Shown here: positions 1 through 34,253 of the stretch, one piece after another | Numbering within the stretch: position 1 is the first letter of the stretch | How the letters are laid out: each line of letters starts with the position of its first letter | DNA from: Coriobacteriia bacterium | Lineage (GTDB): Bacteria > Actinomycetota > Coriobacteriia > Anaerosomatales > Anaerosomataceae | Reading direction: 5' to 3' | NCBI GenBank assembly: GCA_030652115.1 | Contig: JAUSBK010000001.1 | Location: 1 to 34,253, forward strand | Length of the DNA stretch: 34,253 nt | Program-made: the position numbers and the translations under genes | Notes under the pieces: model-generated | Told to the model about the DNA's origin: nothing | Database searches by the model: none | Seen by the model: the letters and a program-made list of their open reading frames with translations, nothing else

Positions 1-13
1 TGACCTGCGACAA

Positions 14-39
14 ATGGTGCCCCCAAGGGAATTCGAATC
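14..39 (-). repeat. Partial tRNA-Glu copy, probable attachment site
   Basis: These 26 bases are identical to 2510-2535. That segment is the last 25 bases of the tRNA-Glu gene (3' half of the T arm, acceptor strand and CCA) plus one flanking base. Identity stops sharply at 40, where G replaces C. The copy lacks the D arm and anticodon arm, so it is not a functional tRNA. Both copies are preceded on the plus strand by TGACCTGCG, separated from the core by 4 or 5 bases. A 3' tRNA fragment repeated directly about 2.5 kb away is the classic mark of site-specific integration into a tRNA gene. The att interpretation is inference, because no integrase lies in the window. Confidence 0.8.
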
Positions 40-91
40 GGCGCACCTGCTCGCAGGGTGTTTCGGGGCGGTTCATACCGATGCCGAATCA

Positions 92-104
92 CCGCAGGTC
101 AGAG
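92..104 (-). repeat. Inverted copy of end motif CTCTGACCTGCGG
   Basis: CCGCAGGTCAGAG is the exact reverse complement of the 13-mer at 2493-2505. The first 12 bases also match 2405-2416. Copies near both ends of the presumed island, in opposite orientation inside it, resemble arm-type binding sites of a tyrosine recombinase or its directionality factor. They could equally be sites for another DNA-binding protein. Confidence 0.55.
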
Positions 105-209
105 GCTGTTTCCGTGCCGACGCGTACCAGCCGCGAGGTGCCGTTTCGAGCTGTTTCGCGGACGGATGGCGAGTGAATGGCGAGTCTGGCGGGGCCCGAT
201 CTTGGCGCC

Positions 210-1079
210 TCAGCCGCCAATTCCCTGGTCCCCGATTGCAGCCAGCAACTCGGCACACAGCGCGGCGCACGACGACGCGATCACGTCGGGCGGCTCTGGT
301 GCCGCTGCCTCGGCCGCGAGCTGACTGCCCGGGGAGCTGACGTTGCCGAAGAGGCCAGACACGCTGCCGAGTGCCTCTGCGGTGACTGGCCCGGCAATCC
401 CGTCCTTCAGCAGTCCCGCGAAGCCCTCGGCCAGCCGCGCGCTCGGGATCGCCTGGAGCAGGCGGAGCACGTCAAGCGCGTCTTTGGGCTTCACCCTGTC
501 GCGACGGCCCCGCTCGAGTGCGCCGGCAGCGACTCTCTCGGACAGTTTGATCGTCTTGGAGATCAGCAGCGCCGTGGGACCGGCCACCTTCATCGTGAAG
601 TTCCGGACATCCGTCGCCTCGAGCGCACCGATGCGCATGACGCTGTTGTCCACCAGTGCCGCCTCCAGCCCGTGGACTTTGAGCATCGAACCCTTCTCGT
701 GCTGCGGCACCCGGGCAGCGCGCCGGCCAGCGCCTCCCAGAGCGTCGGGCACGAGCAGATCGACGGTCACCTTGGCGGGCACGCCGGCGATCTCGCGCAT
801 GGATGCCCAGACACCCACGAGCTCCCTGCCGTCGCGCATATCGAGGAAGAACTTGGCCTTGCGCATCGCCGAAGCGATCTCGGGCTCGGCCGAGAGGTGG
901 CGTGGGTCGATCGCGACATCACCATCGGTCGTGAATTCGGCGACGGCGAACTGGGCCGCACCGGTGTGGAGGTAGATCGCCTGCGCGCCGACAAGCACCA
1001 GCGCATCGCGGTGACCCTCGAGTGCCTCGAGCGCGTCGAGCAGTGCCCTGCGGGCGACGATGTACTCCTCGCTATGCAC
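210..1079 (-). CDS. AbiEii-like nucleotidyltransferase (putative toxin)
   Basis: A 289-residue protein resembling the nucleotidyltransferase-fold AbiEii family, the toxin half of type IV AbiE toxin-antitoxin or abortive-infection systems. Visible motifs are a glycine-containing LVGAQA near residue 30, then TTDGDVAI, which fits the paired aspartates of the MNT fold, and a third candidate acidic residue in KVTVDLLVPD. The middle and C-terminal parts are helical and basic. I chose the GTG at 1079 because GAGGAGG lies just upstream and because the reading frame upstream of it looks unlike protein. The start overlaps the end of the upstream antitoxin-like gene by 8 bases, so the two are probably translationally coupled. 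Known AbiEii proteins transfer nucleotides to tRNA or other targets; the target here is not visible. Family assignment is moderate, from motifs and gene pairing rather than a profile search. Confidence 0.7.
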   Translation of the reverse strand: MHSEEYIVARRALLDALEALEGHRDALVLVGAQAIYLHTGAAQFAVAEFTTDGDVAIDPRHLSAEPEIASAMRKAKFFLDMRDGRELVGVWASMREIAGVPAKVTVDLLVPDALGGAGRRAARVPQHEKGSMLKVHGLEAALVDNSVMRIGALEATDVRNFTMKVAGPTALLISKTIKLSERVAAGALERGRRDRVKPKDALDVLRLLQAIPSARLAEGFAGLLKDGIAGPVTAEALGSVSGLFGNVSSPGSQLAAEAAAPEPPDVIASSCAALCAELLAAIGDQGIGG

Positions 1080-2151
1080 GCCACTCCTCCTCGTTGGCGA
1101 GCATCCACTCGATGAGCGCTTCCGCCTCTTCCGGCCCGCGGCCGGAAGACGTGAGCAGGTCGGCAGCGGCCTGCGAGGGCGCCACGTACCGCAGGCCGTC
1201 ATCGAGAACCGTGCGCTCGAATACGACGCCATCGAACGGCTCGACGAGAAGCACGTTCGCCCCCGTCTCGGCGGGAAGCAGGCCGAGCATCTGTGCGGCC
1301 TCGTCCAAGCGCTCGACGTAGACGACCGCGAGACGCGCCGGAGCGATCGGAGCCCGCCGCGTAGCGGCGAGCGAACCTGAGATCGCGTAGGTCACACCAG
1401 CCTCGCCCTCCTGCCCACGCAAAGCGTCGAGCAAGGCCGGAAGACCGCGAGGCTGCAGGTAGGCTGTGGCGAGGTTGGAGGAACCGAGGGAGTAGTCCTT
1501 CGTCCACGCGCGCAGGAGATTGGGCCAATCTGCGCTGGTGACCGGGCCGCGAGGTTCACGTCCGATGAGGTCGTCTCGCTCAAGCATCGCGAGCAGCCGC
1601 GATACGTAGCCGGGGTCGATCTCCGCGAGCTTCGCGATCTCTCGTGTTCCGAGCGGCGGAGTGAAGTCAACGAGAGTCCTTACGAGCCGACCGGCCTTGG
1701 CCCCTTTGAGGGAGCGTGCAGGACGCTGCGCCGGCTCGGGATCCTTGTCGGCGCCGACCCGCTCGATCGCCACGGCCGGATCGTTCAGCCGCAAGTACAT
1801 GTTGCCGGTCAGATCGATGTAGCCGGCCTCACGCGCGCGCAGACTCTCGCGGGTCCGCTCGCTGAGGTAGCGAGCCACCACGACCGGGGTCGCCTCACGG
1901 TTCTGCCACAGACGCATCGCGAATCGAGACACGAGCGGCTCGACGTCCTTCGGGTCGAGCCGACTCCTCACCTCTATCAACAGGAATGACGCCCTGTCAT
2001 CCGGCCCCACGACCCGCACCACCGCATCCGGTCCGGGGACATACGCCCGCCGATCGATGACCTCCACCCGCCACGTCCGGGGAAGGCGTGAGCGAAGTTC
2101 GTCGAGCGCTCGGGCAAAGATGGTGTTGTTTGATATGTCCGTGTTGCGCAT
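1072..2151 (-). CDS. AbiEi-like HTH protein (putative antitoxin/repressor)
   Basis: About 359 residues if started at the ATG at 2151. The N-terminal third contains FLLIEVRSRLDP and YIDLTGNMYLRL, reminiscent of a restriction-endonuclease-like fold found in some regulators, although the usual lysine of an ExK motif is arginine here. A winged HTH follows around residues 135-190 (PLGTREIAKLAEIDPGYVSRL, then LERDDLIGREPRG). The C-terminal region resembles that of AbiEi-family antitoxins, which repress their own promoter and neutralise AbiEii. It overlaps the downstream nucleotidyltransferase gene, as expected for such a pair. The open frame extends up to 2364, but the added residues look non-coding. 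No clear Shine-Dalgarno precedes 2151 or 2154, so the exact start is uncertain and the mRNA might be leaderless. Confidence 0.7.
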   Translation of the reverse strand: MRNTDISNNTIFARALDELRSRLPRTWRVEVIDRRAYVPGPDAVVRVVGPDDRASFLLIEVRSRLDPKDVEPLVSRFAMRLWQNREATPVVVARYLSERTRESLRAREAGYIDLTGNMYLRLNDPAVAIERVGADKDPEPAQRPARSLKGAKAGRLVRTLVDFTPPLGTREIAKLAEIDPGYVSRLLAMLERDDLIGREPRGPVTSADWPNLLRAWTKDYSLGSSNLATAYLQPRGLPALLDALRGQEGEAGVTYAISGSLAATRRAPIAPARLAVVYVERLDEAAQMLGLLPAETGANVLLVEPFDGVVFERTVLDDGLRYVAPSQAAADLLTSSGRGPEEAEALIEWMLANEEEWRA

Positions 2152-2404
2152 CATGCACAACATAGTACTTCTAGACAACACATGCCGCAAGTGGCCGCTG
2201 CTGAGCAGTCTGGACGAAACCCCACTTAACGCTCTGAGCTGCTGTTTCGTTCTCCCAGAACCACCTGGAGTGAGAAGGGGACGCCGAAGATCACGCCCCG
2301 ACATTCCACCACGCAATCGGGCAACAAATCGGGCAACAACTCGCCCGAACGCGATTCTGGACAAAAGGGACTGCTAATTGGCCGCATCAAGGCATCTACA
2401 CACC

Positions 2405-2505
2405 CTCTGACCTGCGCTTTTAGCCTCCAACCGCTTTCGGCCCGAAGACAATTGTGGCCCGATTTCACGCTCGAAATCGGGCCACTCAGGCACTCTGACC
2501 TGCGG
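2405..2505 (+). repeat. Two direct copies of CTCTGACCTGCG motif
   Basis: CTCTGACCTGCG occurs at 2405-2416 and 2493-2504, 88 bases apart. Each copy is followed within a base by TTTTA. A third copy is inverted at 92-104, and a truncated match lies at 1-9 at the window edge. The copy at 2493 abuts the tRNA-Glu core, as does the one at 1-9. The pattern suggests protein-binding sites flanking attachment cores. Confidence 0.6.
2454..2485. repeat. Perfect 12-bp inverted repeat, 8-base loop
   Basis: GTGGCCCGATTT at 2454-2465 is mirrored by AAATCGGGCCAC at 2474-2485 around CACGCTCG. It lies about 25 bases beyond the 3' end of tRNA-Glu, reading in the tRNA direction. It could therefore terminate the tRNA transcript, although no clear U tract follows. 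It may instead be a recombinase or regulator site, because it sits between the two CTCTGACCTGCG motifs. Confidence 0.6.
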
Positions 2506-2509
2506 TTTT

Positions 2510-2535
2510 ATGGTGCCCCCAAGGGAATTCGAATC
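2510..2535 (-). repeat. tRNA-Glu 3' end, matching attachment core
   Basis: This is the second copy of the 26-bp identity described at 14-39. Here it forms the genuine 3' end of tRNA-Glu, so integration would have preserved a functional tRNA. The interval between the two cores is about 2.5 kb and holds only the AbiE-like pair. Confidence 0.8.
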
Positions 2536-2586
2536 CCTGTTGCCGCCTTGAAAGGGCGGAGTCCTTGGCCGCTAGACGATGGGGGC
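2511..2586 (-). tRNA. tRNA-Glu (anticodon TTC)
   Basis: A complete 76-base cloverleaf on the minus strand with an encoded CCA. The acceptor stem is GCCCCCA paired with TGGGGGC, and the discriminator base is A. The anticodon stem CCGCC/GGCGG closes the loop CTTTCAA, giving anticodon TTC for glutamate. The T loop reads TTCGAAT. It lies 11 bases downstream of tRNA-Lys and is probably cotranscribed with it. Its 3' 25 bases are duplicated at 14-39, marking it as an integration target. Confidence 0.97.
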
Positions 2587-2597
2587 CTGTATGCGTT

Positions 2598-2673
2598 TGG
2601 TGGGCCGTGCTGGTCTCGAACCAGCGACCTTGGGATTAAAAGTCCCCTGCTCTGCCAGCTGAGCTAACGGCCC
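2598..2673 (-). tRNA. tRNA-Lys (anticodon TTT)
   Basis: A complete minus-strand tRNA with an encoded CCA. The acceptor stem is GGGCCGT paired with ACGGCCC, the D arm contains AGCTCAGCTGGCAGAGC, and the anticodon loop CTTTTAA gives TTT for lysine. The T loop reads TTCGAGA. It is the first gene of a two-tRNA transcript from the promoter at 2729-2756. Confidence 0.97.
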
Positions 2674-2692
2674 GTGACCTGCATGTTCCGTG

Positions 2693-2711
2693 CCGGGTCC
2701 GCACGACCCGG
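2693..2711. other. Short hairpin in tRNA leader
   Basis: CCGGGTC at 2693-2699 pairs with GACCCGG at 2705-2711 around a 5-base loop. It lies between the promoter and the 5' end of tRNA-Lys and might help processing of the precursor. A chance origin cannot be excluded in such GC-rich DNA. Confidence 0.3.
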
Positions 2712-2728
2712 CCGCAAGCGCAAGGGGT

Positions 2729-2756
2729 AGTTTAGCACGCACGGGAGGTTGGTCAA
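2729..2756 (-). promoter_or_regulatory. Promoter for tRNA-Lys/tRNA-Glu
   Basis: On the minus strand, TTGACC (2756-2751) and TAAACT (2734-2729) are separated by 16 bases. This is a good sigma-70-type promoter about 55 bases upstream of tRNA-Lys. It is the clearest promoter in the window. Confidence 0.75.
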
Positions 2757-2811
2757 CGACGCGCCCGGCGGCGAGCCCCCGCGCGCCCCGCCGTCGCCCG
2801 CGAGGTAACCG

Positions 2812-2817
2812 TATAAT
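2812..2817 (+). promoter_or_regulatory. -10 element upstream of the MscS-type gene
   Basis: A perfect TATAAT lies 34 bases before the GTG start of the channel gene. No good -35 hexamer is visible at the expected spacing, so the promoter may depend on an activator or simply be weak. Confidence 0.5.
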
Positions 2818-2850
2818 CAGCCAGAACAGCGTCCGCACGAAAGGCACACC

Positions 2851-3666
2851 GTGACGATCCTCGGCCTCGAGATATCCCAAGTCGTGCTCACTCGCTGGCT
2901 TACCATTGCCGCGATCGTCGTGATTACCCTCGTGGCGACGCGCGTCGTCGGAAAGCTCGTGCGACGCTGGATGGGCGCAACAGCGGCCGTCCCCACCACG
3001 AGCATCTTCGTGAACATCGCGCGCGCGGCGGTGTGGGTTCTCGGGACCGGCTTCGTGCTCAACGTTCTCGGCATCTCGATCACGCCGGTGATCACCGCGC
3101 TCGGCGTGGGCGGCCTGGCTGTGGCGCTTGCGCTGCAGGACACGCTCGGCAACCTGTTCGCCGGGCTGCAACTCGTGGCATCCAAGCAGATTCGCCCTGG
3201 CGATTACCTCCTGCTCGACACCGGGCAGGAGGGCACGGTCACCGACACCGCGTGGCGCACGACCACGCTCCGCACACAGTCGGACAACCTCGTGATCGTG
3301 CCGAACAGCGTGCTCGCGCAGGCCATCGTCACCAACTACCGTCTGCCTGCCGAGGCGGTGGCGACCACCGTCGAGTTCGGCGTGGGCTACAACACCGACC
3401 TCGACCACGTCCAGCGCATCGTGACCGAGGTGGCCGCGCAGGTGATGGACGAAGCCGGCCATGACGTGGGCGAGCGCGACCCGATCGTGCGGTTCCGCGC
3501 GTTCCAGGACTCCCAGATCCTCTGCGCAGCAATCCTCTACGTGCCCGGCTACGGCGACCAGTTCCCCCTGCGCAGCGCGTTCATCAAGGCGCTCCACGCG
3601 CGCTTCGCCGAAGAGGGGATCAGCTTCCCCTTCCCGCAGCGCACGGTGCACATGCCACAGGAGTAG
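2851..3666 (+). CDS. MscS-family small-conductance mechanosensitive channel
   Basis: A 271-residue inner-membrane channel that would open under membrane tension and release solutes during hypo-osmotic shock. About three N-terminal membrane segments can be seen, near residues 11-30, 48-70 and 75-95. The pore-lining helix is Gly/Ala-rich (ALGVGGLAVALALQDTLGNLFAGLQL). The conserved beta domain follows (IRPGDYLLLDTGQEGTV, RTQSDNLVIVPNSVLAQAIVTNY), then a C-terminal alpha/beta domain ending in FPFPQRTVHM, typical of the family. Length is close to E. coli MscS (286). The GTG at 2851 follows AAAGG by about eight bases. The gene is monocistronic, divergent from the tRNAs and convergent with vapC. Confidence 0.93.
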   Translation: MTILGLEISQVVLTRWLTIAAIVVITLVATRVVGKLVRRWMGATAAVPTTSIFVNIARAAVWVLGTGFVLNVLGISITPVITALGVGGLAVALALQDTLGNLFAGLQLVASKQIRPGDYLLLDTGQEGTVTDTAWRTTTLRTQSDNLVIVPNSVLAQAIVTNYRLPAEAVATTVEFGVGYNTDLDHVQRIVTEVAAQVMDEAGHDVGERDPIVRFRAFQDSQILCAAILYVPGYGDQFPLRSAFIKALHARFAEEGISFPFPQRTVHMPQE

Positions 3667-3669
3667 CGA

Positions 3670-4044
3670 CTAGAGGTTCTGGATGGTGCTGGCAAGAGCC
3701 CGGTCAAGCGTGAAGATCATGTCACCGTCGGCCGCATGGGCGGCCAGCAGAGCATCAACGGCACTCAGCCTCTCGTTTGCGCCCATGATGCCCAGTGCGC
3801 GCCGGGAGAGTGCCGCATCCCATGAGACAAGGTGCTCGCTCTGGAGCGCATCCCCGATCATCAGCGCCACGTCGCCGCGCCGTATCGAATACACCGATTC
3901 CAGCACCCAGCACACCTCCACGAACACGCACTCACTCACCACGAACGGCCCAAACGTCTCGGCCTGCTCCACGATACGCGACGCCTCGGATCTGCGAGGT
4001 GGCATCAGCAGCGAGAGGACGACGTTCGTATCCGCCCGGATCAT
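3670..4044 (-). CDS. vapC: VapC-like PIN-domain toxin
   Basis: A 124-residue PIN-domain protein, a probable Mg-dependent ribonuclease and the toxin of a type II toxin-antitoxin module. Candidate active-site acids are D5 (MIRADTN), E43 (VFVEVCWVLES), D97 (SAVDALLAAHA) and D114 (FTLDRAL), in the order and spacing of the PIN fold. The start ATG overlaps the stop of the upstream antitoxin gene in an ATGA arrangement, so translation is coupled. The cellular RNA target cannot be predicted. It is convergent with the mechanosensitive channel gene, with only 3 bases between stops. Confidence 0.88.
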   Translation of the reverse strand: MIRADTNVVLSLLMPPRRSEASRIVEQAETFGPFVVSECVFVEVCWVLESVYSIRRGDVALMIGDALQSEHLVSWDAALSRRALGIMGANERLSAVDALLAAHAADGDMIFTLDRALASTIQNL

Positions 4045-4349
4045 TCCGATTGCCCCCCGCGGAGCCGCTTGGGCTGAGCGAGAATCGGCTCCTCGGCCAG
4101 GTCATCCGGTTCGAGATCCCGGAAGTAGGCGGCTAGGGCCTCATCCTTGGTTGCATACCGCGGCTCCTTGCCTTCGAACAGATAGGCGTACTTCTCCGCT
4201 ATGTCGGTGATGCTCGGCCGCTTGCGCACCACCGCGTACTCGGCCTGCACCTCAAAGACGAGCATGTCGCCCTGCTTGAGCCCGAGCGCTTCCCGCACCT
4301 CGGCGGGTATGGTGACCTGACCTTTGGACGTGATCTTGGCCTGTGGCAT
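4041..4349 (-). CDS. vapB: VapB-like AbrB/SpoVT antitoxin
   Basis: A 102-residue antitoxin. The N-terminal 45 residues form a swapped-hairpin AbrB domain (ITSKGQVTIPAEVREALGLK followed by GDMLVFEV). The C-terminal region carries an acidic stretch (YFRDLEPDDLAEEP) likely to wrap the PIN toxin. The ATG at 4349 is preceded by GGAGGT at a good distance, so the upstream in-frame ATG at 4385 is not needed. AbrB-type antitoxins bind their own promoter, and three CCTTAC repeats lie just upstream at 4377-4419. Confidence 0.9.
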   Translation of the reverse strand: MPQAKITSKGQVTIPAEVREALGLKQGDMLVFEVQAEYAVVRKRPSITDIAEKYAYLFEGKEPRYATKDEALAAYFRDLEPDDLAEEPILAQPKRLRGGQSE

Positions 4350-4376
4350 GCGCACCTCCGCTGCGGCTCCGCGATT

Positions 4377-4419
4377 CCTTACCATACGCGGATGCCTTAC
4401 TTCGGAGCGTACTCCTTAC
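4377..4419 (-). promoter_or_regulatory. Triple direct repeat, probable VapB operator
   Basis: CCTTAC on the plus strand (GTAAGG in the direction of transcription) occurs at 4377-4382, 4395-4400 and 4414-4419. The copies are 18 and 19 bases apart, nearly two helical turns, so they lie on one face of the DNA. The outer two share the longer TCCTTACC. They lie 28-70 bases upstream of vapB and bracket a TATGGT that could be a -10. Autoregulatory binding is inferred. Confidence 0.55.
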
Positions 4420-4446
4420 CTCTGACCCCCCGCAAGCGCGCCAGCG

Positions 4447-4475
4447 CGAAGGGCCGCGCACTGCGCGGCCCTTCG
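4447..4475 (-). terminator. Strong hairpin terminator after purH
   Basis: CGAAGGGCCGCGC at 4447-4459 pairs perfectly with 4463-4475 around a 3-base loop (13-bp stem). It starts about 22 bases past the purH stop and lies before vapB, separating the two transcription units. There is no strong U tract. Confidence 0.7.
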
Positions 4476-4496
4476 GCACATCGTATGACCGGCGCC

Positions 4497-6056
4497 CTAG
4501 TGGCGGAAGTGGCGGTGCCCGGTGAAGACCATCGACACGCCGAGGCGGTTGGCCGCGGCGATCACGTCATCGTCGCGAATCGAGCCGCCCGGCTGGATGA
4601 ACGCCGTGACGCCGGCCTCGGCACACACCTCGAGCGTGTCCGGGAACGGCATGAACGCGTCCGACGCGCACACCGCATCGCGCGCCTGATCGCCCGCGGC
4701 CTCGACCGCGATGCGCGCCGAGTTCACGCGGTTCATCTGCCCGGCGCCCACGCCGATGGTGGCGAAGTCCTTGGTGAGCACGATGGCGTTGCTCTTCACG
4801 CTCTTGGCGACCTTCCAGGCGAAGAGCAGCTGCTCCATCTCGGCGTCGGTCGGCTTGGCGATCGTGGCCACACGGAAGCGCGACGGGTCCTCGTTCACCG
4901 CGTCCGAGGTCTGCACGAGCATGCCGCCCTCGACCGCACGCGACTCGTAGTGGCCGCCGGTGAGGCGCACGCCGCCGGTCTTGAGCACGCGCAGGTTCCG
5001 CTTCTCGTCGAGAAGCTCGAGCGCCGCGGGCTCGTAGTCGGGCGCGATCATGACCTCCACGAAGTGCTTGTTCTCGTACATGGCCTCGATGACGTCCGCC
5101 GTGACGATCTGGTTGAACGCCATCACGCCGCCGTATGCCGAGACGGGATCGGCCTGGTACGCGCGCTGGTAGGCCAGGGCGAGACCGGGCGCGATGGCCA
5201 GACCGCACGGGTTGGTGTGCTTCACGATCACGCAGCACGGCTCGGAGAACTCGCGGACCGCCGTCCAGCACGAGTCCGTGTCGAGGATGTTGTTGTACGA
5301 GAGCTCCTTGCCCTGCACCTGCACGGCGCGAGCGAGCGTGTGCTCCTTGGCGTCGATGAAGCGGTAGAACGCCGCGTCCTGGTGCGGGTTCTCGCCGTAG
5401 CGCAGGTCCTGCACCTTCTCGAGACGGAAGCGGACCTCCTCGGGGAAGCGCTCCTTGCCGTACTCGGAGAGGTACATCCAGATGGCGCTGTCGTAGGCGC
5501 TCGTGAGGCGGAAGACGTCGGTGGCGAGTCGCTTGCGGGTCTCGCGGGTGGTAGCGCCACCGGTCGAACGCAGCTCCTCAAGTACGACCTCGTACTCGGC
5601 GGGGTCGGTCACGACGGCCACGGACTCGAAGTTCTTGGCCGCCGAGCGCAGCATGCTGGGGCCGCCGATGTCGATGTTCTCGACCGCGTCTTCGAGGGTC
5701 ACGCCCTCGCGCGCGACGGTGGCCTCGAAGGCGTAGAGGTTCACGATCACCATGTCGATCATGCTGATGCCGTGCGCCTCGGCGGCTGCCATGTGCTCTG
5801 CCGAGTCACGCCGCGCGAGCAGGCCGCCGTGGACCTTCGGGTGAAGCGTCTTCACGCGCCCGTCCATCATCTCGGGGAAGCCAGTGAGGTCGTCGATGGG
5901 CCGCACCGGCACGCCTGCCTCGGCGAGCGCCGCTGCCGTGCCGCCCGTGGAGACGATCTCCACGCCGAACTCGTCGGAAAGCGCCTTGCAGAACTCGGCC
6001 ACGCCGGTCTTGTCGGTGACCGAGACGAGCGCGCGCTTGATGGTGACGTTGTCCAT
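4497..6056 (-). CDS. purH: Bifunctional AICAR formyltransferase/IMP cyclohydrolase
   Basis: A 519-residue cytosolic enzyme for the last two steps of IMP synthesis, formylation of AICAR by 10-formyl-THF and ring closure to IMP. The N-terminal MGS-like cyclohydrolase domain covers roughly residues 1-195, with SVTDKTG, STGGTA, MMDGRVKTLHPKVHGG and NIDIGGPSMLRSAAKN. The C-terminal transformylase domain contains RYGENPHQ (220-226), SYNNILD and the catalytic KHTNPCG at 279-285, and ends in TGHRHFRH. Length is normal (about 510-530). It is the third gene of purM-purN-purH, 11 bases after purN, and is followed by a hairpin terminator. Confidence 0.98.
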   Translation of the reverse strand: MDNVTIKRALVSVTDKTGVAEFCKALSDEFGVEIVSTGGTAAALAEAGVPVRPIDDLTGFPEMMDGRVKTLHPKVHGGLLARRDSAEHMAAAEAHGISMIDMVIVNLYAFEATVAREGVTLEDAVENIDIGGPSMLRSAAKNFESVAVVTDPAEYEVVLEELRSTGGATTRETRKRLATDVFRLTSAYDSAIWMYLSEYGKERFPEEVRFRLEKVQDLRYGENPHQDAAFYRFIDAKEHTLARAVQVQGKELSYNNILDTDSCWTAVREFSEPCCVIVKHTNPCGLAIAPGLALAYQRAYQADPVSAYGGVMAFNQIVTADVIEAMYENKHFVEVMIAPDYEPAALELLDEKRNLRVLKTGGVRLTGGHYESRAVEGGMLVQTSDAVNEDPSRFRVATIAKPTDAEMEQLLFAWKVAKSVKSNAIVLTKDFATIGVGAGQMNRVNSARIAVEAAGDQARDAVCASDAFMPFPDTLEVCAEAGVTAFIQPGGSIRDDDVIAAANRLGVSMVFTGHRHFRH

Positions 6057-6067
6057 GCCTGGTGTCC

Positions 6068-6745
6068 CTACCCCTCGCTGATGTGTACGATGCGGCCGGA
6101 GACGCTCACGCGCCCGTCGGCGATGAGGCCGATGGCCTCGGTAAGCAGCCGGTGCTCGACGGTGTGGATCTTGGCCTCGAGCATCTCGGCCGTGTCGGTG
6201 TCCTCGATGCGCACGGGCTCCTGGGCTATGATCGGCCCGCGGTCGAACTCCTCGTCGGCAAAGTGCACGGTCACGCCGGTGATCTTGACGCCCCAGTCGA
6301 ACGCGTCGTGAATCGCCGAGGCGCCGGGGAATGCCGGCAGCAGCGCCGGATGCAGGTTCACGACCGCGCCGGGATAGGCGCGCAGGACCTCGTTGCCGAG
6401 CAGGCGCATGTAACCTGCCATCACCACGAGCTCCACACCGTGCGCCGTAAGCGCCTCGCGGATGGCGTGGTTGTACGCGCGGTAGTCCCCGTGCTTCGCC
6501 GGGTCGATGTGCACCGCGGGGATGCCCGCGTGGCGCGCACGCTCCAGACCGTACGCGGCCTCCTTGTTGGAGATCACCACGGTGATCCGCGCGTCGAGCG
6601 CACCGCTTGCGATGGCATCGATGAGCGCCTGCAGATTCGTGCCGCTGCCCGAGATGAGCACGCCGAGTGCGAGCGGGAGGTCCTCCTCGAGCTCGAGCGG
6701 CACTGCCACTGCGTCCCAGATCTGCGGGGCCTCAAGCTCAGACAT
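6068..6745 (-). CDS. purN: Phosphoribosylglycinamide formyltransferase
   Basis: A 225-residue folate-dependent GAR transformylase, the third step of the pathway. It shows the nucleotide-binding loop ISGSGTNLQALIDA at 31-44 and the catalytic N130, H132 and D168. These have the same relative spacing as N106, H108 and D144 of the E. coli enzyme. NLHPALLPAFPG and VTVHFADEEFDRG surround them. The start ATG overlaps the end of purM by 8 bases. The N-terminus has about 25 residues before the first beta strand (MSELEAPQIWDAVAVPLELE), more than typical PurN. No later ATG or GTG suits better, so I keep this start, with some doubt about the extension. Confidence 0.96.
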   Translation of the reverse strand: MSELEAPQIWDAVAVPLELEEDLPLALGVLISGSGTNLQALIDAIASGALDARITVVISNKEAAYGLERARHAGIPAVHIDPAKHGDYRAYNHAIREALTAHGVELVVMAGYMRLLGNEVLRAYPGAVVNLHPALLPAFPGASAIHDAFDWGVKITGVTVHFADEEFDRGPIIAQEPVRIEDTDTAEMLEAKIHTVEHRLLTEAIGLIADGRVSVSGRIVHISEG

Positions 6746-7793
6746 ACGTGACCACCCCCGTGCCCTCCACGACTTCGCCGATCTCGCTCACGCTCTCGCC
6801 GAGTTCGCGGAGCTTCGCGGCGGCAGCCGGTGCGTGCTTGCGGTCCACGATGAGCGCAAAGCCCACGCCCATGTTGAAGGTGCGGAACATGGCCGCGTCG
6901 TCGATGCCCGCCGCCGCCTGGACGAGGCCGAAGACCGGCGGCACCTTCCACGAGCCGCGCACCACGCGCGCGTCACACGTTGAGGGCAGCGCGCGGTCGA
7001 GGTTCTCGGTGATGCCGCCGCCGGTGATGTGCGCCATGCCCTTCACGGGCACCTCGGCGAGCGTGGCGAGGACGGACTTCACGTAGATGCGCGTAGGTGT
7101 GAGCAGCAGCTCGCCGAGCGTGATGCCGCCGAGGTCCACGCGCGGGAGCGGGAGGTCGGCCTCGCGGCCCTCTACGAGCACCTTGCGCACGAGCGAGAAG
7201 CCGTTGGAGTGCAGGCCGCTCGAGCCCAGGCCGAGGATCACGTCGCCAGGTGCGATGGTCTCGCCGGTGATCATCTTCGGCCGGTCCACCACGCCCACGC
7301 AGAATCCGCAGAGGTCGTAGTCGTCAGGCGCCATCGTGCCCGGGTGCTCGGCCATCTCGCCGCCCACGAGCGCGCAGCCGGCCTGCACGCAGCCTTCGGC
7401 CACGCCCGCGACGATGCGCTCCATGCGCGCCGAGTCGAGCTTGCCGACAGCAATGTAGTCGAGGAAGAAGAGCGGCTCGGCGCCCGCGACTAAGATGTCG
7501 TTCGCGCACATCGCCACGAGGTCGATGCCCACAGTGTCGTGGCGGTCCAGCAGCTTCGCGAGCTCGATCTTGGTGCCCACGCCGTCGGTGCCGGAGACCA
7601 TCACCGGATCGGCCATGTCCTTGAACGCCGAGGCCGAGAACAGGCCGCCGAAGCCGCCAATGTCACCGATCACCTCGGGACGATACGTGCTGCGCACATG
7701 GCTGCGGATGCCCTCGACGGCGCGCGCGCCTTCAGCGGTGTCCACGCCGGCGGCGCGGTAGTCGACCGGGTGCTTTGGCTCCTCGGTTGCCAT
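6738..7793 (-). CDS. purM: Phosphoribosylformylglycinamidine cyclo-ligase (AIR synthetase)
   Basis: A 351-residue ATP-dependent enzyme forming aminoimidazole ribonucleotide from FGAM. Family motifs include DIGGFGGLF near 44, SGTDGVGTKIELA at 67-79, DLVAMCANDILVAGAEPLFFLDY, GCALVGGEMAEHPG, GLHSNGFSLVR and MAHITGGGITENL. I chose the ATG at 7793 because GGGAGA lies directly upstream and because the extra residues up to 7901 look non-coding and lie across the promoter. It is the first gene of the purMNH operon. A TACAAT -10 at 7836-7841 is shared in context with purC. Confidence 0.97.
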   Translation of the reverse strand: MATEEPKHPVDYRAAGVDTAEGARAVEGIRSHVRSTYRPEVIGDIGGFGGLFSASAFKDMADPVMVSGTDGVGTKIELAKLLDRHDTVGIDLVAMCANDILVAGAEPLFFLDYIAVGKLDSARMERIVAGVAEGCVQAGCALVGGEMAEHPGTMAPDDYDLCGFCVGVVDRPKMITGETIAPGDVILGLGSSGLHSNGFSLVRKVLVEGREADLPLPRVDLGGITLGELLLTPTRIYVKSVLATLAEVPVKGMAHITGGGITENLDRALPSTCDARVVRGSWKVPPVFGLVQAAAGIDDAAMFRTFNMGVGFALIVDRKHAPAAAAKLRELGESVSEIGEVVEGTGVVTYV

Positions 7794-7829
7794 GGTCTCC
7801 CCTCGAGTGGTGCGCGGACGGTTGCGCAC

Positions 7830-7842
7830 GCGTGCATTGTAG
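7830..7842 (-). promoter_or_regulatory. purM promoter -10 region, 13-mer shared with purC
   Basis: On the minus strand the sequence CTACAATGCACGC contains TACAAT, a good -10, 43 bases before purM. The same 13 bases occur exactly at 20265-20277 upstream of purC. No convincing -35 is seen in either case. Shared sequence beyond the -10 hints at a common regulator or initiation context for the two pur operons. Confidence 0.5.
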
Positions 7843-7865
7843 CGCACCTCCCTTGCCTGTTTGGG

Positions 7866-7871
7866 TATACT
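7866..7871 (+). promoter_or_regulatory. -10 element for RHH/PIN module
   Basis: TATACT lies 42 bases before the antitoxin start and back-to-back with the purM promoter. A short repeat, CACTACCA, follows twice between this element and the start, and a related ACTACCA overlaps the ATG; these could be part of an operator. The assignment is tentative. Confidence 0.35.
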
Positions 7872-7912
7872 GCTCGCAGCACTACCATGTGGCACTACCA
7901 CGGAGGACTACC

Positions 7913-8197
7913 ATGGCGATGGCCAAGATCAACATCTCGATGCCCGACGGGCTCGTCGAGGACCTCGATGAGATTGCCGCATGGCTCAAGCGATCGCGGA
8001 GCGGCATCATCCAGGAGGCGTCTGCGATGTACGTCACGATGCTGCACGAGCAGCGCGCAGCCGAGGAGCGCCAGGCCGATATCGGAACGGCCCGGCGAGA
8101 GATGAAGAAGCTCGCGAAGGACCTTGGAGCGTTCGACGGCACCGCAGCGGTCCGCGCCGACCGAGACGGGCATGGCCGGAAGGCGGGTCAGCGGTGA
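7913..8197 (+). CDS. CopG/RHH-type antitoxin
   Basis: A 94-residue protein. The N-terminal 45 residues form a ribbon-helix-helix DNA-binding domain (INISMPDGLVEDLDEIAAWLK, then SRSGIIQEASAMYV), and the rest is a charged helical tail likely to bind the toxin. GGAGG precedes the ATG by about seven bases; the longer open frame upstream crosses the promoter region and is rejected. Its stop overlaps the GTG of the PIN gene (GTGA), coupling the pair. It differs in fold from the AbrB antitoxin at 4041, so the two modules are not recent duplicates. Confidence 0.88.
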   Translation: MAMAKINISMPDGLVEDLDEIAAWLKRSRSGIIQEASAMYVTMLHEQRAAEERQADIGTARREMKKLAKDLGAFDGTAAVRADRDGHGRKAGQR

Positions 8198-8607
8198 GCA
8201 CCGCGCCACTCGTCGTGGACACTTCGGTGGCGTTGAAGTGGCTCAAGCCCCAGGGTGAGCTGCGCGTCGAAGCGGCCTCGGAGCTCCTCGACCGGCACCA
8301 AGCAGGGGACGTCACGCTCCACGCACCCAGCCACCTGCTGCTCGAGGTGATGAATGCGCTCTGGTCGCACAGGGCGAGTGCAGCGCAGATCGCTCGTGCC
8401 CTGCGTCTGCTCCGGCAGCTCCACATCGTCTTCGTTGAGCCGGACGACGCACTTCTCGAGCGCGCCGCACGGCTCGCGGTCGAGCACAGGATCACCGCGT
8501 ACGATGCCGCATTCGCCGCACTCGCCCGGGAGTTGGAGTGCGAACTTGTGACCGACGACAAGAAGCTGGCCGCCTCGGGCGCGTGCAAGATGCGAGCGCT
8601 CGGCTAG
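8194..8607 (+). CDS. PIN-domain toxin (VapC family)
   Basis: A 137-residue PIN protein with VVDTSVALKWL (D9), LLLEVMNAL (E51), ITAYDAAFAALAREL (D104) and ELVTDDKKL (D121/D122), the expected set of acidic residues of this ribonuclease fold. It begins with a GTG overlapping the antitoxin stop by 4 bases. The module is inserted between purM and the purF operon, opposite in strand to them. Its stop lies 3 bases from the stop of the convergent membrane protein gene. Confidence 0.9.
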   Translation: MSTAPLVVDTSVALKWLKPQGELRVEAASELLDRHQAGDVTLHAPSHLLLEVMNALWSHRASAAQIARALRLLRQLHIVFVEPDDALLERAARLAVEHRITAYDAAFAALARELECELVTDDKKLAASGACKMRALG

Positions 8608-8610
8608 CCC

Positions 8611-9057
8611 CTACCCGAGCGCGCCGACCCCGGCCGAGACCGCGAGCGTGAGCGCGCTCGCGATCGCCGCGGCAGCGAGCCACCCGGTGCCGTGCGTCAC
8701 GCGCTTGCCCACCATCGCCCCCACGATCGCGGGTACCGCATAGCCGAGCGCGAGCGACCCGAGCGCCCACGCGCCGAGCATCACCCAGCCCTGCCACACC
8801 GGAAGCCCCGCTGTCGTGTACGCCGCCGAGCTGTCGAAGTAGTCGCGCGCGCGAGCGAGGATGCGCAGTCCGTCGCCCACGAGCCACGCCGCCAGCAGCA
8901 CGAGTGCGGCCCACTGCCGCCGGTCGCGCTTCGCCTTCGGAAAGCCCATGAGCGCGGCCGCAAGCCCGGCACCCAGCGCTGCCCACAGCGGGTTGTACTG
9001 CAGGGAGAAGAGCAGCCCATCGTGCAGGGCCGTCCAGGCGGATGGGAGCCAACTCAC
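8611..9057 (-). CDS. Small membrane protein in purF operon
   Basis: A 148-residue integral membrane protein that I do not recognise. Four hydrophobic segments can be seen, near residues 23-39, 49-65, 85-112 and 125-147. A basic loop (FPKAKRDRRQ) follows the first, and an Arg/Asp-containing stretch (RILARARDYFDSS) the second. The GTG start overlaps the purF stop (GTGA), so it is translationally coupled to purF. That linkage suggests cotranscription but does not prove a role in purine synthesis; a transporter or regulatory role is possible but unsupported. Confidence 0.75.
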   Translation of the reverse strand: MSWLPSAWTALHDGLLFSLQYNPLWAALGAGLAAALMGFPKAKRDRRQWAALVLLAAWLVGDGLRILARARDYFDSSAAYTTAGLPVWQGWVMLGAWALGSLALGYAVPAIVGAMVGKRVTHGTGWLAAAAIASALTLAVSAGVGALG

Positions 9058-10556
9058 GCGTTGGGCTCCAGGGCGAGCTTGCCGCGCCGGACGCTCTCGG
9101 GCACCTCGATCGGGTACTCGCCGTCAAAGCACGCCCGGCAGAACTCCCCGGCTGGCCGCCCCGTGGAGGCCACGAGGTTCTCGAGCGGCAGGTAGGCGAG
9201 CGAATCGGCGCCGATGAAGGCACGCGTCTCCTCCACCGAGTGGCTCGAGGCGATGAGCTGCTCCTGCGTGTCGGTGTCGATGCCGTAGAAGCACGGCCAC
9301 ACCACCGGCGGTGAGGTCAGCCGAAGGTGGATCTCGGCCGCACCAGCGTCGCGCAGCAGCTGCACGAGCTGCTTTGAGGTGTTGCCGCGCACGATCGAAT
9401 CGTCCACTACCACGAGTCGCTTGCCATCGATGATGTGGCGGAGCGGGTTGAGCTTGAGGCGGATGCCCTGCTGCCGAAGCGACTGCGTGGGCGAGATGAA
9501 CGTGCGCCCCACATAGCGGTTCTTCACGAGTCCCTCGCCGTACGGCAGGCGGCTCGCCCGCGCGTAGCCGACGGCGCCGGGAATGCCCGAGTCGGGCACG
9601 CCGATGATGAGGTCGGCGTCTACGGGGAGCACCTTGGCGAGCGCCATCCCCTGGAGACGGCGCGACTCGTAGACCGAGCAGTCGGAGAGCACGCTGTCCG
9701 GGCGCGCGAAGTACACGAACTCGAACAGGCACATGCTCGGCGCACCGGGCGGCACCGCCTGCTCGCTCTCGAGCTCGCCATCCTTGATGCGGATGAGCTC
9801 GCCGGGCGCCACGTCGCGAAGGTACTCGGCACCTACGATGTCGAGCGCGCACGTCTCGGAAGCGATCACCCAGCCTCGTCGGCCCGCGTTCAGCTGGCCG
9901 AGCACGAGCGGCCGCACGCCGTGCGGGTCGCGGAAGGCGTAGAGCGCCTCCTCGGACATCATCACGACCGAGTAGGCACCGCGCATCATCTGCATCGCGT
10001 CGCGGATGCCACCACGGATGGAGTTGTGCACCTGCGTGAAGTGGTCCACGAGGCGGACCATCACTTCGGAGTCGGTGGTGGAGCGGAAGCGCACGCCGAG
10101 CGCGTGGAGTTCCTCACGGAGCGACGCGGTGTTGACCAGGTTGCCGTTGTGGCCGAGCGCGATGGTGTTGGGGCCGATCGAGCTGATCATCGGCTGCGCG
10201 TTCTCCCACTTCTTGCCCGAGCCGGTGGTGGAGTAGCGGGTGTGACCCACCGCGAGATGGCCCTGGAGCGAGTCGAGGTCGCCCTCGGTAAAGACCTGCG
10301 GCACGAGCCCGAGGTTCTTCACGACCATGAGCGTGTGACCGTCGGCCACCGCGATGCCGGCCGACTCCTGGCCGCGATGCTGAAGCGCGTGCAGGCCGAA
10401 GTACGTGAGCCGTGCGACGTCCTCGTTGCTCGCGTAGACGCCGAAGACGCCACAGGCCTCTTCGGGGTTCTCCGGCCGCTCCGAGAGGATCCAGCCGTCT
10501 GCGGGACACACGTCACCGCTGGAGAGCGAGGGGTCGGTCAAGCGCTGGTCACTCAT
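9054..10556 (-). CDS. purF: Amidophosphoribosyltransferase
   Basis: A 500-residue enzyme for the first committed step of purine synthesis, moving glutamine amide nitrogen onto PRPP. A propeptide of about 34 residues precedes the N-terminal nucleophile cysteine (EEACGVFGVY, C35), which would be exposed by self-cleavage. The Ntn glutaminase domain shows HRGQESAGIA, GHTRYSTTG and LGHNGNLVN. The phosphoribosyltransferase domain has the PRPP loop LVVVDDSIVRGNTS. Cysteines in SMCLFEFVY, WPCFYGID and FCRACFDGEYP fit the four ligands of the [4Fe-4S] B. subtilis-type enzyme. The ATG at 10556 matches the usual propeptide length better than 10598. Confidence 0.97.
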   Translation of the reverse strand: MSDQRLTDPSLSSGDVCPADGWILSERPENPEEACGVFGVYASNEDVARLTYFGLHALQHRGQESAGIAVADGHTLMVVKNLGLVPQVFTEGDLDSLQGHLAVGHTRYSTTGSGKKWENAQPMISSIGPNTIALGHNGNLVNTASLREELHALGVRFRSTTDSEVMVRLVDHFTQVHNSIRGGIRDAMQMMRGAYSVVMMSEEALYAFRDPHGVRPLVLGQLNAGRRGWVIASETCALDIVGAEYLRDVAPGELIRIKDGELESEQAVPPGAPSMCLFEFVYFARPDSVLSDCSVYESRRLQGMALAKVLPVDADLIIGVPDSGIPGAVGYARASRLPYGEGLVKNRYVGRTFISPTQSLRQQGIRLKLNPLRHIIDGKRLVVVDDSIVRGNTSKQLVQLLRDAGAAEIHLRLTSPPVVWPCFYGIDTDTQEQLIASSHSVEETRAFIGADSLAYLPLENLVASTGRPAGEFCRACFDGEYPIEVPESVRRGKLALEPNA

Positions 10557-10666
10557 GGAGACTGGGAGTCCTTGCGTGGGGACGGGCTGACGCGGCATAG
10601 GATAGCACGAGCGGTGCCGTGCCGGACTGATGGTAGGATTCTGGGGACGCCGACGAAGGGGGCACC
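10557..10666. promoter_or_regulatory. Divergent promoter region, purF and quinone operon
   Basis: These 110 bases must drive purF leftward and the UbiA-like operon rightward. A minus-strand TATCCT (about 10598-10603) and a plus-strand TAGGAT (10633-10638) are candidate -10 elements, both without good -35 partners. No PurBox-like operator is obvious. Confidence 0.35.
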
Positions 10667-11596
10667 ATGGGGCACGTCGCCGCTGCGCCGAAGAATACCG
10701 TCCGTGGATGGGTGAAGGTCTTCCGCGACCCCCCGTTCTACCTTGTGGGTGTCTTGCCCTTCAGCCTCGGCACGCTGCTCGCCGTCCGTGACGGCAACGC
10801 GATGTCGTGGGCCATCTGGGGGCTCGCCAGCATCGCGGTCGCCCTCGTGATGGCGATGACGTTCCTCGTCAACGAGTACTTCGACTACGAGACCGACGTG
10901 GCGAACGTCGCCCACAACAAGTTCAGCGGCGGGTCCCGCTCTCTGCCTCTGGGGCTCGTGGAGCGGCGGAAAGTCCTCATCGCCGCCGGCTTGTGCGCAG
11001 CGCTCGCGCTCGTGCTCGGGCTGGTGATCCAGCTCGGCTTCGAGACCGGCCCGCTCACGCTCGTGCTCGGCGCCCTCTCGGCCCTCATCGGCTACGCGTA
11101 CACCGGTGCACCGTTCCGTCTCATCTACCGCGGGCTCGGCGAGCTCATGATCGGCATCTCGGTCGGCTGGATCCCGGTCTTCATCGGCTACTACCTGACG
11201 GGCGGCGTGCCGAGCGGCAGTATGGTGCACCTCATGAGCCTGCCCGTCGCGCTCACCATCGTGATGGTCATCGTGGCCAACGAGTACCCGGACTACGAGT
11301 CCGACAAGGCGAGCGGCAAGCGCAACCTCGTGGCCCGCATAGGCCGGGAGCGGGCGGCGTGGGTGTACACGCTCCTCGGAGTGGCCACCATCGCCTCGCT
11401 CGCCTACCTCGGCTTCACCTACTTCGAGGGCTGGCGGCGCTACATCCTGGCACTCCCGGTACTGCTCAGCCTGGACGTCTCTACGGCGATCCAGGTGGGC
11501 GCCTGGAAAGAGGAGAAGCGACTCGAGAAGCTCTGCTTCGCGACGATCCTCTTGAACCTCGGCATCATCGTCCTTCTCCTGGTGGTGAACTGGTAG
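10667..11596 (+). CDS. UbiA-family prenyltransferase
   Basis: A 309-residue polytopic membrane enzyme of the UbiA superfamily, which attaches polyprenyl chains to aromatic acceptors. Eight or nine membrane segments are apparent. The two Mg-pyrophosphate-binding acidic motifs are present: NEYFDYETD at 69-77 and NEYPDYESD at 205-213, the latter followed by KASGKRNLVARIG. It could act as MenA on dihydroxynaphthoate or on another head group; the motifs do not decide this. It is the first gene of an operon with UbiU-, UbiV- and UbiT-like genes (1-base gap, then ATGA overlaps), which places it in quinone biosynthesis. The ATG follows AAGGGGG. Confidence 0.9.
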   Translation: MGHVAAAPKNTVRGWVKVFRDPPFYLVGVLPFSLGTLLAVRDGNAMSWAIWGLASIAVALVMAMTFLVNEYFDYETDVANVAHNKFSGGSRSLPLGLVERRKVLIAAGLCAALALVLGLVIQLGFETGPLTLVLGALSALIGYAYTGAPFRLIYRGLGELMIGISVGWIPVFIGYYLTGGVPSGSMVHLMSLPVALTIVMVIVANEYPDYESDKASGKRNLVARIGRERAAWVYTLLGVATIASLAYLGFTYFEGWRRYILALPVLLSLDVSTAIQVGAWKEEKRLEKLCFATILLNLGIIVLLLVVNW

Positions 11597-11597
11597 C

Positions 11598-12611
11598 GTG
11601 GCCGCCCGGAAGATCCAGCTGCGAGCGCCAGCCGGCACACTGCCCTCGCTGAGGGCAGCCGTGGACGCCGGCGCCGACGGCGTCTTCACAGGACTGCGTT
11701 CGCTCAGCAACATCCGCAACTTCCCCGGCATCAACTTCTCCGTCCAGGAGCTGCGCGAGGGACTCGAGTACGCGCACGAGCGCGACAAGGAGATCTACGT
11801 CGCGATCAACGCGTATCCGCAGGGCGACCTGGTGCAGGCGGTCTACCGCGACATCGAGACGACGGTCTCCCTCGGCGTGGACGCGCTCATCATCGCCGAC
11901 CTCGCAGCGATGCGTTTCGTGCACGATCACTTCCCCGAGATGCCCGTGCAGGTGTCGGTCCAGGGCGGCGCCGCCACTGCGCGCTTCATCAACATGCTGA
12001 GAGACGAGTTCGGCATCAAGGGTGTGGTGCTTCCGCGCATCCTGTCGATGGAGGAGATCGCCGCGGTGCGGCGCGCGACCGATGTGGAGATCGAGACCTT
12101 CGCCTTCGGCCTGCTGTGCATCAACTATGAACCGAACTGCACGATGTCGTGCTACGTGACCGGCGTGCCGAACCAGACCTACGGTGCATGCTCGCCCGCC
12201 GAGCTCATCGAGTTCGACGAGTCGGCGGACACGTTGGAGATGCGTCTCGACGGGTACCTCATGAACTCGTTCACCGCCGAGGAGGTCCGCACGTACCCGA
12301 CGCCCTGCAAGGGCCGGTACCGCGAGGAGCGCTCCGGACGTGTGACCTACCCGTTTCAGAGCCCCTCCTCGCTGCAGACCATGACGATGCTGCCTGCCTT
12401 TGTGGAGGCGGGCGTCGACGCCCTCAAGATCGAGGGACGCCAGCGCAGCAAGATGTACGTCCGTGAGGCGGTGAGCGTCTTCCGCGAGGCGATCGACGCG
12501 TACTACGCCGATCCCGCACGATTCACCGTCCGACCCGAATGGGAGGCCCGGCTCGCGGCGCTCTTCGAAGGCGGCGAGTTCACCACGACCGCGTACGGGG
12601 AGAAGACATGA
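11598..12611 (+). CDS. ubiU: UbiU-like U32 protein, [4Fe-4S] cluster
   Basis: A 337-residue protein of the peptidase U32 family. Cysteines 174, 181, 198 and 237 have spacings of 7, 17 and 39, the same as the four cluster ligands of E. coli UbiU as I recall them (169, 176, 193, 232). The characteristic contexts are LLCINYEPNCTMSC, QTYGACSP and PTPCKGRY. UbiU and UbiV form a heterodimer needed for O2-independent ring hydroxylation in ubiquinone synthesis, using prephenate as oxygen donor. The extra C185 is not part of that set. A GTG start 1 base after the prenyltransferase stop has a weak Shine-Dalgarno. Substrate in this organism is unknown; U32 relatives also modify RNA, but gene context favours a quinone. 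Confidence 0.87.
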   Translation: MAARKIQLRAPAGTLPSLRAAVDAGADGVFTGLRSLSNIRNFPGINFSVQELREGLEYAHERDKEIYVAINAYPQGDLVQAVYRDIETTVSLGVDALIIADLAAMRFVHDHFPEMPVQVSVQGGAATARFINMLRDEFGIKGVVLPRILSMEEIAAVRRATDVEIETFAFGLLCINYEPNCTMSCYVTGVPNQTYGACSPAELIEFDESADTLEMRLDGYLMNSFTAEEVRTYPTPCKGRYREERSGRVTYPFQSPSSLQTMTMLPAFVEAGVDALKIEGRQRSKMYVREAVSVFREAIDAYYADPARFTVRPEWEARLAALFEGGEFTTTAYGEKT

Positions 12612-13480
12612 AGCTCTCACTCGCGCCGCTCTCCGGCCGGTACCCGGCCAGCGCGATCGCGGAGTTCTACCGCGAGGCGTCCGCAAGCCCGGACATCGAC
12701 CGGGTCTACATCGGCGAGCTCTTTTGCGCCAAGCGCCTGATACCGCTGCGCGCCTTCGAGGAGGCTGTGACGCTGCTCGAAGACGCCGGCAAGCAGGTGT
12801 TCTTCTCGACACTCGCCCTGCCCGCCGGAGAGGCCGACTACGAGGCGGCCGAACCGTACATCGAGCGCGTGCGGACCGTGGAGGTGAACAATCTCGGCTT
12901 CATCCCGTGGCTCAAGGAGCGCTTCGAGGAGATGACGGTCGTGGCCGGGCCGCTCACGAGCCTGTACAACAACGACGATCTCGAGATCGTCCGGGACTGG
13001 GGCTGCTCGGGCGTATCACTGCGTATCGACCTCATGCCCCAGACCATGACCGATCTCAGCGCCAACGGCCCGCTGCCGGTCGAGGTCTTCTGTCACGGCC
13101 GCCCGCCACTCGCTCACTCCTGGCGCTGCTATGCCACCCGGTTCGCCGGCCGGCCGCAGAACGCGTGCGGACACGTCTGCCGCGAACAGGACGGGCTCGT
13201 GCTCAAGAACCTGGAGGGTGCAGACGGGTTCGTGGCTGATGGCCCGGCCGTCCTGCCGGGACAGGTGATCGCTACCGTCGACGAGATCACCGGATACGCC
13301 GAGGCTGGCGCCGCGTTCGGCCGCCTGTGGCTCGGCCCCGGCGAGGTGGCTCCGGTCGCTTCGGCGTACGCCGCGCTGCTCCGCGGCGAGGCGTCGGCCG
13401 AGAACACCAGGCTCGCGCTCGAGGCAGCGATCGAAGGATCGCTGCGCTTTGGGCCGACGGCAAGGCGGCGGCTGTCATGA
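12608..13480 (+). CDS. ubiV: UbiV-like U32 protein, [4Fe-4S] cluster
   Basis: A 290-residue U32 protein, close in length to E. coli UbiV (292). Cysteines 40, 174, 187 and 191 match the UbiV ligand pattern (39, 180, 193, 197 in E. coli) in the C-terminal spacing of 13 and 4 and the near-N-terminal position of the first. Contexts are YIGELFCAKR, HSWRCYATRF and NACGHVCREQDG. VEVFCHGRPPLAHSWRC resembles the substrate-pocket strand of UbiV proteins. The ATG overlaps the upstream UbiU stop (ATGA) and its own stop overlaps the next gene the same way, implying stoichiometric expression. Expected partner is the UbiU-like protein. Confidence 0.87.
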   Translation: MKLSLAPLSGRYPASAIAEFYREASASPDIDRVYIGELFCAKRLIPLRAFEEAVTLLEDAGKQVFFSTLALPAGEADYEAAEPYIERVRTVEVNNLGFIPWLKERFEEMTVVAGPLTSLYNNDDLEIVRDWGCSGVSLRIDLMPQTMTDLSANGPLPVEVFCHGRPPLAHSWRCYATRFAGRPQNACGHVCREQDGLVLKNLEGADGFVADGPAVLPGQVIATVDEITGYAEAGAAFGRLWLGPGEVAPVASAYAALLRGEASAENTRLALEAAIEGSLRFGPTARRRLS

Positions 13481-13821
13481 TCTACGGGTTCCTCGCTCCC
13501 TTCGTCCTGCTCACGCTTCGCGTGCTTTCGGGGCGCGCCGAGGCGAGACGGCACCTGCCCGACTACGAAGGGCAGGCGATCGCACTGCGCGTGCGCGGGG
13601 TATCCCGACCTTTCGTGATCGCCGTACGCGACGCGCGCTTCGTCATGGCGCCGGAGGTCGAGCCGCTCGCCGAGATCGAAGGCGAGCTCGGGACGTTCAT
13701 GGCCCTGCTGTTCGGGAAGCTCGACTACGATGCCGCGTTCTTCCGCAAGAGGATCTCGTTTCGAGGCTCGCTGCCCGCAGCGATGCGCTTCAAGGCGCTC
13801 TTCGACCACATGACGCCGTAG
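13477..13821 (+). CDS. ubiT: UbiT-like SCP2 lipid-binding protein
   Basis: A 114-residue SCP2-family protein with a hydrophobic N-terminus (residues 3-16) that may contact membrane, then the SCP2 core. The C-terminus, AAFFRKRISFRGSLPAAMRFKALFD, is like the FFxRRL...G(D/S) ending of UbiT proteins. UbiT binds hydrophobic quinone intermediates and presents them to the anaerobic hydroxylases. It is shorter than E. coli UbiT (174) and lacks most of the N-terminal extension. Start overlaps the UbiV stop (ATGA). Being last in UbiA-UbiU-UbiV-UbiT order strongly supports the assignment; alone, SCP2 would be only a general lipid-carrier call. Confidence 0.8.
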   Translation: MIYGFLAPFVLLTLRVLSGRAEARRHLPDYEGQAIALRVRGVSRPFVIAVRDARFVMAPEVEPLAEIEGELGTFMALLFGKLDYDAAFFRKRISFRGSLPAAMRFKALFDHMTP

Positions 13822-13838
13822 CGTCGCACGTACGCTAC
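13818..13838. terminator. Bidirectional hairpin between convergent genes
   Basis: GTAGCGT at 13818-13824 and ACGCTAC at 13832-13838 form a 7-bp stem with a 7-base loop. It covers the TAG stop codons of both the UbiT-like gene and the convergent WG-repeat gene. The short stem and absence of a U tract make this a modest candidate. Confidence 0.4.
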
Positions 13839-14270
13839 TCCTGCAGCTCCCACACGAACCGGCCGCTGCGGTCGATGTAGCCGACCGAAAGGCCGCTCGT
13901 GACCATGGCGAGGCCCCCGGTGAACTCCTCGGCGTACTCCCACGTGGGCTCGATCGCCCACTCGCCGCGCTCGTCGATGTAGCCGGTAAGGCCCTCATCC
14001 GCCACAGCGGCGAGGCCCTCGGGTGCGCTTGGGGGGTGCTACGGCCGGAGGGGCCGCGACCGGAAGCGGCGCGGTAAGCGCGGGAGCAGGTGCGGGCTCT
14101 GACGGAGCTGCGGGTGCTGGAGTGGGCGGTGCGACTGGCGCCGCCTCGGACACCGGCTTCATCGCAGAGAACTGCTCGCGCGCCTCGACGAGCGTTGCAC
14201 CACAGCCATCGCAGAACGACGCGTCGTCGGCCACTCGCCGACCGCATGACGGACAGAACATCGTCATCAC
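13835..14270 (-). pseudogene. Zinc-ribbon/WG-repeat protein with frameshift
   Basis: The first frame encodes 91 residues: an N-terminal zinc ribbon (FCPSCGRRVADDASFCDGCG, two CxxC pairs), then a long Pro/Ala linker, ending out of frame at 13995. In the next frame, running to a TAG at 13835, lie clear WG (KWG) repeats: GLTGYIDERGEWAIEPTW and GLSVGYIDRSGRFVWELQE. The frames would join if the C6 tract near 14032-14037 had one C fewer, giving one protein of about 144 residues. Zinc ribbon, linker and WG repeats is a plausible domain order. The break may be a real mutation, slippage-mediated phase variation or a homopolymer sequencing error. Start ATGs at 14270 or 14267. Confidence 0.75.
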
Positions 14271-14451
14271 CCACCCCTCGCAGGAGCGTGTACCCCTTGC
14301 GGGCGCCGTACGCGGGATGGCGTGCGCGTGTTCTGCGCGGAGTCACTCCGCAGCCGGGGTAGGCGCCGAGGAGGCATGCCCTCCGAGGCGCCGCGGGCCC
14401 CCGGCGAGGACTACGCAGCGCGGGACACGCGCATGCCGTCCCGCGGTTCCG

Positions 14452-14664
14452 CTACTCCTCGGCCAGCTCCGCAAGCCGATCGATGAGCGCGAGCGCCTTC
14501 GCGCGCACCTCGGGGTTCTCGGAGAGCAGCGCCTGCGCCACCACGCTCATGACGGTGGCGTCGATGGCCGCAGACGCGCGCACGACCGCCGCGGCACGCA
14601 CGTCGGAATCCTCCGAGCGGAGGTCGGCCTGCAGTTGGCGGAGGTCGTCGGCGTCGAGGGGCAT
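14452..14664 (-). CDS. Small helical protein, HEAT-like
   Basis: A 70-residue acidic, all-helical protein. DSDVRAAAVVRASAAID and ENPEVRAKALALIDRLAEL look like two consecutive HEAT-type helical hairpins, with the (D/E)xxVRxxA signature twice. Its start is 7 bases from the DUF4126 gene stop, so it is probably the last gene of the purL operon. No function can be assigned. It might be the remnant of a longer HEAT protein or a small adaptor. Confidence 0.65.
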   Translation of the reverse strand: MPLDADDLRQLQADLRSEDSDVRAAAVVRASAAIDATVMSVVAQALLSENPEVRAKALALIDRLAELAEE

Positions 14665-14670
14665 GCGCGC

Positions 14671-15231
14671 CTAGTAATCCGCGACGATGCTGCCGGTCCT
14701 CTTCTTGCGCTGCCACAGCCGCCAGAACGTGTAGACGAGCCCTGCCGCGAAGAACGCGACGAGGATCGGCGCCACGATCGCGATGATCGACATCGCCACG
14801 GCCGCCATGTCCTCGGCAGCGCTCACGATCGGCGCGCCCATCCCGGCGGTGGTCACGTTCACAGCGGGCCGGGTGGTGGCCTTGGCCGCGTGCACGCCGC
14901 CCGCAAGGAGTACGCCCGCAAGCACGAGCAGCCACGGGCTGACGTCGGTGGTGCTACCGGCTGCGGCGACGGCCACGATGCCGCCTGCCGCCGGACGGAT
15001 GAAGGTCTGGATGACGTCGTTCACGTGGTCGACGGCGGGCACCTTGTCGGCCACGATCTCGATCACGAGCAGGACCGCGATGATCGCGATCATCCACCAC
15101 TCGCCCATCGCGTTGAACGGCTCCTTGAGTTCGAGCCATCCGAACTGCTGGGCGAGTGAGATCGCCAGCAGCGGTATGTAGGCGTTGAGACCCGCCGGGA
15201 TCGACAGGCCGAGCGCGGTCAGCAGCTCCAC
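14671..15231 (-). CDS. DUF4126 membrane protein
   Basis: A 186-residue integral membrane protein matching the DUF4126 pattern: LGLSIPAGLNAYIPLLAISL at the N-terminus, DKVPAVDHVNDVIQTFIRP after the second helix, and a Gly/Ala-rich glycine-zipper-like centre (AAGGIVAVAAAG, AGVLLAGGVHAAKATTRP). About five hydrophobic segments can be seen, followed by a basic C-terminal tail (RLWQRKKRTG). Function is unknown for the family. It lies 9 bases after purL, so it is probably cotranscribed with the purine genes. Confidence 0.85.
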   Translation of the reverse strand: MELLTALGLSIPAGLNAYIPLLAISLAQQFGWLELKEPFNAMGEWWMIAIIAVLLVIEIVADKVPAVDHVNDVIQTFIRPAAGGIVAVAAAGSTTDVSPWLLVLAGVLLAGGVHAAKATTRPAVNVTTAGMGAPIVSAAEDMAAVAMSIIAIVAPILVAFFAAGLVYTFWRLWQRKKRTGSIVADY

Positions 15232-15240
15232 GGCAACCCC

Positions 15241-17519
<2,279 letters not shown>

Positions 17520-17523
<4 letters not shown>

Positions 17524-18218
17524 GACGCCACCTCCACGACACGCCGGGCTATCGCGGCGAAGAAGTGCTGCCCGTCGGTGCCACCGGACAGCGGATCCAC
17601 CACCCGCTCGGGATGCGGCATGAGACCGAAGACGTTGCCACGCTCGTTACAGATGCCGGCGATGTCGTCGAGCGCGCCGTTGGGGGCGCTGCCGCCCTCG
17701 GCGCGAGAGCCGTCCGCCTCGCAGTAGCGCAGCACGATCTGCCCGCTGCCCTGCAGGCGCGCGAGCGTTTCGTCATCGCAGATGAAGTTGCCCTCGTTGT
17801 GGTTGATGGGTATCCGGAGCACCGTGCCGGCCGGCACGTCGAGCCACTGGCAGACGCTCTCCTCGGCGCGGAGGCTCACGGTCTTGCAGATGAACTTGAG
17901 ACCGCGGTTGCGCAGCAACGCGCCGGGAAGCAGGTGCGCCTCGGCGAGGATCTGGAAGCCGTTGCAGATGCCGATGACCGGGCCGCCGGCCTCGGCGAAG
18001 CGCACCACTTCGGCCATCACGGGGCTGAAACGCGCCACCGCGCCGCAGCGGATGTAGTCGCCGTAGCTGAAGCCGCCGGGAAGGACGATCGCGTCGTAGC
18101 CGGTCAGGTCGGTGTCGCCATGCCAGATGTAGCCGGCGTCATGCCCCAGATGGCCGACGGCGTGAACGACGTCCTGTTCGCAGTTGGAGCCGGGGAAGAT
18201 CACCACTCCGAAGCGCAT
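17520..18218 (-). CDS. purQ: FGAM synthase glutaminase subunit PurQ
   Basis: A 232-residue class I glutamine amidotransferase supplying ammonia to PurL. C85 in GICNGFQIL is the nucleophile, and H202 and E204 in MPHPERV complete the triad. The oxyanion loop GGFSYGDYIRCGAVAR lies at 48-63. The ATG at 18218 starts the canonical MRFGVVIFPGSNCE sequence, 2 bases after the purS stop; the longer frame upstream is antisense-like and ignored. Coupled to purL by a 4-base overlap. Confidence 0.98.
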
Positions 18219-18220
18219 GC

Positions 18221-18463
18221 CTAGGCCTCCCCGACGGTCTCGATGCGGTAGTCCTCGATAACGGGGTTGGCGAGCAGCTTGTCGCACATCTCGCGCACCT
18301 TCTCGACCGGCGTTCCGTCGTCAACCTCGAGCTGGATGTACTTGCCGATCTTGACCGAGGAGACCTCGGAATACCCCAGGTTCTGGAGCGCACGCTCGGC
18401 GGTGGCGCCGGGCGGGTCGAAGATCCCCTTCTTGTACGTCACGTAGATCTCGAAGCGTGCCAC
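18221..18463 (-). CDS. purS: FGAM synthase subunit PurS
   Basis: An 80-residue structural subunit that bridges PurL and PurQ. It shows the family pattern ARFEIYVTYKKGIFDPPGATAERAL, GYSEVSSVKIGKYIQLEV and a C-terminal EMCDKLLANPVIEDYRIE. GTG start with GGAGGAG eight bases upstream. It precedes purQ directly. Confidence 0.97.
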   Translation of the reverse strand: MARFEIYVTYKKGIFDPPGATAERALQNLGYSEVSSVKIGKYIQLEVDDGTPVEKVREMCDKLLANPVIEDYRIETVGEA

Positions 18464-18479
18464 GGTAGCGGCTCCTCCC

Positions 18480-18815
18480 CTATGCGTCGCGCCCGTCGGG
18501 CGCGCTGTCCTCGTTCTCGTCTGTCCGGAGCTCCACGAACATCGCCTCGCGATTCTCCTTGAGCTTGGCGGTCACTGCGGCATCCACGCGCCTGCGGCTG
18601 TACCACATGATGCCGAGGCCAAGAACCCACGCCGCGATGGACGCGTACGCGAAGACCGGGACCTCCTCGTGAACGTCCACGGCCGCGGCCATGGCCGATC
18701 CCACTTTCCAGAAGCTCAGGAAGAAGCCGACCACGCCGAGCCCGGCGATGACCATGCCTGCCCAGAACAGGTAGAGGTGTGCCCGCACGTGCGGCGGCAG
18801 GATCTTGAGACTCAC
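18480..18815 (-). CDS. Two-TM membrane protein between purC and purS
   Basis: A 111-residue protein with two hydrophobic segments near residues 14-38 and 50-68, followed by basic residues (YSRRRVDAAV) and an acidic hydrophilic tail (RTDENEDSAPDGRDA). I do not recognise a family. The GTG start overlaps the stop of the preceding gene (GTGA) and it ends 16 bases before purS, so it is embedded in the purC-purSQL operon. It may form a membrane pair with the upstream 162-residue protein. Confidence 0.75.
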   Translation of the reverse strand: MSLKILPPHVRAHLYLFWAGMVIAGLGVVGFFLSFWKVGSAMAAAVDVHEEVPVFAYASIAAWVLGLGIMWYSRRRVDAAVTAKLKENREAMFVELRTDENEDSAPDGRDA

Positions 18816-19300
18816 GACTCGCCCTTCGACGAGCGATCGCCCTTCTTGGCTGCGGCATCCTCCCGCGCCTCGGCCTCGTGCGCCGCCTGCTTGGGCGACG
18901 GCTTCTTGGCAGTCTTCGCAATGAGCTCGGTCCGCAGCTTGCGGATGACGAGGAAGTCGATTCCGACCGCGGCCATCGAGCAGACGAGCACGATCAGAGT
19001 CACGACTCTCAGCACCTGATCGTTGTAGCGCAGTTCCGGCACCAGATAGGTGATGCCAAGCGCGGCGAGGCCGCCCAGGAGCAGCACCCACCATATGGTC
19101 CGCCACTTCTTGATCTCGGGCGAGGTGGGCAGCCCGGACCAGTCCTTGTCGGGGCCGGAGGCGGCCTTCTTCGGCTTGGCCGAAGGCGTGGCGACTTCGC
19201 CCTGCTTGCGCACCGGCTTGGCGGCAGCCGCGCTCTTGCGGGTGGAACCGAGCTTGGCGCCCTTGCGGTTGCGATCGTTGCTGTAGCTGCGCTGGGACAT
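18812..19300 (-). CDS. Basic-tailed two-TM protein after purC
   Basis: A 162-residue protein with a disordered, Lys/Ala/Pro-rich N-terminus of about 70 residues (RKGAKLGSTRKSAAAAKPVRK), two membrane segments (about 78-95 and 105-125), then a charged helical tail rich in Lys, Ala and Glu (KAAHEAEAREDAAAKKGDRS style). This layout fits a membrane protein with both tails in the cytoplasm. ATG at 19300 lies one base after the purC stop. No family recognised. Position in a purine operon suggests shared expression only. Confidence 0.75.
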   Translation of the reverse strand: MSQRSYSNDRNRKGAKLGSTRKSAAAAKPVRKQGEVATPSAKPKKAASGPDKDWSGLPTSPEIKKWRTIWWVLLLGGLAALGITYLVPELRYNDQVLRVVTLIVLVCSMAAVGIDFLVIRKLRTELIAKTAKKPSPKQAAHEAEAREDAAAKKGDRSSKGES

Positions 19301-19301
19301 G

Positions 19302-20186
19302 CTACTCGCCTTCCGGCATGAACGGCTCGTCGGTGAGGAGCTCGTATGCCTCGATGTACTTCTCGGCAGTGACCGCCAGGATGTCCTCGGGGAGAGACGG
19401 TGCCGGCGGCTTCTTGTCCCATCCGGTGGATTCGAGCCAGTCGCGCACGAACTGCTTGTCAAAGCTCGGCTGGCCGTGGCCCGGTTCGTACTCGTCGGCG
19501 GGCCAGAAGCGCGAGCTGTCCGGCGTCAGCGCCTCGTCGACAAGGGTGACTTCGCCGTCCACCAGGCCGAACTCGAACTTGGTGTCGGCGATGATGATGC
19601 CTCGCGTGGCGGCGTGATCGCGTGCGGCACAGTAGAGCGCGAGCGAGGCGGCGCGCAGACGCTCCGCATGCTCGGCGCCCACGATCTCCACCATCTGCTC
19701 GAAGCTGATGTTCTCGTCGTGCGCGCCGATGGCGGCCTTCGTGGAGGGCGTGAAGAGCGGCTCGGGCAGCTGCGCGCTCTCGGTGAGTCCCTCGGGCAGC
19801 TTCTGTCCGCAGACCGTGCCGTGCTCGCGGTACTCATTCCAGCCGCTCCCCGCGAGGTAGCCGCGCACGATGCACTCCACCGGGAAGACCTCGGCCTTCT
19901 TCACGATCATGAAGCGGCCACGAAGCGCGTCGGCATGCACCGCGAGCGCCTCCGGCAGGTCGCACTCCTCGGCGGTGAGCAGGTGGTTCGGCACGACATC
20001 GGCCAGGTGGTCGAACCAGAAGAGGGAGATCTTGGTGAGCACCTCACCTTTGTATGGCACCGGGTCCGGGAGGATCACGTCAAACGCGCTCAGGCGATCG
20101 GTGGCCACGATCAACAACGCACGGCCGAGGTCGTAGATGTCGCGAACCTTGCCCTGGGCGCTCGGCTTGAGGTCGATCGGCTGCAC
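19302..20186 (-). CDS. purC: SAICAR synthase
   Basis: A 294-residue ATP-dependent ligase joining CAIR and aspartate. Family motifs: [10 protein letters not shown] near 12, [53 protein letters not shown] and [13 protein letters not shown]. It is the longer form (about 290-300 residues), not the 240-residue form of E. coli. GTG at 20186 is preceded by AAAGGA at nine bases and gives the usual N-terminus, so the in-frame ATG at 20228 is not preferred. First gene of the purC-purSQL operon. Confidence 0.96.
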
Positions 20187-20264
20187 GGGGGCGTCCTTTC
20201 GGAGTGCGCTCTCGGGGCGGCCGGACATCCGTATCGCGCGGCGCCCCGGAAGCGCGCGGCGTAT

Positions 20265-20277
20265 GCGTGCATTGTAG
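20265..20277 (-). promoter_or_regulatory. purC promoter -10 region, 13-mer shared with purM
   Basis: On the minus strand, CTACAATGCACGC contains TACAAT 85 bases before the purC start and is identical to the purM promoter 13-mer at 7830-7842. The transcribed leader would be about 75-80 bases. No -35 consensus is seen at 17 bases. Confidence 0.5.
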
Positions 20278-20316
20278 GCGATAGCGGGCCGCCGCGGTAC
20301 GCGGATACGGGCCGTT

Positions 20317-21138
20317 TCAGGCCCCGGGAGCGGGTTCGGACGCCGCAGGCTCCGCAGCCGGACCGAGGTCGTACGCGATGCGCGCGTACTGCCCCCAGAG
20401 GCGGTTGGTCGCAAACGCGATCGGCACGGCCACCAGGCTGCCGAGGACGCCGACCAGCAGCTGGACCGGCGACATCACGAACGTCGCCATCCCGTACAGC
20501 TCCTCGGGCAGCACGACGAACGCGAGAAACGCTGCCCCGCCAAAGCCGAGAGCCATGAGCACGAGCATGACGGTCATCGAGAGCAGGCCGAGCGCGATGG
20601 CACGACGTGCCACGGTCCAGTACGTGATGCTGTGCGCTTTCGCGCGCCCGTAGATCTCTTTGAACTCGAAACCCGAGGAGATGGTGTCATGCAACTGCAC
20701 GTGCACGTACACCGGCCACAACAGGATGCCGTACAGGACACTCATGAACATGATCAGCACGAACCAGATCACGCCCGCGAGGATGAACCACGCAAGCTCC
20801 TCGGTGGCCGCCACCCCCACCATCGCAGCCGACACGCCGACGACCGCCACGGCGCTCATCACCACGCTGAGCGGTACCGAGTAGACCAGACCCACGATCA
20901 ACGCGTAGAGGCCCGTCTTGAACTGAGGCTCGAACTGATTCCACTCGGGCAGGCGTTCGCCCTCGCCGAGCGCCACCGCGCGCTGATAGTGCAGCCCGAA
21001 GCCGGTGAGCCAGATCATTCCCGCGTACGGGATCAGGTTGATGACCGCGCCGAGCGCGGACTTCTTGAGCCACTTTGGATCGCCGAAGACGCCCTTGAGC
21101 GACCGCCCTATCGTTTCGATCCGCTGGTCGGAGGCCAT
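20317..21138 (-). CDS. DUF4013 membrane protein
   Basis: A 273-residue multi-pass membrane protein fitting DUF4013. The N-terminal part is typical: a basic amphipathic start ([21 protein letters not shown]), [28 protein letters not shown] and [24 protein letters not shown]. About six hydrophobic segments are visible, the last followed by an Ala/Pro/Glu tail ([14 protein letters not shown]). Function is unknown; relatives are common in archaea and Gram-positives. It is 3 bases after sppA and probably cotranscribed with it. Confidence 0.82.
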
Positions 21139-21141
21139 TCG

Positions 21142-22152
21142 CTACCTCGGCAGGGCGATGCGCTGGAGCGACTCGGCGTCGAAGTCGTTTGCCTCCGAGA
21201 TGATGCCGAGCAGATCGTCGTACAGACCGGCGAACGGATCGACGTACTCGTAGCTCACGATGTACGGGTCGCCCTCGATTCCTCCGAGCTCAGCCGCGCG
21301 GTCGATCGCGTCATCGTAGTTTCCGAGGGAGTCGATGAGCCCCAGCTCGAGCGCCTCGCTCCCGACCCACGCCCAACCGGTGGCGAGTTCGCGCACCTCG
21401 TCCTCGTCCATGCCGCGGCCCTCGGCCACATCGGCGATGAACTGGTCACCGATCGTGGCGAGCTCCTCGTTGAGCATCGCGGTCTCGGTCTCCGTGAGGC
21501 TGCGGTACATGCTCCCGGCGTCCTTGTACTCGCCGTACGTAAGCGTGGTGAAGGACACGCCCACCTTGCTCAGCAGCTCCTCGATATTGGCGACTTCCAT
21601 GATCACGCCGATGCTGCCGACCGTAGAACCGGGCGAGGCGATGATCTCGTCGGTCTGCGCGGCCACCATGTACGCGCCCGACGCGCAGATGTCGCCCACG
21701 CTCGTGACGATCGGCTTCTCCTCGGCCGCGCGACGCACGGCGAGCGTGATCTCCTGCGAGGCAGCGACCGTGCCGCCCGGCGAGTCGATCCGCAGCACGA
21801 TCGCCTTCACGCTGTCGTCTTCGAGTGCCTGGTCGATCTGGTCGAGAACATACTCGGGGTCGCCGCTGCCGCCGCTGCTTCCCTGGATGACGTCGCTGAT
21901 GTGGATGAGCGCGACGCTATCACCCACCCCGAAGGATCCCGTGTCCGAACCGAGCAACGCCACAGTGACCACGCACGAGAAGAGCGTGAGCACCACGAAG
22001 CCGATGCCCAGCCCGATCGCCCACTTGGCGCCTGCGGACATGCGCTTCTTCGGAGCCGCCTGCGGCGCGTACTGACTGCTCTGCGGCGGGTCGTAGGCGG
22101 GCGCAGCGGGCTGAAGCGGCGCGCTCTCCGGATGCTGGCTCGGCGTTTCCAT
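21142..22152 (-). CDS. sppA: Signal peptide peptidase SppA
   Basis: A 336-residue membrane-anchored serine protease of the S49 family, which degrades cleaved signal peptides. A cytoplasmic Pro/Gln-rich N-terminus (1-40) precedes one membrane helix (43-67) and an extracytoplasmic protease domain. Nucleophile S158 (DICASGAYMVAA) and general base K210 (YGEYKDAGSM) are 52 residues apart, as in B. subtilis SppA (S147 and K199). SPGGTV at 124-129 and GSTVGSIGVIM support the family. ATG at 22152 has GGAGG seven bases upstream; the frame beyond it is rejected. Probable operon with the DUF4013 gene. Confidence 0.95.
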   Translation of the reverse strand: METPSQHPESAPLQPAAPAYDPPQSSQYAPQAAPKKRMSAGAKWAIGLGIGFVVLTLFSCVVTVALLGSDTGSFGVGDSVALIHISDVIQGSSGGSGDPEYVLDQIDQALEDDSVKAIVLRIDSPGGTVAASQEITLAVRRAAEEKPIVTSVGDICASGAYMVAAQTDEIIASPGSTVGSIGVIMEVANIEELLSKVGVSFTTLTYGEYKDAGSMYRSLTETETAMLNEELATIGDQFIADVAEGRGMDEDEVRELATGWAWVGSEALELGLIDSLGNYDDAIDRAAELGGIEGDPYIVSYEYVDPFAGLYDDLLGIISEANDFDAESLQRIALPR

Positions 22153-22198
22153 GGTTCCTCCAGGGTGTCTGATGCGGCCAGGCCGCCCGTTGTCCGTG

Positions 22199-22411
22199 CT
22201 AGTTGATGCCGAGGAAGGCGAACGCCGCGAGCGCGTGGAAGACCGCGAGAGCCACCAGCGCGTACGCACCGTACTTGTGCACCTTCATGTGCAGCTTGCC
22301 TTGGAACTTGATCTTGCGTAGGCCCACAAGGACTTGAAACACCAGCAATAGGAAGATGGCCGCGCCCCCTGCGACGAGCATGGAGCCTGTGATCGTGATG
22401 CCCAGCAGCAT
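22199..22411 (-). CDS. Small histidine-containing membrane protein
   Basis: A 70-residue protein with two membrane helices (3-30 and 47-67) joined by a basic loop containing two histidines (KLHMKVHKYGAY), with a third in VFHAL in helix 2. The layout recalls a half-size b-type cytochrome fragment or a DUF-type ferric reductase-like protein, but haem binding is only a guess. ATG at 22411 has GGGGAGG upstream. It lies upstream of sppA by 46 bases and may share its transcript. Confidence 0.7.
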   Translation of the reverse strand: MLLGITITGSMLVAGGAAIFLLLVFQVLVGLRKIKFQGKLHMKVHKYGAYALVALAVFHALAAFAFLGIN

Positions 22412-22568
22412 GATGCCTCCCCGCTAACAGTGGTGTACCGAGAGTACGCGTGGCGCGCTAGTGCCGTCCAGGGGCACGCTGCCACTTCCATCACTGCTGC
22501 GCGACCCCTACGATGGTGCCAGGCGCGCACGGCGGGGGTGCGTCGGTGCACAAGCACAAGGGGAGCCG
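22412..22568. other. Divergent intergenic region
   Basis: This region separates the small membrane protein (left) from the secreted protein (right). I see GGGGAG ahead of the rightward ATG but no consensus promoter in either direction. Confidence 0.4.
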
Positions 22569-23972
22569 ATGAGGCGCGCAGGCCTTCGGAGAGCACTGGC
22601 AGCGGCAGCGCTGCTGCTCGTTCTCGCGCTCCCCGCCGTCGCCTTCGGCCAGGACACCGCCGCAGCCTTCGCACAGCTCAAGGACGCGGCGGGACAGTTC
22701 AACGTGCCTCCGGGAACGTTCGATCCAGGCAGCCCGTCCCCGCAGGCGGTCGCTGACGCCATCGCGGCCGACCGAATCGCCAACGAGGGCTACCCCGAGA
22801 ACTTCCAGGTGACCGAGGTCTACAGCATCACCAAGCCAGACAACCAGGGAGATTTCGAGGCCCTGTGGCTCGTCCGCTACCGCACCAATATCAACATGAA
22901 CGGCTTCAAGAACCCGGTGTTCATTGATCTCGTAACATACGACCCCGCGAACAACGTCCCCCTGGGCGTCGGCGGGTTCTTCTCGATAGACCCGTGGTGG
23001 AGTCTCCAGGTCACTGCCGCTCAGCTCACCGGTGCCGGCATCACCGCGGACGACCTCGCGAACTGGATTCGCTCGCAGCCGATGCCGGCGGGTGTCACTA
23101 CCTCGGCCGGTGCGATCGCCGCTGCACTCATCGGCCTGCTCGGAATGGCGAGCGGCATGGTGCCGAAGGTCGGCTCGGGTGTGAGCACGGTGCGGGCCGT
23201 ACCCACGCAGCTCGGCGAGTACCACGGAGACATGTGGCACTGGGTCTACCGCAACGGTAAGTGGCAGTTGATCCAGGGACACAGCGTCGAAGACGAGGGC
23301 TGGTACGACGACGATGACGGCGTACGGCGGTTCTACAAACTGGGGCAGTTCCGGGCTTTCGGCAAGCCCATACCCGGCTCGGTCTTCACGCTCCCCGATC
23401 CTTCGCTCCTGGGCAATAAGGGCGCGATCTTCACCACGCCCACTACGGACGTGACGACGAACGCGAAAGCCGCCACAAAGGCGCTTGGCGACTTCCTCGA
23501 CACCGGTGTGGGCAAGAGCCTCGATCCGGCCGTGTGGAAGACGCTCGACACACGGCAGCGCTCCATCGTGATCAAAGGCCTTGTGAGCCGGGGGGCTCGG
23601 GCAACCGGGCTCACCGACACGCGGATGAACATCGTTGTCGGCCACGACGCTGACACGGGTACCGGGGGGTCGTGGACCCCGGGCCAGCGCGAACTGTTCA
23701 TCAACACGAACAGCAGCAAGTTCGACAACCCTGAGGAGGTCGTGCGCGTCATCTTCCACGAGCTGCGCCATGCGGCTCAGGGCGATCCCAAAGCGCAGAT
23801 CGGCGACGCATCGTACAACACGCTCATGAAGTGGAACGACGCCTCGCAGAACTACCACAGCTCGGGCGACGACTACACCCGCTATTCCGGCCAACTCCAG
23901 GAACGCGATGCGGATGTGGCCGGCAAGGCGATCCGCGATGCGGTATTCGGCCATCTGAAGGCGAAGAAATGA
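22569..23972 (+). CDS. Secreted HELRH metallopeptidase-like protein
   Basis: A 467-residue protein with a signal peptide (MRRAGLRRALAAAALLL..., likely cleaved after AFG near 27). Residues 179-198 are hydrophobic (AGAIAAALIGLLGMASGM), a possible membrane segment in the middle. The C-terminal domain has HELRH at 397-401, an HExxH zinc site, and E445 in QLQERDADVAG is a candidate third ligand. An aromatic, acidic segment (HWVYRNGKWQLIQGHS, WYDDDDG) lies between. The zinc-site context resembles toxin-type metallopeptidase domains, but I cannot place the whole protein. Start ATG has GGGGAG four bases upstream. The stop overlaps the next gene (ATGA), so a membrane partner is coupled. Confidence 0.8.
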   Translation: MRRAGLRRALAAAALLLVLALPAVAFGQDTAAAFAQLKDAAGQFNVPPGTFDPGSPSPQAVADAIAADRIANEGYPENFQVTEVYSITKPDNQGDFEALWLVRYRTNINMNGFKNPVFIDLVTYDPANNVPLGVGGFFSIDPWWSLQVTAAQLTGAGITADDLANWIRSQPMPAGVTTSAGAIAAALIGLLGMASGMVPKVGSGVSTVRAVPTQLGEYHGDMWHWVYRNGKWQLIQGHSVEDEGWYDDDDGVRRFYKLGQFRAFGKPIPGSVFTLPDPSLLGNKGAIFTTPTTDVTTNAKAATKALGDFLDTGVGKSLDPAVWKTLDTRQRSIVIKGLVSRGARATGLTDTRMNIVVGHDADTGTGGSWTPGQRELFINTNSSKFDNPEEVVRVIFHELRHAAQGDPKAQIGDASYNTLMKWNDASQNYHSSGDDYTRYSGQLQERDADVAGKAIRDAVFGHLKAKK

Positions 23973-24421
23973 AGATAGTAGCCATCCTCATGGGGTTCGT
24001 CATGACCGCGATGTTCATCTTCACCATCGTGCGGTTTCGCAAGCCGCGCCCGGTGGCCTGGTGGATGCTGCTGCTGTCGATCGCAATCGCGTCGTTCGTT
24101 CTGCCGCTGCAGGTAGTCATCGGCGGCGTGCCGTTCGGCTGGCCGGTGGCACTCGTGCTCTACGCGGTCGGAATCGTGCTGGGGCTGCTGTGGGGCTTCA
24201 CCGTGAAGCTCAAGTGGGAGCAGGGGCGCCCGGTCGCCCGCAACTCGGTGTTGTGGCTGCTCTTCTTCTTCCTCTCCACGATGTTCACCTATAGCCTCAT
24301 GCTCTTCGCGCCCGCGACGCTCGTAGGGCTCGGGGCGCTCACCTCGGCGTTCCCGTCGGGGATGGGCATCGGCACCAACGCGAACGTGCTCGTCCGCGTG
24401 GTCGCGAAGGCGGGTGCGTAA
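23969..24421 (+). CDS. Four-TM membrane protein
   Basis: A 150-residue membrane protein with four hydrophobic segments (near 3-19, 29-51, 55-76 and 91-120), short loops and a Gly-rich C-terminus. No family recognised. It starts with ATGA overlapping the metallopeptidase stop and ends 2 bases before the next gene, so the three genes form one operon. Possible roles are anchoring, export or immunity for the secreted protein, all speculative. Confidence 0.78.
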   Translation: MKIVAILMGFVMTAMFIFTIVRFRKPRPVAWWMLLLSIAIASFVLPLQVVIGGVPFGWPVALVLYAVGIVLGLLWGFTVKLKWEQGRPVARNSVLWLLFFFLSTMFTYSLMLFAPATLVGLGALTSAFPSGMGIGTNANVLVRVVAKAGA

Positions 24422-24423
24422 CT

Positions 24424-24999
24424 GTGGACGCCGCGCTCCAGGCCAAGCTCGCGCCCATCGCAGCCGCACTCGGCGCGCTGGGCTACAGCGACGACATCGT
24501 GTGGGACGCCGCGCTGCGCATGAGCTGGGTCCCGGATCTCGCCAGCGACCTGCAGGCCTACGCCGCGGCGGGCGCTGCGGCTGGCCCAAACCATCCCTCG
24601 GCGATGCGACCACTCAACGAGGGTTACACCGTGAGCTACCTGATGACCGGCTACGGATTCTCGCCCACCGAGGCGTTTCTGATGGGCGCGGCGCTCATCA
24701 CGCATACGAGCGAGGCGCTCACGATGCTGCAGGAGATCTACCATCACGGCCGGAGCATGCGCCGGGCGGACGGTTCGTACCGGATCGTCTACCCGCCCGC
24801 AGCCGTACAGGCGGCTCCCGCGCCCACCAGCGACCCGGCATTCCGCGACGAAGAAACGATCGAGCTACTCGACATCCCCGCCGAAGGAGCGCCTGTCTCC
24901 CCTGCGACCACCGCCTCCGTCGCATTCTGCACCGCATGCGGCAAGCCGCTCACGGCAGGTGCGGCGTTCTGCGAGAGCTGCGGGGCGAAGGCCGAGTAG
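24424..24999 (+). CDS. Helical protein with C-terminal zinc ribbon
   Basis: A 191-residue protein starting at GTG. The N-terminal 115 residues are helical (LGALGYSDDIVWDAAL, NEGYTVSYLMTGYGFSPTEAFLMGAALITH) without a family I recognise. A Pro/Ala linker follows, then a zinc ribbon at about 168-189 (FCTACGKPLTAGAAFCESCG). Last gene of the metallopeptidase operon, ended by the hairpin at 25013-25049. The zinc ribbon resembles that of the broken WG-repeat gene at 14270, which points to a common class of module in this genome. Confidence 0.8.
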   Translation: MDAALQAKLAPIAAALGALGYSDDIVWDAALRMSWVPDLASDLQAYAAAGAAAGPNHPSAMRPLNEGYTVSYLMTGYGFSPTEAFLMGAALITHTSEALTMLQEIYHHGRSMRRADGSYRIVYPPAAVQAAPAPTSDPAFRDEETIELLDIPAEGAPVSPATTASVAFCTACGKPLTAGAAFCESCGAKAE

Positions 25000-25012
25000 C
25001 CGGCAACAACGC

Positions 25013-25049
25013 AGCGCGGTCCGGCGTCTTCACTACCCCGGACCGCGCT
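25013..25049. terminator. Bidirectional terminator hairpin
   Basis: AGCGCGGTCCGG at 25013-25024 pairs perfectly with CCGGACCGCGCT at 25038-25049, a 12-bp stem with a 13-base loop. It lies between the convergent zinc-ribbon gene and the TusA gene. Confidence 0.75.
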
Positions 25050-25068
25050 CGATGATTCTGGGCGAAGA

Positions 25069-25278
25069 TCAGTCGCGCACTGCGGTGATGCGATACTCGG
25101 CTTCTGTGGCTTCAACCGTGACCGTGAAACCTGCATCCGAGAGAAGCGCGACAACGTTCGCCTTCGCGGTCCCACTGTCTGCCAGGACCAGCAACTCACG
25201 GCTGCCGTCCTCGAGCGCCTTCTTCGTGTGCATCAGCGGCATCGGGCAGGAGAGCCCGCGCACATCCAGTTCCTTCAT
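25069..25278 (-). CDS. TusA/SirA-family sulfur carrier
   Basis: A 69-residue protein of the TusA fold with the signature LDVRGLSCPMPLMHTKKAL; C11 in CPMP is the persulfide-carrying cysteine. The rest is the usual beta-alpha-beta (LLVLADSGTAKANVVALLSDAGF). TusA-like proteins pass sulfur, or in some contexts selenium, between enzymes. It lies 15 bases after the YedE-like transporter gene, a common pairing. It lacks the extra C-terminal domain of YedF. Confidence 0.92.
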   Translation of the reverse strand: MKELDVRGLSCPMPLMHTKKALEDGSRELLVLADSGTAKANVVALLSDAGFTVTVEATEAEYRITAVRD

Positions 25279-25293
25279 CGTGCTCCCCTCTCG

Positions 25294-26553
25294 TTATGCC
25301 GTCTTGCGGGCGCCGAAGAGGGCGACCGCGACGAGGATCACTGCCATCACGCCCATCGCGAGCCATGCGTTGGGCGCAAGCCCCTTGGCCGACGAGGCCA
25401 GGCTTGCCCAGTGCATGAAGCCCGCACCCACGAGCATACCTGCGACCGCCATCGTCGAGTCCGAGTCACCCTCGGAACCCATGATCACCTGGCGGAACGG
25501 GCACCCGCCGAGCAGCATCGCGGCGAACGTCGCGACCGTCATGGCCGCGAAGCTGCCGAGCGCGTCGTTGTGCGCCACAGGCTGGTTCGCGAAGCCCAGG
25601 TTGTACTGCCCGAGCAGCAGGTTCACGATCGTCGATCCCACGAGCAGGCCGATCACACCAAAGAGCAGGTCGTAGCGCTTCACGAGGATCGCGTCGCGGA
25701 TACCACCGATCGAGCAGAAGCGGCTGCGCTGGGCCACTACGCCGATCGCCAGACCAGCGATGAGCGACACCCACAGTACGGCGCGCTTACCGCCGGGCTG
25801 CGGCTTGGCGGCGGTAACCGACTCGGCCGAGGCGGCCACGCTGCCGTCTTCGGCCACGATCGAGCCGTCTTCGGCAAGCGAGCCACCCTCAGGCTTGAGC
25901 ACCTGTGAGGGCGCACCGTCTGCCTTGAGGAAGACCGCCGGCGGCTTGTCGCCGGTCGCGAACGCGCCCTCCTTCGTCTGCGTGGCGAACTCCGGCTTGG
26001 TGCCGAAGGTGCTGACGAGCACGAGTGCGAGCAGCACGACCGCGAGCGCCGGCAGGATCCAGCCAAGCGGCTTGGCGATGGCCTTCGCGCGGCCGAGATT
26101 GAAGCCGCGCTTGAGCGCCACGATGCCGAGCAGCACGCCCGCCACGATGCCCAGCACGCCCCAAATGGCCGTGAGGTCGCCGCCGCCGAGGCGGAGCCAC
26201 GCGCGCACGGTGCAGCCGAGGAAGATGAGCGCCCCGGCCATGAAGATGAATCCAAGTACGAACCGGATGATCGGCTGGCTGCCGCCGCGCGGACGGAACT
26301 CGCGCGTGACGAGCGCGGCACCCATCGCGCCCAGGATGATGCCGATGATCTCCGGCCTGAGGTAGGCAACGGCACCCTGATTGGTGACGCCGCCCACGAA
26401 GAAGCCCGTGATATCGCGCAGGAAGCACGCGATGCACAGGCCCATGTTGCCCGGGTTGCCCTGGCTCACCAACCACGCGGCAACCGCTCCAATGAACAGT
26501 CCGGCCCCTCCCAGGATCCACGCAGTGGGGCCCACCACCCTACGCTTGACCAT
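25294..26553 (-). CDS. yedE: YedE-family sulfur/selenium membrane transporter
   Basis: A 419-residue membrane protein with about ten hydrophobic segments, in two halves linked by a hydrophilic stretch of about 75 residues rich in Ala, Glu and Ser (residues ~190-260). Conserved cysteines occur in MGLCIACFLRD, FLGCTVRAW, RSRFCSIGGIRD and LGGCPFRQVIMGSEGD, all typical YeeE/YedE-type features for moving thiosulfate or related sulfur or selenium species. ATG at 26553 is preceded by GGGGAG; the longer frame to 26598 lies across the promoter. Paired with TusA. Substrate cannot be decided from sequence alone. Confidence 0.9.
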   Translation of the reverse strand: MVKRRVVGPTAWILGGAGLFIGAVAAWLVSQGNPGNMGLCIACFLRDITGFFVGGVTNQGAVAYLRPEIIGIILGAMGAALVTREFRPRGGSQPIIRFVLGFIFMAGALIFLGCTVRAWLRLGGGDLTAIWGVLGIVAGVLLGIVALKRGFNLGRAKAIAKPLGWILPALAVVLLALVLVSTFGTKPEFATQTKEGAFATGDKPPAVFLKADGAPSQVLKPEGGSLAEDGSIVAEDGSVAASAESVTAAKPQPGGKRAVLWVSLIAGLAIGVVAQRSRFCSIGGIRDAILVKRYDLLFGVIGLLVGSTIVNLLLGQYNLGFANQPVAHNDALGSFAAMTVATFAAMLLGGCPFRQVIMGSEGDSDSTMAVAGMLVGAGFMHWASLASSAKGLAPNAWLAMGVMAVILVAVALFGARKTA

Positions 26554-26571
26554 GCCACTCCCCTCGGACGC

Positions 26572-26617
26572 ACTATAAGTTCGACCGATGATTGTCATTC
26601 GATTAGTGGAATGTCAA
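26572..26617 (-). promoter_or_regulatory. Possible yedE promoter
   Basis: Minus-strand TATAGT (26577-26572) is a candidate -10 about 20 bases before the start. A perfect TTGACA (26617-26612) lies further up at a spacing too wide for this -10 (34 bases). The region is more AT-rich than its surroundings. Assignment is tentative. Confidence 0.35.
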
Positions 26618-26662
26618 GTACACACGTGTCGTGGGCTCGCGATAACGGGGGAGCCGCCCGGG

Positions 26663-28267
26663 TCAGGCCGGGAAGCCGAGTGCGCCGAGGAAGCGCTGCT
26701 GGAACTCGGGATGCGCGGCGAGGTCGACGGTGCGCACGACCGAGGCGAGGATGTCTGCCTTCGCCCGCACGCGACTGTTCACGAGCGCCATCCGCGCGCC
26801 CGCGAGCGCGGTGTTCCCGCCGAAGGCAACTCGGTCGAGCCACAGCGGCGGGATCAGACCGAGCCGCACCAGCGACTCGGGGCGCACGTGGTACCCGAAA
26901 CCGCCGGCTACCTCGATACTCACGATGGCGTGTGCGCCGAGCCCCGTCTCCTCGAGCAGCAGATCGATGCCGGTGCGCACCGCGCCGAGGGCAAGCTGCA
27001 CCTGACGGATGTCCTTCTGCGTCAGGACAACGTCGGCACCCGCGTCCACCACGAACGCGCGCACATCGCTGCGCGACGTGAACCGACTGCGGAACGGACT
27101 CCCGACCGCATCGACGAATCGGCCGCTCGGGTCGATCACGTCGGCGTCGAGCAGTGCGGCCACCAGGTCGATGAGGCCGCTCCCGCAGATGCCGACCGGC
27201 TCGCGACCGCCGATCGTCGACAGCACGAGTCTGTCCCCTTCAAGATCCACGCGCTCGATGGCGCCCGCTTCGGCACCCATGCCGCACTCGATCGACGCCC
27301 CCTCGAGCGCGGGCCCCGCGGCAGTCGACGTTGCGATGAGCTGGCCGGCGGCGGCGAGCACGATCTCGCCGTTGGTGCCCAGGTCGACCATGAGCGTCGG
27401 CGCAACGCGCTCGGCGAGGCCGGTGGCGATGATTCCCGCGGTGATGTCGGAGCCGATGAACGCCGAGACGCCCGGCAGCACGATGAGTTCAAGCGAAGGG
27501 AAGGCGACCATGCCCGTCTCCCACGCGCCAACGCGAACAGCCGCGACCGGCGCATCCTCGTAGGGCGCCGCGCCGAGCGGTGAGACGTCCGCACCCAGGA
27601 GGATGCCCGTCATGGCCGTGTTGCCCACGACGACCACCTCGGCCAGCCGCTCGACCGCGAACCCGGCGTTCCTGAGCACCTCGGAGAGCAGCGCTTCGAC
27701 CTGCACCGCGATGAGATGCTGCAACTCGGGCGCGCCGCCGGCCATGGCATGCGCCACGCGGGAGAGCACGTCGGCACCGAATACCCGTTGGGTGTTGAGG
27801 TCGCCTGCAGTGGCGAGCACCTCGCCGGTGGTCAGGTCGAGAAGCTGGACCGCCACGGTGGTGGTGCCGATATCGATCGCCGCGCCCACGATCGTGCCGA
27901 TCGCCTCGATGCCGCGCTCGGCGGGAGGCTCGACGTCGAGCGGCCGACGCGCTGCCGAGGTGACCACACGCGCCTCACGGACCGGCTCATCGAGCGTGAC
28001 GACCGCATCGCCCGTGACCCGCGTCCGACAGGCGAGCCGCTTGCCTGCGGCGACACCCGCTCCGCCGAGCAGCTCGCGCTCGGTGCGGGTGGGAGACTGG
28101 AGGCCGCCGGTCGCGCGAACCCGGCACGACCCGCAGGTGCCGGTACCCCCGCATGGCGAATCGATTGTGACACCCGCTGCGCGAGCTGCCTCGAGAAGCG
28201 TCGAGCCGACCGGCACCCTCACGGTGCGCCTGGCCGGCTCGAATCGTATGGTGACGCGCTCGCTCAT
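26663..28267 (-). CDS. 2Fe-2S/ASKHA-domain activator (RamA/DUF4445-like)
   Basis: A 534-residue protein. The N-terminal ferredoxin domain has C39, C45, C48 and C80 (SPCGGTGTCGSC, LAC), a plant-type [2Fe-2S] site. A linker follows, then a large ASKHA (actin-like ATPase) domain from about 125 with AAIDIGTTTVAVQLLDL, ADVLSRVAHA, VVVGNTAM, VDLGTNGEIVL and GICGSGLIDL. This architecture is that of the reductive activators of corrinoid proteins (RamA/RACE), which use ATP to drive low-potential reduction of Co(II). ATG at 28267 follows GGAGG. No corrinoid or methyltransferase gene lies in the window, so the partner is unknown. Confidence 0.9.
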   Translation of the reverse strand: MSERVTIRFEPARRTVRVPVGSTLLEAARAAGVTIDSPCGGTGTCGSCRVRATGGLQSPTRTERELLGGAGVAAGKRLACRTRVTGDAVVTLDEPVREARVVTSAARRPLDVEPPAERGIEAIGTIVGAAIDIGTTTVAVQLLDLTTGEVLATAGDLNTQRVFGADVLSRVAHAMAGGAPELQHLIAVQVEALLSEVLRNAGFAVERLAEVVVVGNTAMTGILLGADVSPLGAAPYEDAPVAAVRVGAWETGMVAFPSLELIVLPGVSAFIGSDITAGIIATGLAERVAPTLMVDLGTNGEIVLAAAGQLIATSTAAGPALEGASIECGMGAEAGAIERVDLEGDRLVLSTIGGREPVGICGSGLIDLVAALLDADVIDPSGRFVDAVGSPFRSRFTSRSDVRAFVVDAGADVVLTQKDIRQVQLALGAVRTGIDLLLEETGLGAHAIVSIEVAGGFGYHVRPESLVRLGLIPPLWLDRVAFGGNTALAGARMALVNSRVRAKADILASVVRTVDLAAHPEFQQRFLGALGFPA

Positions 28268-28319
28268 GGGTGGCCTCCTCGGCACGAGGATACCGCGAGC
28301 ATGCGTCCCGCGTCGCTCC

Positions 28320-28739
28320 TTAGGACTCGCTTGTGGGTACGTCAGTCGTGTTGGGGCAGATACCGCCGTTGGGGCACACGCCCGTGCCGTCCTGCGGCCC
28401 GCTCTGGTTACCGCGGGGACCCATCATGCCTGGCGCACCATTCGGGCCTGCGCTGCCGTCGGGGCACACGCCGCCGTCCCATTGCGGGGCCTGACCGCCA
28501 CGCGGACCCATCGTGCCGTAGTCACCCTGGGGGACCTGGCCACGCGGGCCCATCATGCCGTAAGCGTCCTCGGCCCTCTGCTGACCCATCATGCCGTACC
28601 CATCGGTGACGCCCACCGCATTGCTGCGGAACGCGATGGCGTGGAATGCCGCCGGCAGCGCAATCGCGCTCCCGAGCAGCGTCACGCCGATGACCACGCC
28701 CACGATCACCGCGAGAGCGGTCTTCATTTTCGAATCCAT
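28320..28739 (-). CDS. Met/Gly-rich repeat membrane-anchored protein
   Basis: A 139-residue protein with one N-terminal hydrophobic segment (7-30), either an uncleaved anchor or a signal. The mature part has four imperfect repeats of the form YGMMGPRGQ (YGMMGQQ, YGMMGPRGQV, YGTMGPRGGQ, PGMMGPRGNQ) and three CPxG-type units (GVCPDG, GVCPNG, GICPN). The MM pairs and cysteines suggest metal binding, for instance copper, but that is inference. GGAGGT eight bases upstream of the ATG. The neighbouring genes do not clarify its role. Confidence 0.75.
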   Translation of the reverse strand: MDSKMKTALAVIVGVVIGVTLLGSAIALPAAFHAIAFRSNAVGVTDGYGMMGQQRAEDAYGMMGPRGQVPQGDYGTMGPRGGQAPQWDGGVCPDGSAGPNGAPGMMGPRGNQSGPQDGTGVCPNGGICPNTTDVPTSES

Positions 28740-28858
28740 CTCGTACGGACCTCCTTTGTCGGCCGCCTGCTGAACGGGCGGGAACGACGTGCATAGAGCA
28801 CGCCGCGCGCCGAGTGTGTCACGCCCGTGTGGAGATTTCGTGGAGAAGCCTCGAGCGC

Positions 28859-29611
28859 CTACGGTTCGTCAGCCGAGTAGTACACCACGTCGGGGTGGTC
28901 CGTATGCTCCCGCGTGGTCTTGGGCCTGATGCGCTCGAAGAGGAGCACGCACCCGATGAGCCACGCCACGAGCCACAGCGACGACACCCACCTAGGCGGC
29001 AGCCCGAGCTGGTAGAGCATCGCGCCTGTGTTGAGGAGCGCGTGCGTGCCCGCGGCCGCGCAAAATCCGAGGACCGGCTTCCTGCGGGCGATCAGCCAAC
29101 AGAACAGCGATGTCATGAAGCCGTGAGCGAACACCACGAGCAGCCGCTCGCCGAGGTAACCCGTGAACGCGTACCAGGGGTACTGCTCGTAGGCACCCGA
29201 GGCCGCGATGCCCCACGCGAGGTACGCCGCCTCCCCTAGTCCGAAGCCTATGCCGAGCGCCATGCCCGTCCAGTACGCGTCATCGGGAACGGTCGTGTGC
29301 CTGCGAACAGCCGGAACGAGCGCCGGCAGGACTTTGATGAGCTCTTCGAAGACCGGCGCAAGTGCGAAGAGGAAGAGCAGGAACCACACGGGCGTCTCGA
29401 GTCCGAGACCGGGCTCGATGCCGGCCAGCCTGCCCAAACCTTCGCCGAGCGGCCCCTTGACGAGCAGGTTCACGACCGCCGAAAGCGGCAGGCCGAACGG
29501 GACGAGTCTGACGAAGCGCCAGGTGCGTCCCGAGTACGCCCACAGCATCGCACCCCACAGCGCTGCGGAGGCCGCCAGCGTGATGACCGCCATCGGCACG
29601 ATCGAAGGCAT
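28859..29611 (-). CDS. PrsW-like intramembrane metalloprotease
   Basis: A 250-residue polytopic membrane protein, about seven or eight helices. The motifs FEELIK (E89, E90), GFGLGEAAY (E127), FAHGFMTS (H163) and THALLN (H190) match the conserved acidic and histidine residues of PrsW/YhfC/CPBP-type glutamic-metal intramembrane proteases. PrsW cleaves an anti-sigma factor; the substrate here is unknown. The start lies 1 base from the upstream PH-domain gene stop, so it ends an apparent operon from 32616. The C-terminal tail is charged. Confidence 0.85.
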   Translation of the reverse strand: MPSIVPMAVITLAASAALWGAMLWAYSGRTWRFVRLVPFGLPLSAVVNLLVKGPLGEGLGRLAGIEPGLGLETPVWFLLFLFALAPVFEELIKVLPALVPAVRRHTTVPDDAYWTGMALGIGFGLGEAAYLAWGIAASGAYEQYPWYAFTGYLGERLLVVFAHGFMTSLFCWLIARRKPVLGFCAAAGTHALLNTGAMLYQLGLPPRWVSSLWLVAWLIGCVLLFERIRPKTTREHTDHPDVVYYSADEP

Positions 29612-29612
29612 G

Positions 29613-30170
29613 TCAGCCCTGGGTGCTCGGCGCGGAGGTCACCGGCGGCGTGGGAAGCTTCGGCGTGAACGCGCGCATGAACCGCTCTTCATCCGCGGGG
29701 GTGATGCCATAGCGCTTGTCACCCGCGCTGACGAGCAGGATGTCGCGCGCCATGCGCTTTGCGCACATGCGGACGTTCCCCACATCGGCGTACACCACCC
29801 CGCCGAGTGCAAGGCCAGGCATGCGCATGCTCGACCACAGCGTGGGTGTGAGCGTGGTACGCCGCACGTCGGTGACCTCGGCGTACGGGATCCGATACGT
29901 GAAGAGCGGGCCGCAGCGCAACACGAGCGCATCGATGCCCAGCTCGTAGCGCATCGTCGGCAGGGAGAGCAGCACGACGAGCACGTAGAGATCGAGCGGG
30001 AGCAGGATCGCGATCGTGATCCACGCGCCCACCGCGTCCTCGCCCTCGAACGCGCCGGGGATGAAGAGCGTGCCGAGCGGCGCGACGACCATCGCGAGCA
30101 GTGCGAGCAGCCACACCCACCCGAAGGAGCGGGCGGGCGGAAAGACGTCCGCAGCCGGATCGATTCCCAT
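29613..30170 (-). CDS. Bacterial PH-domain membrane protein
   Basis: About 185 residues. Two membrane helices (near 17-35 and 48-68) are followed by a bacterial PH-like domain: MRYELGIDALVLRCGPLFTYRIPYAEVTDV, then VYADVGNVRMCAKRMARDILLVS and GITPADEERFMRAFTP. This is the usual layout of two-TM, bPH-domain proteins. ATG at 30170 is preceded by AGGTGG at five bases; a GTG at 30176 overlapping the upstream stop is the alternative. Function unknown. Tightly coupled to its neighbours. Confidence 0.8.
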   Translation of the reverse strand: MGIDPAADVFPPARSFGWVWLLALLAMVVAPLGTLFIPGAFEGEDAVGAWITIAILLPLDLYVLVVLLSLPTMRYELGIDALVLRCGPLFTYRIPYAEVTDVRRTTLTPTLWSSMRMPGLALGGVVYADVGNVRMCAKRMARDILLVSAGDKRYGITPADEERFMRAFTPKLPTPPVTSAPSTQG

Positions 30171-30172
30171 GG

Positions 30173-30613
30173 TCACCACCTGTTCGACGTCACGTGCAGA
30201 ACCGCGGCGACCGTCGAGATCGCCATCGCAACGATCCCGAGCCCCGCGAGGAAGGTGCCGAGCAGCACGCCTGCACCGGCAACCGCGGCGATCGCGCCGT
30301 TCCGATGACCTCCCGATGCGCGTCGGGCAACCTCACCGGTGAGCATGCCGAGGAGTATGGCCACCAGCCAGAAGCCGAGGCCGGTGATTGCGACCAGGAA
30401 CGCGCCGCCGATGCCGACTCCTGCCGAGGCCAGCGCGGCGAGGACCAGCTGAAGGGGCTTCACCGCGCGTCTGGCCGACGGCAGCTGGCGAGCGCACTCC
30501 TTGCACTTGTAGCCGACTGGCGTGGAGACGAAGTCCTTCGGGCAGATCGGCCGGTCGCACTCGACACAGCGGACGCTCGTCTCGACGTTCGGATGGAAGG
30601 CGCACTGGGGCAT
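30173..30613 (-). CDS. Zinc-finger membrane protein (rhomboid-type N-terminus)
   Basis: A 146-residue protein. The N-terminal zinc finger has C4, H7, C16, C19, C24, D27, C37 and C40 (CAFHPNVETSVRCVECDRPIC, then VGYKCKECA), the B-box-like module that precedes many actinobacterial rhomboid proteases. Here about three or four hydrophobic segments follow (52-135) but no rhomboid GxSG/H catalytic motif. The ATG has GGGGAG eight bases upstream. It lies 2 bases before the PH-domain gene. Role unknown; the finger may recruit a partner to the membrane. Confidence 0.82.
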   Translation of the reverse strand: MPQCAFHPNVETSVRCVECDRPICPKDFVSTPVGYKCKECARQLPSARRAVKPLQLVLAALASAGVGIGGAFLVAITGLGFWLVAILLGMLTGEVARRASGGHRNGAIAAVAGAGVLLGTFLAGLGIVAMAISTVAAVLHVTSNRW

Positions 30614-30632
30614 ATGCGCTACTCCCCGCGCG

Positions 30633-31112
30633 TCAGGCGCTGGGCTCGGCCGGATCGGCGGGTGCGGCGGGAGGCGCGTTGCCGTCGGCGGGTGCGTCGG
30701 CGGCCGCAGCGCGGTCCTCCATCTTCTCGGCGGCACCGCGTAGCTTCTCGCTCAGGGACTTGAACGCGCCCGCAAGCTTGGGGCCGACCTCGGCGGAGAC
30801 CTTCTCGCCCGCGGCCTTGAACGCCTCGCCCGTCTTGTCGGCAGCCTCCTTGAATGACTGGCCCACATCGCCCTCGGCGGCACCCTTCACGGTCGCGCCC
30901 ACGCTGTCCACGATGCCGTCGAGGCGCGTGGAGAGCTCGTCGAGCCTGCGCTTGTTCTCGGGGTCGTTCGCCGCCGCATTCACCCAGCGGCCCAGCGCCT
31001 CGCCGAACGCGTCGAGGCCCGCAACGACCTCGCGCCACGCGTCGGCGGCTTCGGGGTTCGCGCCCGTATCGTCGGCGACAGGCTGTGTGGTCTCGTTCAT
31101 CTCGTCACTCAT
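30633..31112 (-). CDS. Helical, Ala/Lys/Glu-rich hypothetical protein
   Basis: A 159-residue hydrophilic protein predicted almost all helical. The central part is amphipathic with repeats of a KxAxEKxxAxVG... style (AADKTGEAFKAAGEKVSAEVG), like LEA-type or apolipoprotein-like proteins, and the C-terminus is low-complexity (ADAPADGNAPPAAPADPAEPSA). Good Shine-Dalgarno (GGGAG, nine bases). It lies 13 bases after the HerA-like gene and 19 bases before the zinc-finger gene. Function not assignable. Confidence 0.75.
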   Translation of the reverse strand: MSDEMNETTQPVADDTGANPEAADAWREVVAGLDAFGEALGRWVNAAANDPENKRRLDELSTRLDGIVDSVGATVKGAAEGDVGQSFKEAADKTGEAFKAAGEKVSAEVGPKLAGAFKSLSEKLRGAAEKMEDRAAAADAPADGNAPPAAPADPAEPSA

Positions 31113-31125
31113 CGCTTACCACTCC

Positions 31126-32616
31126 CTACTTCTTGAGTATCGTGCCGAGGACACCGCGGACGATCGCGGTACCCGCCCGGCTCCCAATCGACCGCATCAC
31201 GCTCTTGCCGAATGTCTCGGCGAAGGTATCGCTCCGCCGCGAGCTGCTCTTGGGCTTCTCGGCCTTCGTCGGCTTCGGCACGTTGAGCTCGAAGTCGCGC
31301 GCCTCGGCGGCCTGCGCATCCGCAATCGCCTTCTCGGCCTGCGCTCTGAGCACCTCGTGTGCACTCTCGCGATCCACGGCCGCCTCGTAGTGGCCGGCAA
31401 CGAGCGACGCTGCGATCGCGGCCTGCCGCTCGGCAGGTGCTATCGCGCCGATGCGTCCATGCGGCGGCACCATCATGGTGCGCTCGACCGGCATCGGCGA
31501 GCCGTCGGCCTGCAGAAGTGAGACGAGCGCCTCGCCCACCTTGAGCTCGGTCACCACCGTCTCCACGTCGAGCTCGGGGTTCACACGGAACGTCTCGGCC
31601 ATCGCCTTCACGGCCTTCTGCTCCCTCGGCGTGTAGGCGCGCAGCGCGTGCTGCACCTTGTTGCCGCACTGCCCGAGCACGGTGTCCGGGACGTCGATCG
31701 GGTTCTGCGTGACGAAGTAGACGCCCACACCCTTGGAGCGAATGAGCCGCACGACCTGCTCGATCTTGGTGAGTAGCGCATCGGGCGCGTCGTCAAAGAG
31801 CAGGTGCGCCTCGTCGAAGAAGAAGACGAGCTTGGGCTTGGGCAGGTCGCCAGCCTCGGGCAGGCGCTCGAAGAGCTCCGAGAGAAGCCACAGCAGCAGC
31901 GTGGAGTACAGACGCGGCGAGGTCATCAGCCGATCGGCCGCGAGGATGTTCACGAACCCGCGGCCGTTCGCATCGGTTTGCATGAAGTCGAAAAGATCGA
32001 GCGCCGGCTCGCCGAAGAAGCGGTCCCCGCCCTGCTCCTCGAGCGCGAGCAACGCGCGCTGAATGGCACCGATGCTTGCAGGCGCCACGTTGCCGTACGT
32101 GAGGCCGATCTCCTTCGCGTTCTCGCCCACGTAGGCGAGCATCGACCGCAGGTCCTTGATGTCGAGCAGCAGCAGGCCGTTGTCGTCGGCCACCCGGAAC
32201 GCGACGGTGAGCACTGCCTCCTGGATGTCGTTCAGGTTGAGCATGCGACCGAGCAGTAGCGGCCCTACCTCGGACACGGTCGTCCGGATCGGGTGACCCT
32301 GCTCGCCGAAGACGTCCCAGAACGTCACCGGCGTGCCATGGAAGCCCCAGTCGCCGAGTCCGAGGGCGGCGATGCGCTCATCCACCTTGCTGTTTCCGCC
32401 GCCAGCCTGCGAGATGCCGGAGAGGTCGCCTTTGATGTCCGCTGCGAACACGGGGACGCCGATCGCGCTGAACGCCTCGGCGAGCACCTGGAGCGAGACC
32501 GTCTTGCCGGTACCGGTGGCTCCCGCGATGAGTCCGTGGCGGTTCGCCATCGCCGGCAGCAGGTGCACGTCGATTCCGCTCTTGCCGATGAGCAGGCCGG
32601 GTAGCGACTCGGACAT
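31126..32616 (-). CDS. HerA-like ATPase, DUF853 family
   Basis: A 496-residue P-loop ATPase of the HerA/FtsK-like DUF853 family. Walker A GATGTGKT is at 32-39, with FAADIKGDLSG shortly after, and the Walker B is LVFFFDEAHLLFDD. The arginine- and sensor-containing block (VRLIRSKGVGVYFVTQNPIDVPDTVLGQCGNKVQHALRAYTP) follows. The C-terminus is a basic extension (KPKSSSRRSD). These are hexameric DNA-translocase-like ATPases; no NurA nuclease partner lies nearby, and no defence-system effector is seen. ATG at 32616 has GGGGG seven bases upstream. Confidence 0.88.
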   Translation of the reverse strand: MSESLPGLLIGKSGIDVHLLPAMANRHGLIAGATGTGKTVSLQVLAEAFSAIGVPVFAADIKGDLSGISQAGGGNSKVDERIAALGLGDWGFHGTPVTFWDVFGEQGHPIRTTVSEVGPLLLGRMLNLNDIQEAVLTVAFRVADDNGLLLLDIKDLRSMLAYVGENAKEIGLTYGNVAPASIGAIQRALLALEEQGGDRFFGEPALDLFDFMQTDANGRGFVNILAADRLMTSPRLYSTLLLWLLSELFERLPEAGDLPKPKLVFFFDEAHLLFDDAPDALLTKIEQVVRLIRSKGVGVYFVTQNPIDVPDTVLGQCGNKVQHALRAYTPREQKAVKAMAETFRVNPELDVETVVTELKVGEALVSLLQADGSPMPVERTMMVPPHGRIGAIAPAERQAAIAASLVAGHYEAAVDRESAHEVLRAQAEKAIADAQAAEARDFELNVPKPTKAEKPKSSSRRSDTFAETFGKSVMRSIGSRAGTAIVRGVLGTILKK

Positions 32617-32752
32617 CAACAACCCCCTTCAGTGACGGCGCGCAGCAAGACGCGCTGAAACGTACGCATAGAAGTATCCCCTACCCGCAAGAAGGGCGCA
32701 CGTCTGAGCGGCGCGAGACTGCTCGCGCGATCTGGTGCTTCTCGAGAGGCCG
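32617..32752. other. Intergenic, HerA operon promoter region
   Basis: There is no gene in these 136 bases. They must include the promoter for the HerA-to-PrsW operon; a minus-strand GATACT near 32671 is a weak -10 candidate. No clear terminator for the upstream pair is visible. Confidence 0.35.
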
Positions 32753-32983
32753 TCAGCCCACGAGTGTCTTGATGTTCTCGATGGCCGCATCCAGCAACTC
32801 GGGAGACGTGAACGGCCGCATGTCGGTGCGGATCCGCTCGGCCACGGCGGGCAGGTCCGCGCGAGTCAGCGCGTCCGCCTGCTTGCCGAGCGAACTCGCG
32901 GCGGCGTGGATACACATCGTCGCGGCCGGTCCTCCCACCAGGGGCGTCAGAACCTCGCGAACCACATCAGCGACCTGGCTCAT
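32753..32983 (-). CDS. Small hypothetical protein, helical
   Basis: A 76-residue helical protein (MSQVADVVREVLTPLVGGPA..., ALTRADLPAVAERIRTDMRP) with one cysteine (TMCIHAAASSLGK). The pattern looks like a small soluble globular domain; no family recognised. The ATG overlaps the stop of the upstream sensor-like gene (ATGA), so it is translationally coupled to that membrane protein and may interact with it. Confidence 0.7.
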   Translation of the reverse strand: MSQVADVVREVLTPLVGGPAATMCIHAAASSLGKQADALTRADLPAVAERIRTDMRPFTSPELLDAAIENIKTLVG

Positions 32984-33828
32984 CGCTGCTCACCACCCTC
33001 GCTGGACCGTTCGGCGGCCGACTTCGTCCCGCCGGCCTTCTGCACGTCAAGGAGCACCGATGCCCCGACCGCGATGGCGGTGAACCCGACACACCAGATG
33101 ATGTCCACGTAGCTGCCGCTCTGGTAGGTGCCGTTCCAGGACTGCACAGCGTAGAGCGAGTCGGCCGCCGAGATCAGAACCAGGCCGACGCACGTTGCAT
33201 ACCATGGCCACGCGATCCGACCGCCGGCCATGCGGCTTGCCACGATGGCAATGGCGATGGCGGGCAGGAGCAGCAGCCACATGTCACCGATGGGGTAGCC
33301 GATGCTGAGCACCTTGCCGAGCACGCTCGTCTCGGTGTCGGCGGCAATGGTCTGGAAGAGCGAGAAGTACAGGGTGCCCGTGGCCACGGCGGCGATCGCA
33401 GCGCCTACCGCGAGAGGCGTCTTGATGTCGAACATCCGGCGGAAGGACAGGAGCGCGCTCCAGATGCCATAGGCCGCCAGGGGGTACAGAAGCGAGTAGC
33501 CGATGTCCGCCAGACTCGGGAAGGGCTCGAGCCCCTGGGCTGCGTAGAGCGTCCAGACGACGTTGCCCAGGCCGAACGCCAACACTCCCAGTCCAATGAA
33601 CAGCCACTGGCGCCTGATGGGCACGCCGGCGGAGAACTGCAGGGCAGCCCAGATCACGATGCTGGCGGCGTAGATCGTCACCAACGTCAACGGTGCGTTC
33701 GAGACCCAGGCCTCGAGTGCCTCACCGCCGACACCGGCGATGTTGAGCCCCTCCAGCACGGCGATCAGGCCCAGACCCGCCGCCGCCACCCCCCACGTGC
33801 GCCCTGAAACCGCTCGTGCATCCCCCAT
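32980..33828 (-). CDS. Multi-TM sensor-like membrane protein without output domain
   Basis: A 282-residue protein with about eight membrane helices. The spacing and motifs (FIGLGVLAFGLGNVVWTLYAAQG, PSLADIGYSLLYPLAAYGIW, IGYPIGDMWLLLLPAIA, ADSLYAVQSWNGTYQSGSYVDIIWCVGFTAIA) resemble the 7-8 TM sensory regions found in front of GGDEF/EAL or histidine-kinase domains. Nothing follows the helices except a short polar tail, so this is an orphan input module. ATG at 33828 has GGAGGAGC upstream. The coupled 76-residue protein might serve as partner. Confidence 0.75.
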   Translation of the reverse strand: MGDARAVSGRTWGVAAAGLGLIAVLEGLNIAGVGGEALEAWVSNAPLTLVTIYAASIVIWAALQFSAGVPIRRQWLFIGLGVLAFGLGNVVWTLYAAQGLEPFPSLADIGYSLLYPLAAYGIWSALLSFRRMFDIKTPLAVGAAIAAVATGTLYFSLFQTIAADTETSVLGKVLSIGYPIGDMWLLLLPAIAIAIVASRMAGGRIAWPWYATCVGLVLISAADSLYAVQSWNGTYQSGSYVDIIWCVGFTAIAVGASVLLDVQKAGGTKSAAERSSEGGEQR

Positions 33829-34054
33829 GGTGCTCCTCCTTACGGTCACATGCATTCCACCGGGCGAGCCCGGGTACCATGCCTATCGGCACCAGACTAA
33901 CGTCGCAGTACTCCAAGCTGGCCATTCGCCGGACTCTGTGACAGATGGGTATCTGGACGCGACGAACGGTCGCCTACGGGACCGCTGGCATGCACGCCGG
34001 GGGCCCCGCGGCGATCGACGCGGGGCCCCCGGCGACACAGCCGTGTGGCGCTCC
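33829..34054. other. Intergenic region between sensor gene and catalase
   Basis: There is no gene in these 226 bases. They hold the promoter for the leftward sensor gene, with no strong consensus, and the catalase terminator at 33996-34033. Confidence 0.4.
33996..34033 (-). terminator. Catalase gene terminator hairpin
   Basis: GCCGGGGGCCCCGCG at 33996-34010 pairs perfectly with CGCGGGGCCCCCGGC at 34019-34033 around an 8-base loop: a 15-bp, all-GC stem starting 21 bases after the catalase stop. No U tract follows. Confidence 0.75.
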
Positions 34055-34253
34055 CTACCTGGGGATCTCGCTCATCGCAATGCCAAGCGCCGCGGCAACG
34101 CCCTCGCCGTACGCTGAATCCGCTTTGGCGCAGTTCGCGATGTGCCGGATCTTGATCTCCTTCGGCGCATCACCCATCGCGCGGCCGGTGTTCTCGAAGA
34201 GCACCCTCTGCTGCTCAGGCGTCATGAGACGGAAGAGCTTGCCGGGCTGCGTG
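34055..34253 (-). CDS. kat: Catalase, C-terminal end (partial)
   Basis: Only the last 65 codons are inside the window; the gene runs off the right edge. The sequence ([61 protein letters not shown]) is the standard C-terminus of clade 3-type monofunctional haem catalases, which break down H2O2. A TAG stop at 34055-34057 is followed by the hairpin above. Presence of catalase indicates oxygen exposure even if the lifestyle is mostly anaerobic. The haem-binding and catalytic residues are outside the window. Confidence 0.9.

Follow-up and report, generated by a model that had tools for sequence, protein, structure and literature searches.

A MenA-like prenyltransferase encoded with UbiU, UbiV and UbiT orthologues in anaerobic Coriobacteriia: candidate core of an O2-independent quinone pathway

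To our knowledge, hydroxylation of a quinone ring without O2 is known for ubiquinone (UQ) only; whether it arose before oxygen or after it is an open question. The system closest to the locus described here is the O2-independent UQ pathway UbiUVT of E. coli (yhbUVT) (PMC6747719; PMC10470549). The cysteine ligands of its [4Fe-4S] clusters follow the motifs CX6CX16CX38C in UbiU and CXnCX12CX3C in UbiV (PMC6747719). Outside Pseudomonadota, UbiUVT is the sole hydroxylase type in the Desulfobacterota class GWC2-55-46, whose genomes lack menaquinone (MK) genes but hold a full set of ubiA/B/C/D/E/G/K/X, and these UQ genes were validated in E. coli (PMC13386864). The initial annotation of the locus assigned UbiUVT to UQ synthesis in Proteobacteria, where it is indeed known, but the set is not strictly proteobacterial, as it also occurs in this Desulfobacterota class and was found here in Nitrospirota and other Actinomycetota. 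A further precedent is the methyl-plastoquinone of Nitrospirota, which came to light through respiratory complexes lacking a known pathway (Elling et al. 2025, as cited in PMC12324825). Those Nitrospirota are aerobic nitrifiers, and a UbiUVT operon that includes a MenA-like enzyme is not reported in the citing text (PMC12324825).

The window, a stretch of 34,253 nucleotides, belongs to a genome (G000) that is 98% complete. Its host, taken for an actinobacterium from the sequence, is a member of the class Coriobacteriia (Actinomycetota) from the deep subsurface. Positions 10667-13821 hold a compact operon of four co-directional, intact open reading frames encoding a UbiA-fold prenyltransferase, UbiU, UbiV and UbiT. 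Its features are as follows:

10628..10639, + strand: TGATGGTAGGAT, putative promoter of the operon (extended -10 element), lying in the short gap that separates it from the divergent purF (sequence reading)
10667..11596, + strand: UbiA-superfamily polyprenyltransferase, MenA-like ('NEYPD/FSGGS' subfamily), 309 aa (PF01040, NCBIfam, tree, motifs, orthologues in L127 and L128)
11598..12611, + strand: UbiU orthologue, predicted U32 hydroxylase subunit, 337 aa (NF047963, identity to E. coli, clade)
12608..13480, + strand: UbiV orthologue, predicted U32 hydroxylase subunit, 290 aa (NF047965, identity to E. coli, clade)
13477..13821, + strand: predicted UbiT-like SCP2 lipid-binding accessory protein, 114 aa, last gene of the operon (PF02036, NF047962, orthologues)

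The gene junctions are as first described, with a 1-base gap (TAG-c-GTG) followed by two ATGA overlaps. The same four genes occur in the same order in two sister MAGs (L127 and L128), with identities of 66-71% for the prenyltransferase, 76-88% for UbiU, 60-72% for UbiV and about 67-84% for UbiT. TGATGGTAGGAT, which may serve as the promoter element, is identical at the equivalent place in L127. Judged by sequence comparison with the sister MAGs (dN/dS of 0.08-0.36), the operon is under purifying selection in the three related genomes. Assembly contamination was rejected, as the contig that carries the operon is 509 kb long and that of a sister operon 253 kb, and both operons have purF, DUF4126 and purL as neighbours.

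The two U32 proteins matched Pfam Peptidase_U32 (4e-53 for UbiU and 2e-10 for UbiV) and the NCBIfam models NF047963 (UbiU, 2.7e-113) and NF047965 (UbiV, 1.3e-43), while UbiT matched SCP2 (PF02036, 1.9e-9) and NF047962 (3e-9). All three proteins score under the curated NCBIfam cut-offs (378 of 440 bits for UbiU, 150 of 275 for UbiV and 37 of 46.9 for UbiT). The UbiU cut-off was passed by none of 396 genomes, and all Actinomycetota seen fall below it. Since the UbiU and UbiV equivalog cut-offs were set on ubiquinone producers, such scores limit a claim of identical function but not of orthology. UbiU reaches only 163 bits with the alternative TrhP model, against 378 bits with its own. It shares 38.7% identity with E. 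coli UbiU over 331 aa, and UbiV about 30% with its E. coli counterpart. The cysteines proposed as [4Fe-4S] ligands (174, 181, 198 and 237 in UbiU; 40, 174, 187 and 191 in UbiV) were confirmed in the sequence; all eight are invariant in alignments with the E. coli proteins and satisfy both ligand motifs. A sequence search of the PDB with UbiU gave no match. A separate RlhA-type U32 protein is also encoded in the window genome.

In an 80-row IQ-TREE phylogeny including TrhP and RlhA, the window proteins fell inside the UbiU (100/100) and UbiV (100/100) clades, apart from the RNA-modifying families. Grouping with those families was what the initial annotation had named as evidence against its reading. 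The Actinomycetota UbiU and UbiV form a deep branch of their own, separate from that of Pseudomonadota. Together, clade membership and the separate branch argue against both RNA modification and recent transfer from Proteobacteria; a TrhP/RlhA identity and such a transfer were accordingly ruled out. UbiT adjoins UbiUV in the window, in both sister MAGs and in G072, G266 and G244, and its orthologues are found in L127, L128 and the UbiUVT triplets of other Actinomycetota. The conservation of the operon and the identities of its genes are far beyond chance.

Unlike the E. coli system, whose UbiA is encoded elsewhere, this Actinomycetota operon is led by a MenA-like prenyltransferase. The enzyme matched Pfam UbiA (PF01040, 9.1e-32), so that its description as 'UbiA-family' is correct at the level of the superfamily, but NCBIfam and the tree place it in the MenA-like half and not in the UbiA/MqnP half. 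The best NCBIfam models were MenA-type (UbiA_other reached only 7e-9), although its MenA score was about 100 of the 277 bits needed. In the tree it lies in the MenA-like half of the superfamily (100/97), outside the clade of annotated MenA, a position that excludes a 4-hydroxybenzoate-type UbiA, MqnP or CyoE. Its motifs, NEYFDYETD and NEYPDYESD, are intact, and the second reads NEYPD where annotated MenA has NNxRD. A sequence search of the PDB matched UBIAD1 and DGGGP synthase, the closest solved structure being UBIAD1 8djk, and a plasmid search for named relatives gave distant matches only, mostly MenA-type. A second prenyltransferase of the window genome is also MenA-like in the tree.

Markers of quinone synthesis were then sought in the window genome, covering MqnA/D, MqnC, MqnE, MqnP, UbiD, MenD and MenB. 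There was no match to MqnA/MqnD (PF02621) or to UbiD and UbiD-type MqnL (PF01977), and neither MqnC/MqnE nor MenB was detected. MqnP was also lacking, both prenyltransferases being MenA-like, and MenD gave only off-family matches of 67 and 50 bits, its cut-off being 244. By these markers, the genome lacks both routes to menaquinone as well as the usual decarboxylase of ubiquinone synthesis. Some of these genes could lie in the 2% unassembled; both sister genomes agree on the absence of MqnC/E and MenB. The complete men pathway that the initial annotation had named as a point against a new system was thus not found, and men genes that would supply a MenA-type substrate were not detected. The genome shows no sign of UQ, the pair of 4-hydroxybenzoate-type UbiA and UbiD that marks the UQ pathway being absent; in this it differs from E. 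coli, which has UbiD, and from GWC2-55-46, which it otherwise resembles in its hydroxylase type and lack of MK genes. What it does encode is a MenG/UbiE above the cut-off of its own model, complex I (NuoCDHJKLM) and multihaem cytochromes. The MpqE methyltransferase model of the methyl-plastoquinone pathway also matches this MenG, at 220.8 bits, which is below that model's cut-off of 335.

The futalosine pathway is found within the same family. By the same models, G131 keeps MqnA, MqnC, MqnE, MqnP, UbiD and MenG, and it has no UbiU-type match and no such operon. The MenG neighbourhood is syntenic between the two genomes (L084 and L093). An amidohydrolase beside MenG was not counted as MqnX, because MenG has the same neighbour in G131, whose Mqn cluster holds a further amidohydrolase. 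In another actinomycetote, G233, UbiU and UbiT are flanked by UbiD/UbiX on one side and by a polyprenyl diphosphate synthase on the other (L036), and UbiU/UbiV lie among UbiD, MqnE-like and MqnP genes (L037), which ties UbiUV to quinone synthesis in Actinomycetota independently of the window. UbiUVT occurs together with futalosine genes in G072, G266 and G306.

A predicted ring-hydroxylating operon in a genome with no known route to a respiratory quinone suggests that the host probably makes an as yet undescribed quinone. On balance, we think it somewhat probable that the operon encodes the ring-modifying core of a pathway that leads, without O2, to a prenylated respiratory quinone, neither ubiquinone nor ordinary menaquinone, in an anaerobic lineage of Coriobacteriia compatible with Anaerosomataceae. 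Judging from its family, the MenA-like enzyme would join a polyprenyl chain to a phenolic or naphtholic acid that carries a carboxyl group; CO2 would probably be lost in this step, which would account for the absence of UbiD. UbiU and UbiV, as a heterodimer holding two [4Fe-4S] clusters, would then hydroxylate the ring at one or more carbons, independently of O2, possibly with prephenate as oxygen donor by analogy with the U32 RNA hydroxylases, and UbiT may carry or present the lipid intermediate. A MenG/UbiE from another part of the genome would C-methylate the ring, and the quinol would serve complex I and multihaem-cytochrome respiration.

The main rival is that scavenged 1,4-dihydroxy-2-naphthoate (DHNA) is prenylated by either MenA-like enzyme and methylated by MenG, with UbiUVT then hydroxylating menaquinone. 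Two MenA-like enzymes, a retained MenG and the lack of a detected DHNA route fit this reading, and bacteria unable to make their own quinones use exogenous DHNA or other quinones (PMC10746273; PMC6687433). Scavenging alone, however, gives no reason for a hydroxylase in the operon, would make free-living subsurface groups rely on donors, and is unnecessary in the three genomes that combine UbiUVT with futalosine genes; we judge it unlikely. Still less probable is that UbiUV supplies a missing oxygenation in a different route to plain MK, replacing Mqn or Men steps. The MenG neighbourhood shared with G131 and the MqnE-like surroundings of UbiU/UbiV in G233 would suit such a route, but no known MK step needs a hydroxylation of this kind, and UbiUVT is also present in genomes with MqnA/C/E.

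Synthesis of true ubiquinone by an operon acquired from Proteobacteria is very improbable. The defining UbiUVT set and MenG/UbiE are present, but UbiU and UbiV lie outside the Pseudomonadota clade, the prenyltransferase is not UbiA-type and UbiD is absent. Equally improbable is a U32 pair that modifies RNA, or a set that acts on a non-quinone lipid. Other U32 families do hydroxylate RNA, one of RlhA type being present in this genome, but the phylogeny excludes TrhP/RlhA, and the operon combines the U32 pair with a prenyltransferase and an SCP2 protein of UbiT type; in other Actinomycetota, the UbiUVT genes have quinone-gene neighbourhoods.

More broadly, and tentatively, since we put its chances at somewhat below even, the preferred reading may extend to a new class of respiratory quinone made without O2 by the MenA-like 'NEYPD' prenyltransferase, UbiUVT and MenG in anaerobic Actinomycetota, which would have replaced the futalosine pathway in Anaerosomataceae and would coexist with it in Subteraquimicrobium and the FI88_64_8 MAG. 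Against the preferred reading, cultured Anaerosomataceae were reported with 'quinones not detected' (PMC9686372). They could lack quinones altogether or have one that escaped recognition; a new quinone, if real, might account for this result in the cultured members of the lineage. One type of respiratory quinone would then still be undescribed. With a deep, separate UbiUV lineage, a MenA-like enzyme and both menaquinone routes missing, the chemistry, if the reading is true, would be older or more general than ubiquinone.

The operon (10667-13821) comprises four intact ORFs, all on the plus strand, and stands alone between the divergent purF and genes on the opposite strand:

9054-10598, minus strand: purF, divergent neighbour upstream of the operon
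Operon, plus strand, first gene: UbiA-fold prenyltransferase, 309 aa
Operon, plus strand: U32 protein UbiU, 337 aa (NCBIfam UbiU, 2.7e-113, below the curated cut-off)
Operon, plus strand: U32 protein UbiV, 290 aa (NCBIfam UbiV, 1.3e-43, below the curated cut-off)
Operon, plus strand: SCP2 protein UbiT, 114 aa (NCBIfam UbiT, 3e-9, below the curated cut-off)
13995-14270, strand opposite to the operon: zinc ribbon
14671-15231, strand opposite to the operon: DUF4126
15241-17523, strand opposite to the operon: purL

The junctions read from the sequence are one 1-base gap and then two ATGA overlaps, as described in the initial annotation. Its cysteine positions were likewise confirmed (174, 181, 198 and 237 in UbiU; 40, 174, 187 and 191 in UbiV); these residues are invariant across all relatives aligned and agree with the E. 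coli UbiU/UbiV motifs established by mutation (PMC6747719). Just 3' of the operon, 13822-13994 on the opposite strand resembles a protein with WG-type tandem repeats, preceding the zinc-ribbon ORF.

A tree was built from 80 U32 proteins, including E. coli UbiU, UbiV, TrhP and RlhA, Actinomycetota TrhP/RlhA, and UbiUV from Pseudomonadota, Nitrospirota and Actinomycetota. The two proteins fell within a 29-member UbiU clade and a 26-member UbiV clade (each 100/100), upholding the earlier assignment, and the remaining U32 protein of the window genome was of RlhA type. Within the UbiU clade the window group, Geothermocultor and Subteraquimicrobium form a single Actinomycetota branch (96/93), distinct from that of Pseudomonadota (100/100), and the UbiV clade agrees (100/99); the set is thus orthologous and old. 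Recent import from Proteobacteria is ruled out by the same separation. The set is rare in Actinomycetota, with UbiU-type matches in only 7 of 396 genomes, the seven belonging to five families (>270 bits, versus <=172 for others). In one MAG (G306, FI88_64_8; L040 7839-8897) a TGA codon interrupts the UbiU frame, pointing to a possible pseudogene or an error in the assembly.

Scanning 84,980 species genomes revealed two close relatives with the four genes in unchanged order, L127 (MAG 311FN.002) and L128 (Coriobacteriia Zod_Metabat.552). Among the three loci dN/dS was 0.08-0.19 for UbiU, 0.18-0.27 for UbiV, 0.19-0.25 for UbiT and 0.27-0.36 for the prenyltransferase. L127 and the window also have the flanking purF, DUF4126 and purL in common, as well as the string TGATGGTAGGAT upstream. 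UbiUVT occurs in other Actinomycetota without an adjoining prenyltransferase.

The operon PRENYLTRANSFERASE is best matched by MenA-type models (7e-29, versus 7e-9 for UbiA-type). A tree of 41 members of the UbiA superfamily placed the enzyme in the MenA-like half (100/97), grouped with none of UbiA, MqnP or CyoE; this corrects the UbiA label of the initial annotation. The enzyme retains both aspartate-rich motifs, the second being NEYPDYESDKASGKRNL. A variant NE-PD motif recurs in the window genome's second prenyltransferase and in one prenyltransferase each of G072, G244, G306 and the HyVt-362 MAG, all UbiUVT carriers; none was found among the PF01040 matches of G131 and G012, both without a UbiU-type match, in a sample too small for a statistical claim. 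The second MenA-like prenyltransferase (L085 8432-9331, G000:C13) has a related NEFPD motif and no recognised quinone genes nearby; its orthologue in the L127 genome is L243 7520-8482.

In the window genome (2.38 Mb, 98% complete, 14 contigs), profile searches found no MqnA/D (PF02621), MqnC/MqnE or UbiD. No complete men pathway was detected either, MenD giving only 67-bit off-family matches and MenB none. The same models recovered MqnA, MqnC, MqnE and UbiD in G131, a genome from the host's family; MqnC/E and MenB are also missing from the two sister genomes. A MenG/UbiE of the window genome passes the model cut-offs (242/158 and 230/216 bits), and its gene neighbourhood matches that of MenG in G131. 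The window genome further encodes complex I subunits (NuoC, D, H, J, K, L, M), along with cytochromes carrying as many as 19 CXXCH motifs. The host looks as if it needs a quinone yet lacks a known way of making one. At L264 (G000:C8:80000-96000), multihaem cytochrome genes carry 7, 14, 19 and 8 CXXCH motifs, one with an MtrC/MtrF-like domain that suggests extracellular electron transfer, upstream of cytochrome c assembly genes and MenG. G131, G072, G266 and G306 each have only one PF02621 protein (MqnA) despite encoding MqnC and MqnE; these Actinomycetota seem to lack MqnD or to have replaced it.

In another Actinomycetota genome, G233 (MAG NC_groundwater_1528), contig C82 (L036) has the order UbiD-UbiX-UbiU-UbiT-polyprenyl diphosphate synthase, and C98 (L037) carries, in this order, UbiD, an MqnE-like radical SAM protein, UbiU, UbiV, a second MqnE-like radical SAM protein, another UbiU and a prenyltransferase of MqnP type. 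UbiUVT thus lies amid quinone genes in another lineage, without the window's prenyltransferase. The MqnE-like paralogues (motif GN(H/Y)HICYSNI) adjoin UbiA/MqnP prenyltransferases at L036, L037, L240 and L252 (G404), and in G233, which has no PF02621 match, also UbiD and UbiU/UbiV; these loci resemble an undescribed second pathway of the futalosine kind in which U32 hydroxylases take part. UbiUVT also occurs in Nitrospirota MAGs (L132, L133, L134, L135 and L192, the last a fragment with UbiUV). Three of these five genomes encode a UbiA 44-51% identical to that of E. coli and none a full MqnC/E; O2-independent ubiquinone or methyl-plastoquinone is possible there, of which the available portion of PMC13386864 makes no mention. 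In the HyVt-362 MAG, labelled Spirochaetales, UbiU-UbiV-SCP2 lie immediately downstream of a UbiE/UbiG-like methyltransferase gene (L130 7382-10298); MqnC/E and MenB gave no match in this genome, which encodes MenA-like prenyltransferases.

On the favoured reading, the MenA-like enzyme would prenylate a ring, probably with the decarboxylation established for the MenA family, so that UbiD would not be needed. The Fe-S UbiU-UbiV pair would hydroxylate the ring without O2, as established in E. coli, with UbiT handling the lipid and MenG performing C-methylation; the ring may be benzenoid or naphthalenoid. The main rival is conversion of scavenged DHNA to a hydroxylated menaquinone. Under either reading the product would not be ordinary menaquinone.

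The family of the host is consistent with Anaerosomataceae (class Coriobacteriia, order Anaerosomatales, formerly OPB41). G131 of this family has two NuoH loci, a number also reported for Parvivirga hydrogeniphila. For both cultured members of the family 'respiratory quinones were not detected', despite genes for complex I and a quinone-type hydrogenase (PMC9686372). Quinones there may have been absent, scarce or of an unrecognised kind; the negative result calls for caution, since G131 itself carries futalosine genes. The UbiUVT machinery itself is known. According to PMC11707229, ubiquinone pathways did not occur outside Pseudomonadota; that held until a full pathway was reported in 2026 in a Desulfobacterota class (PMC13386864). 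The available parts of both report neither UbiUV in Actinomycetota nor a MenA-like/UbiUVT operon. Demonstration of a new quinone would make the operon categorically new.
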